Source: Sphingopyxis panaciterrae
Lineage (GTDB): Bacteria; Pseudomonadota; Alphaproteobacteria; Sphingomonadales; Sphingomonadaceae
DNA length: 64,000 nucleotides
Assembly: GCF_011762125.1 (NCBI RefSeq)
Contig: NZ_JAASQN010000006.1
Location: 221,001-285,000, forward strand
Direction: 5' to 3'
Of this stretch, positions 1 through 64,000 are shown piece after piece. Both the position numbers and the translations under genes were made by a program. The notes beneath the pieces were generated by a model. That model did not search any database. It was given only the letters and a program-made list of their open reading frames with translations, and was not told where the DNA came from. Numbering within the stretch: the first letter of the stretch is position 1; every line of letters starts with the position of its first letter.

Positions 1-1816
1 GCCGCGCCGCGATCGCGTCGATCCATTGCCCGGGATCGGCGTCGGCGGGCACGTCGAGATCGGCGATCCAGCTATCGCCCTCGCGTTCGAGATAAAGGCC
101 GAGCGCGGTGAAGATCGCACCGCGCATCTCCTCGCACGCCGTGTCGCGCCCTTCGCTGCGGCCTGCGATCACCGCATCGAGCTCGCGCGCCATGAAGCGC
201 AGGCGGCGGATGCGAAAACCGAGGTCGTGGGTGCGGAAGAAGGCGATCGCATCGCCGCTGGCGCCCGCGCCCTTCTTGCCCGAAATGCGGTCGAGCCCGC
301 GCGCGCGCACTTCGTCCCAGATTGCCTGGCGCCGGTTGGCGCGGTGCACGCTGCCTTCGGGCGGCGACAGCCGGTCGACCATCCCAACCAGTTCCTCGAT
401 CACCGCCGACAGCTTCAGATGGCCATAGGGCGCATAAGCGAAGCCCGCGCGCGCCGCCGCCTGTTCCTGCGCCTTGGCGCGCCATTTATCGAGCCGCGCC
501 GGGGTCGGCGCGTCGAGGAAGAAGGTCGTGCCGAACATCGCCGCGACCTGTTCCTCGACCTCGACCTTCATCGCATCGACGATATGCTGCATGCGGCGGA
601 TGCGCCGCGACATGCCCTCGATCGCCTCGACATTCTCGCGGATCGGCTGTTCGCGGGGGATTTCGGAAAGCGCGCCGAGGATCGTCGGCAGGAAACCCGG
701 CAGCCGCACGTCCTCGCCTTCCGCCACCTCGCCGCGCTTGCCGAAACTGATCGAACGAAAATCGGGTTTGGGGTCGATATAGACGAAGCGCCGGTCGACT
801 TCGCGCCGCGCCGGCCGCTGTTTCAGCGCCGCGATCGCGGGACGGAAGGGCGCGTTGGCGAGCACCGATCCGTCGATCAGCACCCGGTCGGCGGGGTCGC
901 CCTCGCCGCCCGCCGGAAGCTGGGTGCGGATGAACGCGTCGCGCTCCGGCCAGGCGATGCCGCGCTTTTCGAGCACCGTATCGAGTTCGCGCAGCGTGAA
1001 GGGCGGGAAGGCGCCCGGGAAACTGGCGGTCGCGCGCGCCGCCGCGGCGAGCCCCGGCATATCGCCCAGATCCTTGCCGCGCCGCCCGTCCTGGCGGAAA
1101 TGCAGGATCAGCCGATGCTCCTGCTCGGTGACCCGCGGCGGACTGTTGAGCGCGAGCGGCATGCTGTGCCCGGCGAAATCGGTGACCGATACGAACAGGT
1201 CGACCGGCTGCCCCGCGGGCACCAGCGCCGGTCCCTTCGGCCCCGCGTCCATCGCGTCGAAGGCGTCGATGAGCAGGTTCGAGAAGGTCTCGCCGCCGAA
1301 GGGCGGTTCGAACCAGCGCGCGCGGACGAAACGCGACAGCTTGGCGCGCACCTCGTCCTGCGCGGCTTCACCCACCGTGCGGTCGATGACATTGCCGCGC
1401 CGCTTCATCGCCCAGCCGGCGAGCGGCACCGCCCAGAATTTGGTCGCCGCCGACAGCGGCCGCGCGTCGGGGTCGAGCAGATGATCGACATCGGCATCGC
1501 CCAGCCACAATTCGGTCAGCGGATCGAGCGACTGGCCGGTGGCGAGCGCGCGGGCGAGGAAGATGCCGTTGATCCCGCCCGCGCTCGCGCCCGCGACGAT
1601 ATCGGCGAGCACGCGCAGCCGCACCCCGCTGCCCGCCGCGATCGCGCCCAGCAGGTCGCGATAGACCGCCGCCGGTCCCGCCAGCTCGCCGCCATCGTGA
1701 AACGCCCGCGACGCGGCGGCGAGCCGCCATATCTCCTTGGTAATGCCGTGCATATAAACGGCAAGGCTGATGCCGCCGTAGCAAATCAGGGCAAAACGCA
1801 GTTCCTTTTCGCGCAT
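1..1816 (-). CDS. Patatin-like phospholipase/acyl hydrolase (DUF3376 type), 3' end outside window
   Basis: A minus-strand frame stays open from the ATG at 1816 to the left edge (605 codons), so the gene is partial. The N-terminus reads MREKELRFALICYGGISLAV. A patatin nucleophile elbow GASAG lies at residues 76-80 (Ser78) with GGING after it. A DGS motif (LIDGSVLANAPF) further on supplies the catalytic Asp of the Ser-Asp dyad. Family knowledge: patatins hydrolyse lipid acyl esters. The long C-terminal region matches the bacterial 'patatin-like protein' subgroup. No signal peptide is seen, so it is probably cytoplasmic or peripheral on the membrane. The substrate is unknown. The long plus-strand frame over the same DNA is a shadow. 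Confidence 0.88.
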   Translation of the reverse strand, partial: MREKELRFALICYGGISLAVYMHGITKEIWRLAAASRAFHDGGELAGPAAVYRDLLGAIAAGSGVRLRVLADIVAGASAGGINGIFLARALATGQSLDPLTELWLGDADVDHLLDPDARPLSAATKFWAVPLAGWAMKRRGNVIDRTVGEAAQDEVRAKLSRFVRARWFEPPFGGETFSNLLIDAFDAMDAGPKGPALVPAGQPVDLFVSVTDFAGHSMPLALNSPPRVTEQEHRLILHFRQDGRRGKDLGDMPGLAAAARATASFPGAFPPFTLRELDTVLEKRGIAWPERDAFIRTQLPAGGEGDPADRVLIDGSVLANAPFRPAIAALKQRPARREVDRRFVYIDPKPDFRSISFGKRGEVAEGEDVRLPGFLPTILGALSEIPREQPIRENVEAIEGMSRRIRRMQHIVDAMKVEVEEQVAAMFGTTFFLDAPTPARLDKWRAKAQEQAAARAGFAYAPYGHLKLSAVIEELVGMVDRLSPPEGSVHRANRRQAIWDEVRARGLDRISGKKGAGASGDAIAFFRTHDLGFRIRRLRFMARELDAVIAGRSEGRDTACEEMRGAIFTALGLYLEREGDSWIADLDVPADADPGQWIDAIAAR

Positions 1817-1867
1817 GCGCCGGCTGATAGCGCGGTTTGGGGAGCGGCGTCACCCCCTCGCAAGGCG

Positions 1868-2121
1868 ATGGCGGTTTGGGGTGGGGAGCAGTCGTCGTTA
1901 CGAACCTTTGTCATTCCCGCGAAAGCGGGAACCCAGGGATGGGCCAGCTGACGCACGCTCTAAGTCCCCGCTTTCGCGGGAATGACAAAGATAGTCGCAA
2001 CGTCAAACCTTGGTCGTTTCTCAATTCCCTCGTCATCCCGGGCTTGACCCGGGATCCCGCTTTTTTGGGCAGCAGCAGCTTTCGACGTCAAGCGGGACCC
2101 CGGATCAAGTCCGGGGTGACG
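1868..2121. repeat. Compound REP-like inverted repeats upstream of TonB receptor
   Basis: Two palindromic elements fill this gap. The first has perfect 23-bp arms at 1907-1929 and 1967-1989 (core CATTCCCGCGAAAGCGGG). The second has imperfect arms at 2031-2062 and 2090-2121 (core CCCGGGCTTGACCCGGG). A 22-bp G-rich segment at 1868-1889 recurs with one insertion at 33731-33753, also beside a REP-like element. These look like the non-coding extragenic palindromes common in sphingomonads. No gene is seen between 1817 and 2238. Confidence 0.8.
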
Positions 2122-2193
2122 ATGATGGATAGGTCTGCAATCGGCGTTAGCAGCCCGCCGCCGCCTCGCGGAAACGACGAAAATCCTTGCCTT

Positions 2194-2208
2194 TGCAAAT
2201 GTGTCGCA
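2194..2208. promoter_or_regulatory. Fur-box-like 7-1-7 site
   Basis: TGCAAAT-G-TGTCGCA lies 30 bp before the TonB receptor start codon. The left half is identical to the left half of the site at 61905-61919 (TGCAAAT-T-ATTCGCA), and the right half matches it in 5 of 7 positions. The position before an iron-type receptor fits Fur control. The assignment is inferred from similarity to the classical Fur inverted repeat, and this is the weakest of the three sites. Confidence 0.45.
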
Positions 2209-2238
2209 CTAGCGCCCGCTCCGCAACAGGAGTTGATA

Positions 2239-4383
2239 ATGAATCGCAAATGGCTCGTCGCCGCGCTGCTTTCGGGCGCGCTTCCCTTCCCCGCCTTCGC
2301 GCAGGACATCGCGCCCGTCGATGACAGCGCCGCGCAGGACGACGGCATTGTCGTCACCGCCGCGCGGACGATCCTGCCCCCGAACGCGTTGCCGCTGACG
2401 ATCGATGTCATTTCCAAGGACAGTCTGGATCAACAGGTTGCGGTCGCTGGCTCGGTCATCGATGCGGTCGCGAACCTGACCCCCAGCTTCTCGCCGACGC
2501 GCCAGAAACTCTCGGGCTCGGGCGAAACGCTGCGCGGCCGCTCGCCGCTCTATGCGATCAACGGCATCCCGCAATCGACCCCGATCCGCGACGGATCGCG
2601 CGACGGCTATACGATCGATCCCTTTTTCCTCGATCGCGTCGAGTTGATCTATGGATCGAATGCCTTGCAGGGGATCGGCGCGACCGGCGGCGTGGTCAAT
2701 CAGGTGGTGATCAAGGCGCCGCGCGAAGACGGCCTCTCCGGCCGCGTGCTGGTGCAAGGATCGACGGGCAATTTTGAAAACAACAGCTTTGGCGGCAAGC
2801 TCGGCGGACTGATCGCCTATCGCCAGGGCGCGTTCGATGCGACCGGCGGCGTCGCCTATGAAACGCGCGGCCTCTATTATGATGGCGCGGGCCGCCGCGT
2901 CGGCATCGACAATACGCAGGGCGATGTGCAGGACAGCAAGAGCCTCAGCTTCTTTGCGCGACTGGGTTATGATCTGTCATCGACCGCGCGTCTCGAACTG
3001 TTCGCGACGCGTTTCAACCTGGAGGGCAATGGCGACTGGGTGCAGGTCGCGGGCAATCGGTCGACGGGTCTTCCCACCAGCTCGAAGCGTGGCGAAATGG
3101 AAGGCGAGATGGCCTCCAACCGCGTCGAGACCGTCAATCTGACGCTGACCGATACCGATCTCGGCGGCGGCAATCTGATCTTCCAGGCCTTTTTCAACCG
3201 GTCGCGCGATATTTTCGGCGGCGATGTGAGCGCAACCTTTCAGGACGCCAACATCGCACCCGTCGGCACATTATTCGACCAGTCGGCAAACCGCTCGCGC
3301 AAGCTGGGCGCGCGCGTCAGCTATGAACGGCAATTTTTCGACGCGCTCAACATCACGCTCGGCTTCGACTCGATGTGGGACAAGACCCAGCAGGAGATGA
3401 TCGCGACCGGGCGCTATTGGGTCCCGCCCACCACCTTCCGTACGCTCGCTCCCTTCGGCCAGGCCAATCTGAAACTGTTTGACGGCATCCTGCGCGTTGC
3501 GGGCGGCGCGCGCTGGGAAAATGGCCAGCTCAAGGTCGATGATTATGTGACGCTGGCCTCCTATAATTCGGCGCGGGTCACCGGCGGCACCCGCAATTTT
3601 GACGATCTGCTGATCAATGGCGGCGTAATTATCGAGCCTATGCAAGGCATCCGGGCCTATGCCAGCTATGCCGAAGGCTATTCGATTGCCGATGTCGGCC
3701 GCATCCTGCGGTCGGTCAATGGCAGGACCCAGCCGAATTTCCGCATCGACGAAGTCAACGTCACCCCGGTTATTTCCAACAATCGCGAGCTTGGCATCGA
3801 AATCAAGCGCGGGCCCCTGGATGCCAGCGCTTCCTATTTCTGGTCCACGTCAAAAGATGGCGGGCTGTTGGTCATGAACAGCGCCGGCGTCTATGATGTC
3901 CAGCGCCAGCGCATCGAAATCCAAGGTTTCGAAATCAATCTGGCGGTCGAGCTTCCGGTGGACGGGCTGAAGCTTGGTACCGGCTATGCCCATCTGTCCG
4001 GCCGCACGGACAGCAACAAGGACGACAAGGTCGATATCGACCTCGACGGCGCGAATATTTCGCCCGACCGGGTCAATCTCTGGGCCAGCTACAACAGCGG
4101 GCCGGTATCCGCGCGCGTGCAGGCGGGCCTCTATCTCGACCGCAGATTCGATGGCGCGCCGGCCAACACCGCTTTTTCCGGCTACACGCTGACCGACGCC
4201 GTGCTGCGTTATGAGCTGCCACGCCTGGGCGGGATCACGCTTGCGGCCTCCAACCTCTTCGATGTCGACTATGTCACCTATAACAGCCAGACGATCCGCT
4301 CGACCGTCGCCGCGACCGACAATGCCCGCTTCTTTACCGGACGCGGACGGACGGTCACGCTCGGTTGGGACTACAGGTTCTAA
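2239..4383 (+). CDS. TonB-dependent outer-membrane receptor (siderophore type)
   Basis: 714 residues. The ATG at 2239 was chosen because AGGAG lies just before it and a signal peptide follows (MNRKWLVAALL...AFAQ). A TonB-box-like stretch (DGIVVTAARTI) is next, then a plug domain with RGRSPLYAINGIP and VELIYGSNALQGIGATGG motifs. The rest is a beta-barrel ending in the aromatic signature GWDYRF. Family role: energised import of ferric siderophores or other bulky ligands across the outer membrane. The PepSY protein gene starts 15 bp downstream, an arrangement usual for iron uptake, and a Fur-like site lies upstream. The ligand cannot be told from sequence. Confidence 0.93.
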   Translation: MNRKWLVAALLSGALPFPAFAQDIAPVDDSAAQDDGIVVTAARTILPPNALPLTIDVISKDSLDQQVAVAGSVIDAVANLTPSFSPTRQKLSGSGETLRGRSPLYAINGIPQSTPIRDGSRDGYTIDPFFLDRVELIYGSNALQGIGATGGVVNQVVIKAPREDGLSGRVLVQGSTGNFENNSFGGKLGGLIAYRQGAFDATGGVAYETRGLYYDGAGRRVGIDNTQGDVQDSKSLSFFARLGYDLSSTARLELFATRFNLEGNGDWVQVAGNRSTGLPTSSKRGEMEGEMASNRVETVNLTLTDTDLGGGNLIFQAFFNRSRDIFGGDVSATFQDANIAPVGTLFDQSANRSRKLGARVSYERQFFDALNITLGFDSMWDKTQQEMIATGRYWVPPTTFRTLAPFGQANLKLFDGILRVAGGARWENGQLKVDDYVTLASYNSARVTGGTRNFDDLLINGGVIIEPMQGIRAYASYAEGYSIADVGRILRSVNGRTQPNFRIDEVNVTPVISNNRELGIEIKRGPLDASASYFWSTSKDGGLLVMNSAGVYDVQRQRIEIQGFEINLAVELPVDGLKLGTGYAHLSGRTDSNKDDKVDIDLDGANISPDRVNLWASYNSGPVSARVQAGLYLDRRFDGAPANTAFSGYTLTDAVLRYELPRLGGITLAASNLFDVDYVTYNSQTIRSTVAATDNARFFTGRGRTVTLGWDYRF

Positions 4384-4398
4384 GGGGGCGTTTCTGAC

Positions 4399-5487
4399 AT
4401 GATGAAGCTGCTCGACACGCTGCACCGCTGGACGGGGGGCCTGATCGGCCTTGTGCTCGCGCTGCTCGGCCTGTCGGGCACGATCCTGCTCTACGAGCAT
4501 CTGTGGATCGCTGTGCCGGGCACCGGCGACCCGCTGCGCGGCGACCTTTCCACCGTCGCCGCGACGACCGAAAGGCTGATGGTGCTGCCCGGCGCGCAGG
4601 GCATCATCTATGCCGACGACCGGTTCGGACTGCACCAGCTGCGCTTCGGAGAGGGTGCAGGGGCCTATGCGAACCAGTCGGGCGAGCTGGTGACGCGCTG
4701 GGTCAGCCAGAGGGAACGGCCCGAGCTCTGGATTTTCGATTTCCACCACCATCTGTTTGCCGGCGACAGCGGCGAATGGGTGATCGGCATTGCTGGGCTG
4801 TGCGGGCTGTTCTTCGTGATTTCAGGCGTCATCCTGTGGTGGCGGACGCGGCGGACCTTCCAGCTGCGCCTGTGGCCCAAGCGGATGAGCCGCCCGGCGA
4901 TCGTCATGCACCACCGCGATCTGGGTATCGTCGCGGCGCCGCTGCTGCTGCTGTCGGTCGTCACCGGGACGATGATGATCTTCCGGCCCTTTGCGCTGGG
5001 GATGGTCGCACCGTTCGGCCCGGTCGCCGAGACCGCGAAGGCGCTCGATCCGCCGAAATATAAGGGCGGCCCACTCACCGATAAGCCCGATTATACCGCG
5101 ATGCTGACCGAGGCGCGGCGGCGCTTTCCCGATGCCGAATTCCGTATTCTCAGCCTGCCGCGCAAGCCCGGCGACCCGATCAATATCCGCATGAAGCAGC
5201 CCGCCGAATGGCTGCCCAACGGCCGCACGACGCTGGCGTTCGATGCGGCGACCGGCGAACTGCTCGGCGCGCGCGATGCGCTGAAGCTAGCGCCCGGCGC
5301 GCAGGCGTTCAACATGGCCTTCCCGATCCATGCGTCGAAGGTCGGCGGCTGGGCATGGCGAATCGCGCTGACGGTTTCGGGGCTGGCGATGACGATGCTC
5401 GGCAGCCTTGCGGTGTGGAGCTTCTGGTTCAAGCGGCCGAAGCCGGCGAAGCGGGTGGTGAAGAAGGCGGCGTTCGCGGCGACTTAA
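4399..5487 (+). CDS. PepSY-associated TM protein (iron-uptake linked membrane protein)
   Basis: 362 residues. Starts MMKLLDTLHRWTGGLIGLVL with AGGGGG nearby upstream; a second in-frame ATG at 4402 is equally possible. The first TM helix (about residues 13-35) is followed by a periplasmic loop with a FDFHHHLFAGDSGEW motif, then three more helices with LWWRTRR and MHHRDLG, and a final helix near 320-345. This is the PiuB/PepSY_TM architecture, often encoded with TonB siderophore receptors. The family is proposed to help reduce or release iron from siderophores at the inner membrane. It is the second gene of the receptor operon. Confidence 0.88.
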   Translation: MMKLLDTLHRWTGGLIGLVLALLGLSGTILLYEHLWIAVPGTGDPLRGDLSTVAATTERLMVLPGAQGIIYADDRFGLHQLRFGEGAGAYANQSGELVTRWVSQRERPELWIFDFHHHLFAGDSGEWVIGIAGLCGLFFVISGVILWWRTRRTFQLRLWPKRMSRPAIVMHHRDLGIVAAPLLLLSVVTGTMMIFRPFALGMVAPFGPVAETAKALDPPKYKGGPLTDKPDYTAMLTEARRRFPDAEFRILSLPRKPGDPINIRMKQPAEWLPNGRTTLAFDAATGELLGARDALKLAPGAQAFNMAFPIHASKVGGWAWRIALTVSGLAMTMLGSLAVWSFWFKRPKPAKRVVKKAAFAAT

Positions 5488-5569
5488 CCGTCGCCCCCGC
5501 GAAGGCGGGGGCCGCTGGAGATGTTGCGTCAGGCCGATAGCGGCCCCCGCCTTCGCGGGGGCGACGGTT
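5486..5569. repeat. REP-like 31-bp perfect inverted repeat
   Basis: Perfect 31-bp arms at 5486-5516 and 5539-5569 are separated by 22 bp. Each arm itself contains the mini-hairpin GCCCCCGCGAAGGCGGGGGC. The same element, with 30-bp arms, recurs at 33776-33859. It starts inside the stop codon of the preceding gene and could stabilise or terminate that transcript. No T-tract follows, so a classical intrinsic terminator is not supported. Confidence 0.85.
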
Positions 5570-5622
5570 TCTGTCAGCCGCGCTTTCCTATTTTACCCGC
5601 CGCCCTATATCCTGCCCAGTCC

Positions 5623-7791
5623 ATGACCCGCGCCCGCGTTCTTCTCCTCACGGCGGCCCTCGGCCCGCTCGACTATCGCGTTCCGCGCGAAAGCGAGGCC
5701 GTGCTCGGCAGCGTCGTGATCGCGCCGCTCGGACCACGGCGGCTCGGCGGGGTCGTGTGGGAGGATGCAAGCTTCGGCGCGCCGGAGGCGGTCGGCGACA
5801 ATCGCCTACGCAATCTCTACGAAGTCGTCGCCGTCCGGCCGGTCGCGGCGCCGCTGCGCCGCCTCGTCGAATGGACGAGCGACTATTATCTCGCGCCGCC
5901 CGGCGCGGTGCTGCGGATGGTGCTGCCGGGGGTCGCCTTTGCCGACGCGCGGCGCCCGATCGTCGAATATCGCGCCACGGGCGAGGTTCCCCAGCGGATG
6001 ACCGCGCAGCGCATCGTGGCGCTCGAAAAGATCGGCGAGCGGCAGGGCATGGTGCGCGAACTCGCTGCGCTTGCAGAGGTCAGCGAGGCGGTGATCCGCG
6101 GGCTGGTGAACAGCGGCGCGCTCGAGGCGGTCACCATTTCGGCCGACCAGCCCTATCCCGCACCCGACAGCGGCTTCGCCCCGCCCGCCCTGTCGGACGA
6201 ACAGACCGCGGCGGCGGCGCAGCTCAAGGATGCGGTGGCGGCCGCGAAATTCGACACCTTGCTGCTCGACGGGGTCACCGGGTCGGGCAAGACCGAAGTC
6301 TATATGGAAGCGATCGCCGCCGCGATCGACGCGGGCAGCCAGGCGCTGGTGCTGCTCCCCGAAATCGCGCTCACCGAACCGATGCTGACGCGCTTCGCCG
6401 CGCGCTTCGGCTGCGAGCCCGTCGCCTGGCATTCGGGGCTGCGCTCGACCGAGCGCCGCCGGGCGTGGCACGCCATCGCGAGCGGCGAAGCGAAGATCGT
6501 CGTCGGCGCGCGTTCGGCGCTGTTCCTGCCCTATGCCAGGCTGGGCGTCATCATCGTCGACGAAGCGCATGAGACGAGCTTCAAGCAGGAGGACGGCGTC
6601 CATTATCACGCGCGCGACGTCGCGGTGATGCGCGGGCATTTCGAAGGACTGCCCGTCGTGCTCGCGAGCGCCACCCCGGCGCTCGAAAGCCTCGCGATGG
6701 TCGAGGCGGGGCGTTACCGCCACATCGTCCTGCCCGCGCGCTTCGGCGGCGCGACCCTGCCCGACCTCGCGGCGATCGACATGCGCGCCGACCCGCCCGA
6801 CCGCGGCCGCTGGCTCGCCCCGCCGCTGGTCGAGGCGCTCGCCGACCGGTTGCAAAAGGGCGAGCAGAGCCTGCTATTCCTCAACCGCCGCGGCTTCGCG
6901 CCGCTGACCCTGTGCCGGACGTGCGGCCACCGCATCCAGTGCCCGAACTGCACCGCATGGATGGTCGAGCATCGGCTGGTCCACCGGCTCGCCTGCCACC
7001 ATTGCGGCCATGTCATGCCGCCGCCGCGGCTGTGCCCCGAATGCGAGGATGAGGACAGCCTCGTCGCCTGCGGACCCGGCGTCGAGCGCGTCGCCGACGA
7101 GGTGAGCTTGCGCTTTCCCGAGGCGAGGGTCGCGATCGTCACCTCCGACACGCTCTGGTCGCCGGCGAAAGCGGCCGAGTTCGTCGATAATGTCGAGGGC
7201 GGGCTGGTCGACATCATCATCGGGACGCAGCTCGTCACCAAGGGCTATCATTTCCCCAACCTGACGCTCGTCGGCGTCGTCGATGCCGACCTGGGGCTCG
7301 ACGGCGGCGACCTGCGGGCCTCCGAGCGCACCTTTCAGCAGATCGCCCAGGTCGCGGGGCGCGCCGGGCGCGGGGTCAAGCCCGGCGCGGTGCTGATCCA
7401 GACGCGCGTTCCAGAGGCGCCGGTGATGGCGGCACTCGTCGCCAACGACCGCGACGGTTTCTATGCGGCCGAGGCGGCGGCGCGCAAATTCGCCGGCGCG
7501 CCGCCCTATGGCCGCTTCGCCGCGCTGGTCATCTCGTCCGAGGATATCGAGGTCGCGCGCGGACAGGCGCAGCGGCTGGGACAAAAGGCGCCGGTCGCCG
7601 AGGGCCTCGCGGTCTATGGCCCCGCTCCTGCCCCCTTGGCGATGCTGCGCGGCCGCCACCGCTTCCGCCTGCTGCTCCACGCCCCGCGCAGCTTCGATCT
7701 GCAGGGGACGATCCGCGATTGGGTGAGCAGCGTCGACTGGCCGTCGAAAGCGCGGCTGGCGATCGATATCGACCCCTACAGCTTCGTCTGA
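5623..7791 (+). CDS. priA: Primosomal replication restart helicase PriA
   Basis: 722 residues. The start MTRARVLLLTAALGPLDYRVP aligns with the usual PriA DNA-binding N-terminus, so ATG 5623 was chosen over upstream codons that run through the REP. Walker A GVTGSGKT lies at 217-224 and the Walker B box DEAH at 313-316. A zinc module rich in CxxC pairs (CRTCGHRIQCPNC and CHHCG...CPEC) follows, then the C-terminal helicase motifs with QVAGRAGRG. PriA recognises stalled forks, unwinds the lagging arm and reloads DnaB. It is a cytoplasmic single-copy housekeeping gene. It appears to be a single-gene unit. Confidence 0.97.
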   Translation: MTRARVLLLTAALGPLDYRVPRESEAVLGSVVIAPLGPRRLGGVVWEDASFGAPEAVGDNRLRNLYEVVAVRPVAAPLRRLVEWTSDYYLAPPGAVLRMVLPGVAFADARRPIVEYRATGEVPQRMTAQRIVALEKIGERQGMVRELAALAEVSEAVIRGLVNSGALEAVTISADQPYPAPDSGFAPPALSDEQTAAAAQLKDAVAAAKFDTLLLDGVTGSGKTEVYMEAIAAAIDAGSQALVLLPEIALTEPMLTRFAARFGCEPVAWHSGLRSTERRRAWHAIASGEAKIVVGARSALFLPYARLGVIIVDEAHETSFKQEDGVHYHARDVAVMRGHFEGLPVVLASATPALESLAMVEAGRYRHIVLPARFGGATLPDLAAIDMRADPPDRGRWLAPPLVEALADRLQKGEQSLLFLNRRGFAPLTLCRTCGHRIQCPNCTAWMVEHRLVHRLACHHCGHVMPPPRLCPECEDEDSLVACGPGVERVADEVSLRFPEARVAIVTSDTLWSPAKAAEFVDNVEGGLVDIIIGTQLVTKGYHFPNLTLVGVVDADLGLDGGDLRASERTFQQIAQVAGRAGRGVKPGAVLIQTRVPEAPVMAALVANDRDGFYAAEAAARKFAGAPPYGRFAALVISSEDIEVARGQAQRLGQKAPVAEGLAVYGPAPAPLAMLRGRHRFRLLLHAPRSFDLQGTIRDWVSSVDWPSKARLAIDIDPYSFV

Positions 7792-7879
7792 CCGCGCCCG
7801 CGCAAAGCGAACTGGATTCGGCCAATTTTCCTGTTAATCATCGGTCCATTACCGGGGCTTAAGTGGGTGGAGGCAACAG

Positions 7880-9466
7880 GTGGACATTCGCAGGATGATG
7901 CGCGCGATCAGCGCTGGCGTGGCTTTGGCGGCCCTTTCGATCAGCGCGAGCGCGCGCGCCGAATGGTGGCAGGCCGAAACGTCGCATTTCATCGTCTATT
8001 CGGAAAGCAAGAAGGCGGACGCCGAGCAATTCGCGCGCCTGCTCGAACGTTATGACAATGCGCTGCGCTATCTGCAGGGACGGCCCGTACCGGGCCCCGA
8101 CATGGGCGTAGCGAACAAGGTCAAGGTGTTTCGCAGCGGCGATACCGACGATATCGCCGCGCTCGCCGGCGCGCCCGAATCGGGCATTTACGGCTTTTAT
8201 ATCGGACGGGCGGGCGGCACCGTCGCCTTTGTTCCAGCGCGTAACAAGCGCCGCGATGGCGTGGGTGTCCGCACCTTGAACGAAATCCAGCTCGATACGC
8301 AGCGCGTGCTGTTCCACGAATATACGCACCATTTCATGCTGACCAATTTCAGCACCGCCTATCCCCATTGGTATTCCGAAGGCTTTGCCGAAGTCTATGG
8401 CACGATCGAACTGCGGGACGATGGCAGTTTCCACCTCGGTAATGTGCCGCAAGCGCGCGGCGAGGCACTGCGGGTGCTGCCCGACACGCGCCTGTCGCGT
8501 TTGTTCGATCACAAGGTCAAGCTGAAGGGGATGGAACTGATGCAGTCCTATTCGGTCGGCTGGCTGCTGTCGCACTATCTGAACTTCAGCGAAGCGCGCA
8601 AAGGCCAGTTGCCCGCCTATCTGACCGCGCTCAACAAGGGTGAGGACAGCCTTGAGGCCGCGAAGCGCGTCTTCGGTGATCTCGACAAGCTGCAGGCCGA
8701 ACTGCGCAAATATAAAAACGGGCCTTTCCCCGGATATGACATCAAGCCGCCGGCCTATGTCGAACCCGTTGTGACGACGCGCCAGCTGACGGCGGTCGAG
8801 GAAAGCCTGATGCCGCCCTATATCCGGTCGCAGGTTGGCGTTAATCCGAAACAGGCCAAGGACGTCGCCCGCGACGTTGCGGGCAAGGATAGCGCCAATC
8901 CCGACAGCCTGTTCGCGCAACTGGTCGTCGCCGAGGCCCAGCTTGATGCCAAGAATTTCGACGCCGCCGAAACCGCCGCGAAGCGCGCGATCGCGATCGC
9001 GCCCACCTCGTCGCCCGCGCATTTCATGATGGGCGCGGTGCATATGGCACGCGGCGAAACCGACAAGGCGCAATATGCCGCGGCGCGGCCCTGGTTCACC
9101 AAGGCGCACACGCTCGACCTCAAGGACCCGCGCCCGATGATCGGGCTTTACATGTCCTATTCCGAGGCCGGCGGGCCGATCCCCGAAGAGGCGTTGATCA
9201 TGCTGGAGGATGCCTGGGACTATGCATCCTATGATCCGGGGTACCGTCTGGTCCTCGCCCGGCAGCTTCTGAACGAGAACAAGGGCAAGCTCGCCCGCGA
9301 CGTGCTGTCGCCGATCGCCTTCGATGCGCATGCCGGCGACAAGGAAAACAAGATCCTCGCGACGGTCGAGTTCATCGATCAGGATAAAATCAACGAGGCG
9401 CGGGGGAAGATCGCGGAGATATTCCAGGACCAGAAGGACGCGGCCGCGGGCAAGAAGAAGGGCTGA
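7880..9466 (+). CDS. Secreted HExxH metallopeptidase-like protein with TPR-type C-terminus (copy 1)
   Basis: 528 residues. The GTG at 7880 was chosen because GGAGG lies about 6 bp upstream. The signal peptide is near residues 1-27 (ending ASARA). A gluzincin-like zinc motif HEYTH is at 146-150 with a probable third ligand Glu171 in SEGFAEVYGT. The first part (WWQAETSHFIVYSE) is the entry seen in DUF1570-like families. The second half is helical and TPR-like, with repeated AxxxAxxAxxxAP patterns around 330-440. Probably periplasmic. A paralogue follows after 33 bp, so the two are likely co-transcribed. Substrate and activity are unknown; peptidase activity is inferred from the motif. Confidence 0.8.
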   Translation: MDIRRMMRAISAGVALAALSISASARAEWWQAETSHFIVYSESKKADAEQFARLLERYDNALRYLQGRPVPGPDMGVANKVKVFRSGDTDDIAALAGAPESGIYGFYIGRAGGTVAFVPARNKRRDGVGVRTLNEIQLDTQRVLFHEYTHHFMLTNFSTAYPHWYSEGFAEVYGTIELRDDGSFHLGNVPQARGEALRVLPDTRLSRLFDHKVKLKGMELMQSYSVGWLLSHYLNFSEARKGQLPAYLTALNKGEDSLEAAKRVFGDLDKLQAELRKYKNGPFPGYDIKPPAYVEPVVTTRQLTAVEESLMPPYIRSQVGVNPKQAKDVARDVAGKDSANPDSLFAQLVVAEAQLDAKNFDAAETAAKRAIAIAPTSSPAHFMMGAVHMARGETDKAQYAAARPWFTKAHTLDLKDPRPMIGLYMSYSEAGGPIPEEALIMLEDAWDYASYDPGYRLVLARQLLNENKGKLARDVLSPIAFDAHAGDKENKILATVEFIDQDKINEARGKIAEIFQDQKDAAAGKKKG

Positions 9467-9499
9467 CGCCGGGGCGGCGCCAGCCAATAGGGGGACATT

Positions 9500-11047
9500 A
9501 TGCGACACGGGATCGCGGCGGCGCTTGCCGTCCTGTTCACCATGGCGCTGGCGACGCCCGCCAGCGCCCGCTGGCTGCGCGCCGATACCAATAATTTTAT
9601 CATCTACAGCGAGGGTAGCGAAAAATCGCTGCGCAGCTTTGCCGAGAATCTGCAGCGGTTCGACGCGACGCTGCGCCATCGCTTCAACGTCCCTGACGGG
9701 TTTGAGCCTAACCGGCTGGCTATCTACCTCGTCGCACACGCCGACGAGGCCGGGCGGCTCGCGTCGGGGAAGAGAGGGTCGTCGATCGCGGGCTTCTATC
9801 TTGCAACGCCCAACGGCGCCTTCGCCGTATCGAACCGCGAAAATGACGAAGGGCGTGGCACCCCGCTGGCGCAGCAGACATTATTCCACGAATATGCCCA
9901 TCACTTCATGAAGCGCTTTGTCCCGGCCGCCCACCCGGCTTGGTTCGTCGAAGGCTTCGCCGAATATCTGTCGACGGTCGATTTCACGAGCGAAGGCAAA
10001 GCGTCGATCGGCAAGCCTGTCCACCGCCGCGCCTTTGGCTTGCTCGCGATGCCGAAGATTCCGGTCGAGCAATTGATAACCCAACGCCCCGACGCGGTGC
10101 GCGGCAGCGGCATGGCCGATGTCTATTATGGGCGATCGTGGCTGCTGACCCACATGCTTTACAACGACCCGAAACGAAAAGGTCAGCTGCTCGCCTATAT
10201 GGAGGCGATCAATCGCGGCGAGGACGCCATCGAGGCAGCGCCCAAGGCTTTTGGCGACTTGGGTCAGCTCGACAAGGACCTCAACCGCTATATCAATGAA
10301 CCGCTGTCCTATGTCGCGCTTCACGAGCCAATGCAGATCGAGGGCGCGATCACGATAGCCCCGCTTACCGCCGCCGAAGACGCGCTGATCCCGCTCCGCC
10401 TTGAGCGGCTGAGTGCCCGATACTCGCCCGAACGGACCGCCAGCGTCCGCCTCGCGCTGCAAAAACTGGCGGCCGCCCAACCGGGCGACGCCGAGGTCTG
10501 GTACGAACTCGCCGCGGCCGAATGGGGCATGGACGACGACAAGCGCGACGTCGCCGCGGCGCGCGCGGCGGTCGATAAGGCGATCATGCTGAAGCCCGAC
10601 CATATCCGCGCCAACGTCCTCCTCGGGCGACTGCTTGCAGCCGAACTGGACAAGCAGGGCGATTATAGCGCCGAAGCATGGAGTGCGGTGCGCAAACCGA
10701 TCGCGCTCGCCAACCGCACCAACCCAGACGATCCGATCCCGCTCTACGCCTATTATCAAAGCTTCGCCGATCAAGGCGTGCCGCCGCCCCAAATTGCGTT
10801 GCAGGGACTGGGGAGAGCCTTCACGCTCGAACCCGAGAATACGACCATTCGCGTCAGTCAGGCGTTCGCCCTGGCCAATCAGGGCCGTTTCGACGGAGCG
10901 ATCAGACTGGTCCAAAGCATCGCCTTCGACCCGCATGACGGGGGGCGGGGGCAATCGTTGCTCGACCAGATCGAAGCGATGCGGAAAGACGCCGACCGCT
11001 TGAAAACCGATACGCCGGACGAAGAATCGGAAACCGCCGCCAACTGA
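9500..11047 (+). CDS. Secreted HExxH metallopeptidase-like protein with TPR-type C-terminus (copy 2)
   Basis: 515 residues, paralogous to the gene just upstream in length and layout. It has a signal peptide to about residue 23 (ending ASARW), the shared WLRADTNNFIIYSEG entry, HEYAH at 130-134, and a probable third zinc ligand Glu155 in VEGFAEYL. A helical TPR-like second half follows (for example AQPGDAEVWYELAAAEWGM). A GGGG run 7 bp before ATG 9500 serves as ribosome site. The zinc ligands are kept in both copies although the surrounding sequence has diverged, which argues for two functional, specialised proteins rather than a recent duplicate. Confidence 0.8.
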   Translation: MRHGIAAALAVLFTMALATPASARWLRADTNNFIIYSEGSEKSLRSFAENLQRFDATLRHRFNVPDGFEPNRLAIYLVAHADEAGRLASGKRGSSIAGFYLATPNGAFAVSNRENDEGRGTPLAQQTLFHEYAHHFMKRFVPAAHPAWFVEGFAEYLSTVDFTSEGKASIGKPVHRRAFGLLAMPKIPVEQLITQRPDAVRGSGMADVYYGRSWLLTHMLYNDPKRKGQLLAYMEAINRGEDAIEAAPKAFGDLGQLDKDLNRYINEPLSYVALHEPMQIEGAITIAPLTAAEDALIPLRLERLSARYSPERTASVRLALQKLAAAQPGDAEVWYELAAAEWGMDDDKRDVAAARAAVDKAIMLKPDHIRANVLLGRLLAAELDKQGDYSAEAWSAVRKPIALANRTNPDDPIPLYAYYQSFADQGVPPPQIALQGLGRAFTLEPENTTIRVSQAFALANQGRFDGAIRLVQSIAFDPHDGGRGQSLLDQIEAMRKDADRLKTDTPDEESETAAN

Positions 11048-11056
11048 TGCACCGCC

Positions 11057-11815
11057 TCAATAATCGGGCTCTTCACCGCCCAGCACCTGCTGCGCCTGCG
11101 CCGTCAGCCATGCCATGGCGCCCGCCCACGACTGGTGCCCGTGGCTGATCCGCCCGACGCCCAGCGCCGCGAGTTCCCGGTGCGTCGGCCCGCCCTTGTC
11201 GCGCAGGATATTCACCGGCAGCGGCGAGGCGTCACAGATCGCGCCGATATATTTCGGATCGAGCAGGAAGGGCACGAACAGCGACCCGGCGCCCGCGTCG
11301 GCATAGGCGCGCGCGCGTTCGAGCGTCGCGGCGACGAGCGCGTCGCCATCCTTCGCGGCATCCTGTCCGCGGAAGGTGTCGCAGCGGGCGTTGATGAAAA
11401 TGCCGGTGTCGGCGGCGGCGCGATAACGGGCGACCGCTTCGGCGAGCGGCAATAATTCGCCTGCGCCGGGCAGCCGGTCCTCCATATTGATCCCCGCCGC
11501 GCCCGCGGCTTTCGCGCGCCCGACCGAGGCGCCGACCGCCGCCGCGTCGGCGCCATAGCCCGATTCCATGTCGATGGTAACGGGCAGGTCGGTGACCGAC
11601 AGGATGCGGGCGAGATTTTCGAACACATCCTCGAGCGGGAAATCCTCGCCGTCGGCGCGCCCCTGGGCGCCCGCAACGCCATAGCTTCCTGTCGCGATCG
11701 CCTTCGCGCCCGCCGCAGCGACGGCCCTGGCGCTGCCCGCGTCCCAGATATTGACGAGGATGAGCGGATTGCCCGGAACGTGCAGCGCCCGGAACGCGGC
11801 AATTTTATCTGACAT
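11057..11815 (-). CDS. Isocitrate lyase/phosphoenolpyruvate mutase family protein
   Basis: 252 residues. Starts MSDKIAAFRALHVPGNPLIL at 11815. It shows the family's beta-barrel signatures LVNIWDAGSARAV, TIDMESGYG and GINMEDR, the last being the metal-binding E-D region. Relatives include PEP mutase, carboxyphosphonoenolpyruvate phosphonomutase and 2-methylisocitrate lyase. The isocitrate lyase KKCGH motif is absent, so a small-molecule C-C or P-C lyase/mutase is more likely. Last gene of a three-gene minus-strand operon: its ATG overlaps the ada stop codon (TGATG). The substrate is unknown. Confidence 0.88.
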   Translation of the reverse strand: MSDKIAAFRALHVPGNPLILVNIWDAGSARAVAAAGAKAIATGSYGVAGAQGRADGEDFPLEDVFENLARILSVTDLPVTIDMESGYGADAAAVGASVGRAKAAGAAGINMEDRLPGAGELLPLAEAVARYRAAADTGIFINARCDTFRGQDAAKDGDALVAATLERARAYADAGAGSLFVPFLLDPKYIGAICDASPLPVNILRDKGGPTHRELAALGVGRISHGHQSWAGAMAWLTAQAQQVLGGEEPDY

Positions 11816-12849
11816 CAAAAACTCTCCCTCTTGAGCAATTCTTCCTTGATCGGCAGGCCATAGGCATAGCCGCCGAGCGACCCGTCGCTGCGGATCACCC
11901 GGTGGCACGGGATGAGCACCGCGACATTGTTCGCGCCGTTCGCGCTGCCCGCCGCGCGCACCGCCCCCGGCTTGCCGACCGCGGCGGCGATATCGGCATA
12001 GCTGCGCGTCTCGCCCGCCGGAATCCTGCGCAGTTCGCGCCACACCGCTTCCTGAAAGGCGGTGCCCTTCACGTCGATCGGGATATGGTCGAACCCGTTC
12101 ACCGGCGCTTCGACCGCCGCGACGACTTCCTTGAGCAACGCCGCGAATTCAGCTCCGCCCTCGATCAGTTCGGACGCCGGAAACCGCGCCTCCAGCGCCG
12201 CGCGGCCCTCGGCGAAGCTCAGCCGGCACACGCCTTTTTCGGTTGCGGCGACGAGCATGTCGCCGAGGCTGGTCGGCACCACCGCCCAGTGGATCGTCGT
12301 CCCCTTGCCGCCATTCACCCACGCCGACGCGGTCATACCCATGCGCCCTTCCATATTCTCGTAGAAACGCGACGGCCCCGAAAAGCCCGCGTCGTAGATC
12401 GCGTCGGTGACCCGGCTTCCCTCGCTCAGCGCCTGCCGCGCGCGTTCGTCGCGCAGCGCGCGCGCATAGGCGGCGGGCGACAGGCCGGTATGGCGGGTGA
12501 AGACGCGCTGGAAATGCGTCGGCGAATAGCCGGTGCGCCCCGCGAGGTCGGCGAGCGCCAGCGGTTCCTCACTTTCCTTGATCGCGGCGATCGCGGCGAG
12601 CACCGCGCCCTCGTCGCGTGCGACATCATCGGGCAGGCAGCGCTTGCACGGCCGCAAACCAGTGGCCCGCGCCGCCGCGCCGTCTGCGAAGAAACGGACA
12701 TTCGCCCGCTTCGGATGGCGCGCGGCGCAGCTCGGGCGGCAGTAGATGCCGGTCGTCAGCACCCCGGTGACGAAGCGCCCGTCGAGCGCCCGGTCGCGGC
12801 GGAGCACGGCCGTCCAGCGTGCGTCATCGGTCATCAGGTCGATGCTCAT
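11815..12849 (-). CDS. ada: Bifunctional Ada: methylphosphotriester/O6-methylguanine-DNA methyltransferase and regulator
   Basis: 344 residues from ATG 12849. The N-terminal zinc domain has Cys37, Cys41, Cys68 and Cys71 (YCRPSC and CKRC), the Ada set; one Cys is the phosphotriester methyl acceptor. An AraC-type helix-turn-helix is at about 80-180 (GRTGYSPTHFQRVF). The C-terminal alkyltransferase domain has the active-site motif PCHRV with Cys315. All functional cysteines are present, so the protein should repair methylated DNA and activate the adaptive response. The ATG overlaps the upstream DUF1203 stop codon by four bases, indicating translational coupling. Confidence 0.95.
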   Translation of the reverse strand: MSIDLMTDDARWTAVLRRDRALDGRFVTGVLTTGIYCRPSCAARHPKRANVRFFADGAAARATGLRPCKRCLPDDVARDEGAVLAAIAAIKESEEPLALADLAGRTGYSPTHFQRVFTRHTGLSPAAYARALRDERARQALSEGSRVTDAIYDAGFSGPSRFYENMEGRMGMTASAWVNGGKGTTIHWAVVPTSLGDMLVAATEKGVCRLSFAEGRAALEARFPASELIEGGAEFAALLKEVVAAVEAPVNGFDHIPIDVKGTAFQEAVWRELRRIPAGETRSYADIAAAVGKPGAVRAAGSANGANNVAVLIPCHRVIRSDGSLGGYAYGLPIKEELLKRESF

Positions 12850-13331
12850 GTCCCGCTCCTTTCGGCTGAATCCCTTTCGATCCGCGCCGCGAAACAACCG
12901 TATGCGGCATTATGCGCATCGATATAGGCGATGCCGGGACCGGCGAACAGGTCGCGGATCGCGCCATCGGCCTCGCCCGGTCCCGCGAGCCGCGCGGCCT
13001 GCAGCATACCGTCGGCGTCGAACGCGCGCAGCGCAAACGGGCGGCCTGCGAACACTGGCGGCAGTTCGTCATGATAGGTCGCCGCCGCGACCCCCGACCG
13101 GACATAAATGGCATAGGCGCTGCGGTACGGCGTATCGACGTCGTGGCTGATGTGATGGAGCAGGATCAGTTCCTCGCCCGCTTTCGCATCCTCCAGGCTG
13201 ATGCGGCACGGATAGCCGCGATCGGCGGCGGCGGTGACGCGGCGGGCGTTGATCGCGGCGAGCGCGGCGTCGTCATATTCGAAAAGCGGGGCAAAATCAT
13301 CGGGGCAAAGCCCCTCGATCACATAGGTCAT
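12846..13331 (-). CDS. DUF1203 domain-containing protein
   Basis: 161 residues from the ATG at 13331 (MTYVIEGLCPDDFAPLF), which has AAGGA a suitable distance upstream; an ATG at 13370 would add 13 residues. It matches the DUF1203 pattern: conserved YPCRISL near the N-terminus, GEELILLHH, TPYRSAYAIYVR, and the ending NAAYGCFAARI. It is a small cytoplasmic protein of unknown function. It is the first gene of the DUF1203-ada-PEP mutase operon, with its TGA overlapping the ada ATG. The context hints at a link to alkylation stress, but that is inference only. Confidence 0.85.
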   Translation of the reverse strand: MTYVIEGLCPDDFAPLFEYDDAALAAINARRVTAAADRGYPCRISLEDAKAGEELILLHHISHDVDTPYRSAYAIYVRSGVAAATYHDELPPVFAGRPFALRAFDADGMLQAARLAGPGEADGAIRDLFAGPGIAYIDAHNAAYGCFAARIERDSAERSGT

Positions 13332-13494
13332 CGGACCATCCTTTCCTGACTGTGAGGACAGATATGCCATGCCCTGATCCGGCGCGCGTCCCGGCGCTTG
13401 CGCTCAAACATCGCCGCATCTGTATTACTGTATTATATCATTGACTCACCCTTGCGAAAGGCGCAGGGTTTTCGCACAAATCAGGGAATTCGCC

Positions 13495-14316
13495 ATGGCG
13501 ACGCTCAATGGATCTTTCGCGCCTGCCCGCAGCGCGCGCCGCAGCGACTGGCTCGCCCGCAGCGCGACCTTCTGCTTTCTCGCCATCGCGGCGGGACAAT
13601 TGCTCTTCACCGCCTTCATCCTGCTCTTCTATTATCCGCCGACGCTGACCGGCAATTTCGCGGCATGGAACGACAAGCCGCTGATCACCGGCCATGTCGC
13701 GGGCGATAGCGCGGGCAATCTCTTCTTCGCCGCCCATGTACTGATGGCAGCGGTGATCAGCTTTGGCGGTCTCGTCCAGGTCGTCCCCGCGATCCGCGGC
13801 CGCTGGCCGGCAGTCCATCGCTGGAACGGCCGGCTCTACCTGATCTGCGCGCTGGCGCTCGCGCTCGGCGGGCTGTGGATGACGTGGGGCCGCGGGACGT
13901 GGCTGAACTATATCGGAGCGATCGGCATCACGCTCGACGCGCTGCTGATCCTCGGCTTTGCCGCGATGGCATGGCGCGCAGCACGCGCACGCCGCTTCGC
14001 CGATCACCGGCGCTGGGCGATTCGCCTGTTCGCGGTCGCCAGCGCGGTGTGGTTCATGCGCGTCGGCTATATGGCGTGGGGTCTCGCGACCGGCGGCGCC
14101 GGGATCGGCAAGGCGATGGACGGGCCGTTCGACCTGTTCCTCGCCTTCGCCAACTCGCTGCTCCCGCTTGGCCTCGCCGAACTTTATCTGCGCGCCGGCG
14201 CACACGACACTCCGGCGGCGCGGAACGGCACCGCGCTGCTGCTCGGCATCTCGGGCCTCATCATCCTCGCGGGCAGCGCCGGGGCGTGGATGGTGATGTG
14301 GGGTCCGTATATCTAG
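13495..14316 (+). CDS. DUF2306-like multi-pass membrane protein
   Basis: 273 residues starting MATLNGSFAPARSARRSDWL, with AGGGAA before ATG 13495. About seven hydrophobic helices are visible: residues 25-50, 75-95, 110-130, 140-160, 180-200, 215-235 and 245-265. The motif RWPAVHRWNGRLYL followed by ADHRRWAIRLFA is typical of the DUF2306 family of inner-membrane proteins, where conserved histidines suggest a cytochrome or redox-related role. The function is unproven. It stands alone, 41 bp before the protease gene on the same strand. Confidence 0.8.
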   Translation: MATLNGSFAPARSARRSDWLARSATFCFLAIAAGQLLFTAFILLFYYPPTLTGNFAAWNDKPLITGHVAGDSAGNLFFAAHVLMAAVISFGGLVQVVPAIRGRWPAVHRWNGRLYLICALALALGGLWMTWGRGTWLNYIGAIGITLDALLILGFAAMAWRAARARRFADHRRWAIRLFAVASAVWFMRVGYMAWGLATGGAGIGKAMDGPFDLFLAFANSLLPLGLAELYLRAGAHDTPAARNGTALLLGISGLIILAGSAGAWMVMWGPYI

Positions 14317-14357
14317 CTCCGCTTGCCTTCGCTTCACGGCGGGCTAATCTGCGCGCC

Positions 14358-15911
14358 ATGACCCGCTTCCTCACGCTGCTGCTCGCCCTCTTGGCCTTCA
14401 CCTTTCCGGCCCGCGCCGCCGACGACATCAGCGCGGCGTCGCGCAGCGTCGTGCGCGTCGTCACCGTCGCGATGGTCGATGGCGAAGTCGTCGGCTTCGG
14501 CCACGGCAGCGGCATCGCGATCTCGCCGACGCGCATCGTCACCAACGCGCATGTCGTCGAATCGGCGGTCAAATATCCGGGCAACGTGGCGCTGGGCGTC
14601 GTTCCGTCGGAAGGGCAGAAAAGCTATGCGGGCAAGCTGATCGCGATCGATACCGCGCGCGACCTGGCGTTGATCGAGATTACCGAGGGCCGGCTGCCCG
14701 CCGCCGCCATCTATACCGGCCCGATCGATTCGGGCGCCGACGTCGTCGCGCTGGGCTATCCGGGCAATGTCGACCTGGCGACCGCGCGCAGCGCGTCGGA
14801 TTATATCACCCCGCGCACCCCGGTGCGCAGCGAGGGCAATCTGTCGAACACGCAGGCGGTCGACGGGGTCGCGATGCTGGTCCACACCGCCAAGATCTCG
14901 CGCGGCAATTCGGGCGGGCCTTTGGTCGACGGATGCGGGCGTATCGTGGGCATCAACACTGCGATCACCCGCGCCGATGACGGCGATTCGCCCTTTGCCT
15001 TTGCCATTTCGACGCGCGAGCTCGCACGCTTCCTTGCCGACGCGGATCAGCAATATACCGGCATCGGCACCCCCTGCCTGTCGATGGCCGAGGCCGATGC
15101 GCGCGACCGCGCCGCGCTCGACGCCGAAAGCCGCGCCAGCGCCGAAGCCAATGCCGCGAAGGACGCGGCAGCGAAGCTCGACCGCGAACTCAAACAGGCG
15201 CGCGCGCAGGAAGACGCGCTCGCGTCGCGCGAGAATCGCATCGCGCTCGCCGGGATATTGTTCGTCATCGGGGCTCTCGCGGCGGGGGCGAGCCTGCTGT
15301 TCACCAGCCAGAAGAATATGCGGAACGCCAAGATCGCGGGCGGCGCCGGCGCGGTGCTGGTGCTCGGCGCAGCGATCCTGTTCGTCACCCGCCCCGACGC
15401 ACATGCCGAATTGTCCGATGCCTCCGCCCCCGGCGCGGCGACCGGCGGCGCGGCGCCGAAAATGGCCGAAGGGCAATATCTCTGCACAATCCAGCCCGAA
15501 CGCAGCCGCGTGACCGTATCGGCAACGACCGACGTGCCGGTGAAAATCCACGGCGGCGGCTGCATCAACGACCGCACCCAATATGCGCAAGGGTCCGACG
15601 GACGCTGGCAGCGCATCCTGGTGCCGAACGAGGAAGCGACGGTCACCATCGCGTCGATCGACCAGACAGGGACGGAATATCGCGTCGACCGCTATCTGCT
15701 CGATGCCGAGACGATGGCGAAAGCGCGCGAAATCCGGTCGGGCACGACGCTCAAGGGCTGCACCGCCGACGCGGGCGTGCTGTCGGCGCTCGCGACGCAG
15801 CAGGAAGCGATCCGCAGCGCGCTGCCGCCGAGCCCCAACGAACGGCTCGTCTACCGGTGCCAGAAAACGACCGCCGCGGCCGCTGTGCCGGCGGGTTCAA
15901 CCGGCGGCTGA
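14358..15911 (+). CDS. Exported trypsin-like serine protease (S1C type) with C-terminal membrane anchor and extra domain
   Basis: 517 residues. The signal peptide is at about 1-20 (ending PARA). The catalytic triad is His65 (VTNAHVV), Asp102 (ARDLALI) and Ser185 (RGNSGGP), so the trypsin fold is complete and DegP-like, but no PDZ domain follows. Instead there is an Ala/Glu/Lys-rich coiled coil at about 245-300, two hydrophobic helices at about 305-325 and 335-355, and a C-terminal region of about 150 residues with several cysteines. The order protease, coiled coil, TM pair, new domain is unusual. The last 15 bp overlap the convergent dienelactone hydrolase gene. Confidence 0.85.
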   Translation: MTRFLTLLLALLAFTFPARAADDISAASRSVVRVVTVAMVDGEVVGFGHGSGIAISPTRIVTNAHVVESAVKYPGNVALGVVPSEGQKSYAGKLIAIDTARDLALIEITEGRLPAAAIYTGPIDSGADVVALGYPGNVDLATARSASDYITPRTPVRSEGNLSNTQAVDGVAMLVHTAKISRGNSGGPLVDGCGRIVGINTAITRADDGDSPFAFAISTRELARFLADADQQYTGIGTPCLSMAEADARDRAALDAESRASAEANAAKDAAAKLDRELKQARAQEDALASRENRIALAGILFVIGALAAGASLLFTSQKNMRNAKIAGGAGAVLVLGAAILFVTRPDAHAELSDASAPGAATGGAAPKMAEGQYLCTIQPERSRVTVSATTDVPVKIHGGGCINDRTQYAQGSDGRWQRILVPNEEATVTIASIDQTGTEYRVDRYLLDAETMAKAREIRSGTTLKGCTADAGVLSALATQQEAIRSALPPSPNERLVYRCQKTTAAAAVPAGSTGG

Positions 15912-16601
15912 CGCCAGCCGGATTACCCCCCCGCAAGCCCTGAACAGCATCAGCGTGCGTTCGCGCGCTTGGGTTGCGCTCGGTTCGTGATAATCCTTGC
16001 GCCGGTCGCTGTTGAAGCCGTGACCCGCTTCATAGACGAAGACCTGCGCGGTCGGATGATCCTTCGCGATCAGCGCCTCGACACCCTCCATCGGAATGCC
16101 GCCGTCGAAGCGGCCGAAATGGGCGATCGCGGCGCAGCGGGGCGCCTCACCGCTGAACTGCGTTGGAACCAAGCTGCCATAATAGGCCGATGCCGCCGCC
16201 AGATCGGGGTTGATCTGCGCCATCCGCCACGCGACCGAGCCGCCATAGCAATAGCCGGTGATGAAGACGGCGCCTTTTTGTTTCAGCGCGTCGATGCAGG
16301 TCTGCGCATCCTTCAGGCTCTGCTCGAACGGGTGCAGCTCGCGCGCCAGCTGCACCGCACGCTCGAACTGCGGCCCCGAATAGTCGCTTTCGAATCCCGG
16401 ATGCTCGCGATCGAACAGCGCCGGGCTCAGCACCTCATAGCCGTCGGCGGCATATTCGTCGCACAGCTCGCGGATATGGTCGGTGACCCCGAAGATTTCC
16501 TGCACCAGGACCAGCCCGCCGCGCCGCTCGCCCTCGGGCTGGGCATGATAGACGGCGATCTCGGCGCCATCGTCCATCGTCATCCGGATCATCTCGCCCA
16601 T
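15897..16601 (-). CDS. Dienelactone hydrolase family protein
   Basis: 234 residues, start MGEMIRMTMDDGAEIAVYHA. It is an alpha/beta hydrolase of the DLH type. The nucleophile Cys118 lies in GYCYGG, Glu35 in LVQEIFG, and the His in EAGHGFN, which together form the Cys-His-Asp system of carboxymethylenebutenolidase. Family members hydrolyse dienelactone in chlorocatechol degradation or act on other small esters. No catabolic neighbours are present, so the substrate is open. It is cytoplasmic. It converges with the protease gene with a 15-bp overlap. Confidence 0.9.
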   Translation of the reverse strand: MGEMIRMTMDDGAEIAVYHAQPEGERRGGLVLVQEIFGVTDHIRELCDEYAADGYEVLSPALFDREHPGFESDYSGPQFERAVQLARELHPFEQSLKDAQTCIDALKQKGAVFITGYCYGGSVAWRMAQINPDLAAASAYYGSLVPTQFSGEAPRCAAIAHFGRFDGGIPMEGVEALIAKDHPTAQVFVYEAGHGFNSDRRKDYHEPSATQARERTLMLFRACGGVIRLASAAG

Positions 16602-16654
16602 CGCCCTCTCCCATCATCCATTTTTTGCAGGGTCGCTTGTGAAGAAAGAACGCC

Positions 16655-16679
16655 CCTTCGACAAGCTCAGGGCGAGCGG
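16655..16679. repeat. Short dispersed repeat (CTTCGACAAGCTCAGG family)
   Basis: The 25-bp segment around CCTTCGACAAGCTCAGGGCG recurs with two substitutions at 43622-43647. Both copies lie upstream of genes. This repeat core is common in sphingomonad and other proteobacterial genomes (general knowledge). The rest of the gap 16602-16834 holds no gene. Confidence 0.6.
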
Positions 16680-16834
16680 TGGAGATAAGGAGGAAAGCGA
16701 GTCCAACCCCCGCCTTGCATTGCAGCAAAATCGTTGCTAGGCGCGCCGCGACTTCGCGCGGGGGGCATTCGTCGAATATCCCATAAAATCGCGCGACCCA
16801 TCCCCCACGGGATCGTAGAAAAGGACTTTCGCGC

Positions 16835-17401
16835 GTGGAGAATTCCGGCGGCATTCAGGGCAACATCACGGCGGGCCTCGCGGGCCGTTATGCGGTCGCG
16901 CTGTTCGATCTGGCACGCGAATCGGGCCAGATCGATGCGGTCGCCAAGAGCCTGGCGACGCTGCGTTCGGGCCTGACCGAATCGACCGACCTTGCGGCGC
17001 TCGTCGCCAGCCCCGTCGTCAGCCGCGGCGATGCCGCCAACGCGGTGGGTGCGGTCGCCAAGGCGATGAAACTCGATTCGCTGACCGGCAAGTTCCTTGG
17101 CGTGCTTGCCGAGAATCGCCGCCTGGCCGATCTGCCCAAGATGATCGACGCCTTCGCCGCGATCGTCGCCGACCACCGCGGCGAAGTGACCGCCAAGGTC
17201 ACCAGCGCGCATCCGCTTTCGGCCGACCAGCTGAAAGCGCTGACCGCCAACCTCAAATCCCGTGTCGGGCGCGACGTCACCGTCGCGACGACCGTCGACC
17301 CCGCCATTCTCGGCGGTCTCGTCGTCCAGCTGGGCAGCCAGCTGATCGACGGCAGCATCCGTACCCGTCTCAATAGCTTCGCACAGGCGATGAAAGGCTA
17401 A
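16835..17401 (+). CDS. atpH: F1F0 ATP synthase subunit delta
   Basis: 188 residues, beginning at a GTG (MENSGGIQGNITAGLAGRYA) with AAGGA about 9 bp upstream. It has the delta/OSCP pattern: AGRYAVALFDLARE at the N-terminus and the C-terminal motif DPAILGGLVVQLGSQLIDGS that joins F1 to the peripheral stalk. First gene of atpHAGDC; the atpA start follows 3 bp after its stop. F0 genes (a, b, c) are not in the window, as is usual in alphaproteobacteria where they form a separate cluster. Confidence 0.96.
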   Translation: MENSGGIQGNITAGLAGRYAVALFDLARESGQIDAVAKSLATLRSGLTESTDLAALVASPVVSRGDAANAVGAVAKAMKLDSLTGKFLGVLAENRRLADLPKMIDAFAAIVADHRGEVTAKVTSAHPLSADQLKALTANLKSRVGRDVTVATTVDPAILGGLVVQLGSQLIDGSIRTRLNSFAQAMKG

Positions 17402-18934
<1,533 letters not shown>

Positions 18935-18941
18935 ATCTGTT

Positions 18942-18987
18942 CCCCGGCGCAAGCCGGGGCCCACAGCGATCCCGGCGTTTGCCGGGA
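18942..18987. repeat. Two hairpins between atpA and atpG
   Basis: Stem-loops CCCCGGC-GCAA-GCCGGGG (18942-18959) and TCCCGGC-GTTT-GCCGGGA (18970-18987) lie inside the atp operon. They belong to the CCGGC/GCCGG palindromes scattered in sphingomonads. No T-tract follows, so they are more likely mRNA-stabilising or processing structures than terminators. Confidence 0.75.
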
Positions 18988-19004
18988 CACAAGGATAGGG
19001 CTTA

Positions 19005-19880
19005 ATGGCCAGTCTGAAGGAACTCAAAGGTCGCATCGTCTCGGTCAAATCGACCCAGAAGATCACCAAGGCCAAGAAGATGGTCGCCGCGGCGAAGCTG
19101 CGCAAGGCGCAGGCCGCGGCCGAGGCCGCGCGTCCCTACGCCGAGCGGCTCGAACGCGTCGTCGCCAGCCTGGCGTCGAAGGTCGGCGTGTCCGATTCGG
19201 CGCCGAAGCTTTTGTCGGGCACCGGCAAGAGCGACACGCACCTGCTCGTCGTGCTCAACAGCGACCGCGGGCTGGCCGGCGCCTTCAACTCGAACATCGT
19301 CAAGGCCGCGCGCGACAAGGCATTCGAACTGCAGGCCCAAGGCAAGAAGGTCATCTTCTACCTCGTCGGCCGCAAGGGCCGTCCGGTGATCAACCGCCTC
19401 TTCCCCGGCCAGGTCATCGAAAATTACGAAACCACCGGCGTCCGCAATATCGGCTTCGACCAGGCGCACGAAGTCGCCGCGCAGCTGATGGAGCTTTATG
19501 AAGCCGGCGCGTTCGATGTCGCGCATCTCTTCTATTCGAAGTTCCGTTCGGCGCTGCTCCAGGAAGCGACCGGCCAGCAGATGATCCCGGTTCCGCCGCC
19601 CGCCGACGTTCCGACATCGAGCGGCGCCGCAGTCGAATATGAGCCCGACGAGGAAGCGATCCTCGCCGACCTGCTGCCGCGCAACGTCACCATCCAGATA
19701 TTCAAGGGTCTGCTGGAAAACGCCGCGTCCGAACAGGGTGCGTCGATGACCGCGATGGACAATGCGACGCGCAACGCGGGCGACCTGATCAACAAGCTGA
19801 CCATCGTTTACAACCGCACGCGTCAGGCGGCGATCACGACCGAACTCATCGAAATCATTGCTGGCGCGGAAGCGCTCTAA
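19005..19880 (+). CDS. atpG: F1F0 ATP synthase subunit gamma
   Basis: 291 residues, the usual length. The N-terminal helix begins [20 protein letters not shown] with the conserved [16 protein letters not shown]. The C-terminal helix contains [20 protein letters not shown], the rotor axle signature. Gamma is the central rotating shaft inside the alpha/beta hexamer. It sits between atpA and atpD on the same strand. Confidence 0.97.
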
Positions 19881-21446
<1,566 letters not shown>

Positions 21447-21458
21447 CAAACCCTATCG

Positions 21459-21480
21459 CCCCTCCCCTTGCGGGGAGGGG
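21459..21480 (+). repeat. GC hairpin between atpD and atpC
   Basis: A perfect 9-bp stem CCCCTCCCC/GGGGAGGGG with a TTGC loop sits 12 bp after the atpD stop. The 3' arm is G-rich and lies about 16 bp before the atpC start. It could tune atpC expression or protect the 3' end of atpD mRNA. No T-run follows. Confidence 0.7.
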
Positions 21481-21495
21481 GCCAAGGATCAGAAA

Positions 21496-21753
21496 ATGGC
21501 CCTCAAGTTCGAACTCGTCACCCCCGCCCGCCTCGAAAGGTCGAGCGAGGTCTATATGGTCACCGTGCCGGGCAGCGAAGGCGATTTCTCGGTGCTCGAA
21601 GGCCATGCCCCCTTCATGGCGACGCTGCGCAACGGTCCGCTGACCATCTATGCGTCCAACGGCGCCGCACCCGAAACGATCGAGGTCGAAGGCGGCTTTG
21701 CCGAAGTCAACGAAGCCGGGCTGACCGTGCTCGCGGAACATATCGCAGCCTGA
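21496..21753 (+). CDS. atpC: F1F0 ATP synthase subunit epsilon, short form
   Basis: 85 residues from the ATG at 21496 ([20 protein letters not shown]), with AAGGA upstream. The N-terminal beta-sandwich is complete: [19 protein letters not shown] and the ending [20 protein letters not shown]. Typical epsilon subunits run to about 130-140 residues; the C-terminal helical hairpin that inhibits ATP hydrolysis is missing. The stop is followed by an intrinsic terminator, so this is a naturally short gene and not a frameshift visible here. Confidence 0.94.
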
Positions 21754-21777
21754 TCTTTCGCCCGATCGAATGAAAAC

Positions 21778-21806
21778 GCCCGTGTCCGCAAGGATGCGGG
21801 CTTTTT
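21778..21806 (+). terminator. Rho-independent terminator of the atp operon
   Basis: A 10-bp stem (GCCCGTGTCC pairing with GGATGCGGGC, two wobble pairs) closes a GCAA tetraloop and is followed at once by TTTTT. It begins 25 bp after the atpC stop. This is the clearest intrinsic terminator in the window. Confidence 0.92.
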
Positions 21807-21867
21807 CATTTGGGGGCGGGGAAATTATCGGGATTGCCCGGTTTCGGGCGGGAGCAGACGTTCTTTT

Positions 21868-21967
21868 CCTCGTCACCCCGGGCTTGATCCGGGGCCCCGC
21901 TTGATGCCGAAACTGTCGGTGCCCCCCCAAAAAAACGGGATCCCGGGTCAAGCCCGGGATGACGAGG
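21868..21967. repeat. REP-like inverted repeat (CCCGGGCTTGA family)
   Basis: Imperfect arms at 21868-21901 and 21936-21967 share the core CCCGGGCTTGATCCGGGG with the element at 2031-2121. The loop contains short C and A runs. It lies in the atpC-cpaF gap (21754-22135), which holds the terminator and this repeat but no gene that I can see. Confidence 0.8.
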
Positions 21968-22135
21968 GTCGGTGAAGCAAGGGCAGTTTCCCACCCCGAA
22001 GCCGGCATCCCGCCGCATGCCCTCCGCCCGCATTAGGATAATGTCAAAGTTTCCGCTTTATTCACCCTGTCGGATTGGGGGGTCCGCCGGCAATCGCCGC
22101 GGTTTCCTCGTATGGAATAGAGGCAGGATCTAGCG

Positions 22136-23626
22136 ATGAGTGCATTCGGACGTCGACCCGGAACCGCTGGCCGCCCGGCCTTCGGCGTGGCAAAACCGAT
22201 GCAGGGCGGCGCCGGCGCGGCCGGCGGCACCCAATTTCCCGCGATCGACCAGGCGCCGGTCGCCGAAATGCCGTCGGGGCCGATGTCGCCCGAAATGGAA
22301 GCGATGGAGCGGCTGAACCAGCGTTCGACCGCCGACATGGCAGAGCCTGAAAAGGCGCAAGGGTTCGAAGCCAGCGTCCACAAGATCAAGGAACAGGTAC
22401 TGCCGCGCCTGCTCGAACGCGTCGATCCCGAGGCGGCGGCAACGCTGAGCAAGGACGAACTGACCGAGGAATTCCGCCCGATCATCCTCGAAGTGCTCGC
22501 GGAACTGCGCATCACCCTGAACCGCCGCGAACAGTTTGCGCTCGAAAAGGTGCTCGTCGACGAACTGCTCGGATTCGGCCCGCTCGAGGAATTGCTCGCC
22601 GATCCCGACATCAGCGACATCATGGTCAATGGACCCTACCAGACCTACATCGAACGCAAAGGCCAGCTGGTCATCGCGCCGATCCAGTTCCGCGACGAAC
22701 AGCATCTGTTCCAGATCGCGCAGCGCATCTGCAACCTTGTCGGCCGCCGCGTCGACCAAACCACCCCGCTCGCCGACGCCCGCCTCAAGGACGGCAGCCG
22801 CGTCAACGTCATCGTCCCGCCGCTGAGCCTGCGCGGTACCGCGATCTCGATTCGTAAATTCTCGGCGAAGCCGATCACGCTCGACATGCTCTGCCAGTGG
22901 GGCGCGATGAGCCAGAAAATGTGCACCGCGCTGAAGATCGCGGGCGCCAGCCGCTTCAACATCGTCATCTCGGGCGGCACGGGTTCGGGCAAGACGACGA
23001 TGCTCAACGCCCTGTCGAAGATGATCGACCCCGGCGAACGGGTTTTGACCATCGAAGACGCCGCCGAACTTCGCCTGCAGCAGCCGCACTGGCTGCCGCT
23101 CGAAACGCGCCCCGCGAATCTCGAGGGCAATGGTGCGATCCATATGGGCGACCTCGTCAAAAACGCGCTGCGTATGCGTCCCGACCGCATCATCATGGGC
23201 GAAGTCCGTGGCGCGGAATGTTTCGATCTGCTCGCCGCGATGAACACCGGTCACGACGGGTCGATGTGTACGCTGCACAGCAACAGCCCGCGCGAATGCC
23301 TCGGCCGTATGGAAAATATGGTGCTGATGGGCGACATCAAGATCCCGAAGGAAGCGATCTCGAAGCAGATTGCCGATTCGGTCGACATGATCGTCCAGAT
23401 CAAGCGCCTGCGCGACGGGTCGCGCCGCGTCACCAACGTCACCGAGGTGATCGGCATGGAAGGCGACGTCATCGTCACCCAGGAATTGTTCAAGTTCGAA
23501 TATCTCGACGAGGACAAGGACGGCAAGATCGTCGGCGAATATCGCGCCATGGGCCTGCGCCCCTATACACTCGAAAAAGCGCGCCAGTACGGGTTCGACC
23601 AGCCGTATCTGGAGGCGTGCCTGTGA
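22136..23626 (+). CDS. cpaF: CpaF/TadA-family type II/IV secretion ATPase
   Basis: 496 residues. A low-complexity N-terminus (about 1-80) precedes the CpaF N-terminal domain. Walker A GGTGSGKT is at 280-287, with the Asp box LTIEDAAELRLQQPHW and Walker B-like RPDRIIMGEVRGAE following. CpaF powers Flp/Tad pilus assembly with CpaB-E and TadBC. None of those partners is in the window, so the gene is an orphan copy here. A weak purine stretch (TAGCG) precedes the ATG. Cytoplasmic hexamer at the inner membrane. Confidence 0.93.
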   Translation: MSAFGRRPGTAGRPAFGVAKPMQGGAGAAGGTQFPAIDQAPVAEMPSGPMSPEMEAMERLNQRSTADMAEPEKAQGFEASVHKIKEQVLPRLLERVDPEAAATLSKDELTEEFRPIILEVLAELRITLNRREQFALEKVLVDELLGFGPLEELLADPDISDIMVNGPYQTYIERKGQLVIAPIQFRDEQHLFQIAQRICNLVGRRVDQTTPLADARLKDGSRVNVIVPPLSLRGTAISIRKFSAKPITLDMLCQWGAMSQKMCTALKIAGASRFNIVISGGTGSGKTTMLNALSKMIDPGERVLTIEDAAELRLQQPHWLPLETRPANLEGNGAIHMGDLVKNALRMRPDRIIMGEVRGAECFDLLAAMNTGHDGSMCTLHSNSPRECLGRMENMVLMGDIKIPKEAISKQIADSVDMIVQIKRLRDGSRRVTNVTEVIGMEGDVIVTQELFKFEYLDEDKDGKIVGEYRAMGLRPYTLEKARQYGFDQPYLEACL

Positions 23627-23642
23627 GGCCCAGGGTCAAACC

Positions 23643-24629
23643 CTAGTCGCCGAACGCCGGTCCAGCGAGATCGGGAAAGACCTTGCCGACCTTGCCCAAA
23701 AGATAATCGCCATAGGTGCCGCCCGCGGCGTGGACGTCGGCCCCATCCCAGCGCGGCAGGCTGCGGTCGGTTCCGGCGATCGGCAACGGATCAACCGGTG
23801 CGGCGAAATCGGGGTCGTAGAACAGCGGCCACGACAGGCGCTCGCGGCCCGACGCGTTGATCACGCGGTGCGGTGCGGACCGGAAACGGCCGCGCGTCAA
23901 TCGTTCGAACATGTCACCGATGTTGACGACCAGCATCCGTCCCTTCGACGGCACCGTGATCCAGTCGCCGTTCGCGGCGCGCACCTCCAGACCGCCATGC
24001 CCATCCTGGCCGAGCAAGGTGAGCAACCCATAGTCGCTATGCTCGCCAACCCCGAAGCGGTCGGATTCGCCGCCCGGAGGATAGTGGAAAATGCGAAACA
24101 GCAGCGTCGGACGCCGCGTCATGCCCGCCGCGAAATGGTCCGCGGACAGACCGAGCGCGCGCGCCATACCGCGCATCAGTGCCTCGGCGGCGGCGACCGC
24201 GGCGTCCAGATAGTCGTCGACCGCCTGCCGCAGTTCGGGCACCGCCGACGGCCAGAGGTTGGCGCCGTGCAGCGGCCAGCCGGCGATCACGCGCGGATCG
24301 TCGGGAGCCAGTTCCTCGCCGAGATAGAGTCCCTCCTTGCGGTCGGGAAGCCCCGACGTCAGTTCGCCACCAAGCGGAAACCAGCCGCGCCAGGCAATTC
24401 CGCCGTGCACCATCGCAATCCGCGCCTTCTCCACCTCAGGCAGGGCAAAAAAGCGGCGACTCGCCATCTCCAGCCGCGTCGACAGGCTGTCCGGTATCGC
24501 GTGTCCGTCGGCATAGAAAAAGCCGAACTCGGCGCTCGCCGCACCGATTTCGGCCGCAACGCGTTCAATGGCCGCGGCGTCGTCCATCGCGCGGAGCGGC
24601 GAAATATCGATGACGGAAAGCGTCGTCAC
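23643..24629 (-). CDS. Isopenicillin N synthase-like 2-oxoglutarate/Fe(II) oxygenase
   Basis: 328 residues from a GTG at 24629. That start was chosen because VTTLSVIDISPL matches the usual N-terminus of the family; an ATG for MDDAAAI lies 15 codons inside. Iron ligands are the HSD motif (GEHSDYGLLTLL) and a distal His in SAPHRVI. The Arg-x-Ser for the co-substrate follows in RERLSWP. DIOX_N and 2OG-FeII_Oxy domains are both complete. The substrate is not predictable. Its start is 10 bp after the stop of a small membrane-protein gene, implying co-transcription. Confidence 0.88.
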   Translation of the reverse strand: MTTLSVIDISPLRAMDDAAAIERVAAEIGAASAEFGFFYADGHAIPDSLSTRLEMASRRFFALPEVEKARIAMVHGGIAWRGWFPLGGELTSGLPDRKEGLYLGEELAPDDPRVIAGWPLHGANLWPSAVPELRQAVDDYLDAAVAAAEALMRGMARALGLSADHFAAGMTRRPTLLFRIFHYPPGGESDRFGVGEHSDYGLLTLLGQDGHGGLEVRAANGDWITVPSKGRMLVVNIGDMFERLTRGRFRSAPHRVINASGRERLSWPLFYDPDFAAPVDPLPIAGTDRSLPRWDGADVHAAGGTYGDYLLGKVGKVFPDLAGPAFGD

Positions 24630-24639
24630 CGGCGGCAGG

Positions 24640-24825
24640 TCACTGGTGCAGCCAGACCGCGGTCGACAACAGCGCGACCATTGCGGAGAGCATCGCGATC
24701 CCGCGCCACGGCATGAAGCCGACCCGGTCGACGTCGCGGCGATGGCGACGGCGCCAGTCGGCGACCTCGGCAAAACCGAACAGCGCGGCGGCGCCGATGC
24801 CGAGCGAGAGCATGGATACTTGCAT
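24640..24825 (-). CDS. Small two-helix membrane protein
   Basis: 61 residues. Hydrophobic stretches lie at about 3-20 (SMLSLGIGAAALFGFAEVA) and 41-59 (RGIAMLSAMVALLSTAVWL), with a basic segment WRRRHRRDVDRVGF between them, as in a small membrane hairpin. The ATG is at 24825. There is no strong ribosome site. It is accepted as a gene because it is tightly coupled to the downstream oxygenase and has clear membrane-protein composition. The function is unknown. Confidence 0.55.
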   Translation of the reverse strand: MQVSMLSLGIGAAALFGFAEVADWRRRHRRDVDRVGFMPWRGIAMLSAMVALLSTAVWLHQ

Positions 24826-24879
24826 TGCCGCGCATCCCTACGCAAACAGGGGCATTCCCCCCAAGAGAGAGGTGCCCAT

Positions 24880-25722
24880 ATGCGTTCCCTGTTGCTGGTT
24901 GCAAGTGCCGCCATCGCCCTTTCCGGTCCTCTGCCCGTGCTGGCGCAGGACGGCCACGCAGGTCACGCCGCGCACTCCGCTCAAGGCGCCGACGCCGCTG
25001 CAATCGCAGCCGCGGTTGCCGCCCCCACCCGCAGCCCCGCGAACACGCCGCGCGATACCTGGCGCCACCCGGCCGAAACGCTGGCCTTCTTCGGCGTGAA
25101 GCCGGGCGACACGATCGTCGAACTGTGGCCCGGCGGCGGCTGGTACACCGAAATCCTCGCCCCCCTGACCAAGGCCGGCGGCGGCACCCTTTATGTCGCG
25201 GCGCCGTGGGAAAAGGGGCTGAACAAGATCAAGGAAAAGCAGGCGGCCGATGCCGCCACCTATGGCGCGGTCAAGCTCGCCGAATTTCCGGGCACCGGCG
25301 CGGGCACGAAAATTCCCGACGGCAGCGCCGATGTCGTGCTGACCTTTCGCAACGTCCACAATTGGCGTTTCGGCGGCACCGACAAGACCGCCGATGCGTT
25401 CAAGCAGATCTTCGCGATGCTGAAGCCCGGCGGTACCCTGGGGGTCGTCGACCACCGGCTGCCCGAGGAGATGGATGCGGCGCTGGAGGAAAAGAGCGGC
25501 TATATGAAGCGCTCGTCGATCGTCGGCTTTGCCGAGGCGGCAGGCTTCAAGCTCGCCGGCGAAAGCGACATCAACGCCAATCCCAAGGACACGCATGATT
25601 ATGAAAAGGGCGTGTGGACACTGCCCCCGGTGCTGACCGAGGGCGACACGGACCGCGCAAAATATGTGGCGATCGGCGAATCGGACCGCATGACGCTGAA
25701 ATTCGTGAAGCCCGTAAGCTGA
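24880..25722 (+). CDS. Exported SAM-methyltransferase-like protein (COG4798 type)
   Basis: 280 residues. The ATG at 24880 follows GAGAGAGG. A clear signal peptide (MRSLLLVASAAIALSG...VLAQ) is followed by a His-rich stretch (DGHAGHAAHSAQ). Then comes a Rossmann methyltransferase-like core: VKPGDTIVELWPGGGWYTEI corresponds to the SAM loop, and MLKPGGTLGVVDHR to later motifs. It matches the family annotated as predicted methyltransferase. Export is puzzling because SAM is cytoplasmic; the His-rich N-terminus could bind metal. The role is unknown. Its stop overlaps the probable CTG start of aat. Confidence 0.85.
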   Translation: MRSLLLVASAAIALSGPLPVLAQDGHAGHAAHSAQGADAAAIAAAVAAPTRSPANTPRDTWRHPAETLAFFGVKPGDTIVELWPGGGWYTEILAPLTKAGGGTLYVAAPWEKGLNKIKEKQAADAATYGAVKLAEFPGTGAGTKIPDGSADVVLTFRNVHNWRFGGTDKTADAFKQIFAMLKPGGTLGVVDHRLPEEMDAALEEKSGYMKRSSIVGFAEAAGFKLAGESDINANPKDTHDYEKGVWTLPPVLTEGDTDRAKYVAIGESDRMTLKFVKPVS

Positions 25723-26504
25723 CACGGCACATCGAAACCATCGACCCTGCGCTGCTGCTCAGCGCCTATGCGCAGGGTCTTTTCCCGATGGCCGACGGGG
25801 CGGACGATCCGTCGGTCCATTGGGTCGAACCGCGGCTGCGCGCGATCCTGCCCTTGGGCGGCTTCCATCTGTCGCGCAGCCTGAAGAAGGTGATCCTCGG
25901 CGACCATTTTCGCGTGACCACCGACACCGCCTTTTCCACGATGATGACGCTGTGCGCCGAGGCGGCCGATGACCGGCCGACGACGTGGATCAATCCGGTG
26001 ATCAAGGCGAGCTACGAACGATTGTTCCGCCTTGGCCATGCCCACAGCGTCGAATGCTGGCTGGACGGCGAGCTCGCCGGCGGCCTCTATGGCGTGACGC
26101 TCGGGCGCGCCTTTTTCGGCGAATCGATGGTCAGCCGGGCGCGCGACGCGTCGAAGGTCGCGCTCGCGCATCTCGTCGCGCGGCTACGCGCCGGCGGCTG
26201 GCAGTTGCTCGATTGTCAGTTCATCACGCCGCACCTCGCCAGCCTGGGCGCGATCGAAATCCCCCAGCGCGACTATCTGGCGCAGCTTTATTCGGTGTTG
26301 TCGGAGGGCGGCGGCGGCGATGCCTTGGGTGCAGGCGCAGGGACAGCCGGGGCAGCGGCCGGTGCGGGCGTTCCCGCGCCGCCGTTCGCCGCGGGCGACT
26401 GGGGGGCGCTCGACGCCTTGGGTGCTGCGCCCGGCACCGCCTTCGGTGCCGACCGGGCGACGGGCTCGCCGCCCGGATATGTCATCGCGCAGCTTTTGAC
26501 ATAG
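25719..26504 (+). CDS. aat: Leucyl/phenylalanyl-tRNA-protein transferase
   Basis: About 261 residues. The core is unmistakable: IDPALLLSAYAQGLFPMAD, VHWVEPRLRAILPL, GLYGVTLGRAFFGESMVSRA and LDCQFITPHLASLGA. It adds Leu/Phe to proteins with basic N-termini for ClpAP degradation (N-degron pathway). The start is uncertain: no ATG, GTG or TTG lies near the conserved N-terminus, so a CTG at 25719 overlapping the previous stop is proposed; a GTG at 25614 would add 35 residues. The C-terminal tail of about 70 residues is Gly/Ala-rich and ends SPPGYVIAQLLT. It lies antisense to the DUF2155 gene. Confidence 0.9.
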   Translation: MTRHIETIDPALLLSAYAQGLFPMADGADDPSVHWVEPRLRAILPLGGFHLSRSLKKVILGDHFRVTTDTAFSTMMTLCAEAADDRPTTWINPVIKASYERLFRLGHAHSVECWLDGELAGGLYGVTLGRAFFGESMVSRARDASKVALAHLVARLRAGGWQLLDCQFITPHLASLGAIEIPQRDYLAQLYSVLSEGGGGDALGAGAGTAGAAAGAGVPAPPFAAGDWGALDALGAAPGTAFGADRATGSPPGYVIAQLLT

Positions 26505-26965
26505 ACGTCGTAGATCGGGTGCTCGATCACGTTGCGGTCGGGGCGTTCCTTGAACAGCCAGCCAGAAAAGACGCGATACCATTTATCGTCGCGCTGATCC
26601 TGCACCGTCAGCTGGACGAAGGCGCCGGTTTCAGGCGGGTCTTCCCATGGCGCGGTCGCCTCGCACGCGCGCAGGCGCACGATAGCGCGGCCAACGCGCG
26701 CCGAATCGCCGGGCTTCATCTCGAGATCGCGAACCAGGCCGTTGCGCTTGTTGAGCAGGCCGAGCACCGCGACGCGGTCGGCCATCGGGGTCGCGCCCTC
26801 GATTCCGCCGACTTCCTGCGGCACGCGTTCGGATTTGGCGATCTGCGGCGCCTTCTCGCTGCCGCCCGCCTTGGTCGCCGGCGACCGGTCGCAGGCCGCG
26901 AGAGCCAGTGCCGTCAGGGCGGCGAGGCCCACGGTCGCGGACAGGCGCGGCACGAAAATGCTCAC
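26288..26965 (-). CDS. DUF2155 domain-containing lipoprotein
   Basis: 225 residues. The signal peptide has a lipobox-like LALAAC (Cys25), suggesting a lipoprotein. The DUF2155 core includes GLLNKRNGLVRDLEMKPGD, CEATAPWEDPPETGAFVQL and FSGWLFKERPDRNVIEHPIY. The last 65 residues are a Pro/Ala tail. It overlaps the tail of aat on the opposite strand by 217 bp. The ATG overlaps the NDUFA12 stop (ATGA), so the two are translationally coupled. The pairing DUF2155-NDUFA12 is conserved in alphaproteobacteria (general knowledge). The function is unknown. Confidence 0.88.
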   Translation of the reverse strand: MSIFVPRLSATVGLAALTALALAACDRSPATKAGGSEKAPQIAKSERVPQEVGGIEGATPMADRVAVLGLLNKRNGLVRDLEMKPGDSARVGRAIVRLRACEATAPWEDPPETGAFVQLTVQDQRDDKWYRVFSGWLFKERPDRNVIEHPIYDVYVKSCAMTYPGGEPVARSAPKAVPGAAPKASSAPQSPAANGGAGTPAPAAAPAVPAPAPKASPPPPSDNTE

Positions 26966-27348
26966 TCGGCGCCGGGCCGCCAGGCCTCATAGTCGCCGGT
27001 CGCCGCCGCGCGGCGCCCGCCGCGTTCGAGCGCACCCGCCGGGCGATAGGCGCCGGTGCTGCCGGTCAGATTGGCGCTGGGTTCCTGCTCCCACGCGCGC
27101 GGCGCGGGCAGGACGTCGCCGGGCAGTTCGTCGAAGGTGCCGTGCAGCCAGCCATGCCATTCGGGTGGCACACGGCTCGCGTCGTTCGATCCATTGTAGA
27201 GGACCCAACGTCGCCCGCCCTTTTTCGCACGGAAATAACGGTTGCCGAGGCTGTCCTCGCCGACCTTCTCGCCGGTGCTCCAGCTGTTCAGCAACGTGCC
27301 GACGGTCGCGCCGTCCCACCAGGTGAAAATCTTGCCCAAGATGCTCAT
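26962..27348 (-). CDS. NADH:ubiquinone oxidoreductase subunit NDUFA12 family
   Basis: 128 residues from ATG 27348 (MSILGKIFTWWDGATVGTLL). It has the NDUFA12/B17.2 pattern: GEDSLGNRYFRAKKGGRRWV followed by LYNGSNDASRVPPEWHGWLH. This is an accessory subunit of complex I shared by alphaproteobacteria and mitochondria, on the matrix/cytoplasmic side. The main nuo cluster is not in the window. It is first of a pair with DUF2155 and overlaps it by four bases. Confidence 0.92.
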   Translation of the reverse strand: MSILGKIFTWWDGATVGTLLNSWSTGEKVGEDSLGNRYFRAKKGGRRWVLYNGSNDASRVPPEWHGWLHGTFDELPGDVLPAPRAWEQEPSANLTGSTGAYRPAGALERGGRRAAATGDYEAWRPGAE

Positions 27349-27409
27349 GGCTGCGGCGTTTACAGGCAAGCCAAGGCGGTTCGCAAGTCGCAAACCGTCC
27401 CGCGCACCG

Positions 27410-27871
27410 CTATTTCCCATCTTTCCATGTGATCCTGGCCGTCTCGTCGATGCCAAGCCGCGCCGACGTGCCGCCGGCCAGTTCGAGCACCGCCGCAACC
27501 TCGCCGCCGCTGACCACGGGCTCTAGCGACTCGGGGATGGTGTTTTCGGCGATCCGGTCGATGCTGCCGTCGGCGCGGATGAAGATCATATCGAGCGGGA
27601 TCAGCGTGTTCTTCATCCAGAAGCTCGCAATGCGCGGCTTTTCGAACGGAAAGATCATCCCGCCGTCGGCGGGCAGGCCGGTGCGGAACATCAATCCCTG
27701 CGCCTGTTCCTCGGCGGTGCGCGCAACCTCGACCCGGAACGGGTGCGTCTGGCCGGCCATGGCGATCGCCAGCGGGATCGTCGCCACGCTTTCCGTCTCG
27801 CTGCCATTGGTGCTGCACGCCGCCATCGGCAGGGCGAGCGACAGGACAAGAGCGGTAAACAGCGCACGCAT
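27410..27871 (-). CDS. DUF192 family lipoprotein
   Basis: 153 residues from ATG 27871. The lipoprotein-type signal sequence (MRALFTALVLSLALPMAAC) places Cys19 at the lipobox. The DUF192 core carries the usual motifs: RTAEEQAQGLMFRTGLPADG, FPFEKPRIASFWMKNTLIPL and DMIFIRADG. A small periplasmic or membrane-anchored protein of unknown function. It lies 37 bp downstream of recX on the same strand. Confidence 0.9.
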   Translation of the reverse strand: MRALFTALVLSLALPMAACSTNGSETESVATIPLAIAMAGQTHPFRVEVARTAEEQAQGLMFRTGLPADGGMIFPFEKPRIASFWMKNTLIPLDMIFIRADGSIDRIAENTIPESLEPVVSGGEVAAVLELAGGTSARLGIDETARITWKDGK

Positions 27872-27908
27872 CGGCGGATCCTTATCCCGGATTGATGACC
27901 TGACCGGC

Positions 27909-28481
27909 CTAATCGAGCGCCGCGCCAGCGTCCAGCGCCGCCAGCGCATCATCGTCCCCCGGCGCGACGGCGAGGATATGGCGCGCGAGCGCCAGGCTGT
28001 GCCCGGCGCGCAAAAAGGCGGCAACCTGCCGTTCGCTTAGCTTCGGGTCATCGCTCGCGCGGACCGCGAACGGCCCGAAGCGGCGGCGGCGCGCGAAACC
28101 GAGCGCCGCAGCGACCGCAGCGTCCTCGGCCGCCGCCACCGCCTCACCGCTATCCGCGGGCGCGATGCCGTCGACGTACAGCTGCGCCTTCACGCGCCGG
28201 ACACCCAGTCCGCGGCGGGTCATCGCCCCCGCGCGCATCGCGGCATATTGCCGGTCATCGAGATAGCGCAGCCGTTCCATCCGATCGGCAATCGCCTCGC
28301 AAACCGTCATGGCATCGATGTCGTCGGCCCACTCAGATTCGCGAACCTTTCTCGCGAGATAGCGCATCAGCTTGGCCCGGCTCGTGGCGAATCGCGCGAC
28401 ATAGGCGAGCGCCAATTCGTCGAGCTTCGCTGCGCCGAGCGGCCTTTTTGAACGGTCGGGAAGAGCGCGGCGGTTGGCCAT
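27909..28481 (-). CDS. recX: RecX family regulatory protein
   Basis: 190 residues. Helical repeats typical of RecX are visible: LALAYVARFATSRAKLMRYL near the N-terminus, RLRYLDDRQYAAMRAGAMTR in the middle, and the C-terminal RQVAAFLRAGHSLALARHIL. RecX binds RecA filaments and limits strand exchange. recA is not adjacent. The N-terminal basic stretch (MANRRALPDRSKRPLG) is divergent, so the assignment rests on the middle and C-terminal parts. Confidence 0.85.
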   Translation of the reverse strand: MANRRALPDRSKRPLGAAKLDELALAYVARFATSRAKLMRYLARKVRESEWADDIDAMTVCEAIADRMERLRYLDDRQYAAMRAGAMTRRGLGVRRVKAQLYVDGIAPADSGEAVAAAEDAAVAAALGFARRRRFGPFAVRASDDPKLSERQVAAFLRAGHSLALARHILAVAPGDDDALAALDAGAALD

Positions 28482-28599
28482 ATGCCATGTTTATGCCACA
28501 GTCGGGCCTGATTGAGAACGATCAGCACCGCCATATCGGGCAATAAAGCCCGGAAACGGGCCAATTTGTTCCAACAATATAGGGTTCGCGCACGATAAT

Positions 28600-30414
28600 A
28601 TGGCACAGAAAGATGACATGCTTGTTGCCGCGCGCCCTGATTCCCGGGACTCAGCATCCATGACGATCCAAAATCCAGCGATTTCCGCCGACGCGCTGAC
28701 GCCGACACCGACGACCTGCGCCCAGCCGCGCCGCTTTTCGGATTTCGCCACCGTCGGCGAAGCGCTCGATTATGCCGCCAGCGGCACGCGCGGGCTCAAT
28801 TTCCACGATCCGCGCGGCAAGCTCACCCGCCCCTATCCCTATCGCGAACTGCAGGCCGACGCGATCGCCACCGCGCACCGCCTGGTTGCCGCCGGGGTGA
28901 AGCCCGAAGACCGCATCGCGCTGATCGCCGAAACCGGCCCCGAATTCGCCGCGCTGTTCTTTGGAACCATCTATGCCGGCGCCTGGCCGGTGCCGCTGCC
29001 GCTGCCCACGAGCTTCGGCGGCCGCGATTCCTATGTCGGCCAACTCAGCGTCCAGCTTACCAGCTGCGATCCCGTCATGCTGTTCTTCCCGCCCGAAATT
29101 GCCGCGATGGCGATCGAGGCGGCCGAAGCGCAGGGCGTGACCCCGATCGACTGGAGCGCGTTCGAGCAGCGGCTGGCGCCCGTCGCCGACCTCCCCGAAC
29201 AGCAAAGCGACGCGACCTGCTACCTTCAGTACAGCAGCGGATCGACGCGCTTTCCGCACGGTGTCGCGGTCACCCATGGCGCGCTGCTCAACAATCTGGC
29301 CGCGCATTCGCACGGCATGGAATTGCAGGACAGCGACCGCTGTATCTCGTGGCTGCCCTGGTACCACGACATGGGGCTCGTCGGCTGCCTGTTGTCGCCC
29401 GTCGCCAACCAGGTGTCGGTCGATTATCTCAAGACCGAGGATTTCGCCCGCCGTCCGCTCGCCTGGCTCGACCTGATCAGCCGCAACCAGGGCACGACGC
29501 TCAGCTATTCGCCCACCTTCGGCTATGACATTTGCGCGCGCCGGGTATCAAGCCAGACGCACGTCGCCGACCGGTTCGACCTGTCGCGCTGGCGCGTCGC
29601 GGGCAACGGCGCCGACATGATCCGCCCCGACGTGATGCAGAATTTCGTCGACGCCTTTGCCGACGCGGGCTTCAAGGCGAGCGCCTTCCTGCCGAGCTAC
29701 GGCCTCGCCGAAGCGACGCTGGCGGTCAGCATCATGCCGCCCGGCGAAGGCATCGTCGTCGAACTGGTCGAGGAAACCGAACTGTCGGGCGCCGCGGGCG
29801 ATGCCGGCCGCCCGACCCGTTACCGCGCGATCGTCAACTGCGGCCGCGCCGCGCGCGACATGGTGATCGAGGTCCGCGACGAAGCCGGCAACGTGCTGCC
29901 CGACCAGACGGTCGGCAAGGTGTGGTGCAGCGGTCCGTCGCTGATGACCGGATATTTCCGCGATCCCGAAGCGACCGCGGCGTGCATGGCCGGCGGCTGG
30001 CTCGACACCGGCGATATGGGTTATCTGTCGGACGGTTACATCTACATCGTCGGCCGCGCCAAGGACATGATCATCATCAACGGCAAGAACCACTGGCCGC
30101 AGGATATCGAATGGGCGGTCGAACAGCTGCCGGGCTTCAAGTCGGGCGATATCGCGGCCTTTGCGATCACCGCGCCGGGCGGCGAGGAAACCCCGGCGGT
30201 CCTCGTCCAGTGCCGCACCAGCGATGACAGCGAACGGCTGGCGCTGCGCGAAACGATCCGCGACCGCGTCCGCGCGATCACCGGCATGAACTGCGTCGTC
30301 GAGCTGATCCCGCCGCGCACCTTGCCGCGGACCAGTTCGGGCAAATTGAGCCGGTCGAAGGCGCGCGCGCAATATCTGGCCGGCGAAATCCAGCCTTTCG
30401 CGATCGCCGCCTGA
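28600..30414 (+). CDS. Fatty acyl-AMP ligase (FAAL-type, FadD32-like)
   Basis: 604 residues. The adenylation motifs are intact: YLQYSSGSTRFPHGVAVTH (ATP loop), DTGDMGYLSDGYIYIVGRAKD (core A7-A8) and INGKNHWPQDIEWAVE. The C-terminal Lys motif RTLPRTSSGKLSRSKA is also present. The initial FNFHDP-like LNFHDPRGKLTRPYPYREL is typical of FAALs, which activate fatty acids as acyl-AMP for carrier proteins instead of CoA. No polyketide synthase or carrier protein is adjacent. Start codons at 28600, 28618 or 28660 are possible; none has a strong ribosome site. Confidence 0.88.
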   Translation: MAQKDDMLVAARPDSRDSASMTIQNPAISADALTPTPTTCAQPRRFSDFATVGEALDYAASGTRGLNFHDPRGKLTRPYPYRELQADAIATAHRLVAAGVKPEDRIALIAETGPEFAALFFGTIYAGAWPVPLPLPTSFGGRDSYVGQLSVQLTSCDPVMLFFPPEIAAMAIEAAEAQGVTPIDWSAFEQRLAPVADLPEQQSDATCYLQYSSGSTRFPHGVAVTHGALLNNLAAHSHGMELQDSDRCISWLPWYHDMGLVGCLLSPVANQVSVDYLKTEDFARRPLAWLDLISRNQGTTLSYSPTFGYDICARRVSSQTHVADRFDLSRWRVAGNGADMIRPDVMQNFVDAFADAGFKASAFLPSYGLAEATLAVSIMPPGEGIVVELVEETELSGAAGDAGRPTRYRAIVNCGRAARDMVIEVRDEAGNVLPDQTVGKVWCSGPSLMTGYFRDPEATAACMAGGWLDTGDMGYLSDGYIYIVGRAKDMIIINGKNHWPQDIEWAVEQLPGFKSGDIAAFAITAPGGEETPAVLVQCRTSDDSERLALRETIRDRVRAITGMNCVVELIPPRTLPRTSSGKLSRSKARAQYLAGEIQPFAIAA

Positions 30415-30510
30415 CGCCGGGGCCGTTTGTCCCGGCACAGGACAAAAAAGCACCGTGCGCCCGCAGCCATAGTTACGTTCGGGTAACCCCGCCGCTTTAA
30501 ACAGGCTTTC

Positions 30511-32862
30511 GTGAAAAGCCTGCTGTCCGACCAGATTTTTGCCGACGACGTTCCCGCGCGAACCCTCCTGGGGCTCGGCCCGCGCGGCGAGGATGTCGGC
30601 GACCTCCGCCAGCTCCAGCTGGCACCGCTGCGCGGCAAGGGAAGCCTGCGCCTGTGGATGGGGCTCGGCATGGCGCTGGTCGCCGCGCTGACGATGGTCC
30701 TGCGGGTGCCGTTTGCCATCGCCGGCGGCTGGTTCGCGGTGGCGCTGCTCTTCAGCTTCTGGTCGTACCGGGCTTTCGCCAGCCTGTTGCTCGGCGACCT
30801 CAAGCTCTCGGGCCTGCCCGAATATCGGCTGTGCCATCGCCACGCTTTCTATTCGGCGATGCTATGGTCCTCCACCTTCTGGCTGCAAGGCATTCCGACG
30901 CTCGACCATGTCCTGTCGATCTGGACGATCGCCCTGTTGATGATGCTGACGCTGACGATGATCGCGCACAGCATGCCGATGGTGTGCGTGCTCTATATCG
31001 CGCCGGTCAGCCTGTCGGCGGCGGCGGCGCTGGTTCGCGCGGGCGCACCGCAGCTTGCGGCGGTCGCGCTTGTCGCCGCCCTGCTCCTTTGCACCTTCGC
31101 GATGCGATTCGCGAAGACGCATGTCCGTTTCCGTCGCGCCGAAGAGACGCTGCACGAGAAGAACGAGACCGTCAGCCTGCTGCTGCGCGAGTTCGAGGAA
31201 ACCTCGGCCGACTGGCTGTGGCAGACCGACAATGCCCGCCGCCTCGTCCATGTCTCGCCGCGCCTTGCTTATGCACTCGGCGCCTCGACCGACGGGCTGG
31301 AAGGCGTGCCGCTGCTCCAGGCGCTGTCGGGCGATGCGTGGGAGACGGGGCAATTCCCCCGCAGCCTGCACGACATGGCCGAACGGATGAAGCGGCGTGA
31401 AAGCTTTTCCAACCTCATCGTTCCCGTCACCATCGACGGCAAGCCGCGCTGGTGGGAACTCTCGGCCTCGCCGCGCCTCGACGAGACGGGCAAGTTTCTC
31501 GGTTTCCGGGGGGTCGGATCCGACGTCACCGAACAACGCGCCTCGGCCGAACAGATTGCCAAGATGGCGCGCTTCGACAATCTGACCGGCCTGCCCAATC
31601 GCCTCCACCTCAACGAGGAACTGGCGCGCGCACTCAAGCATGCGACCGACGCCAAGTCGCGCTGCGCGCTGCTGATGATCGATCTCGACCGGTTCAAGGC
31701 GGTCAACGATACGCTCGGCCACCCGGTCGGTGACAAGCTGCTCGCGCAGGTCGCGGCGCGGCTGAAGGGCATGATAGAGCGCGGCATGACCTGCGGACGC
31801 CTCGGCGGCGACGAGTTCGCGGTGGTGATGCAGGACCTGCCCTCGGCGCTCGATGCCGAGGAACTGGCGCAGCGAATCATCGCCGCGATCAGCCGGCCCT
31901 ATGTCGTCGACAATCATCAACTGTTCGTCGGCGCCAGCATCGGCTTCGCGATCGGGCCGCAGGACGGCGCGACGGTCGAAACGCTGACGCGCAACGCCGA
32001 CCTGGCGCTCTACAAATCGAAGGACAAGGGCGGCAATCATGTCGCCGCCTATGTCGCCTCGCTCCATGCCCAGGCCGAGGAACGGCGGGTGATGGAACAG
32101 GAACTGCGCGGCGCACTCGATCGCGGCGAGTTCGAACTTTATTACCAGCCGGTGGTCACCGCCGGCGACGGCACGTTGAACGGTTTCGAGGCGCTGATTC
32201 GCTGGCACAACCAGAAGCTCGGCAATGTGTCGCCGGGGCGTTTCATTCCGCTCGCCGAAGACAGCCGCCTCATCTCGCCGATCGGCGAATGGGTGCTGCG
32301 GACCGCCTGCCACGAAGCGATGCGCTGGCCATCGAACCTCAAGGTCGCGGTCAACGTGTCGGCCGAACAGCTCACCGATCCCGCCTTTGCCTCGGTCGTC
32401 GTCTCGGCCCTGGCGCAGAGCGGCCTCACGCCCGAACGGCTGGAAATCGAAGTCACCGAAAGCGTTTTCCTGCGCGACGGCGGCGGCGCGGCGCAATTGC
32501 TCGACCAGTTGATCAGCCTTGGCATCCGCCTGTCGCTCGACGATTTCGGCACCGGCTATTCGTCGCTCGGCTATCTTCGCAAAACGCAATTCTCGACGAT
32601 CAAGGTCGACCGCAGCTTCGTCGTCGGCGCCGCCAAGGGCAGCATCGAATCGATCGCGATCATCCGTGCCGTCGTCGCGCTCGCCGACAGCCTCGGCATG
32701 TCGACGACGGCAGAGGGCGCCGAGACCGAGGTCGAAGTCGAAACGCTTCGCGCGCTCGGCTGCAGCAACATCCAGGGCTATTATTACGGCCGCCCGATGC
32801 CCGCGACCGATGTGCTGACCCTGTTCCGCCGCCCGGATTCGCTCGAGACCGCAGCCGCCTGA
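30511..32862 (+). CDS. Membrane PAS-GGDEF-EAL cyclic-di-GMP turnover protein
   Basis: 783 residues from a GTG at 30511. The N-terminal membrane region (about 50-205) has five or six helices. A PAS domain (about 225-350, ADWLWQTDNARRLVHVSP) follows. The diguanylate cyclase domain has GGDEF intact at 432-436, and no RxxD inhibitory site is seen directly before it. The phosphodiesterase domain has EAL at 560-562 with DDFGTGYSSLGYL. Both active sites look complete, so net activity cannot be predicted. Inner membrane, with PAS sensing and catalysis in the cytoplasm. Transcribed alone. Confidence 0.93.
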   Translation: MKSLLSDQIFADDVPARTLLGLGPRGEDVGDLRQLQLAPLRGKGSLRLWMGLGMALVAALTMVLRVPFAIAGGWFAVALLFSFWSYRAFASLLLGDLKLSGLPEYRLCHRHAFYSAMLWSSTFWLQGIPTLDHVLSIWTIALLMMLTLTMIAHSMPMVCVLYIAPVSLSAAAALVRAGAPQLAAVALVAALLLCTFAMRFAKTHVRFRRAEETLHEKNETVSLLLREFEETSADWLWQTDNARRLVHVSPRLAYALGASTDGLEGVPLLQALSGDAWETGQFPRSLHDMAERMKRRESFSNLIVPVTIDGKPRWWELSASPRLDETGKFLGFRGVGSDVTEQRASAEQIAKMARFDNLTGLPNRLHLNEELARALKHATDAKSRCALLMIDLDRFKAVNDTLGHPVGDKLLAQVAARLKGMIERGMTCGRLGGDEFAVVMQDLPSALDAEELAQRIIAAISRPYVVDNHQLFVGASIGFAIGPQDGATVETLTRNADLALYKSKDKGGNHVAAYVASLHAQAEERRVMEQELRGALDRGEFELYYQPVVTAGDGTLNGFEALIRWHNQKLGNVSPGRFIPLAEDSRLISPIGEWVLRTACHEAMRWPSNLKVAVNVSAEQLTDPAFASVVVSALAQSGLTPERLEIEVTESVFLRDGGGAAQLLDQLISLGIRLSLDDFGTGYSSLGYLRKTQFSTIKVDRSFVVGAAKGSIESIAIIRAVVALADSLGMSTTAEGAETEVEVETLRALGCSNIQGYYYGRPMPATDVLTLFRRPDSLETAAA

Positions 32863-33039
32863 AACGGGCGAAGCGGCGACGGGCCGAAGCGATGCCACGA
32901 CGAACCGAAAGCGTTATCAAAAGGTTCCGCCACCCATCGCAGTTCGGGCGCAACTCACCGCTAGACGGCTGGTAGCTTTCGCCGATCATGGCAAACAGCC
33001 TCCAACGCTTGAAGACAAGCCAAATGGGGGTCGCAATCC

Positions 33040-33609
33040 ATGCTTCACAATCGCTTCTTGGGTGCCGCCCTGGCGTCCCTCATGATGCTGGCCGGTGTCC
33101 TCGCCGCCACCCCCGCCGCAGCGCTCCAGTGCGTCCCCTTTGCCCGCGCCGAATCGGGCGTCGAAATCCGCGGCAACGCCAAGACCTGGTGGTCACAGGC
33201 AGCCGGCACCTACGAACGCGGCGAAGAGCCGCGCAAGGGCGCCGTGATGGCCTTTGCCGGCACCCGCGGCATGCCGCTCGGCCACGTCGCCGTGGTCAAG
33301 AAGATCGTCAACGACCGTGAAATCCTGATCGACCATGCGAACTGGTCGCCGATCAACGGCCGCCGCGGCCAGATCGAACGCAATGTTCGCGTCATCGATG
33401 TCAGCTCGGCCGGCGACTGGAGCATGGTTCGCGTCTGGTATGCCCCGATCGGCGATCTCGGCCTGCGCGCCAACCCGGTGCAGGGCTTCATCTATGCGGG
33501 CAGCCACAGCATGCCCGGGCAAGATAACTTCGATGAACCGGTCTGGACCAAGAATGACTGGAAACCCGGAAACGGCCTCCAACTGGTCGCCGCCTCGCTC
33601 GCCAACTGA
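33040..33609 (+). CDS. Secreted CHAP-domain amidase-like protein
   Basis: 189 residues. The signal peptide is at about 1-28 (ending AAALQ). A CHAP fold follows: the likely catalytic Cys lies in LQCVPFARAESG, and the His in GMPLGHVAVVKKIV. NWSPINGRRGQIERNVRVID completes the papain-like core. CHAP proteins cleave peptidoglycan cross-links or related amides, so a role in cell-wall remodelling in the periplasm is likely. The catalytic Cys comes only a few residues after the predicted signal cleavage. A strong hairpin terminator follows. Confidence 0.9.
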   Translation: MLHNRFLGAALASLMMLAGVLAATPAAALQCVPFARAESGVEIRGNAKTWWSQAAGTYERGEEPRKGAVMAFAGTRGMPLGHVAVVKKIVNDREILIDHANWSPINGRRGQIERNVRVIDVSSAGDWSMVRVWYAPIGDLGLRANPVQGFIYAGSHSMPGQDNFDEPVWTKNDWKPGNGLQLVAASLAN

Positions 33610-33648
33610 GCCTTACCCCCCAACCCTCTAAGGCCATTGGCGAGCATT

Positions 33649-33694
33649 GAAGCCATCCGGGACGGTCCGCCGCTCCGGGTGGCTTCCCCCTTTT
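33649..33694 (+). terminator. Probable intrinsic terminator after the CHAP gene
   Basis: A 12-bp stem (GAAGCCATCCGG with CCGGGTGGCTTC, one wobble) encloses a 14-nt loop and is followed by CCCCCTTTT. It starts 39 bp after the stop codon. The T-run is short, so termination may be partial. Confidence 0.65.
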
Positions 33695-33730
33695 GGGAGC
33701 TAAGGTCGATGCCATGGCGCCCGGCATGCA

Positions 33731-33859
33731 ATGGCGGCTTTGGGGTGGGGAGCGGCCGTTCGCACGCCGACTAAAAACCGTCGCCCCCGCGAAGGCGGGG
33801 GCCGCCATCGGCCTTAAGCAAGGTTGCCAGCGGCCCCCGCCTTCGCGGGGGCGACGGTT
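33731..33859. repeat. REP-like 30-bp inverted repeat, second copy
   Basis: Perfect 30-bp arms at 33776-33805 and 33830-33859 match the element at 5486-5569. The preceding 23 bp (33731-33753) match 1868-1889. The gap 33610-33913 holds the terminator and this repeat and no gene. Confidence 0.85.
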
Positions 33860-33913
33860 ATTTGGCTAGTGTCCGCTAACGGCCGCAACCCGCCGTTGGG
33901 CAGCAAATGCCGG

Positions 33914-34183
33914 TCAGTCGTCCGACGTTTCGCCGCCCTCGGCGGCCGTATCCTCGAACCAGGCTTCGACCTCGCCCGACAATTTGATCGTCATCGACTG
34001 GCCGAACCGGTCCTTCGACTTGCCAGCCGCGACGCGGATCCAGCCTTCGGAGATCGAATATTCCTCGACGTCGGTGCGCTCCTTGCCCTTGAAGCGGATG
34101 CCGATGCCGCGTTGCAGCACATCCATGTTGAAATGCGGCGAGCGCGGGTTGGTCGACAGGTGATCGGGGGGCGTATCGGTCAT
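33914..34183 (-). CDS. DUF3297 family protein
   Basis: 89 residues from ATG 34183, which has GGGA 9 bp upstream; an ATG at 34198 would add five residues. It carries the DUF3297 pattern: PPDHLSTNPRSPHFNMDVLQ, then RGIGIRFKGKERTDVEEYSI, then VRVAAGK-like IRVAAGKSKDRFG. A small, acidic C-terminus follows. A widespread cytoplasmic protein of unknown function. It lies 72 bp downstream of the TonB receptor, beyond the receptor's terminator. Confidence 0.88.
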   Translation of the reverse strand: MTDTPPDHLSTNPRSPHFNMDVLQRGIGIRFKGKERTDVEEYSISEGWIRVAAGKSKDRFGQSMTIKLSGEVEAWFEDTAAEGGETSDD

Positions 34184-34195
34184 GACTGTTTTTCC

Positions 34196-34236
34196 CAAAA
34201 AATGATGGCGCGGCCCTAGCTGGACCGCGCCATCAT
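34196..34236 (-). terminator. Intrinsic terminator of the TonB receptor
   Basis: Read on the minus strand, a 12-bp perfect stem (ATGATGGCGCGG with CCGCGCCATCAT) closes an 11-nt loop and is followed by a run of T (plus-strand A run 34197-34202). It lies 20 bp after the receptor stop codon and separates it from the DUF3297 gene. Confidence 0.85.
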
Positions 34237-34255
34237 CGTCAATGGAAAGGGGTAT

Positions 34256-36586
34256 TTAGAAACCCGCCTTCAGCGTCACGAAAAACTGCTGCGGCGCCCC
34301 GGCCAGCAGCGTCTGGCTGTCGCCGCGGTTCGCAAAGCCGTTGGTGCCGATCGTCGACACATATTCCTTGTCGAACAGGTTCGTCGCATTCGCCTGGATC
34401 GAGATGCGGTCATTCAGGCGATAGCCGATGCTGGCATCGACGATCACGAAACTGCCGACATCGGCGTCATTCTCATAACTGTAATAGCGCTTCGACGTGT
34501 AATTGGCGCCGACCCGCGCGAAGAAGGTGCCATTGTCCCAGGTGATCTCGCCCTTCGCGAGATGCTTGGGCGAATTAACCACCGTCTTGCCCGCGGTCGC
34601 CGCGACAATCGCACCCGCCGCGTTGACGACATCGTCCTGATATTCCGAATTATTATAGGCATAGGAAGCGAAGAGCGACAGTTCAGGCGTGACGCGGAAC
34701 GTGCCCGCCGCCTCGACACCCCACGAGCGGACGTCGCCGACATTGCTGAGGATCGCCGGATTGCCCTGGATGCCCGATCCGTTCGCAAAGGCGATGATGC
34801 GGTCCTTGAAGTCGACATAATAGCCCGCGATCACGCCCTGAAAACGCGAGGATTTGGTCCGAAAACCCAGCTCATAGGTCGTCGATGTCTCGGGCTTCAG
34901 GTCGAGCGCGTCGAAGCCGTCCTGCGTCGTCGCGAAGGGGCCGCCGGTCGCCGACGATTCATAGGCGCGGATATTTTCGGTGTAGCTCGCGAACAGCTCG
35001 TTATCGTCGTTGAGGCGGAACAGCAGGCCGGCCTGCGGCAGGAACCAGTCGCGGACCTCGGTCTTCCCCGACGCGAGCCCGCCGCTGACGGTCGGCGTCG
35101 CGAGGTTGGTGACGCGCAGCCCCTTCCACCCCGCGTTGATCTGGAATCGCCCGAGGTCGAGCGTGTCCTGCACATGATATTGCAGCGTCTGGGTGTTGAA
35201 ATCGAAGTCCCACTGCGTCGCCAGCGGATCCTTCGGGAATTTGAGGCTGCCGCGGCTCGGCGCGCCGGCCGTGTCGGCAAGCCCGTAGAAGCGGCGCGCC
35301 TGGTTGAAGTCATTATCCTCGTACCACAGGCCGACTTCGAGCTTGTTGGCGCCAAGCGTGAACAGGCTGGAGGCGACGATGCCATAGCGTTCGATGGCAT
35401 ATTCGGTCGTGCGGATCGTCATCGGCGCGCCGCCCGGGGTCGTCACATAGGGGGTGAACCACAGCCCGCGCCCCTTGTTGCCATGATAATAGCCCAGCGC
35501 CTTCAGCGTCCAATGTTCGCTGAGCGGTGCTTCGACGCCGACCCCGCCGAGCCAGTCCTTGCGGAGCCCCGCGGCGTCATAATAGGCATCGTCGACCGTC
35601 TCGATCGGTGCCGGGAAAGCCTGGCCGGCCCCGGCGTAAGGCGCCGTGAAAGGCGTACCGGCGGGGATAGTGCCCTTTTTGATCCCGTCGTCATAGGCCG
35701 CGCGGGCGACCTGGTTCTGATAGATTTTGGCGACATCGACCGCGAGATCCCAATTTTTCGCATAATTGTCCCAGCCGTAACCGAGGCGGTCGATCATCTC
35801 GGCGCTCATGTCCTGATAGTCGTTCTCGCGGCGGTCCGAATAGTTGACGAAGCCGAAGAACTGGCCGTCGCCGACCGGCTGGACGATGCGGGCGTTGACC
35901 TGATGCTGGCGCTGGGCGCCGTTGCCCTTCCACTTGTCGGCATCCTGCCAGGCGTAGCTCAGCGACAGGCGCGGCCCGCCGGGCGCGATTTCGCCGCTGT
36001 CGAGACGGACGAACGCGCGCTTGGTCTCATCGCTGCCATAGGTGCCCGATGCCTCGACCCCGAATTCCGCGGCGGGTTCGCGCGAGAAGAATTCGATCGT
36101 GCCGCCAAGGTTGCTCGTCGATGCCGCGGCGAGCGAACCCGCGCCCTGCGCGACCTCCACCCGGCCGACATTTTCGCTGATGATCGCGCGGCTGATGTGC
36201 AGGCCGTTATGGTTGCCGTAATTCATGTCGCCGAGCGGAATGCCGTCGAGCGTGAAGCCGAGCTGGTTCTGGCTGAACCCGCGGATCGAAATGCGCGCCG
36301 ACCATTCATAGGCGCCGAACGGATCGGCCGCCTGGAAATTGACCCCCGGCAGCTTGTCGATGGCTTTGAGAGGGCTGATCCCGGACACTTCGAGTGCAAT
36401 GTCGGCGGCGCCCAGTTCCTGCACCTGCCGCGCCTGACCGCGGCCGAGCACGACGATCTCTTCGGCCCCGGCATCGGCTGCACCGGCCGCATCGGCCGCC
36501 GGTTCCCCGGCAAGCGCCGGCGTCGCAGCCAGCACGGCGATCAAGGCGGCCCCAGCCCGCAGGCGGTTCCTGAACGGATAAGTCAT
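34256..36586 (-). CDS. TonB-dependent receptor
   Basis: 776 residues from ATG 36586 with AAGGGGA upstream. Signal peptide MTYPFRNRLRAGAALIAVLA with cleavage near ALAGE. The TonB-box-like segment EEIVVLGRG is followed by a plug with ISIRGFSQNQLGFTLDGIPL and VEVAQGAGSLAAASTSNLGG. A long barrel ends in a phenylalanine after FVTLKA. Family role: active uptake across the outer membrane. The NHNGLHISRAI segment suggests a subgroup different from the siderophore receptors elsewhere in the window. No Fur-like site is seen in the gap to 36740. The ligand is unknown. Confidence 0.92.
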   Translation of the reverse strand: MTYPFRNRLRAGAALIAVLAATPALAGEPAADAAGAADAGAEEIVVLGRGQARQVQELGAADIALEVSGISPLKAIDKLPGVNFQAADPFGAYEWSARISIRGFSQNQLGFTLDGIPLGDMNYGNHNGLHISRAIISENVGRVEVAQGAGSLAAASTSNLGGTIEFFSREPAAEFGVEASGTYGSDETKRAFVRLDSGEIAPGGPRLSLSYAWQDADKWKGNGAQRQHQVNARIVQPVGDGQFFGFVNYSDRRENDYQDMSAEMIDRLGYGWDNYAKNWDLAVDVAKIYQNQVARAAYDDGIKKGTIPAGTPFTAPYAGAGQAFPAPIETVDDAYYDAAGLRKDWLGGVGVEAPLSEHWTLKALGYYHGNKGRGLWFTPYVTTPGGAPMTIRTTEYAIERYGIVASSLFTLGANKLEVGLWYEDNDFNQARRFYGLADTAGAPSRGSLKFPKDPLATQWDFDFNTQTLQYHVQDTLDLGRFQINAGWKGLRVTNLATPTVSGGLASGKTEVRDWFLPQAGLLFRLNDDNELFASYTENIRAYESSATGGPFATTQDGFDALDLKPETSTTYELGFRTKSSRFQGVIAGYYVDFKDRIIAFANGSGIQGNPAILSNVGDVRSWGVEAAGTFRVTPELSLFASYAYNNSEYQDDVVNAAGAIVAATAGKTVVNSPKHLAKGEITWDNGTFFARVGANYTSKRYYSYENDADVGSFVIVDASIGYRLNDRISIQANATNLFDKEYVSTIGTNGFANRGDSQTLLAGAPQQFFVTLKAGF

Positions 36587-36739
36587 GCGTGAATCCCCTT
36601 TGCCCCGCGCCGAAATGGCGCGCGGATCGCGGGGGCTTTAGGCAAGCGATATTGCTGCGTTGCGGCATAGGCATGACGCCGCGATGACCGATAGAAGAAG
36701 AAACGGCGACAATCGGCAACCGATGCCGCCGGATTTCGA

Positions 36740-37240
36740 TCAGGCCCGGCGCGGCTCGCTTGACCGGAAATGGCCGGTCCGGCCCCGCCCCGCCCCGGTA
36801 TCGATGACGCTCTGCGCCGGACGCAGCTTTTCGGCGAGCGGATAGAGGTCGCGTTCCTCGCGTTCTATCCGCGTCCCCAATATCTCGAGCATGATCGCGG
36901 TCTCGCGGCAGAAATCGAGCCACGCCGCCTCGGCCCGCTCGATGGTCCATTTGTCATCATAGGCGGTGAAATCCATCGCGAGGTCGCCCATTTCGAGCTC
37001 GAATTCGCGCGTGATCCGGATCAGTTCGGGATCGCCGCTCGCCTTCAGCCGCGGATAGAGCACCCAATCCTCGCATTTGAGGTGACGAAGCAGCGTGTCG
37101 CGAAACAGGCTCCGCGCCGAAAGCAGCGCGGTTGCACGCGGCGGTCGCGGCGCGCGAACCATGCCGGCCAGAATATGCGACAGGGTGACCAAAGCCGCAT
37201 GTTCGGCGCGCAATCGCTGCATTTCCCGGATCATGGGCAT
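36740..37240 (-). CDS. Hemerythrin-domain protein
   Basis: 166 residues. The four-helix hemerythrin-like pattern has RAEHAALVTLSHIL in helix one, LLRHLKCEDWVLYPRL in helix two, and EREERDLYPLAEKL in helix four. Several His/Glu ligands expected for a di-iron or regulatory cation-binding site are present, though not all positions match classical hemerythrin. Possible roles include sensing of oxygen, NO or iron in the cytoplasm. An ATG at 37234 is an alternative start. It stands between a TonB receptor and a PepSY gene, compatible with an iron or oxygen theme. Confidence 0.82.
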   Translation of the reverse strand: MPMIREMQRLRAEHAALVTLSHILAGMVRAPRPPRATALLSARSLFRDTLLRHLKCEDWVLYPRLKASGDPELIRITREFELEMGDLAMDFTAYDDKWTIERAEAAWLDFCRETAIMLEILGTRIEREERDLYPLAEKLRPAQSVIDTGAGRGRTGHFRSSEPRRA

Positions 37241-37483
37241 GCGGGTTCCATCGATGCGAGCGGTCCCTCGAGCCCATCCATAGTGGCTCCCCGTGAAAGG
37301 AAGGTAAAGCGCTATCGCGGCGCCCGCGTGCCAGGACGCAATCGATGACGATCCCGGCTGGCTCGAATGATGGCATAGCAGGCCGGCGCAGCGAGACGAA
37401 CGCCGTGAAACGGGTTGTTAAATGCCAGGGCACTCCATAAGGCCCATGGATTATTTCTCGCCATAACAGCGGCCCCATCTGCC

Positions 37484-38650
37484 ATGCAACGATCGACCAT
37501 CCGGACATGGTTCCTCATCCACAAATGGACGAGTATCGTCTGCACCGCCTTTCTGCTGATGCTGTGCGTGACCGGTCTGCCGCTGATCTTTCATCACGAG
37601 ATCGACGAACTGAGCGAAGCGACGCCGCAATTTGGCCTGCCCGGGGTCGGATCGTCGGGAACCGATCCGCATCTTGCACCGCTCGACGCAATGCTGACCA
37701 GGGCGCTCGCCGCGCGTCCCGGCGAAGTGCCGGTGTTCATGGCGTTCGACAACGACCAGCCGTCGATGACGGTCACCACCGCGCCGCGCCCCGATTCGCC
37801 GGCCGAAGACATGACGATCCAGCTTCTCGACCGCTCGACGGGTAAAACGACGGGCGCGGTCGACGAGGCCGGGGTGATGCACTTCATCCTCCAGCTCCAC
37901 ACCGACATGTTCCTCGGCCTCCCCGGCATGCTCTTCCTCGGCTTCATGGGGCTGCTCTTCGTCGTCGCGATCGTCTCGGGCGTCGTCCTCTACACCCCCT
38001 TCATGCGCAAGCTCGATTTCGGCACGCTCCGCACCTCGCGCAGCCGCCGCGTCAAATGGCTCGATTATCACAACCTGCTCGGCATCGTCGCGCTCGCCTG
38101 GATGACCGTCGTCGGCGCGACGGGGGTGATCAACGCGCTCGCCACCCCGATCTTCGCGCAGTGGCAGACAACCGAACTCGCCGACATGGTGCGCGCCTAT
38201 GCCGGCAAGCGCGCGCTAGCGCCCGCGCGTTACGGTTCGATCGACACGGCGATGGCGGCCGCGCGCCGCGCAGTTCCCGGCAACAACCCGCAGTTCATCG
38301 CTTTTCCCGGCGGCGATTTCAGCAGCAAGCATCATTATGCGATCTTCTTTCAGGGCGATACCGCGCTGACCGAGCGTCTGCTGACCCCCGTGCTCGTCGA
38401 TGCCGAAACCGGTGCATTCGTCGATGCGCGGCCGATGCCCTGGTACGCACAGGCGCTGTTCGTATCGCAGCCGTTGCATTTCGGCGACTATGGCGGACTG
38501 CCGCTCAAGATCCTGTGGGCGATCCTGACCGGCTTCACGATCATCGTCCTCAGCTCGGGCCTCTACCTCTGGCTCGGCAAGCGGCGCGCCGGGACCGACG
38601 CGCTCGTCCGCGAAGTCGAAACCGGCGGCCAGGTGGTGCCCGCCGGATGA
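37484..38650 (+). CDS. PepSY-associated TM protein
   Basis: 388 residues from ATG 37484 (MQRSTIRTWFLIHKWTSIVC). The first TM helix is followed by GLPLIFHHEIDELS, a periplasmic loop, FILQLHTDMFLGLPG, and a TM helix ending VVLYTPFMRKL. KWLDYHNLLGIVAL and a final helix (ILTGFTIIVLSSGLYLWL) complete the PepSY_TM fold. His residues in the helices fit the proposed iron-reductase role of this family. The stop overlaps the start of a 59-residue membrane protein (ATGA), and a convergent FhuA-like receptor gene follows, suggesting one iron-uptake locus. Confidence 0.88.
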   Translation: MQRSTIRTWFLIHKWTSIVCTAFLLMLCVTGLPLIFHHEIDELSEATPQFGLPGVGSSGTDPHLAPLDAMLTRALAARPGEVPVFMAFDNDQPSMTVTTAPRPDSPAEDMTIQLLDRSTGKTTGAVDEAGVMHFILQLHTDMFLGLPGMLFLGFMGLLFVVAIVSGVVLYTPFMRKLDFGTLRTSRSRRVKWLDYHNLLGIVALAWMTVVGATGVINALATPIFAQWQTTELADMVRAYAGKRALAPARYGSIDTAMAAARRAVPGNNPQFIAFPGGDFSSKHHYAIFFQGDTALTERLLTPVLVDAETGAFVDARPMPWYAQALFVSQPLHFGDYGGLPLKILWAILTGFTIIVLSSGLYLWLGKRRAGTDALVREVETGGQVVPAG

Positions 38651-38826
38651 GCAAGGCGCGCCAGCACGGCCTGCGCAGGATCTTCGCCGCGCCCGCCGCC
38701 ATCGGACTCGCGAGCGTCGCCGGACTTGTCGTCGCGCTGACCGGCGATGGGCTGCGCGATGCGATGTCGTGGATCGCGCTGAGCATCCCCGCGCTTGTCG
38801 TCATCTGGGCGATGCGGCGGAGCTAG
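38647..38826 (+). CDS. Small membrane protein coupled to PepSY gene
   Basis: 59 residues. Starts MSKARQHGLRRIFAAPAAIG. Two hydrophobic helices lie at about 15-31 (PAAIGLASVAGLVVAL) and 40-55 (SWIALSIPALVVIWA), with basic ends. The ATG overlaps the PepSY stop by four bases, a strong sign of translational coupling and of a genuine gene. A possible accessory subunit of the PepSY protein; the function is unknown. Confidence 0.75.
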   Translation: MSKARQHGLRRIFAAPAAIGLASVAGLVVALTGDGLRDAMSWIALSIPALVVIWAMRRS

Positions 38827-38885
38827 CCTGTGTCATCGGAAAGGAGCGCGAAGTTTCCTTCGCGGCCCATGATGCTGACGATGCT

Positions 38886-41048
38886 TTAAAAACGCTTGGT
38901 CGCCGTGGCGACGATCTGCCGGCTCTGGGCGAAGAAACACCCGACCGGCCCGTTACAGCGGCCTGCATAGCGCTTATCGAAGATATTGCTGCCGTTGATT
39001 GCAAGCCGCCAGCCCGGGATGTCGTAATGCAGCGTCGCGTCGAACAAGGTCACCGCGGGGCTGGTGTAGAGAATGGCGGGAATGGTCGACGGGGTCACGC
39101 CCGGGCTGCTGCTGAGATAGCGCACCCCGGCGCCGCCGCCGAAGCCGGCCAGCGCGCCGGTATCCTGCGTGTAATCGACGAACAGCGACGCCTTGTGGCG
39201 CGGCGTGGCTTCGAGCCGTGCGCCGACCTCGGGCGGGAAATCGCTGCGCGTGATCTTGGCGTCGGTAAAGCTGTAGGACGCGTTGACGCTCAGCTTCTGG
39301 TAGAAACGGCCGACGAATTCGGCCTCGAAACCCTTGGACACGATCCGTCCCGTCTGGATGTCGAAAAAGACGGCGTTCGGATCGGTCAGCAGCGGATTGT
39401 CCTGCACGATCCGGAACAGGGCGGCGGTGGCGAAGAGCTTTACGTCATCGCCCAAGTTGCGCGCGTCATATTTGACACCCGCTTCCCATTGCTTGCCCGT
39501 GCTCGGCACGAAGGGCGTTCCCCCGATGGTCGAACCGACATTGGTCAGGAAAGAGGTCGAATAGCTGACATAGGGGGCGACGCCCGCTTCGGTCACATAG
39601 GTGGCGCCGACACGCCAGGTGAACTTGTCCTGATTGGTCTGGGTGACCGGCGTGGTCAGGTAGCGCGTGACCCTGGACCAGTCCTGCCGCCCCGACAGCG
39701 TCAGGATGAAATTGTCGATCTTCATCTGGTCCTGCGCATAAAGGCCATATTGCTTCAGCCGGACGTCGGTAAACGCACCCAGCGCCGGCGCGGTGATCGG
39801 CGCCGTGCTGTAAACCGGATCGAACAGGTCGATATCGGTCGCGCCGGCGAAGGCGAAGGCCGACTGCTCGCGATAGTTGCGATAGTCGAAGCCGACGAGC
39901 ACGCGATGCTCGATTGCACCGGTCGCGAAATTGGCATCGAAGCGGTTGTCGACCGCGAATTGCTGGGTATCGTCGGCGAACGGGAAGTTCGAGCGCGAAA
40001 CGGTGCGATTGTCCGCGGCGAGGCCCGACGCGTAGATGATCTGCTGATATTCGCTATAGTCGGTCCAGCGAAGATTTTGCGTGAAGCTGAGCGCGCTCGA
40101 AAAACGGTGCGTCAGTTCATAACCCGCACCCCATTGTTCGCGACGATAGAAATTATAATCGGGCTCGCCAAGATTGATGCCGCGGCGGACCTTGCCGACG
40201 GGATTGTCGAACAACACGCCATTCGCGGGCAGGAAGCCATTGGTGTCGCCTTCGACCCGGTCCCACTGATAATAGCCGAGCGCGGTCAGCTTCGTATCGG
40301 GTCCGATCTCGAACGTCACGGCCGGAGCGACATAGGCGCGCCGTGCGGTGACGAAGTCGGTCTGCCCGTCGCGGTCGCGATAAAGGCCGGTCAGCCGGGC
40401 GCTGATGCCGTTGGTCAACTCGCCGGTGACGGTGCCCGCGACCTGCTTGAAATCGTCGGTGCCATATTTGACCTGAATCTCGCCCCCCGTCCGGGTGGAG
40501 GGGCGGCGGCTGGTCAGATTATAGATGCCACCCGGGGGGGTGCTGCCATAAAGCGTGCTCGCCGACCCCTTGAGGATATCGATCGCGTCGAAGCCGTAGA
40601 GGTCGATGCCGACGTTGTCGATCGTGTCGCTGACCGGCGCCTGCATGCCGTCGATATATTGGACGGGCACGAAACCGCGCACGCGCAAAAAGTCGAAGCG
40701 CAGGTCCGGCCCGTAATTTTCGCCCGCGACACCCGCGGTGTAACGCACCGCCTGCTGAACATCGACGAAGTTCAAAAGGTCGATCTGGTCGCGCGAGATC
40801 ACCGACACCGACTGCGGCGTTTCGATCAGCGGCGCGGTCGTCTTGCTCGCAGTGATCGCGCCCGAGGGAACGAAGCGGCGCGCGGTGACGATGATCGCGC
40901 CATCGTCCTGCTTGACTGCCTCGACGCCGCCATCGGCTTCGACCGCCTCGGGAGAGACCGCATCCTGCGCGTGGGCCGCAACCGGCAAGGTCGCGGCGCC
41001 CGCCATCAGCAGGGCGATGACGCGAATGGCGGATGAGCAACGGCGCAT
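38886..41048 (-). CDS. TonB-dependent siderophore receptor (FhuA/FpvA-like)
   Basis: 720 residues from ATG 41048, with AGGGGG before it. Signal peptide MRRCSSAIRVIALLMAGAAT to about residue 28 (HAQ). The TonB box region is GAIIVTARRF. The plug contains TPQSVSVISRDQI, VRGFVPVQYIDGM and DILKGSASTLYGSTPPGG, the standard TonB-siderophor class signature. The barrel ends with SRQIVATATKRF, and CNGPVGCFFAQ is a typical late loop cysteine pair. Role: import of ferric siderophores. A Fur-like site lies 50 bp upstream. The PepSY gene pair converges on it and a TetR gene diverges from it. Confidence 0.93.
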   Translation of the reverse strand: MRRCSSAIRVIALLMAGAATLPVAAHAQDAVSPEAVEADGGVEAVKQDDGAIIVTARRFVPSGAITASKTTAPLIETPQSVSVISRDQIDLLNFVDVQQAVRYTAGVAGENYGPDLRFDFLRVRGFVPVQYIDGMQAPVSDTIDNVGIDLYGFDAIDILKGSASTLYGSTPPGGIYNLTSRRPSTRTGGEIQVKYGTDDFKQVAGTVTGELTNGISARLTGLYRDRDGQTDFVTARRAYVAPAVTFEIGPDTKLTALGYYQWDRVEGDTNGFLPANGVLFDNPVGKVRRGINLGEPDYNFYRREQWGAGYELTHRFSSALSFTQNLRWTDYSEYQQIIYASGLAADNRTVSRSNFPFADDTQQFAVDNRFDANFATGAIEHRVLVGFDYRNYREQSAFAFAGATDIDLFDPVYSTAPITAPALGAFTDVRLKQYGLYAQDQMKIDNFILTLSGRQDWSRVTRYLTTPVTQTNQDKFTWRVGATYVTEAGVAPYVSYSTSFLTNVGSTIGGTPFVPSTGKQWEAGVKYDARNLGDDVKLFATAALFRIVQDNPLLTDPNAVFFDIQTGRIVSKGFEAEFVGRFYQKLSVNASYSFTDAKITRSDFPPEVGARLEATPRHKASLFVDYTQDTGALAGFGGGAGVRYLSSSPGVTPSTIPAILYTSPAVTLFDATLHYDIPGWRLAINGSNIFDKRYAGRCNGPVGCFFAQSRQIVATATKRF

Positions 41049-41097
41049 GAAAACCCCCTGAATTTTCCGAATTTGGTCGCCCGCCCCGTATAGCGAT

Positions 41098-41112
41098 TGA
41101 GAATGATTTGCA
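41098..41112. promoter_or_regulatory. Fur-box-like 7-1-7 site
   Basis: TGAGAAT-G-ATTTGCA, or TGCAAAT-C-ATTCTCA on the minus strand, closely matches the Fur inverted repeat. It differs from the site at 61905 at only two positions. It sits 50 bp before the siderophore receptor start, in its expected promoter region, so iron repression is likely. Confidence 0.65.
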
Positions 41113-41258
41113 ATAAGCGACCGCAGCACAATTCCATCATATGGGCCATTAATCCTATCAATCGGGCCATGGCGCGCGCGATTAATCGGATGATGTAGCC
41201 GATTTGTCACAACCGGAGCCCTGTTCGGCGCCGGCAAAACCGCCTAGCGTCGGCGGCG

Positions 41259-41876
41259 ATGGAAAACAGGCGCCGCGGCAAAATCCGGACCAATGATCCC
41301 GAAGGGATGCGCGCGCGCATCCTCGATGCCGCCGCCGAGCTGTTCCAGGCGCGCGGCTATCACGACACGTCGGTGCAGGATGTAAAGCGGCTGGCGGGAG
41401 TGTCGAGCGGCGCCTTCCACCATCATTTCGAATCGAAGAAGGCGCTCGGTCTCGCGGTTGTGCACGAGCGCGTGACGGGCGCGCTGCGCGCCGCATGGCT
41501 GGACCCCGTCCTCGCCGCGCCGACCGCTGCCGACGGGGTGCGCGAAGCGATGCGCGCGATCGGCGGCGAGCTGGGCGAACAGGGGTTCGTCCGCGGTTGC
41601 CCGGTCAACAATCTCGCGGTCGAACTCGCCTTTTCCGATGCGGATTTCCGCGATGCGTTGCGGGCGATCTTCGCCGGCTGGCAGGACAGCATCGCCGCGC
41701 GCCTCGCCGCCGGACCGATGCCGCCGGCCTTTGCCGGCGCCGCACCCGCCGACCTCGCCCGCTTCATCGTCGCGGCTTATTCGGGGGCGATGACGATGGC
41801 AAAGACCGAACAGTCGCCGGCGCCGCTCGATGCGACGACGGCGATATTGGTGCGGTTGCTCATGCCCGCCAAATGA
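41259..41876 (+). CDS. TetR/AcrR family transcriptional regulator
   Basis: 205 residues. The N-terminal helix-turn-helix is clear: RARILDAAAELFQARGYHDT, then SVQDVKRLAGVSSGAFHHHF and ESKKALGLAVV. The C-terminal ligand domain (about 75-205) has a TetR_C_6-like profile with RGCPVNNLAVELAFSD. It is a cytoplasmic dimeric repressor. It diverges from the siderophore receptor gene across a 210-bp gap, so it might regulate that gene or itself; the target is not shown by sequence. Confidence 0.9.
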   Translation: MENRRRGKIRTNDPEGMRARILDAAAELFQARGYHDTSVQDVKRLAGVSSGAFHHHFESKKALGLAVVHERVTGALRAAWLDPVLAAPTAADGVREAMRAIGGELGEQGFVRGCPVNNLAVELAFSDADFRDALRAIFAGWQDSIAARLAAGPMPPAFAGAAPADLARFIVAAYSGAMTMAKTEQSPAPLDATTAILVRLLMPAK

Positions 41877-41940
41877 CGGCACCGGCGCGCGCCTCTTCAG
41901 ACGCGAGTGGTCCCCGGTTCCGTCCTCCCCACAAGCGGAA

Positions 41941-42501
41941 TCAGAGATAATTCAGGGTGATCGTGAAGGTCCCGCTGTAATCGCCCGGCGTCTGGTTGGC
42001 GCCGACCTCGAGCGTCGCGCCGACCGGGAAATTATAGTTGCCGAGCGCGCTATCGATCCGGAAGCGCGTCGGCGAGGTCGAAAGGATCGCGGTCGGCGTC
42101 GACCCGATCTCGAAATCGCGCACGCGCATCCGCGTGCCGAGGCCGGTGATCCAGATCGTGCTCGATCCCAGCGAGATATTGACTTGGCGCTGCGGCGTGC
42201 CGAGCCCGGCGAAACGCGCGGGTTCGCCGCCGCCGCCCGCCAGCGTCACGCCGCCGGTCTTCGTGCGTGACCCATCGGGATAGAGACGCACGGTTCCCGC
42301 GCTGCCCGATGCGATGATATCGCCGAAGTCGAGGTCATTGGCTTTGAAAAAGGAGAGCGGGCGAAGCACGATCGCTTCGGCCTCGCTCTGCGCGCTGTTC
42401 TGCGCCAGCGCCGGCGAAGCCGCGGCGGGCGCGATCAGCAGCGCAATGGCGATCAGGCCGCGCTGCGCAGGCAGCGGGCATAATATGTGCCTGGTCCTCA
42501 C
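41941..42501 (-). CDS. DUF4402 family exported protein
   Basis: About 186 residues from a GTG at 42501, preceded by a GAGGGGGAGG run; a GTG at 42522 would add seven residues. The signal peptide ends near SPALAQ. The body has the DUF4402 beta-rich pattern: LDFGDIIASGSAGTVRL and the C-terminal PGDYSGTFTITLNYL. DUF4402 proteins resemble pilin or surface structural subunits and are often found next to fimbrial chaperones. None is present here, so it is an isolated copy. Probably periplasmic or surface-located. Confidence 0.82.
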   Translation of the reverse strand: MRTRHILCPLPAQRGLIAIALLIAPAAASPALAQNSAQSEAEAIVLRPLSFFKANDLDFGDIIASGSAGTVRLYPDGSRTKTGGVTLAGGGGEPARFAGLGTPQRQVNISLGSSTIWITGLGTRMRVRDFEIGSTPTAILSTSPTRFRIDSALGNYNFPVGATLEVGANQTPGDYSGTFTITLNYL

Positions 42502-42614
42502 CCCTCCCCCTCTAGCGGCCACCTTCCAATTTAGCGTTAACGCGGCGCTGACCAGAAAATCAGGTCCGAGAAGAAGGCTTTCGCAGGTCAGGGCGCGCGG
42601 CTATGGAAGCCGCC

Positions 42615-43538
42615 ATGAGTGAAGCCGCCATCCGCATCGACGCCGTCTCGAAAACCTATGCCGGCGGCAAGCGGGCGCTCGACAATGTCAGCTTCGACGT
42701 GCCGCGCGGGCAGATCTTCGGGCTGCTGGGGCCGAACGGCGCGGGCAAGTCGACGCTGATCAACATTCTCGCCGGGCTGGTCAACAAGACGAGCGGCTCG
42801 GCAAGCATCTGGGGCTTCGACATCGACGCCGATCCCAGGAACGCCAAATATTCGATCGGCATCGTGCCGCAGGAAATCGTCTTCGATCCCTTCTTCACCC
42901 CGTTCGAGACGCTCGAGAATCAGGCCGGCCTCTATGGCGTGCCCAAGCACAAGCGGATTTCGGATGAGTTGCTCGCCGCGGTGCATCTGTCGGACAAGCG
43001 CGATGCCTATGCGCGCACGCTGTCGGGCGGGATGAAGCGCCGGCTGCTGGTGGCGAAGGCGATGGTCCATTCGCCGCCGATCATCGTGCTCGACGAGCCG
43101 ACCGCGGGGGTCGATATCGAACTGCGTCAGCAGCTCTGGTCCTACGTCCAGTCGCTCAACGATCGCGGCGTCACCGTGGTGCTGACGACGCATTATCTGG
43201 AAGAGGCCGAGGAGCTGTGCGACCGGATCGCGATCATCAACCACGGCCGGCTGATCGCGAACAAGCCGACGCGCGAGCTGCTCGACATGGCGCGCGAGAA
43301 GATCGTCGTGGTGACCCTCGATCAGGAAATCACTGACCTGCCGACGCACCCTGCCTTCGACAAGGTCGAACGCGAGGGAACACGCGGGCTCGCGATCAGC
43401 TACAACAAGGATCGCATGAACGCGGGCGAAGTGCTCGCGGCGGTGAACGCGATGGGCCACGGCATCGTCGACGTTTCGACCCGCGAAGCCGATCTGGAAG
43501 ATGTGTTCCTGAATTTGACGCGGGCGGCGAATGGATAA
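42615..43538 (+). CDS. ABC transporter ATP-binding protein (ABC-2 export type)
   Basis: 307 residues from ATG 42615, with GGAAG upstream; an ATG at 42603 would add four residues. Walker A GPNGAGKS is at 39-46, the signature is LSGGMKRRLL, and Walker B is IIVLDEPTAGVD with the switch His in TTHYLEEAEE. The C-terminal extension (about 230-307, ending DLEDVFLNLTRAANG) is typical of drug, polysaccharide or gliding-type exporters. No permease gene is adjacent; the neighbours are DUF4402 and nadB. The substrate is unknown. Confidence 0.92.
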   Translation: MSEAAIRIDAVSKTYAGGKRALDNVSFDVPRGQIFGLLGPNGAGKSTLINILAGLVNKTSGSASIWGFDIDADPRNAKYSIGIVPQEIVFDPFFTPFETLENQAGLYGVPKHKRISDELLAAVHLSDKRDAYARTLSGGMKRRLLVAKAMVHSPPIIVLDEPTAGVDIELRQQLWSYVQSLNDRGVTVVLTTHYLEEAEELCDRIAIINHGRLIANKPTRELLDMAREKIVVVTLDQEITDLPTHPAFDKVEREGTRGLAISYNKDRMNAGEVLAAVNAMGHGIVDVSTREADLEDVFLNLTRAANG

Positions 43539-43621
43539 CGCATAGCTATTTGCCGTTCGGTCCGGGGCCGGATCCGGGATTGCCGAAGCCCTGCCCTTTC
43601 TTTAGCGGTCAAGAAATACGG

Positions 43622-43647
43622 TCCTTCGACAAGCTCAGGACGAACGG
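43622..43647. repeat. Short dispersed repeat (CTTCGACAAGCTCAGG family)
   Basis: Second copy of the motif at 16655-16679. It lies 17 bp before the nadB start. It may be part of the nadB leader, but no function is shown. Confidence 0.6.
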
Positions 43648-43663
43648 ATGAGAGGGAAGGGCC

Positions 43664-45253
43664 ATGGCCGAACCGACTAGCCAGCACGACGTCATCATCG
43701 TCGGCTCCGGCGCCGCGGGCCTCACCGCCGCGATCGCGCTCGCCGATCATTGCCGCGTGCTCGTGCTCGCGAAAGGTGAGCTGACCGGCGGGTCGACCGC
43801 CTGGGCGCAGGGCGGCATCGCCGCGGTGCTCGATGCCGGCGACACGTTCGAAAATCATATCGAGGATACGATGGTCGCGGGCGCCGGGCTCAACCGGCGC
43901 GAGACGGTCGAGTTCGTCGTCGAAAACGCCCCGCATGCGATTCTGCGGCTGATCGAGATGGGCGTGCCGTTCAACAAGGAAGCCGAGGCGCTCCACCTGA
44001 CGCGCGAGGGAGGCCATTCGCACCGCCGCATCGTGCATGTCGACGACGCGACCGGCTGGGCGGTGCAGGCGGCGCTATTGAAGACCGCCGAGGCGCATCG
44101 GAACATCACCCTGCTGCCCGGGCAGGCATGCATCGACCTGATCACCGGCCGCCACGAAGCGCGCTATTCGGGGTCGGGACGCGTCTGGGGCGTCTATGCG
44201 CTCGATGAAAAGACGGGCAAGGTCCACGCGCATGTCGGCCGCGCGACGATCCTTGCGAGCGGCGGGGCGGGACGCGTCTACCAATTTTCGACCGCGCCGC
44301 GCGGCGCGACCGGCGACGGCATCGCGATGGCGTGGCGCGCGGGGGCGCGGGTATCGAACATGGAAATGATGCAGTTCCACCCGACCTGCCTCTATAATCT
44401 CGACGTCAAGAATTTCCTGATCACCGAAGCGGTGCGCGGCGAGGGCGGCATCTTGAAGCACCCGGTTACCGGGCACCGCTATATGCCCGATTATGACGCG
44501 CGCGCCGAACTCGCACCGCGCGATGTCGTGGCGCGCGCGAACGACGATCAGATCAAGCGGTCGGGGCTCGACTATGTCCATCTCGACATCAGCGACAAGG
44601 ACCCCGATTTCGTCGCCGGGCATTTCCCGAACATCTATGAAAAGCTGCTGACGCTCGGCATCGATATGACCAAGGGGCCGATTCCGGTGGTGCCCGCGCA
44701 GCATTATACCTGCGGCGGGGTGCTGATCGACCTCGACGGACGTACTGACCTGCCCGGCCTCTATGCGGCGGGCGAATGCACCGAAAGCGGGCTCCACGGC
44801 GCGAACCGCCTCGCCTCCAATTCGCTGCTCGAATGCTTTGTTTTCGGCGAGGCGGCGGCGAAGGATATCATCGCGCGCTGGGACGAACTCGACACCCCGC
44901 CCGCGATCCGCCCGTGGGACGAAAGCCGCGTCACCGATTCGGACGAAGAGGTGGTGATCAAGCAGAACTGGACCGAAATCCGCCGCTTCATGTGGAATTA
45001 TGTCGGCATCGTGCGGACGACCAAGCGCCTTGAGCGCGCGCGGCATCGCATCGACATGATGACGCACGAAGTCGGCGACTATTACGGCCATTTCCGCGTG
45101 ACCACCGACCTGATCGAACTTCGCAACCTGCTGCAATGCGCCGAGCTGATCGTGCGCAGCGCGCTCCACCGCAAGGAAAGCCGCGGGCTGCACTATACGC
45201 TCGATTACCCCGAATTGCTGCCGCAAGCTGTCGATACGGTGCTGGTGCCGTGA
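43664..45253 (+). CDS. nadB: L-aspartate oxidase
   Basis: 529 residues. The FAD-binding motif IIVGSGAAGLTAAIALA is near the N-terminus. STAWAQGGIAAVLDAGDTFE, SGGAGRVYQFSTAPRGATGD and GGVLIDLDGRTDLPGLYAAG follow, ending in the helical C-domain RKESRGLHYTLDYP. It oxidises aspartate to iminoaspartate, the first step of de novo NAD synthesis. nadA and nadC are not in the window. GAGGGAAGGG directly precedes the ATG. Cytoplasmic flavoprotein. The succinate dehydrogenase flavoprotein is related but lacks this length and context. Confidence 0.95.
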   Translation: MAEPTSQHDVIIVGSGAAGLTAAIALADHCRVLVLAKGELTGGSTAWAQGGIAAVLDAGDTFENHIEDTMVAGAGLNRRETVEFVVENAPHAILRLIEMGVPFNKEAEALHLTREGGHSHRRIVHVDDATGWAVQAALLKTAEAHRNITLLPGQACIDLITGRHEARYSGSGRVWGVYALDEKTGKVHAHVGRATILASGGAGRVYQFSTAPRGATGDGIAMAWRAGARVSNMEMMQFHPTCLYNLDVKNFLITEAVRGEGGILKHPVTGHRYMPDYDARAELAPRDVVARANDDQIKRSGLDYVHLDISDKDPDFVAGHFPNIYEKLLTLGIDMTKGPIPVVPAQHYTCGGVLIDLDGRTDLPGLYAAGECTESGLHGANRLASNSLLECFVFGEAAAKDIIARWDELDTPPAIRPWDESRVTDSDEEVVIKQNWTEIRRFMWNYVGIVRTTKRLERARHRIDMMTHEVGDYYGHFRVTTDLIELRNLLQCAELIVRSALHRKESRGLHYTLDYPELLPQAVDTVLVP

Positions 45254-45270
45254 GGGTGATTTAGGAAAAC

Positions 45271-45296
45271 CTCACGCAAAGGCGCGAAGGCGCAAA
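45271..45296. repeat. Left 26-bp inverted-repeat arm flanking the GxxExxY gene
   Basis: The arm starts CTCACGCAAAGGCGC and contains the 8-bp unit GCAAAGGC-like repeated three times. It matches the reverse complement of 45710-45735 with a single mismatch (G for A at position 16). It begins 18 bp after the nadB stop and ends 15 bp before the GxxExxY start. Confidence 0.85.
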
Positions 45297-45311
45297 GAAG
45301 GGGACGCCGCG

Positions 45312-45695
45312 GTGAATATCGAAGACATTGCGCGCATCACCGTCGATTGCGGATTTCATCTTCACAAGAATCTCGGTCCGGGTTTGCTCGAATCGGTCTA
45401 TGAAGCCGTCATGGCTGACCAGCTGGCGCGGCGCGGACTATATGTCCAACGGCAAGCACCTATCGCGATCCACTATGATGGTATCGAGTTGCCAGAAGGC
45501 TTTCGAGCCGACTTGCTCGTCGAAGGGGCGTTGCTGATCGAACTGAAATCCGTGGAACGGCTTTCGCCGCTTCACGGCAAACAAGTCCTGACCTATCTTC
45601 GACTGCTTGATCTGCCCTTGGGCCTGCTGATCAATTTCGGCGGCGAAACATTTAAAGAAGGCGTCAAGCGCATCGTCAACAATCACCAAAATTGA
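45312..45695 (+). CDS. GxxExxY family protein (PD-(D/E)XK nuclease-like)
   Basis: 127 residues from a GTG at 45312. The name-giving motif GLLESVY is at 24-30 (Gly24, Glu27, Tyr30). A PD-(D/E)XK-like active site follows: Asp67 in FRADLLV and Glu77-x-Lys79 in LLIELKSVE, then Gln91-VLTY. The family is widely distributed and its function is unknown; nuclease activity is inferred. The gene is enclosed by a 26-bp inverted repeat (45271-45296, 45710-45735), which suggests a small mobile or self-contained unit inserted between nadB and the GlsB gene. Confidence 0.88.
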   Translation: MNIEDIARITVDCGFHLHKNLGPGLLESVYEAVMADQLARRGLYVQRQAPIAIHYDGIELPEGFRADLLVEGALLIELKSVERLSPLHGKQVLTYLRLLDLPLGLLINFGGETFKEGVKRIVNNHQN

Positions 45696-45709
45696 CTTCG
45701 CATCTTCTT

Positions 45710-45735
45710 TTTGCGCCTTTGCGCCTTTGCGTGAG
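45710..45735. repeat. Right 26-bp inverted-repeat arm flanking the GxxExxY gene
   Basis: Reverse complement of the left arm at 45271-45296 with 25 of 26 positions matching. It starts 15 bp after the stop codon, the same distance by which the left arm precedes the start codon. The arm is built from the 8-bp unit TTTGCGCC. It ends 10 bp before the GlsB gene stop. Confidence 0.85.
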
Positions 45736-45745
45736 ATAATCCTCC

Positions 45746-45991
45746 TTATCCGCCAACACCCAGCAGCCGCCCGACGAGGATCAGCACGATCGCACCGATC
45801 ACCGAGGCGAGACAGCCTGCGCGGTGAAAGTCGCCGCGGCCGCGCGAGGTGGCGAGGCCGGCGAGCAACGACCCGCCGATGCCGAGCAGGATCGTCGCGA
45901 CCCATCCCATCTCGACCGCACCCGGATAGAAGAAACGCGCCAGCGCGCCGATGATCAAGCCCGAAATGATCGCTCCGATGATGTTGATCAT
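45746..45991 (-). CDS. GlsB/YeaQ/YmgE family membrane protein
   Basis: 81 residues. Three hydrophobic helices are visible: residues 2-20 (IGAIISGLIIGALARFF), 27-47 (MGWVATILLGIGGSLLAGL) and 59-78 (ASVIGAIVLILVGRLLG), with the family's conserved glycines. Members are small transglycosylase-associated or stress-response inner-membrane proteins of uncertain function. The ATG overlaps the stop of the upstream M20 hydrolase by four bases, so the two are in one operon. Confidence 0.9.
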   Translation of the reverse strand: MINIIGAIISGLIIGALARFFYPGAVEMGWVATILLGIGGSLLAGLATSRGRGDFHRAGCLASVIGAIVLILVGRLLGVGG

Positions 45992-47193
45992 GCGTTGAAC
46001 CCCTCGTTCAAAAACCGTTCGGCCAGCGCCGCATGCAGCGCCGCACCGCGCGCCATCACGCTTTCATCGAGCACCATATGGTTGCTGTGCAGCCCGCAGC
46101 ACTGGCGCCAGTCGCTCCCCGCCTCGCTCGCGCCGAGCCAGAACATCGCGCCGGGGACTTTTTCGAGGACGTAGGAGAAATCCTCGGCGCCCATCACCGG
46201 ATTGTCCATCGTCAGCCACGCCGCCTCGCCGAAGGTCGCCTCGACCACCTCCTGACCAAAGGCGACCGCGCGGGCGTCGCAAATGGTGACCGGAAAGCCC
46301 TCGTCGATCGTCACGTCGGCGGCGCAGCCATGCGCCTCGGCGATCGCGGGGGCGAGACGTTTCAGTTCGCGCGCCACCATGGCCCGCCGTTCGGGCGACA
46401 GCGTGCGGATGGTACCGAGCATCTCGGCCGTTTCGGGAATGATGTTGTTCGTCGTTCCCGCCGCGATCTTGGCGATGGTGACGACCGCGGGGTCGAATAC
46501 CGAAATGCGGCGCGTCACCATCGTCTGGATCGCGGTGACGATCGCGCAGGCCACCGGGATCGGATCGATGCTGTCGTGCGGCATCGATGCATGGCCGCCC
46601 GCGCCCTTGACGGTAATCGACAGTACGTCGGACGAGGCGAGCAGCGGCCCCGCGCGCCCGGCAAAGATGCCGTGCGGCGCGTTGGGCATGATGTGGAGCG
46701 CAAAGGCCGCGTCGGGCAGCGGATCGATGATGCCGTCATCGAGCATGAAGCGCGCACCATGATGGCCTTCCTCGCCCGGCTGGAACATGAACATCACGGT
46801 CCCGGGCAGCCGGTCGCGGGCGGCGCACAGCAGCTTCGCCGCGCCGACGAGCATCGCGACATGCGTGTCATGCCCGCACGCGTGCATCGCGCCCGCCGTC
46901 TCGGAGGAGAAGTCGAGCCCGGTATCCTCGAGCAACGGCAGCGCATCCATGTCGCCGCGCAGCAGCACCGTGCGGCCATTGGCGGGCCCGCGCAAAATGG
47001 CAATCAGGCCCGTGGTCGACGGCCCCTCGCGAAATTCGAGCGGCAGACCGGCGAGCGCATCCTTGATCTTCGCAAGCGTCTTGGGATTCTGCAGCCCCAA
47101 TTCGGGCTCGCGGTGGATGGCCCGGCGGAGATCGACGAGGTCGTCGAGGAGGGTTTCGGCCGCGGCGGGCCAGCTATGTGATGGCGTGTCCAT
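45988..47193 (-). CDS. M20 family amidohydrolase (hippurate hydrolase-like)
   Basis: 401 residues from ATG 47193. Metal-binding motifs are CGHDTHVAM, the catalytic FQPGEEGHHGA, and late GAEDFSYVLEKVPG. The lid domain starts near SITVKGAGGHASMPHDSID. It matches the IAA-amino acid/N-acyl amino acid amidohydrolase group, which cleaves acylated amino acids. The substrate is not predictable. Cytoplasmic; no signal peptide. It overlaps the desaturase 3' end by 20 bp and the GlsB start by 4 bp, forming a three-gene minus-strand run. Confidence 0.93.
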   Translation of the reverse strand: MDTPSHSWPAAAETLLDDLVDLRRAIHREPELGLQNPKTLAKIKDALAGLPLEFREGPSTTGLIAILRGPANGRTVLLRGDMDALPLLEDTGLDFSSETAGAMHACGHDTHVAMLVGAAKLLCAARDRLPGTVMFMFQPGEEGHHGARFMLDDGIIDPLPDAAFALHIMPNAPHGIFAGRAGPLLASSDVLSITVKGAGGHASMPHDSIDPIPVACAIVTAIQTMVTRRISVFDPAVVTIAKIAAGTTNNIIPETAEMLGTIRTLSPERRAMVARELKRLAPAIAEAHGCAADVTIDEGFPVTICDARAVAFGQEVVEATFGEAAWLTMDNPVMGAEDFSYVLEKVPGAMFWLGASEAGSDWRQCCGLHSNHMVLDESVMARGAALHAALAERFLNEGFNA

Positions 47194-48133
47194 GCGGCAA
47201 TTGTGCCGTGAAGCCGGGCCCGTGTCGAGGGACCTCGGAGAGGCCATCGCGCAGACCCATGGTTTCGGGCGTGCGGACATTCCGGATCAGGCCGAGCCGC
47301 TCGCATAAGCGGATGAACGCGTAGCCCCAGTCACTCTGCCCGGGATGCAGCCCGATGCGCGCCGACCCCGGATAGGCGTGATGATTATTGTGCCACGCCT
47401 CACCCATCGTCGGGATTGCCGCCCAGGGCACATCAAAGGCCTGCACGCCATGGGCATCGACTGTCCAATGCTGGGGACCCCGATTGTGCGCGAGATGGCC
47501 GACAAGCCAGTGACCGTGGTTGGCGATCGCGACCCGCGCGGCGACACCCCAGATGACCCAGCTCCAGCCACCGATGGCGAAGAACAGGAAAGCGACGGGG
47601 AGTTGCTGCCAGCGCCACGTCGCTTCGAGCCAGCGATAGAAGGGATCGGTTTCGAGTTCGCTCAAATCAAAGCGCGGCGGATGATCGAGGTCGAGCCGGC
47701 AATAGATTTGCCACCAGGCGTCGCGGAGGATGTGCGTCTTGTGCGCAAGAAAGGGGTGACAATCGGCCTGCCGCTGCGCCCAGTCGCGCGTGTCGTGCGC
47801 GCGAATGATGCCATAAGGACCGGCCATGCCGACGAAGGCGCCGAACCAGACGAGCACGCGGGCAAGCCAGCGCGGGGCGGCGAAGCTGCCATGGATCATC
47901 ATGCGGTGATAACCGACGCTGTGCCCGAGGAGCAGCGCTGCGCCGGTCGTGACGAAGAAGAGCAGGATTGCCGAGGGTGTGACGAAGAAGGGGCCGGCGG
48001 CGAGCGCGGTCGCTGCCATGCCGCCATTCCAGATTATGCTTGGCGCGTCGGGGCGCACGCGGCCCTTGCGTGGGTCGGGGCCGACCTCTTCGATCAGGAA
48101 GTTGACGGCATGGGGATCATGGTTGCTTCGCAT
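47174..48133 (-). CDS. Membrane fatty acid/acyl-CoA desaturase
   Basis: 319 residues from ATG 48133, with AGGAG upstream. The three histidine clusters of membrane desaturases are His71, His76 and His81 (HSVGYHRMMIH), His113 and His126 (HDTRDWAQRQADCH), and HNNHH at 248-252. Four hydrophobic segments flank them. It introduces double bonds into acyl chains at the inner membrane using a di-iron centre. It diverges from an ArsR-type gene across AT-rich palindromes, a probable control region. Confidence 0.9.
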   Translation of the reverse strand: MRSNHDPHAVNFLIEEVGPDPRKGRVRPDAPSIIWNGGMAATALAAGPFFVTPSAILLFFVTTGAALLLGHSVGYHRMMIHGSFAAPRWLARVLVWFGAFVGMAGPYGIIRAHDTRDWAQRQADCHPFLAHKTHILRDAWWQIYCRLDLDHPPRFDLSELETDPFYRWLEATWRWQQLPVAFLFFAIGGWSWVIWGVAARVAIANHGHWLVGHLAHNRGPQHWTVDAHGVQAFDVPWAAIPTMGEAWHNNHHAYPGSARIGLHPGQSDWGYAFIRLCERLGLIRNVRTPETMGLRDGLSEVPRHGPGFTAQLPHGHAIT

Positions 48134-48158
48134 CGCCCGGCTCCTGGAAGAAAGAATA

Positions 48159-48184
48159 TAAGTAATTACTTAAATAAATTATTT
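48159..48184. promoter_or_regulatory. Probable ArsR-family operator (two palindromes)
   Basis: The perfect 14-bp palindrome TAAGTAATTACTTA (48159-48172) abuts AAATAA-A-TTATTT (48172-48184), a perfect 6-1-6 palindrome. Together they make an AT-rich island in GC-rich DNA, between the divergent desaturase (start 48133) and arsR (start 48204) genes. It is a likely binding site of the neighbouring regulator. No sequence proves which protein binds. Confidence 0.6.
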
Positions 48185-48203
48185 CTTGTCAAGGGGGCTG
48201 GCA

Positions 48204-48539
48204 ATGCCCATTTCGGGACTTATGGAACGGGTTTTTCAGGCATTGGCATCGACGCCGCGGCGCAAGATTCTCGCTTATCTTGCGCATGCGGAGCTGAGTG
48301 CGGGCGACATCGCGGCGCGTTTCGAGATGAGCAAGCCGGCGGTGTCGCAGCATCTTTCGGTGCTGGAAAATGCCGGGCTGATCGTGAGCGAGAAACGCGG
48401 CCAGTTCGTTTTTTACCGTTTGATCCCCGACACGTTGACCAACGTGCTCAACGGCTATGCGCAGGAGGTCTGCCCGGTGTCGCGGCCATTAAAAGCCGAA
48501 TCGCGCGTGCTGGCGGAACAGCAGCGCGAAGAAGGCTAG
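48204..48539 (+). CDS. ArsR/SmtB-type winged-helix regulator (SdpR-like)
   Basis: 111 residues from ATG 48204, with AGGGGG 6 bp upstream; an upstream TTG is less likely. The winged-helix domain includes RVFQALASTPRRKILAYLAH, SAGDIAARFEMSKPAVSQHL and SVLENAGLIVSEKRGQFVFY. No Cys-based metal site is seen, so a metal role is not supported; it resembles the SdpR/YczG-like subgroup. It is probably autoregulated and may control the divergent desaturase gene. The last 4 bp overlap the convergent acyl-CoA dehydrogenase. Confidence 0.88.
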   Translation: MPISGLMERVFQALASTPRRKILAYLAHAELSAGDIAARFEMSKPAVSQHLSVLENAGLIVSEKRGQFVFYRLIPDTLTNVLNGYAQEVCPVSRPLKAESRVLAEQQREEG

Positions 48540-49711
48540 CGCTTCCCCCCGAATAACTGCCGCCCCGCCAGATCGAGCAGGATTTCCTCGCTGCCGCCGC
48601 CGATCGCATTGACGCGAACCTCGCGGTAGATGCGTTCGACCTTGCTGCCGGTGATATAGGATGCACCGCCCAGCACCTGCGCCGCCTCGCGTGCGACGGC
48701 CTCCAGCATCCGAGTCGCCTGCACCTTCAGCATCGCGAAGTCGGCGGAGCGGTCGCGGCCCTCCTTCACCTGCCACGCGCAGAGGTCGACCCACGCCTGC
48801 GTCGCTTCGATCTGGCGTTCCATGTCGGCGAGCTTGATGCGGATCGACTGGTGGCCGACGAGCGGGCGCCCGAAGGTTTCGCGCTGCTGTGCCCATTCGG
48901 CCGCCTCGGCCATCGCAACGCGGGCGTAAGCGCAGCAGCCCATCGCCATGCCGAGCCGCTCGGAATTGAAATTGCGCATGATGCCGATGAAGCCGGCGTT
49001 CTCTGCCCCGATCAGATTTTCGGCGGGGACGCGCACGTCGCCGAAATGGATCGCCGCCGTATCGCTGCACCGCCAGCCCATCTTGTCGAGCCGCGTGCGC
49101 TCGACCCCGGGGCTGTCCATATCGATGAGCAGCAGCGAGATGCCCGCCGCGCCCGGCCCGCCGGTGCGCACCGCGCAGGTCAGCCAGTCGGCGCGCATGC
49201 CGCTGGTGATGAACATCTTGCCGCCGTTGACGATATAATCGTCGCCGTCGCGCACCGCGGTGGTCTTGAGGTTCGCGACGTCGCTGCCGCCCCCCGCCTC
49301 GGTGATGCCGAGCGCGATGATCTTGTCGCCCGCGAGCACCGGCGGCGCGACGCGCTGTTTGAGTTCGTCCGCGCCGAGCGCGAGGATCGGCGGCAGGCCG
49401 ATGCCGTGCGTCATCAGCGACGCGCCGAGCCCGCCCGCGCCGACCGCGGCGAGTTCCTCGGTGACGACCAGGCTGTGGAATGGGTCGAAGCCTTCCGAAT
49501 GGCCGCCATATTGCTCGGGATAGCGAAGGCCCAATATCCCCGCTTCCGCCGCCTTCTTGTGCAGTTCGCGCGGCAATTCACCCTCGGCCTCCCAGCGGTC
49601 GATGTGCGGCGCGATCTCGCGCGTCACGAAGCGGCGGACGCTGTCGGCCAGCGCCGCGTGCGTGTCGTCATAATAGGGCGAGCGGGCGCGCCAGTCGTCG
49701 AAAGCGGTCAT
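48536..49711 (-). CDS. Acyl-CoA dehydrogenase
   Basis: 391 residues. FAD/acyl-CoA signatures are intact: GITEAGGGSDVANLKTTAV, TSGMRADWLTCAVRTG, QRETFGRPLVGHQSIRIKLA and the C-terminal QVLGGASYITGSKVERIYRE. The catalytic Glu region sits near VNAIGGGSEEILLD. It catalyses alpha,beta-dehydrogenation of an acyl-CoA with electrons going to ETF. The chain-length class is not clear from sequence. A single gene on the minus strand, convergent with arsR. Confidence 0.94.
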   Translation of the reverse strand: MTAFDDWRARSPYYDDTHAALADSVRRFVTREIAPHIDRWEAEGELPRELHKKAAEAGILGLRYPEQYGGHSEGFDPFHSLVVTEELAAVGAGGLGASLMTHGIGLPPILALGADELKQRVAPPVLAGDKIIALGITEAGGGSDVANLKTTAVRDGDDYIVNGGKMFITSGMRADWLTCAVRTGGPGAAGISLLLIDMDSPGVERTRLDKMGWRCSDTAAIHFGDVRVPAENLIGAENAGFIGIMRNFNSERLGMAMGCCAYARVAMAEAAEWAQQRETFGRPLVGHQSIRIKLADMERQIEATQAWVDLCAWQVKEGRDRSADFAMLKVQATRMLEAVAREAAQVLGGASYITGSKVERIYREVRVNAIGGGSEEILLDLAGRQLFGGKR

Positions 49712-49838
49712 GACGGGAGGCTGTGCGGCGCACGGCGCGACGTCAAGAGCCGCGGCTACGAGCCGCAGGGAAATTCGTGCGCGCTGCCATAAAATCTAGG
49801 GCTCGATTTCCTCGTGCGCTGCCTTATGGTCGCGCGCC

Positions 49839-51110
49839 ATGAACAAGCCCCAACTGCTCGCCGGCCTGGCCGCTTTCGCCCTCCTGTCCACCCCCGCCGC
49901 GGCGCAGACCGCGCCCGAAGCGGTCGCCGAAGCGGCGCTCAAGCGCGCGCCGGTGTTCGACGGGCATAATGACGTGCCGTGGGCGCTGCGCGAGCGCGTC
50001 GGCAATGTGATCAACGGCTTCGATTTCCAGGATACGACGGACACCGCCAAGCCCGACGCGACGCCGCCGGTACCGATGATGCACACCGACCTCGCGCGCC
50101 TGCGCAAAGGCCATGTCGGGGCGCAATTCTGGTCGGTCTATGTCCCCTCGAACGACGATGAATCCGAAGCGGTGCAGCAGACGATCGAGCAGATCGACGT
50201 CATGAAGCGGCTCGTCGCGCGCTATCCGAACAATCTCGTCCTCGTTGCCAACGCAACCGAACTCGAAAAGGCGATGAAGGCCGGCAAGGTCGCGGGCATG
50301 CTGGGCATGGAGGGGGGCCAGTCGATCGGCTCGTCGCTCGCGGTACTCCGCCAGATGCGCGAACTCGGCGCACGCTACATGACACTGACCCACGGCAAGA
50401 ACACGCCGTGGGGCGACAGCGCGACCGACGCGCCGCTCCACGACGGGCTCACCGACTTCGGCCGCCAGGTCGTGCGCGAAATGAACCGCATCGGCATGAT
50501 CGTCGACCTCAGCCATGTCAGCGAAGCGACGATGAAGGACGCGCTCGAAACGACGAAAGCCCCGGTGATGTTCAGCCATTCGGGGGTGCGCGCCGTCAAC
50601 GACCATCCGCGCAACGTGCCCGACAGCGTGCTGCCCGCGGTCAAGGCCAATGGCGGCGTAATCATGGTCGTCCTCTACGCCAGCTTCGTCGACCCCGCCG
50701 CGCGTGAGCACGGCCTCGCCCGCACCGCGCAGAAGGCGCGGCTCGACGCGCAATATATGGGCAATCCCGCCGCCGCCGAGGCGGGGCTCAAGGCCTGGGA
50801 CGCGGCAAACCCGGCGCCGAAAACGCCGATCGCCAAGGCCGCCGATCATATCGACCATATCCGCAAGACGATCGGCATCGATCATATCGGGATCGGCGGC
50901 GATTATGACGGGATGGACGCCGCCCCCGTCGGCATGGAGGATGTGACCGGCTATCCGGCGCTGTTCACCGAACTCGCGAAGCGCGGTTACAGCCAGGCCG
51001 ATCTCGAAAAAATCGCCAGCGGCAACATGCTGCGCGTGCTGAAGGCGGTCGAGGCCTATGCCAGCGCGCATGCCGGCGATCCGCCGGGCGAAACGCCGGT
51101 GGCGAAGTAA
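49839..51110 (+). CDS. Membrane dipeptidase family (M19) zinc peptidase, exported
   Basis: 423 residues. The signal peptide MNKPQLLAGLAAFALLSTPA ends at AAAQ. The M19 renal dipeptidase motifs are FDGHNDVPWAL (zinc His-x-Asp), GMLGMEGGQSIGSS, YMTLTHGKNTPW, IVDLSHVSEATM and the later DHIGIGGDYDG. All zinc-binding residues appear to be present. It hydrolyses dipeptides, including D-amino acid-containing forms, in the periplasm. It is transcribed alone and followed by a long inverted repeat. Confidence 0.94.
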   Translation: MNKPQLLAGLAAFALLSTPAAAQTAPEAVAEAALKRAPVFDGHNDVPWALRERVGNVINGFDFQDTTDTAKPDATPPVPMMHTDLARLRKGHVGAQFWSVYVPSNDDESEAVQQTIEQIDVMKRLVARYPNNLVLVANATELEKAMKAGKVAGMLGMEGGQSIGSSLAVLRQMRELGARYMTLTHGKNTPWGDSATDAPLHDGLTDFGRQVVREMNRIGMIVDLSHVSEATMKDALETTKAPVMFSHSGVRAVNDHPRNVPDSVLPAVKANGGVIMVVLYASFVDPAAREHGLARTAQKARLDAQYMGNPAAAEAGLKAWDAANPAPKTPIAKAADHIDHIRKTIGIDHIGIGGDYDGMDAAPVGMEDVTGYPALFTELAKRGYSQADLEKIASGNMLRVLKAVEAYASAHAGDPPGETPVAK

Positions 51111-51116
51111 GACGCT

Positions 51117-51191
51117 GTCATTGCGAGCGAAGCGAAGCAATCCAGAGCGCGCGTCAACTGCCCCGGATTGCTTCGCTTCGCTCGCAATGAC
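51117..51191. repeat. 27-bp perfect inverted repeat (CATTGCGAGCGAAGCGAAG family)
   Basis: Arms 51117-51143 and 51165-51191 are perfect reverse complements, separated by 21 bp. The sequence family is common in alphaproteobacteria (general knowledge). It sits between the convergent M19 and DoxX genes and may act as a bidirectional transcript-end structure. No T-run is present. Confidence 0.85.
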
Positions 51192-51194
51192 GGA

Positions 51195-51599
51195 CTAGCT
51201 TTGCCGTCTTCCGAACGGCCAATCGACCGCGCCGCTTGCCCATAGCGCCCACCAGATGATCAGCGGCTGCGCCGCGAGCCGCGGGCCGTGATACCACCAG
51301 CCCAGCGTCTCGCCGCCGATCGCGATATGGGCGAGCGCATGATGGAAATTCGCCGGCCATACGCACAATGCATAAAACGCAAGCCCCCAGCCCGCCACCT
51401 TGCGGGTCGCGGGAAGCATCAGCCCGGCCGCCCCGGCCAGTTCGGCGACGCCCGTCGCCGCGATGACGAGTTCGGGCTCCGGCACCCATGGCGGGATGAT
51501 CGCAAGGAAGGGCGCGGGGCGAGCGAGGTGCAGACAGCCCGCCGCCGCATAGGCGATTACGAGCAGCCAGCGCAGCGCCGTACGCGAGGCTGCGTTCAA
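51195..51599 (-). CDS. DoxX family membrane protein
   Basis: 134 residues. Four hydrophobic helices at about 8-25, 42-62, 68-85 and 105-122. The motif GVAELAGAAGLMLPATR is typical of DoxX/DoxD-type proteins. Some DoxX proteins are linked to quinone or redox functions, but this subgroup is uncharacterised. The ATG overlaps the stop of the ferredoxin reductase gene by four bases, suggesting a shared operon. Confidence 0.82.
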   Translation of the reverse strand: MNAASRTALRWLLVIAYAAAGCLHLARPAPFLAIIPPWVPEPELVIAATGVAELAGAAGLMLPATRKVAGWGLAFYALCVWPANFHHALAHIAIGGETLGWWYHGPRLAAQPLIIWWALWASGAVDWPFGRRQS

Positions 51600-52888
51600 C
51601 GCCCGATGGCTTCGAGCATCGCCTCGACGCTGACGAATTTCTCGCGCGGATTGCCATCGAGCGCCGCGGCGATCTCGGCCGCCTCGATCCGCCGCCAGTC
51701 GCGGAAGGTCACTGGGGTGACGCCGCGGCTCGCGAGCAGCGCGTCGAGCCCGGGACGCCCCGCCTTGCCGCCGCCGCGCCCGATATCGTCCAGCACCATC
51801 TCGCCGATCCGTGCCCCGTCGGGCTTGTTGGTGCCGATCGTCCCCGACGGCCCGCGCCGCGCCCAGCCGACGCAGTAAAGCCCCGGCAGGATACGCCCGT
51901 CGTCGTTGGCGAAGCGGCCGCGCCCATGCTCGTATGGCACCCCGGGAATCGGCGGCGTCTGATAGCCGATGCAGCTGATCACCAGCCCCGCGTCGATCGC
52001 ATAGGTTTCGCCGGTGCCGTGACTGCGCAGGTCGCTGTCGAGCGTCGTCCGCTCGACGATGATCCGCTGCGCCCGCCCCTCCCCCTCGATCGCGATCGGC
52101 ATGGCGAAGAAATCGAAATCGATCGTTACCGGCTTCGCGACCGGATTGGCGGCAAAGCTGCGCAAATGGGTGACCGACTTGCGCATCCCCGGCTCGAGCA
52201 GCGCATCGTCGCCCTCGGGCGGCAGGTCGGCGGGGTCGACACGCGGGCTGGCGCGGTCGAGATGGCCAAGCTCGCCCAGCTCCTTCGGCGTCATTGCGAT
52301 CTGGTGCGGGCCGCGGCGGCCGAGGATGTGGATGTGCCGCACCCCGCTTCCCCCCAGCGCCTCGCGCGCGTGCGCGACGATGTCGCTGCCGCCGAATTCG
52401 GACGGCGTCTTGGCGAGGATGCGCGCGACGTCGAGCGCCACATTGCCGTTGCCGATCACCGCAACCCCGGCGGCGTCCAGCGCCGGGTTCAGCCCGGCGA
52501 AATCGGGATGGCCGTTATACCAGCCGACGAACGCCGCGCTGCCGATCACCCCGGGCAGGTCGGCGCCGGGGATATCGAGCGGCCGGTCGTTCGGCGCGCC
52601 GGTGGCCAGCACGACCGCATCATAGAGGTCGACCAGTTCGTCGATCGTCACGTCGCTGCCGACCGAAACATGGCCGACGAAACGGACATTGTCGGCCAGC
52701 GCGACGCCTTCGTAGCGGCGCGATACGGCCTTGATCGACTGGTGATCGGGGGCGACGCCGGTGCGAATCAGACCATAGGGGACGGGCAGCCGATCGATCA
52801 CGTCGACCGCGATATCGCCGGCCTTCTGCAATGTTTCGGCGGTATAATAGCCCGCGGGACCCGACCCGACGATCGCGACATGACGCAT
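51596..52888 (-). CDS. Ferredoxin/adrenodoxin-NADP+ reductase (FprA-like)
   Basis: 430 residues. The FAD motif is at the N-terminus, VAIVGSGPAGYYTAETLQ, followed by PVPYGLIRTGVAPDHQSIKA, a hallmark of adrenodoxin reductase. The NADP site is AVIGNGNVALDVARILAK. The C-terminal signature WARRGPSGTIGTNKPDG is the family ATG/TNK region. It transfers electrons between NADPH and ferredoxins. Cytoplasmic. No ferredoxin gene is adjacent. It is coupled to the DoxX gene by a 4-bp overlap. Confidence 0.93.
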   Translation of the reverse strand: MRHVAIVGSGPAGYYTAETLQKAGDIAVDVIDRLPVPYGLIRTGVAPDHQSIKAVSRRYEGVALADNVRFVGHVSVGSDVTIDELVDLYDAVVLATGAPNDRPLDIPGADLPGVIGSAAFVGWYNGHPDFAGLNPALDAAGVAVIGNGNVALDVARILAKTPSEFGGSDIVAHAREALGGSGVRHIHILGRRGPHQIAMTPKELGELGHLDRASPRVDPADLPPEGDDALLEPGMRKSVTHLRSFAANPVAKPVTIDFDFFAMPIAIEGEGRAQRIIVERTTLDSDLRSHGTGETYAIDAGLVISCIGYQTPPIPGVPYEHGRGRFANDDGRILPGLYCVGWARRGPSGTIGTNKPDGARIGEMVLDDIGRGGGKAGRPGLDALLASRGVTPVTFRDWRRIEAAEIAAALDGNPREKFVSVEAMLEAIGR

Positions 52889-53013
52889 CAGCCCACTCCT
52901 TCGGGGTATCCGCGTGGACCGCGGTCCCTCATCTTGTTATACCGCGATGCTAGCGGCGAAATGCGGCAGGGCAAGCGACCTGTTACGAACGGCTTCTTTC
53001 CGGTGCAGCAGCC

Positions 53014-53042
53014 TTGACAGCACGGTCCCGCAGTCATATTGC
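53014..53042 (+). promoter_or_regulatory. Probable sigma-70 promoter of tRNA-Gln
   Basis: TTGACA (53014-53019), a perfect -35 element, is followed after 17 bp by TATTGC (53037-53042), a moderate -10. The tRNA starts 15 bp later, as expected for a tRNA promoter. Confidence 0.5.
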
Positions 53043-53056
53043 GCCCGCCTCACTGG

Positions 53057-53130
53057 TGCCCTGTCGTCTAATGGTAAGACTGCGGTTTCTGATACCGCCT
53101 ATCGAGGTTCGAATCCTCGCGGGGCATCCA
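53057..53130 (+). tRNA. tRNA-Gln (anticodon CTG)
   Basis: 74 nt with a complete cloverleaf. The acceptor stem TGCCCTG pairs with CGGGGCA (one G-T pair). The D-arm is GTC/GAC. The anticodon stem GCGGT/ACCGC holds the loop TTCTGAT with anticodon CTG. The T-arm is CGAGG-TTCGAAT-CCTCG. The discriminator T is followed by an encoded CCA. It reads the Gln codon CAG. Confidence 0.96.
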
Positions 53131-53199
53131 CTGACCTCCCCTTAAATCGAGCGAATTTCCCGGGCGCGACCCCGCCGAGGGCTAACGCGCTTCGCCGCA

Positions 53200-54663
53200 T
53201 CATGCGGCGTCGGCTGCGAACGCGAGCATCGCATCGATATCGGCATGTTCGGACAGTTCAGCGGCAATGTCGTCGAGCGCGGCGTCGATGTCCGCGCGAT
53301 AGTCGCGGCCGTCGCCGACCAGCCCGATACGCGCCAGCAGCGACCGTCGCAGGTCGGGCGAGGCGAAAAGCCCGTGAAGGTAGGAGCCCATGACAGTCCC
53401 TTGCGGACTTATCGCGCCGTCATCCGTCCCGTCATCGAGCCTCGCGAAGGGCCGACCCGTGCCGGGCCCCGCGGTTTCGCCCATATGCATTTCATAACCC
53501 TCGACCCGCGATCCCAGCGCCTCCCCCGCGACATGCCGCAATATTTTGGCGGGCGACAGTAGCGTCTCGACATCGAGCAGGCCGAGACCATCGACGGCCG
53601 CCGGGGCGCCCTCGATGCCAAGCGAGTCGGCGATCCGGTGGCCGAGCATCTGGTAGCCGCCGCACAGGCCCAGGACCATGCCGCCGCGCCGGTGATGCGC
53701 CTGGATGTCGATATCCCAGCCTTCACGCCGCAGCGCGGCGAGATCGGCGATCGTCGCCTTCGATCCGGGCAGGATGATCAGCGCCGCCTCCGCCGGGATC
53801 GGCTGCCCCGGCGGCACCATGACGATCTCGACCGCGCTTTCGAGCCGTAGCGGATCGAGATCGTCGAAATTGGCGATGCGCGGCAGGATCGGGCAAGCGA
53901 TCATCTTGCGGCCCTCGCGCGGGTCGGCGCGGCGCTCGAGAATGACGCCATCCTCGCTCGGCAGCCGCGCCGCCGCCGCCAGCCACGGGATGACGCCCAG
54001 GCCTTGCCAGCCGGTCCGCCGTTCGATCTCGCGATAGCCGTCCTCGAACAGCGCGGGATCGCCGCGGAATTTGTTGATCAGGAAGCCGCGAATCATCGCG
54101 CTGTCCGCCTCGTCGATCACCGCCCGGGTGCCGGCCACCGATGCGATGACGCCGCCGCGGTCGATGTCGCCGACAAGGATCACCGGCACCCCGGCGGCGC
54201 GCGCGAAGCCCATGTTCGCGATATCGCCGGCGCGCAGATTAATCTCTGCCGGCGACCCGGCGCCCTCGACGACGACCAGGTCGCATTGGCCACGCAGCCG
54301 TTCATAGCTTTCAAGCACTTCGGCGAGCAGCGCGCCGCGGGCTTCGCGGAAATTGCCGCTGCCGAGCGTGCCGCGCACCTTGCCGCGCACGATCAGCTGC
54401 GACGTGCGATCGGCTTGCGGCTTCAGCAGCACCGGGTTCATGTCCGTGTGCGGTTCGACGCGGCAGGCGATCGCCTGCAGCGCCTGCGCGCGGCCGATCT
54501 CGCCGCCGTCAGCGGTGACCGCGGCATTGTTCGACATATTCTGCGGCTTGAACGGCCGCACGGCGAGGCCGCGGTTGGCGAAGGCGCGGCAGAGGCCGGC
54601 AACGAGCACCGACTTGCCGACGTCCGACCCCGTTCCCTGAAGCATCAGGGCGCCCATGCTCAT
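53200..54663 (-). CDS. cobQ: Cobyric acid synthase
   Basis: 487 residues from ATG 54663. The N-terminal P-loop-like [10 protein letters not shown] and the [13 protein letters not shown] motif are classic for CobQ/CbiP. The C-terminal glutamine amidotransferase domain has [10 protein letters not shown] with its Cys, and a late His in GSYLHGLF. It amidates the side chains of adenosylcobyrinic acid a,c-diamide. Its ATG overlaps the BtuD stop by four bases, so it is co-transcribed with the B12 transporter genes. No other corrin-ring genes are seen in the window; it may serve salvage or be part of a dispersed pathway. Confidence 0.94.
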
Positions 54664-55436
54664 GCCCGGATGCGGCCCAGCGTGGTGATCGTCGGCCACT
54701 TCCCGCCGAGGTCGACCTCGGCGTCGATGCCGTAAACGGCGCGCAGATTGTCCTTCGTCAGCACCGCGGCGGGCGCGCCGTCGGCGACCAGCCTTCCCGC
54801 GTCGACCAGCAACAAACGGTCGCAATAGCGCGCCGCCATGGTGAGGTCGTGGAGCACCGCGATGACGAGCCCGCCCGCTTCGGCTTCGGCGTGCAGCAAT
54901 TCCATCACGTCGATCTGGTGCCCGGGGTCGAGGCTGGCGAGCGGTTCGTCGGCGATCAGCACCGGCGCCTCGACCGCCAGCGCGCGGGCAAGCAGGACGC
55001 GCGCCCGCTCGCCGCCCGAAAGCTCGGTCGCATCGCGATCGCGCAAATCGAGCACATCGGCGCGCGCCATCGCACGTTCGATCGCAATGTCGTCGGCCGC
55101 GCCTATTTTCGACATCGGGCCGAGGTGCGGCAGGCGGCCGAGGCCGATGAGCCGCGCGACCGTCAGCGGCCAGTGCAATGTCTGCCCCTGCGGCAGATAG
55201 GCGATGCGCCGGGCGAGCGCGGCACGCGGCAAGCGCGCGACATCGTCGCCGTCGATGGCGATGTCGCCCTCGCGCGGCACCAGCGCCAGCATCGCGCGCG
55301 CCAGCGTCGATTTGCCAGCGCCATTGGGGCCGACGATACCGACGAGCGTGCCGGCGGCGAAGGTGGCGCTTATGTCGCGAACGACCTGGCGTCGGCCGAG
55401 CGCGACGCTGACCCGATCGAGGGTAAGCGTCACCAT
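54660..55436 (-). CDS. btuD: ABC transporter ATPase, cobalamin/iron-complex type
   Basis: 258 residues from ATG 55436. Walker A GPNGAGKS is at 36-43, the Q-loop in YLPQGQ, the signature [10 protein letters not shown], and Walker [13 protein letters not shown] with the following [14 protein letters not shown]. It is of the FecE/BtuD class. The cobalamin assignment comes from context: the next genes are a FecCD permease, cobQ, a BtuF-like protein and a riboswitch-linked btuB. It overlaps the permease by 7 bp upstream and cobQ by 4 bp downstream. Confidence 0.88.
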
Positions 55437-56422
55437 AGCCGCCGCTCGCGCATCAGGTGGAGGAGGAAGACGGGGACGCCGAGAAAGGCTGTCACCACGC
55501 CCAGCTTCAACTCGCTGCTCGTGGCGATGACCCGCACCGCAAGGTCCGCGAGGAGGAGCAGCGCGGCGCCGCCGATCGCCGACGGCAGCAGGATCGCCGA
55601 CGGGCTGCGGTCGGTGAAGGGACGCAGCAGGTGCGGCACGATCAGCCCGACGAAACCGATCGACCCGGCGACCGCGACCGCCCCGCCGACCCCGATCGCG
55701 GTGCCGAAGAGCAGCCGCAGACGGGTACGCCTGAGGTCGACGCCGAGCGCCTGCGCGCCGTCCTCGCCCAAGGTCAGCGCGTCGAGCGCGCGCCCGTTCC
55801 ACAGCAACAGCGCCATGCCGGCGGCGACGCAGGGCAGCGCGATCCAGACATGGCCGAACGACCGGTTTTCGAGGCTGCCCATCAGCCAGGTCATGATCTC
55901 CATCGCCGCGAAGGGATTGGGCGAAAGGTTGAGCGACAGGCTGATTCCCGCGCCGGCGAGCGTCGCGACCGCGATCCCCGCAAGGATCAGCGTCAGCGGG
56001 CTTTCGGACCGGCCGGCGAGCGCGAAGAGCAGGCCGAGCGACAGGCAGGCGGTGGTGATCGACAGGATCGGCAGGACGAGCGGATGCAGCTCGGCAAGAC
56101 CGAAATAAATCGCCGCGACCGCGCCGAGCGCGGCGGCATTCGAGGTGCCGAGAACCGACGGCTCGGCGAGCGGATTGCGCAAATAGCCCTGGAGCGCGGC
56201 ACCGGCGAGCCCGAGCATCGCCCCGACGATGATCGCAAGCAGCGTGCGCGGGAGCCGCAGGTCGAAGAGGATGATATCTGTAACCTTGTCGCCATGACCG
56301 CCAAGCGCCGCCGCGATGCCTGCCAGCGGCAGATCGACCGGCCCGAGGAGCAGCGAGCCGATGGCGGTCGCGAACGTCAGGGCGACAAGCGTCAAGAGAA
56401 GAAGATTGCGCCGCCCGGTCAT
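55430..56422 (-). CDS. btuC: FecCD-family ABC permease, probable BtuC
   Basis: 330 residues with about ten hydrophobic helices. Typical FecCD/BtuC motifs are [40 protein letters not shown] and the ATPase-contact segment [16 protein letters not shown]. It forms the inner-membrane channel for vitamin B12 or ferric chelates. It is first of the minus-strand btuC-btuD-cobQ run and diverges from the substrate-binding gene across 53 bp, which must hold both promoters. No riboswitch fits in that gap. Confidence 0.9.
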
Positions 56423-56475
56423 AGGCGCCGCGATAGCCGCTTGCAGCAGCGACGCACAGCATTAAGGAAGCCCCC

Positions 56476-57333
56476 ATGCGCCGCGCCCCGCTCCTGCTGC
56501 TTGCAAGCCTTGCCATAGCGGGCGCGGGCGCCGCCGCGCTGTGGGCCGCGACCGCACGGCCGGCGGCGCAGCGGCACAAGCCACAACGCATCGTCTCGCT
56601 CAACCTCTGCACCGACCAGCTCATCCTCGCGCTCGCCGACCGCGACCAGATCGCCGGGCTGACGCGCAACGCGGGCGATCCCGAAATGTCGGCCGAAGCC
56701 ACGAAGGCGCACGGCCTGCGCCTGATGCGTAATTCCGCCGAGGAAATATTGATCCTCGATCCCGATCTGGTCGCCGGCATGCCGTTGCCGCGCGCCACGC
56801 TCGGGGTGGTCGAGGGACAGAATTACCGCACGCTCGACTTGCAGAGCGCGAACACGCTGGCCGAAATCCAGGCCGCGATCCGCGCGACCGCCATGGCGGT
56901 CGGGCACCCCGCGCGCGGCGAGGCGATGATCGCCGACATGGACCGGCAGCTCGCGACAGTCGTGCGGCCCGGCAAGGGACGCGTCGCCGCATATTATCAG
57001 CGGCGCGGCTATATGACGGGCACCGGCACGCTGATCGACGATCTGATGACGCGCGTCGGCGTCGTCAATCTCGCCGCCAAGCTCGGCAAGCCGCCGCTGT
57101 CGCAGCTCAGCCTCGAGGAAATGGTCGCGGCCGAGCCCGACCTTCTGATCGTCGAAAGCGCCACCGACCGCGTCACCGATCAGGGGAGCGAAATGCTCCA
57201 TCACCCCGCACTCCAGGGCATTCCGCGTATCAGCATCTCGCAGGCGTGGACGGTCTGCGGTAGCCCCGCCTATGCCACCGCGGCGCGCAGCATGGCCGAT
57301 CAGATCGCCAGGGTTCCGGTCAGGGCGCACTAA
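56476..57333 (+). CDS. btuF: BtuF-like periplasmic substrate-binding protein
   Basis: 285 residues. A hydrophobic signal sequence lies at about 1-30, followed by RIVSLNLCTDQLILALADRD, the start of the periplasmic binding-protein domain. NSAEEILILDPDLVAG and LSLEEMVAAEPDLLIVESAT are typical of the BtuF/FepB class. It delivers cobalamin to BtuCD. The strand is opposite to btuC, btuD and btuB, so it has its own promoter in the 53-bp divergent region. Cobalamin specificity is inferred from neighbours. Confidence 0.87.
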   Translation: MRRAPLLLLASLAIAGAGAAALWAATARPAAQRHKPQRIVSLNLCTDQLILALADRDQIAGLTRNAGDPEMSAEATKAHGLRLMRNSAEEILILDPDLVAGMPLPRATLGVVEGQNYRTLDLQSANTLAEIQAAIRATAMAVGHPARGEAMIADMDRQLATVVRPGKGRVAAYYQRRGYMTGTGTLIDDLMTRVGVVNLAAKLGKPPLSQLSLEEMVAAEPDLLIVESATDRVTDQGSEMLHHPALQGIPRISISQAWTVCGSPAYATAARSMADQIARVPVRAH

Positions 57334-57361
57334 AGGAATTTCCGCCTGCTCCCGCACCTGC

Positions 57362-57388
57362 GGCGCTGCCGGATCACCCGGCAGCGCC
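57362..57388. repeat. GC-rich hairpin between convergent btuF and btuB
   Basis: A perfect 11-bp stem (GGCGCTGCCGG with CCGGCAGCGCC) and a 5-nt ATCAC loop lie between the convergent stops at 57333 and 57395. There is no T-run on either strand. It may stabilise both transcript ends or aid termination. Confidence 0.7.
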
Positions 57389-57394
57389 TGAGGG

Positions 57395-59248
57395 TCAGAA
57401 CTTCACGCGCACGCCGCCATAGGCCGCACGGCCATAGACGCCATAGTTGAACGCGGTCGCATAGTTTGCATCGAAGAGATTATCGACGCGGCCATAGACC
57501 TCGAAATGCTCGCCGACCGGGAAGGAGGCGCGGATGCCCGCGAGTGCATAGCCGTCGAGCGGCACATTGTTCGCCGCGTCGTCGAAGCTGTCGCCGACCA
57601 TCGTGATCGTCGCGCCGGTCGACAGGCCGAACGACCAGTCATAATCGACCGACACGCTGATCGCCTGTTCGGCGCGGCGCGGCAGCCGCTTGCCGTCGAA
57701 CGCCGGCCGCCCCGACCGGTCGCGCGCGTCGATATAGCTGTACGACGCGCTGAGGTTCAGCGCATCGACCGGCCGCAGCGCCAGCGTCGCCTCGACGCCC
57801 TTGGCGCGGGTGCGGTCGATATTGCCATAGGTGAAGGTCGCATTGTCGTAGTTGATCTGGTCGGTGGTGTTGCGCAGGAAGGCGGTGAGCGACAGCTGCG
57901 CGCGCCCGTCCGCCAGACTCTGGTCGATGCCGAAATCATAGCTTTTCGACTGTTCGGGACGCAGCGCCGCATTGCCGCTGAAGCTGTCGTAAAGCTGATA
58001 GAGCGACGGCGCCTTGAACCCCTCGCCATAGCTGGCGCGGAAGTTGGTCGCGCCGCCGTTCGGCGAATAATTGGCGTTGGCGCCAAAGGTCGTCGCCCCG
58101 CCGAACTGGCTGTGATCGTCGTGACGAACGCCGCCGGTCACCGACAGGCCGGTGAACGGCTGAACGATGCCGAGCGCATAGACGCTGTCGATATTGGCGC
58201 GCGCGGTCGCGGTCGACCCGAAACCGAAGAAATCATAATCGGGGCGTTCATGCTCGTAACCGAAGACCAGCTTCGCCTGTTCGACCGGGGCGACGACGCC
58301 CTGATATTCGAAGCGCAGGTTGGTGCCCTTATACCCATAGTCGGCCGGGGTACCGCGCACGAAATAATTGTCGCGGTCGTTGCGCAGATAGGTCACCGCC
58401 GCGCGGCTGGTGAAGCGGCCGTCGAACAGGCCGAGGTTCAGCCCTGCATAACCGACATATTGGTTGAGCTTCGCAACGTCGCCGCTGTCCGCCGGGGCAC
58501 CGAAGAAGCTGTCGAAGTCGACGTCGGCGTTGATATAATAGCCGCGCAGGTCGAGGCTGAGCGCATCGCTGAACGCGACCTTCAGCCGCGCGTTGCCGGC
58601 GAAATTCTTGTAACCGTCCTTTTCGGTGCCGACCGCGGCCGATGAAATGCCGTCGGTGCGGAAATAGGCGGCACCGATGCCGCCCGACACGCGCCCGGCG
58701 GTGCCCGACACGTCGGCCTTGGTGCTGAGCGTGTCGCTATAGCCATATTCGGCCGAGGCGTTCGCCGCGAAACCTTCGGCCGGAGTCGCGGTCATCAGGC
58801 TGACGACGCCGCCGATCGCCTGGCTGCCGTGCACGACCGAGTTCGAGCCGCGCAGCACTTCGATCCGGCTGATGTTACCGGTCAGCAGATGGCCGAAATC
58901 ATATCCGTCGCCGATGCCGCTGGGGTCGTTGACCTTGACGCCGTCGATCAGGACCAAGGTCTGCGTCGTTTCGGCACCGCGCAGCGAGACGCCGGTTACG
59001 CCGCCCGTGCTGCCGTTGCGATTGAACCGCACCCCGGGCGTCGTCGCGAGCAGGTCGACGATGTCGATCGTCTGGCGCTGTTCGATCGTCTTGGCGTCGA
59101 CGATCGTGATCGCCTGTCCGACCTCGTCGCGCGGCTGTTCGATGCCCGATGCGGTGACGACGATATCGTCGCCCAGCGAGCTGGTTTGCGCAAGCGCGGG
59201 CGTTGCCGCGGTCAATGCGATCAAGGAAATGGCGGTATGCTTCAACAT
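57395..59248 (-). CDS. btuB: TonB-dependent vitamin B12 receptor
   Basis: 617 residues from ATG 59248, preceded by GGGGGGA. Signal peptide MLKHTAISLIALTAATPALA. TonB box region DDIVVTASGIEQ. Plug motifs are GVSLRGAETTQTLVLIDGVK and VLRGSNSVVHGSQAIGG, both typical of BtuB. The barrel ends with YGGVRVKF. It imports cobalamins across the outer membrane. A cobalamin riboswitch 191 bp upstream supports the ligand assignment: its expression should fall when B12 is plentiful. It converges with btuF. Confidence 0.94.
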   Translation of the reverse strand: MLKHTAISLIALTAATPALAQTSSLGDDIVVTASGIEQPRDEVGQAITIVDAKTIEQRQTIDIVDLLATTPGVRFNRNGSTGGVTGVSLRGAETTQTLVLIDGVKVNDPSGIGDGYDFGHLLTGNISRIEVLRGSNSVVHGSQAIGGVVSLMTATPAEGFAANASAEYGYSDTLSTKADVSGTAGRVSGGIGAAYFRTDGISSAAVGTEKDGYKNFAGNARLKVAFSDALSLDLRGYYINADVDFDSFFGAPADSGDVAKLNQYVGYAGLNLGLFDGRFTSRAAVTYLRNDRDNYFVRGTPADYGYKGTNLRFEYQGVVAPVEQAKLVFGYEHERPDYDFFGFGSTATARANIDSVYALGIVQPFTGLSVTGGVRHDDHSQFGGATTFGANANYSPNGGATNFRASYGEGFKAPSLYQLYDSFSGNAALRPEQSKSYDFGIDQSLADGRAQLSLTAFLRNTTDQINYDNATFTYGNIDRTRAKGVEATLALRPVDALNLSASYSYIDARDRSGRPAFDGKRLPRRAEQAISVSVDYDWSFGLSTGATITMVGDSFDDAANNVPLDGYALAGIRASFPVGEHFEVYGRVDNLFDANYATAFNYGVYGRAAYGGVRVKF

Positions 59249-59438
59249 GGGAGTCCCCCCGACGCCGGCAACGAAGGCGGAGCCTGCCGAAACGCACGCG
59301 CGATCGACCGGCGCACGGGTTGCGGGCGGGCGAATACGCCCGCACCCCCTGCACCGAAGCGGCTCCAGCCGCTTGGTCGTCGCTCGACGGAAGATCCCGT
59401 GCCTTGGCCTTCTCCTGGACCGAGGCATTGAGCGACCC

Positions 59439-59634
59439 ACGCCGGCAGGTCTCCTGGCTCGCGGGTCAAGGCTCGATGCACGCCTTCCCAGGTTACCCCA
59501 GTGGCTGGCCCGAGTTCGCTCGGGTCCCGGCATCTCGCTCACCGCTTACAGTTGCAGGGACAGCCTCGGATTCGAGGGCCTTTGACCGGCCTTCTCACCG
59601 CGTTCCCATATTAAGCCCTCTCGGGCACCGGCGC
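59439..59634 (-). ncRNA. Cobalamin riboswitch
   Basis: Read on the minus strand, the segment contains GGTGCCCGAGAGGGCTTAA near its 5' end, GGTGAGAAGGCC, CTGTCCCTGCAACTGTAAGC, the B12-box core GCCACTG, and the 3' AGGAGACCTGCC. These are conserved landmarks of the AdoCbl riboswitch class. The ends pair (GCGCCGG with CCGGCGT) as a P1 stem. It lies in the leader of btuB. The downstream leader holds a hairpin GCGGGCG-TATT-CGCCCGC (59326-59343) that could belong to the expression platform. Confidence 0.93.
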
Positions 59635-60121
59635 GATCATGTAAGGAATTGCCCTTACGGCGCTCGCCCATAGCGGAACGCGGCGGTTTCGCAATCGGCT
59701 TTTGCCTCGCGGGCATATCGCGGGGAAAGCCGGGATGAGGGCGGGTGGCGGGAAACGCCCGGAGCCGGACATAAATCAAAACCGTCGCTCGCGTCGCGGA
59801 GTTCGAGGAACAGGCCGAGGCGGGTAACGAGGTCGGCGCACCAGCGATTGATTTTCTGCCCCTCGACATAGCCCATCATCAAATAGCGGCACCCGCCGTC
59901 GGCCCGCCGCGCGATCGCGGATGATCGAGGCTGGCGAGCATGCGCCGCTCGGCCCCGAACCGAGCAAAGCGCGCTGCGGCTTCGCGGCCCGGCAGCTTTT
60001 TTTTGGGGCGGCGTGTCGGTCTCGGCCGGCAAAATCCGTCTCCTTGCGGAAGGCCACTGAAAACGCAGCATATTGCACCGTTTTGCCTTCGCCCATCGCA
60101 ATTCAAAAAGAGGATATCACC
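59635..60121. other. Intergenic region between btuB riboswitch and YadA-like gene
   Basis: About 490 bp. It should contain the btuB promoter (minus) and the promoter of the YadA-like gene (plus). Open frames here on either strand have no recognisable domain, start signal or family pattern. An 8-nt T run occurs at 60000-60007. I see no gene that I can support. Confidence 0.5.
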
Positions 60122-61807
60122 ATGAACAGGCAATCGAAATATCTGCTCGGCGTCGCATGCGTCGCGGCCATGCCCGTCGCTTTTGCTGCGCCGGCGCAGG
60201 CGGGGACCTATTGCGGTTCGACCGTCACCATCGATCTCATCGGCCTTGACCCCTTCACCGTCGACACCGCCGAGCGACGCGACGAAATCATCTGCAACGG
60301 AACGATCGACAATGACGACCTCGGCGAAGGTTCGGTCACCGGCGACAAGATCGCCGATGGGTCAATCGGCACCGACGACATCGCCTTCGACGCCGTGACA
60401 GGCGCCGAGATCGCCAACGGATCGATCACCAATGAAGACCTAGGCGAAGGTTCGGTCACCGGTTACAATATCGCCGACGGGTCGATCGGCACCGACGACA
60501 TAGCCTTTGATGCCGTGACGGGCGCCGAGATCGCCAACGGATCGATCGGCACCGATGATCTCGGCAATGGCGTGGTTACCGGGGCGAAGATCGCCGACGG
60601 ATCGGTGGGCTTCCTCGACCTTGCAAGCAACGCCGTCGCCGGCAGCAATATCGTCGATGGCAGCGTGCGCGGCGTCGACCTGGCCAACGCCACGGTGACG
60701 GGCGACAAGCTGGCCGCCGATGCGGTGACCAGCGGAAAGATCGCGAACGGAACCATTGTTGAAGAGGATCTCGCTGACGGATCGGTTTCGACGCGCAACC
60801 TCCAGGATGGCTCGGTGACGATGAGCAAGCTGGGCGCCGATGTGGTGGCCTCGATCGAACAGGGCACCGAGGATGCGGTGGCCGAAGCGAAGGACTATGC
60901 CGACCAGGGCGATGCGCGGATCGAGGGGCTCGCCAGGACCGCGCAGACGTCCGCGAACAATGCGCAGGCGACCGCCAACACCGCGCTCGCCAACGGCAAA
61001 TACGTCAAGGCGAACGGCAGCGGCGCCGTGCCGCAGGCGACGGGTGCCGACGCGATCGCGATCGGGACCGACAGCGTCGCGAGCGGTGATCAGTCGGTCG
61101 CGATGGGCGCGGGGGCGCAGGCGCTGGGCGGCAAGGCGGTGTCGATCGGCGCGGGCAATGTCGCGACCGGCAACGGCGCGGTGGCCATCGGCGATCCCAA
61201 TGTCGCAACCGGCACCGGGGCGGTCGCGATGGGCGCCGACAACAGTGCGACGGGGACCGGCGCGGTCGCGATCGGCAATGCCAATACCGCAACCGGCGAC
61301 GGCGCGGTCGCGATCGGCAATGGCGCAGCGGCGACCGCCGAAAACAGCGTCGCGCTCGGCAATGGATCGGTCGCCGATGAGGCGGCCACGGTATCGGTAG
61401 GGACCGCCGCGGCGACGCGCCGGATCGTCAACGTCTCGGCCGGCGTCGCCCCGGCCGACGCAGTCAACATGTCGCAACTGACCGCGCTGACGAACAACGT
61501 CAACGCCATCGGGGGCCGCGTCAACATCCTCGAGGACCGGGTGACGCAGCATGATTTCGACATCCGCCGGATCGATCGCATGGCGAGCCGGGGCGTCGCG
61601 ATCGCCACCGCGCTGGCTTCGGTCCCGGCGCTCGACGGTGACAAAAATTTCGGCATCGGTTTCGGCACCGGCACCTATGACGGCCGCGTCGCCTTCTCGC
61701 TCGCGCTGATCGCGCGCGCGGGCGACAATGCGCAGTTCCGTTTCAATGCCGGCACCGCAGGCAATGGAAAGATCGCCGCGGGCGCCGGCGCCACGATCGG
61801 CTTCTGA
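60122..61807 (+). CDS. YadA-like trimeric autotransporter with N-terminal decapeptide repeats
   Basis: 561 residues from ATG 60122, with GAGG 8 bp upstream. Signal peptide to about residue 28. Residues 61-240 are 18 consecutive 10-residue repeats (for example SVTGDKIADG, SIGTDDIAFD, AVTGAEIANG) with Ile/Val/Leu every fifth position, a pentapeptide-like beta-helix pattern. A helical stretch (about 245-295) leads to YadA head repeats at 305-430 (GAVAIG...ATGTGAVAMG). The neck VNVSAGVAPADAVNMSQL follows, then a coiled coil and the C-terminal YadA anchor ending ATIGF. Probably a surface adhesin forming trimers in the outer membrane. Confidence 0.88.
   Translation: MNRQSKYLLGVACVAAMPVAFAAPAQAGTYCGSTVTIDLIGLDPFTVDTAERRDEIICNGTIDNDDLGEGSVTGDKIADGSIGTDDIAFDAVTGAEIANGSITNEDLGEGSVTGYNIADGSIGTDDIAFDAVTGAEIANGSIGTDDLGNGVVTGAKIADGSVGFLDLASNAVAGSNIVDGSVRGVDLANATVTGDKLAADAVTSGKIANGTIVEEDLADGSVSTRNLQDGSVTMSKLGADVVASIEQGTEDAVAEAKDYADQGDARIEGLARTAQTSANNAQATANTALANGKYVKANGSGAVPQATGADAIAIGTDSVASGDQSVAMGAGAQALGGKAVSIGAGNVATGNGAVAIGDPNVATGTGAVAMGADNSATGTGAVAIGNANTATGDGAVAIGNGAAATAENSVALGNGSVADEAATVSVGTAAATRRIVNVSAGVAPADAVNMSQLTALTNNVNAIGGRVNILEDRVTQHDFDIRRIDRMASRGVAIATALASVPALDGDKNFGIGFGTGTYDGRVAFSLALIARAGDNAQFRFNAGTAGNGKIAAGAGATIGF
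60311..60550 (+). repeat. 120-bp tandem DNA repeat inside the YadA-like gene
   Basis: Two near-identical 120-bp units (60311-60430 and 60431-60550, phase approximate) encode 40 residues each, that is four decapeptides. High DNA identity points to recent duplication. A further, more diverged continuation runs to about 60840. Confidence 0.8.
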
Positions 61808-61904
61808 CCGGCGGGGGGCGGTCCGGGACGGCCCGGGCTGCCTCCGGCTCCCTCCCGAGCGGCATATTTTCAGATCGCCGCCACGGGCGGATAAATTACG
61901 CTAT

Positions 61905-61919
61905 TGCAAATTATTCGCA
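61905..61919. promoter_or_regulatory. Fur-box-like 7-1-7 site
   Basis: TGCAAAT-T-ATTCGCA is a near-perfect inverted repeat with one mismatch between the halves. It lies 20 bp before the DUF3649 start and the SD GAGAGGGG. It is the best of three related sites (also 2194 and 41098), all before iron-uptake genes. A likely Fur operator. Confidence 0.7.
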
Positions 61920-61939
61920 TCATTGCGAGAGGGGCCGCC

Positions 61940-62248
61940 ATGGCAAAGGCGGCTGGTAAATCGGTGCGGGCGAATCGGCGCGACGTGGCGCTGCGGACGG
62001 TGGCCGCGGTGCCGCTGAACTATGCGCTGACCGCGCTCGCCACGATTTTCGTGGCGCGCATCCTGCCCGGCAGCCCGGCGCAGGCGTCGATCGGCGCGAC
62101 GACACTGTGCTTTGCCATTTTCGCCGTCGTCGCGATGCTGTGCTTTACCGTGCAGTCGGTGGGCAAGCTGTGGCTGACGATGATCGGCGCGGGCCTGGCG
62201 TTCGCGCTCGCCGACTGGCTGCTCGTCCTGACCGGCGGCCGGCTGTGA
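61940..62248 (+). CDS. DUF3649-like small membrane protein
   Basis: 102 residues from ATG 61940, preceded by GAGAGGGG. Three hydrophobic helices: about 18-36 (TVAAVPLNYALTALATIF), 45-65 (ASIGATTLCFAIFAVVAML) and 75-97 (LWLTMIGAGLAFALADWLLV). The order DUF3649, PepSY, DUF3325 is a known iron-uptake operon arrangement (general knowledge), which supports the family assignment. The stop overlaps the GTG start of the next gene (GTGA). The function is unknown. Confidence 0.8.
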   Translation: MAKAAGKSVRANRRDVALRTVAAVPLNYALTALATIFVARILPGSPAQASIGATTLCFAIFAVVAMLCFTVQSVGKLWLTMIGAGLAFALADWLLVLTGGRL

Positions 62249-63795
62249 AGGGCGGGATCCGCCAATCGATGGCGTGGCTCCACACCTGGGTGGGGCTGGT
62301 GCTCGGCTGGCTGCTTTATGCGATTTTCGTCACCGGCACCTCGGCCTATTATCAGGAAGAGATCACCCAGTGGATGACGCCCGAAATCGGGAGCGCCGCC
62401 GTAGCCAGCGACAAGAGCTTCGCGGCCGCCGCCGACTGGGTCCAGCATAAGGCGCCGGACGCCCAGGAATGGTCAATCTTTCTGGCCGGCAAGCGCGCCC
62501 CCGGCCTGCAGCTTTACTGGACGAACGGCCCCGACGCGCCCGCCGATGCGCCGACCGAGGCACGGCTCGACCGGCAAGGCCGCGAGGTGAAGGCGCGCGA
62601 AACGCAGGGCGGCTATTTCCTGTACCGCTTCCACTACGACCTGCATTATATCAACTGGTATTGGGCGCGGTGGCTGGTCGGCATTGCGGCGATGGCGATG
62701 CTGGTCGCGATCCTTTCGGGCATCATCACGCACAAGAAGATCATCACCGATTATTTCATGCTGCGGCTGGGCAAGGGGCAGCGCAGCTGGCTCGACGTTC
62801 ATAATGCGTCGAGCGTGTTGTTCCTGCCCTTCGTGCTGATGATGACCTATACCGGGCTGGTGTCGCTGGCGACGCATTATATGCCGTGGGGCATCGCAGC
62901 CAATTATGCCGATACCGAAAAATTCTACGCTGCCGCCTTCCCCTACCCCTCGCCGCCCGAAAAGACCGGCGCCGCGAAACTCGCGCCGATCGGCCCGATG
63001 GTGGCTGCGGCCGAGCGGAACTGGGGCATGGCGGCGGGCGGCGTCCGGGTCCTCAATCCCGGCGACCGGAGCGCACAGGTGATCGTATCGAGCGGCGTCG
63101 ACGGCAATATGTCGGCACGCCCGCGTTCGCTGACCTTCGACGGCGCGACCGGCCGGCTGGTCAGCGCCCATGATCCGTCGGGCGCCGCGACCGCTACCGA
63201 GGGGGTGATGATCGGCCTGCATGCCGGGCGCTATGCGCAGCCGATCCTGCGCGGCCTCTATTTCCTGTCGGGCATCGCGGGCTGCGTCATGATCGCCTCG
63301 GGGCTTATCCTGTGGACGGTCAAGCGGCGACCGCGCCTCGCCGATCCCGACAAGCCGCATTTCGGGTTCCAGCTCGTCGAAAAGCTCAACATCGGCGCGA
63401 TCGTCGGGCTGCCGCTCGGCATCGCCATCTATTTCCTTGCCAACCGCCTGCTGCCCGTCGGGCTGGCCGGGCGCGGCGACTGGGAAATCGACAGCCTGTT
63501 TCTCGCCTGGCTGGCCGCCTTCATCTGGGCGGCGGTGCGCCCGTCACCACGCGCCTGGGCCGAAACGACCGCCGTCACCGTGCTGCTGTTCGCCGCGGTG
63601 CCGATCGTCAGCGCGCTGACCACCGGCCGCAATCTTTTCCACAGCATCGCCGCGGGCGAATGGATATTCGCCGGCTTCGATCTCGCCATGCTCGCGCTCG
63701 CCGCGGGCTTCTGGACCGCGCATCGCCGCATCGTCCGGCGCGCGCGCGGCGCAGCAGAGGGCCGGCGCCCGCAGCGGAACACCGCCCCGGCATGA
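62245..63795 (+). CDS. PepSY domain-containing iron-uptake membrane protein
   Basis: 516 residues from a GTG at 62245 overlapping the previous stop. The first helix (MAWLHTWVGLVLGWLLYAIF) is followed by a PepSY-type periplasmic part and FHYDLHYINWYWARWLVGIA. Next come a TM segment with GIITHKKIITDYFMLRLGKG and SWLDVHNASSVLFLPFVLMM, and then several C-terminal helices. Conserved His pairs in helices fit the proposed ferric-siderophore reductase role. Longer than the other two PepSY proteins in the window. It overlaps the DUF3325 gene by four bases. Confidence 0.9.
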   Translation: MKGGIRQSMAWLHTWVGLVLGWLLYAIFVTGTSAYYQEEITQWMTPEIGSAAVASDKSFAAAADWVQHKAPDAQEWSIFLAGKRAPGLQLYWTNGPDAPADAPTEARLDRQGREVKARETQGGYFLYRFHYDLHYINWYWARWLVGIAAMAMLVAILSGIITHKKIITDYFMLRLGKGQRSWLDVHNASSVLFLPFVLMMTYTGLVSLATHYMPWGIAANYADTEKFYAAAFPYPSPPEKTGAAKLAPIGPMVAAAERNWGMAAGGVRVLNPGDRSAQVIVSSGVDGNMSARPRSLTFDGATGRLVSAHDPSGAATATEGVMIGLHAGRYAQPILRGLYFLSGIAGCVMIASGLILWTVKRRPRLADPDKPHFGFQLVEKLNIGAIVGLPLGIAIYFLANRLLPVGLAGRGDWEIDSLFLAWLAAFIWAAVRPSPRAWAETTAVTVLLFAAVPIVSALTTGRNLFHSIAAGEWIFAGFDLAMLALAAGFWTAHRRIVRRARGAAEGRRPQRNTAPA

Positions 63796-64000
63796 TCGAC
63801 CTCGCGCTCCTCCTCCTGACCGCCGCCGGCTTCGCCTGTCTGTGTGCCAGCGTCGCGCGCCATCAGCCCGCCCTGTTCGGCCGCGCGCTGCCGAAGCGGC
63901 GCGCCCGGATACTCAAAAGAGCGGGCTGGTCGATGCTCGCGCTGGCCACCATGCTTGCCTGCATCAACTTCGGTTCCGGCTATGGGCTGGTCGAAGCGCT
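63792..64000 (+). CDS. DUF3325 domain membrane protein, 3' end outside window
   Basis: The first 69 codons are in the window, from ATG 63792 which overlaps the PepSY stop (ATGA). Starts MIDLALLLLTAAGFACLCAS, followed by VARHQPALFGRALPKRRA and a second hydrophobic helix (SMLALATMLACINFG). This fits DUF3325, the small last gene of PepSY iron operons. It is open at the right edge. Confidence 0.82.
   Translation, partial: MIDLALLLLTAAGFACLCASVARHQPALFGRALPKRRARILKRAGWSMLALATMLACINFGSGYGLVEA

Follow-up and report, generated by a model that had tools for sequence, protein, structure and literature searches.

A 465-bp unit beside nadB of Sphingopyxis panaciterrae is probably a minimal mobile element, in which one gene for a predicted PD-(D/E)XK nuclease of the GxxExxY family stands between inverted octamer arrays that would serve as its ends; from sequence comparison we give this reading a probability of about two in three. 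A minimal mobile unit, or a nuclease that works on its own ends, had been suggested in the original prediction, and the idea gains support from empty sites, from the generality of the arms in the gene family and from the co-variation of arms and protein. Elements with such arms and no gene are dispersed over genomes of the genus, and they are best read as miniature derivatives that may depend on the GxxExxY gene in an operation resembling that of RAYT and REPIN. The window, that is, the whole stretch of DNA that was analysed, comprises 64,000 nucleotides, and it contains the following features.

43664..45253, + strand: nadB (L-aspartate oxidase), left neighbour
45271..45296, + strand: left arm, array of an 8-bp unit (CGCAAAGG-like) with the outer tip CTCACGC
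45312..45695, + strand: GxxExxY gene (TIGR04256 / PF13366 PDDEXK_3), GTG start, 127 aa
45381..45401, + strand: GxxExxY motif, residues G24-E27-Y30, invariant in a 27-sequence alignment
45510..45512, + strand: codon of Asp67, catalytic-type (alignment and PD-(D/E)XK-type fold in the model)
45540..45548, + strand: codons of Glu77-x-Lys79, PD-(D/E)XK site (alignment and fold in the model)
45710..45735, - strand: right arm, inverted copy of the left arm (25/26)
45746..45991, - strand: small gene, right neighbour, convergent with nadB; sub-cut-off NF007771 match only

The unit and its protein

Rereading of the sequence agreed with the original prediction for the inverted arms, since the left arm (45271-45296) reads CTCACGCAAAGGCGCGAAGGCGCAAA and the reverse complement of 45710-45735 reads CTCACGCAAAGGCGCAAAGGCGCAAA, with one base differing (25/26). 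In a repeat search the inverted match extended to 45263-45296 / 45710-45743 (34 nt, 88%), and the tips read TCACGC / GGTTCACGC. The nadB stop codon precedes the extended inverted match by 9 nt and the 26-nt arm by 17 nt. Gaps of 15 bp between arms and gene had been claimed on both sides, which is right for the left one (45297-45311) and has to be corrected to 14 nt for the right one (45696-45709). The small convergent gene on the right is present, and its former name, GlsB, is backed only by the sub-cut-off match to NF007771. No ORF of at least 80 aa besides the GxxExxY gene lies wholly within the unit. A 15-base array pattern (up to 2 mismatches) matched five times in the window when 0.39 matches were expected, and none of 100 shuffles reached five; together with displaced control windows, described below, the shuffles rule out a chance inverted repeat.

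The protein encoded in the window matched TIGR04256 (GxxExxY) with 129.5 bits (cut-off 35) and PF13366 (PDDEXK_3) with 127.2 bits (cut-off 22), the latter being its sole match at E<=0.001. D67, E77 and K79 are invariant across the 27-sequence alignment, which bears out the proposed PD-(D/E)XK site, and an AlphaFold model (pLDDT 95.6) shows a fold of the PD-(D/E)XK type. By its D...(E)xK site in a restriction-endonuclease-like fold, the modelled protein belongs to the PD-(D/E)XK superfamily and is predicted to be a nuclease. Foldseek returned no match at E<=0.001, and the search by sequence for a solved relative gave a single, unconvincing match at E 0.12. The gene is the sole TIGR04256 match in its own 4.84-Mb genome. 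PADLOC gave no match, and a defence gene was rejected on this ground. At the sensitivity used, the protein was nearly absent from plasmids (7/72,556 records) and was not found among 50,697 phage records. In several proteins of the family the array overlaps the reading frame and contributes residues to the protein, as an N-terminal HKDTKTQRK or a C-terminal HKPSASPRLRVN.

Arms across the gene family

TIGR04256 was present in 40 of 80 genus genomes with 65 matches, and in some genomes as many as 4 copies of the gene occur. Each of the 65 places was fetched, giving 66 rows as one broken gene yields two. Strong inverted arms were defined by an inverted-repeat score >=14 in windows around start and stop, and displaced windows served as control. 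This score was reached in 62/66 rows and in 0/237 displaced controls, an octamer array was found on at least one side in 64/66 rows (control 0/237), and no row lacked both features. In a phylum sample of 30 fetched loci, corresponding to 31 rows, 3 of which were left out for short flanks, the score was >=14 in 17/28 rows (control 0/50), strict octamer arrays were found in only 4/28, and 8/28 lacked both features. Among named relatives we took the best 80 of at least 578 confirmed loci and left out 4 for short flanks. Strong inverted arms were found at 49/76 loci (control 2/355), a share that is not a census because these are the best 80 of at least 578, many come from sphingomonads and at least 4 repeat genus loci. 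Arrays occurred on at least one side in 64/76 (control 13/355), and neither feature in 8/76. These best 80 loci span Verrucomicrobia, Planctomycetes, Geobacter, Desulfobacteraceae and Cyanobacteria, and further include KSB1, Fermentibacteria, Lentisphaerae and Flavobacterium. At some loci (L239, L243, L264) the arrays are direct instead of inverted. Flanking arms are thus general for GxxExxY genes in the genus and common among these best-matching named relatives, and a unique local curiosity is ruled out by the many genomes in which family and arms were found.

The co-variation of arms and protein that had been proposed as a check was also observed. For 60 elements (5/66 rows with proteins <110 aa and one element scoring 13 were left out), protein identity and arm similarity were correlated with a Mantel rho of 0.59 (p = 0.001). 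An element's arm was more similar to the one that accompanies the nearest protein of a different genome (0.96) than to arms of further elements in the same genome (0.68; n = 36, p = 2e-7). Left and right arms agreed at 0.96 within an element and at 0.70 between elements, a difference large enough to indicate that the arm pair is kept alike. At a site upstream of fabG (identified in L065), where two protein clades are found, arm similarity was 0.967 within a clade and 0.667 between clades, and when members of one clade were compared with one copy at fabG and one elsewhere it amounted to 0.964 (19 pairs). Therefore, arms go with the protein and not with the place. In the 20/20 genus elements labelled by site pattern at fabG, the gene is oriented like fabG, unlike the situation at nadB described below.

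The same relation was found for the arms of whole genomes. Fourteen genomes with a CGCGGAG-arm gene were chosen by eye, 13 of which have at least 5 arms. In these 13, the median share of CGCGGAG among the arms was 64%, compared to 7% in the 22 genomes that also reach 5 arms and whose gene is of another variant (p = 1.7e-6), and after removal of the gene's own arms the shares were 62.5% and 8%. As a separate observation, both arms of a diverged element (L288 in G002) share the same odd bases, as if one had been copied from the other, which would fit concerted evolution of the two arms or their repair from a template.

Gene-free elements, arm numbers and sites

A pair of 15-base units (up to 2 mismatches) matched 53 times in the genome from which the window comes, and 21 times when the reversed control was used. 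Ten matched loci and four further stretches were read. Complete gene-free elements are found, e.g., at C1:235338-235521, C6:123760-123904 and C6:172829-173037, with the outer tips TCTCACGC or TTTCACGC, and several of the weaker matches read are coding-like sequence and chance-like. Two divergent arm pairs, G000:C1:846711-846775 (L003) and G000:C10:47933-47996 (L019), are hairpins with tips that face each other across about 10 bp; L003 is located inside and L019 beside a GTCATTCCCGCG..CGGGAATGAC-type palindrome, which by eye resembles a CGTC-tagged REP (named as in PMC3733652). Nineteen convergent CGCGGAG elements from four genomes, picked for three units in both arms, measure 118-168 bp between array ends and show the majority terminus GGTTCACGCGGAG with A/T-rich bases outside. 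Inner GCCGCGAAGCGGC-like and GGGCC..GGCCC-like hairpins are common to only 10/19 of them (by eye). Arms of the CGCAGAG type directly adjoin 11/19 elements on one side or both (on both in 3), and the same was seen in 0/271 control windows. Read on the reverse strand, a gene-free element at the nadB site of G001 still codes for GVRRIANDHR, which resembles what the final codons of the gene encode; it is thus an internal-deletion derivative, the one clear case seen. No target-site duplication could be defined by eye at the nadB junctions, at the C6:172829-173037 site or in the 19 gene-free elements, the empty and filled pairs that were searched being diverged.

With a strict three-unit pattern, 1486 arm matches were counted in the 80 genus genomes (21 for the reversed control). 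As there are 65 gene copies, most arm copies are located away from the gene, and the picture of the original prediction was too small. The median number of arms was 23.5 in the 40 genomes with the gene and 0 in the 40 without (p = 1e-10); at least 5 arms were found in 35/40 and 9/40, respectively, and the gene is present in 25 of the 26 genomes with at least 20 arms. Five genus genomes have the gene and fewer than 5 arms, and in two of them (G074 and G078), which have zero pattern matches, the arms read around the gene are of a kind or length missed by the pattern. Phylogenetic correction was performed with a rough tree from 342 nt of nadB in 70 genomes. Independent contrasts of gene and arms gave r = 0.62 (p = 1e-8), and r = 0.55 (p = 7e-7) once two arms had been subtracted for each copy of the gene. 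Among 35 disjoint closest pairs discordant for the gene, the carrier had more gene-free arms 30 times and fewer 5 times (p = 2e-5), and in the 29 nearest discordant pairs 24 times and 5 times.

Among 299 phylum-wide genomes (one sub-cut-off match was scored as no gene) the odds ratio was 18, with 34 genomes having both, 23 the gene only, 18 arms only and 224 neither; for comparison, the family TIGR02436 gave an odds ratio of 2.2 (p = 0.04) in the same genomes. In the 225 genomes outside family f28, 12 had the gene, 10 had arms and 6 had both (p = 1e-6). Within f28 (74 genomes; 28 both, 17 gene only, 14 arms only, 15 neither) the gene was not associated with the strict 8-bp pattern (p = 0.34), which is a weak point and not a clean negative, as the arms read in this family have a looser spacing that is missed by the pattern.

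By itself, the correlation of gene and arms fits a mobiliser and a cargo of an unseen enzyme alike and cannot separate the two. We consider it unlikely that the GxxExxY gene is cargo and that all array-ended elements owe their spread to an unseen transposase or recombination process. Such a process would account for the large excess of arm matches over gene copies and for the nine genomes that hold at least 5 arms in the absence of the gene. Also, a Y1 transposase domain correlates with arms over all 80 genomes: 13/15 genomes with Y1 have at least 5 arms (odds ratio 7.1, p = 0.008), and five genomes with Y1 and no GxxExxY gene have 1, 3, 5, 15 and 19 arms, most genomes with neither having 0. 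However, genomes with the gene did not differ in arm number by the presence of Y1 (median 21 vs 25.5, p = 0.52) and the genome from which the window comes has no Y1 (PF01797) match, and on these two grounds a RAYT was rejected as the hidden mobiliser. Against cargo also stand the tracking of the protein clade by the repeat variant and the lack of another ORF of at least 80 aa wholly inside the unit.

Arms co-vary with the protein and arm copy number goes with the gene, and we infer from this that the protein is the agent of the spread. In the scheme that we propose, which is inferred at every step beyond these two observations, the protein would recognise and bind its own array variant and would cut or nick at the element ends, perhaps at arm hairpins or cruciforms. 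PD-(D/E)XK nucleases make no covalent protein-DNA link. Joining would for this reason be left to host processes, and repair, gene conversion or template switching by the host might copy or relocate the segment between two arrays. The protein would act in cis on its own gene and in trans on gene-free elements with matching arms.

Sites in several states were found in relatives. Seventy nadB 3' junctions were fetched and scanned out of 80 genomes. Twenty of the 70 were clean and empty, with nadB abutting the small gene in 16 and next to an amidohydrolase gene in 4, so it is not the case that all relatives carry the gene at this place. In 12/70 the gene is present between arms, one being broken (G018), 4/70 have gene-free elements and 34/70 other or unresolved sequence. 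In G018 (L070), between nadB and the amidohydrolase gene, two elements flank one small gene, and the GxxExxY gene on the nadB side is broken (internal stop, split). The gene is oriented along nadB in 8 cases and reversed in 4, and both orientations occur within protein clades (G067 reversed, G000/G019 not; G013 reversed, G037 not). The C6:172829-173037 site was filled in 13 of 30 loci fetched, empty in 15 and occupied by other arms in 2; at least 9/13 filled sites are nested, with a CACAAAG-type-arm element inside a CGCAAAG-type-arm element (by eye). Many copies occupy a few recurrent sites, which is also expected from homologous exchange at pre-existing arms, and the insertions compared are old, as the genus genomes are one per species.

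That the same few sites are filled or empty, that both orientations occur at nadB and that the model has a PD-(D/E)XK fold would suit a homing-type selfish gene, whose nuclease cuts element-free sites and which is copied in by repair. This explanation overlaps in part with the preferred one. It leaves dispersed gene-free elements at many sites unexpected, and the conserved part is the arms and not the flanks; we regard it as improbable. Recurrent sites, the near absence from plasmids and phages, the odd bases shared by the arms of L288 and the position of both studied sites between apparently convergent gene ends would agree with arms that are a domesticated or regulatory structure, such as an RNA hairpin or bidirectional terminator, at which the nuclease processes RNA or DNA, the spread being passive via homologous recombination and gene conversion. 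However, one protein clade has the same arms at different sites (19 pairs), elements are nested against arms of others as described above (11/19), and no Rfam family was found at gathering score within 45000-46000, and we regard this explanation as improbable, too.

Relation to known systems

In one open-access library of papers, no description of this arrangement of gene and arrays and none of four repeat strings was found. GxxExxY is given passing mention in PMC8934634 and also occurs in PMC12085832, and multicopy repeats of Geobacter (PMC2700814) were dismissed as a prior description, as the accessible text of that paper does not mention the arrays. If the preferred reading is true, the GxxExxY family, widespread with at least 578 confirmed loci, gains a function as the enzyme of a miniature element family; the gene-free copies would make up a large class of repeats between genes, of which we found no description in that library. 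A stand-alone PD-(D/E)XK nuclease would then drive the mobile system, and the code that links protein to repeat would be readable.

With regard to a DDE insertion sequence, the sole protein of the unit matched PF13366 alone, and the diverged site pairs gave no definable duplication. A 23S rRNA intervening sequence, in which a TIGR02436 protein is encoded within a helix of the rRNA, was rejected because the protein belongs to TIGR04256 and not to TIGR02436, and the site is beside nadB. Bacterial MITEs are likewise short non-autonomous inverted-repeat elements, and the derivative in G001 holds the gene's last codons. MITEs are usually taken as insertion-sequence descendants. In contrast, no transposase-like parent was found for the gene-free elements described here. 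In Alphaproteobacteria CGTC repeats are the prevailing kind, apparently with no transposase dedicated to them (PMC3733652); these and the GTAG-tagged REPs are abundant palindromic repeats as in the present case, and they differ in sequence. Rpn proteins (YhgA-like, PF04754) are PD-(D/E)XK nucleases. They are described as promoting recombination that does not require RecA, and one paralogue is suggested to have inserted twice, independently, at a single locus (PMC5350276). The nuclease class is common to them and, by prediction, to the GxxExxY protein. However, the protein in the window matches PF13366 only, with no match to the Rpn/Transposase_31 model (PF04754) at E<=0.001, and the accessible part of PMC5350276 describes neither terminal arrays nor gene-free partners for Rpn.

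A parallel was found at stand-alone genes for the four-helix-bundle family TIGR02436. In a single set of 30 fetched loci with no displaced controls (L323 was read out of frame), the inverted score was >=14 in 15/30. Octamer arrays were present at 0/30, so the arms are not generic luggage of any small selfish gene; the inverted arrays there consist of a 7-bp unit (GTAGGCA, GTAGTGA, GTGAGGA and GAATGGC types; L312, L314, L324, L333, L335, L337 and L338). That another small family has a different array also argues against the GxxExxY gene being cargo. We tentatively propose, at somewhat less than an even chance, that elements made of a single gene with array ends form a so far unrecognised class of bacterial mobile DNA over many phyla, in which lone non-transposase proteins would read a short tandem code at the ends, GxxExxY proteins an octamer (CRCNRAGN), mobilising large numbers of gene-free elements in trans, and TIGR02436 proteins a heptamer, as a second, unrelated lineage.

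The closest resemblance is to RAYT/REPIN, in which a single gene lies near a repeat whose inverted doublets, lacking the gene, are scattered over other places; the diversity of repeat and protein was ascribed to co-evolution, and action in trans was proposed and left unproven there (PMC3116915). Similarly, the GxxExxY gene is flanked by a dispersed repeat, with gene-free inverted doublets elsewhere. However, the protein is of the PD-(D/E)XK type and not a Y1/HUH transposase, a domain that was absent from the window's protein (profile search, E<=0.001) and from the whole genome; the ends are octamer arrays with no GTAG tag, in contrast to GTAG-tagged palindromes (PMC3733652), and up to 4 GxxExxY copies occur per genome, compared to the single copy of each RAYT (PMC3116915). 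RAYT/REPIN is the nearest functional analogue of the system described here, which by its enzyme and by its lack of the GTAG tag stands outside that group.
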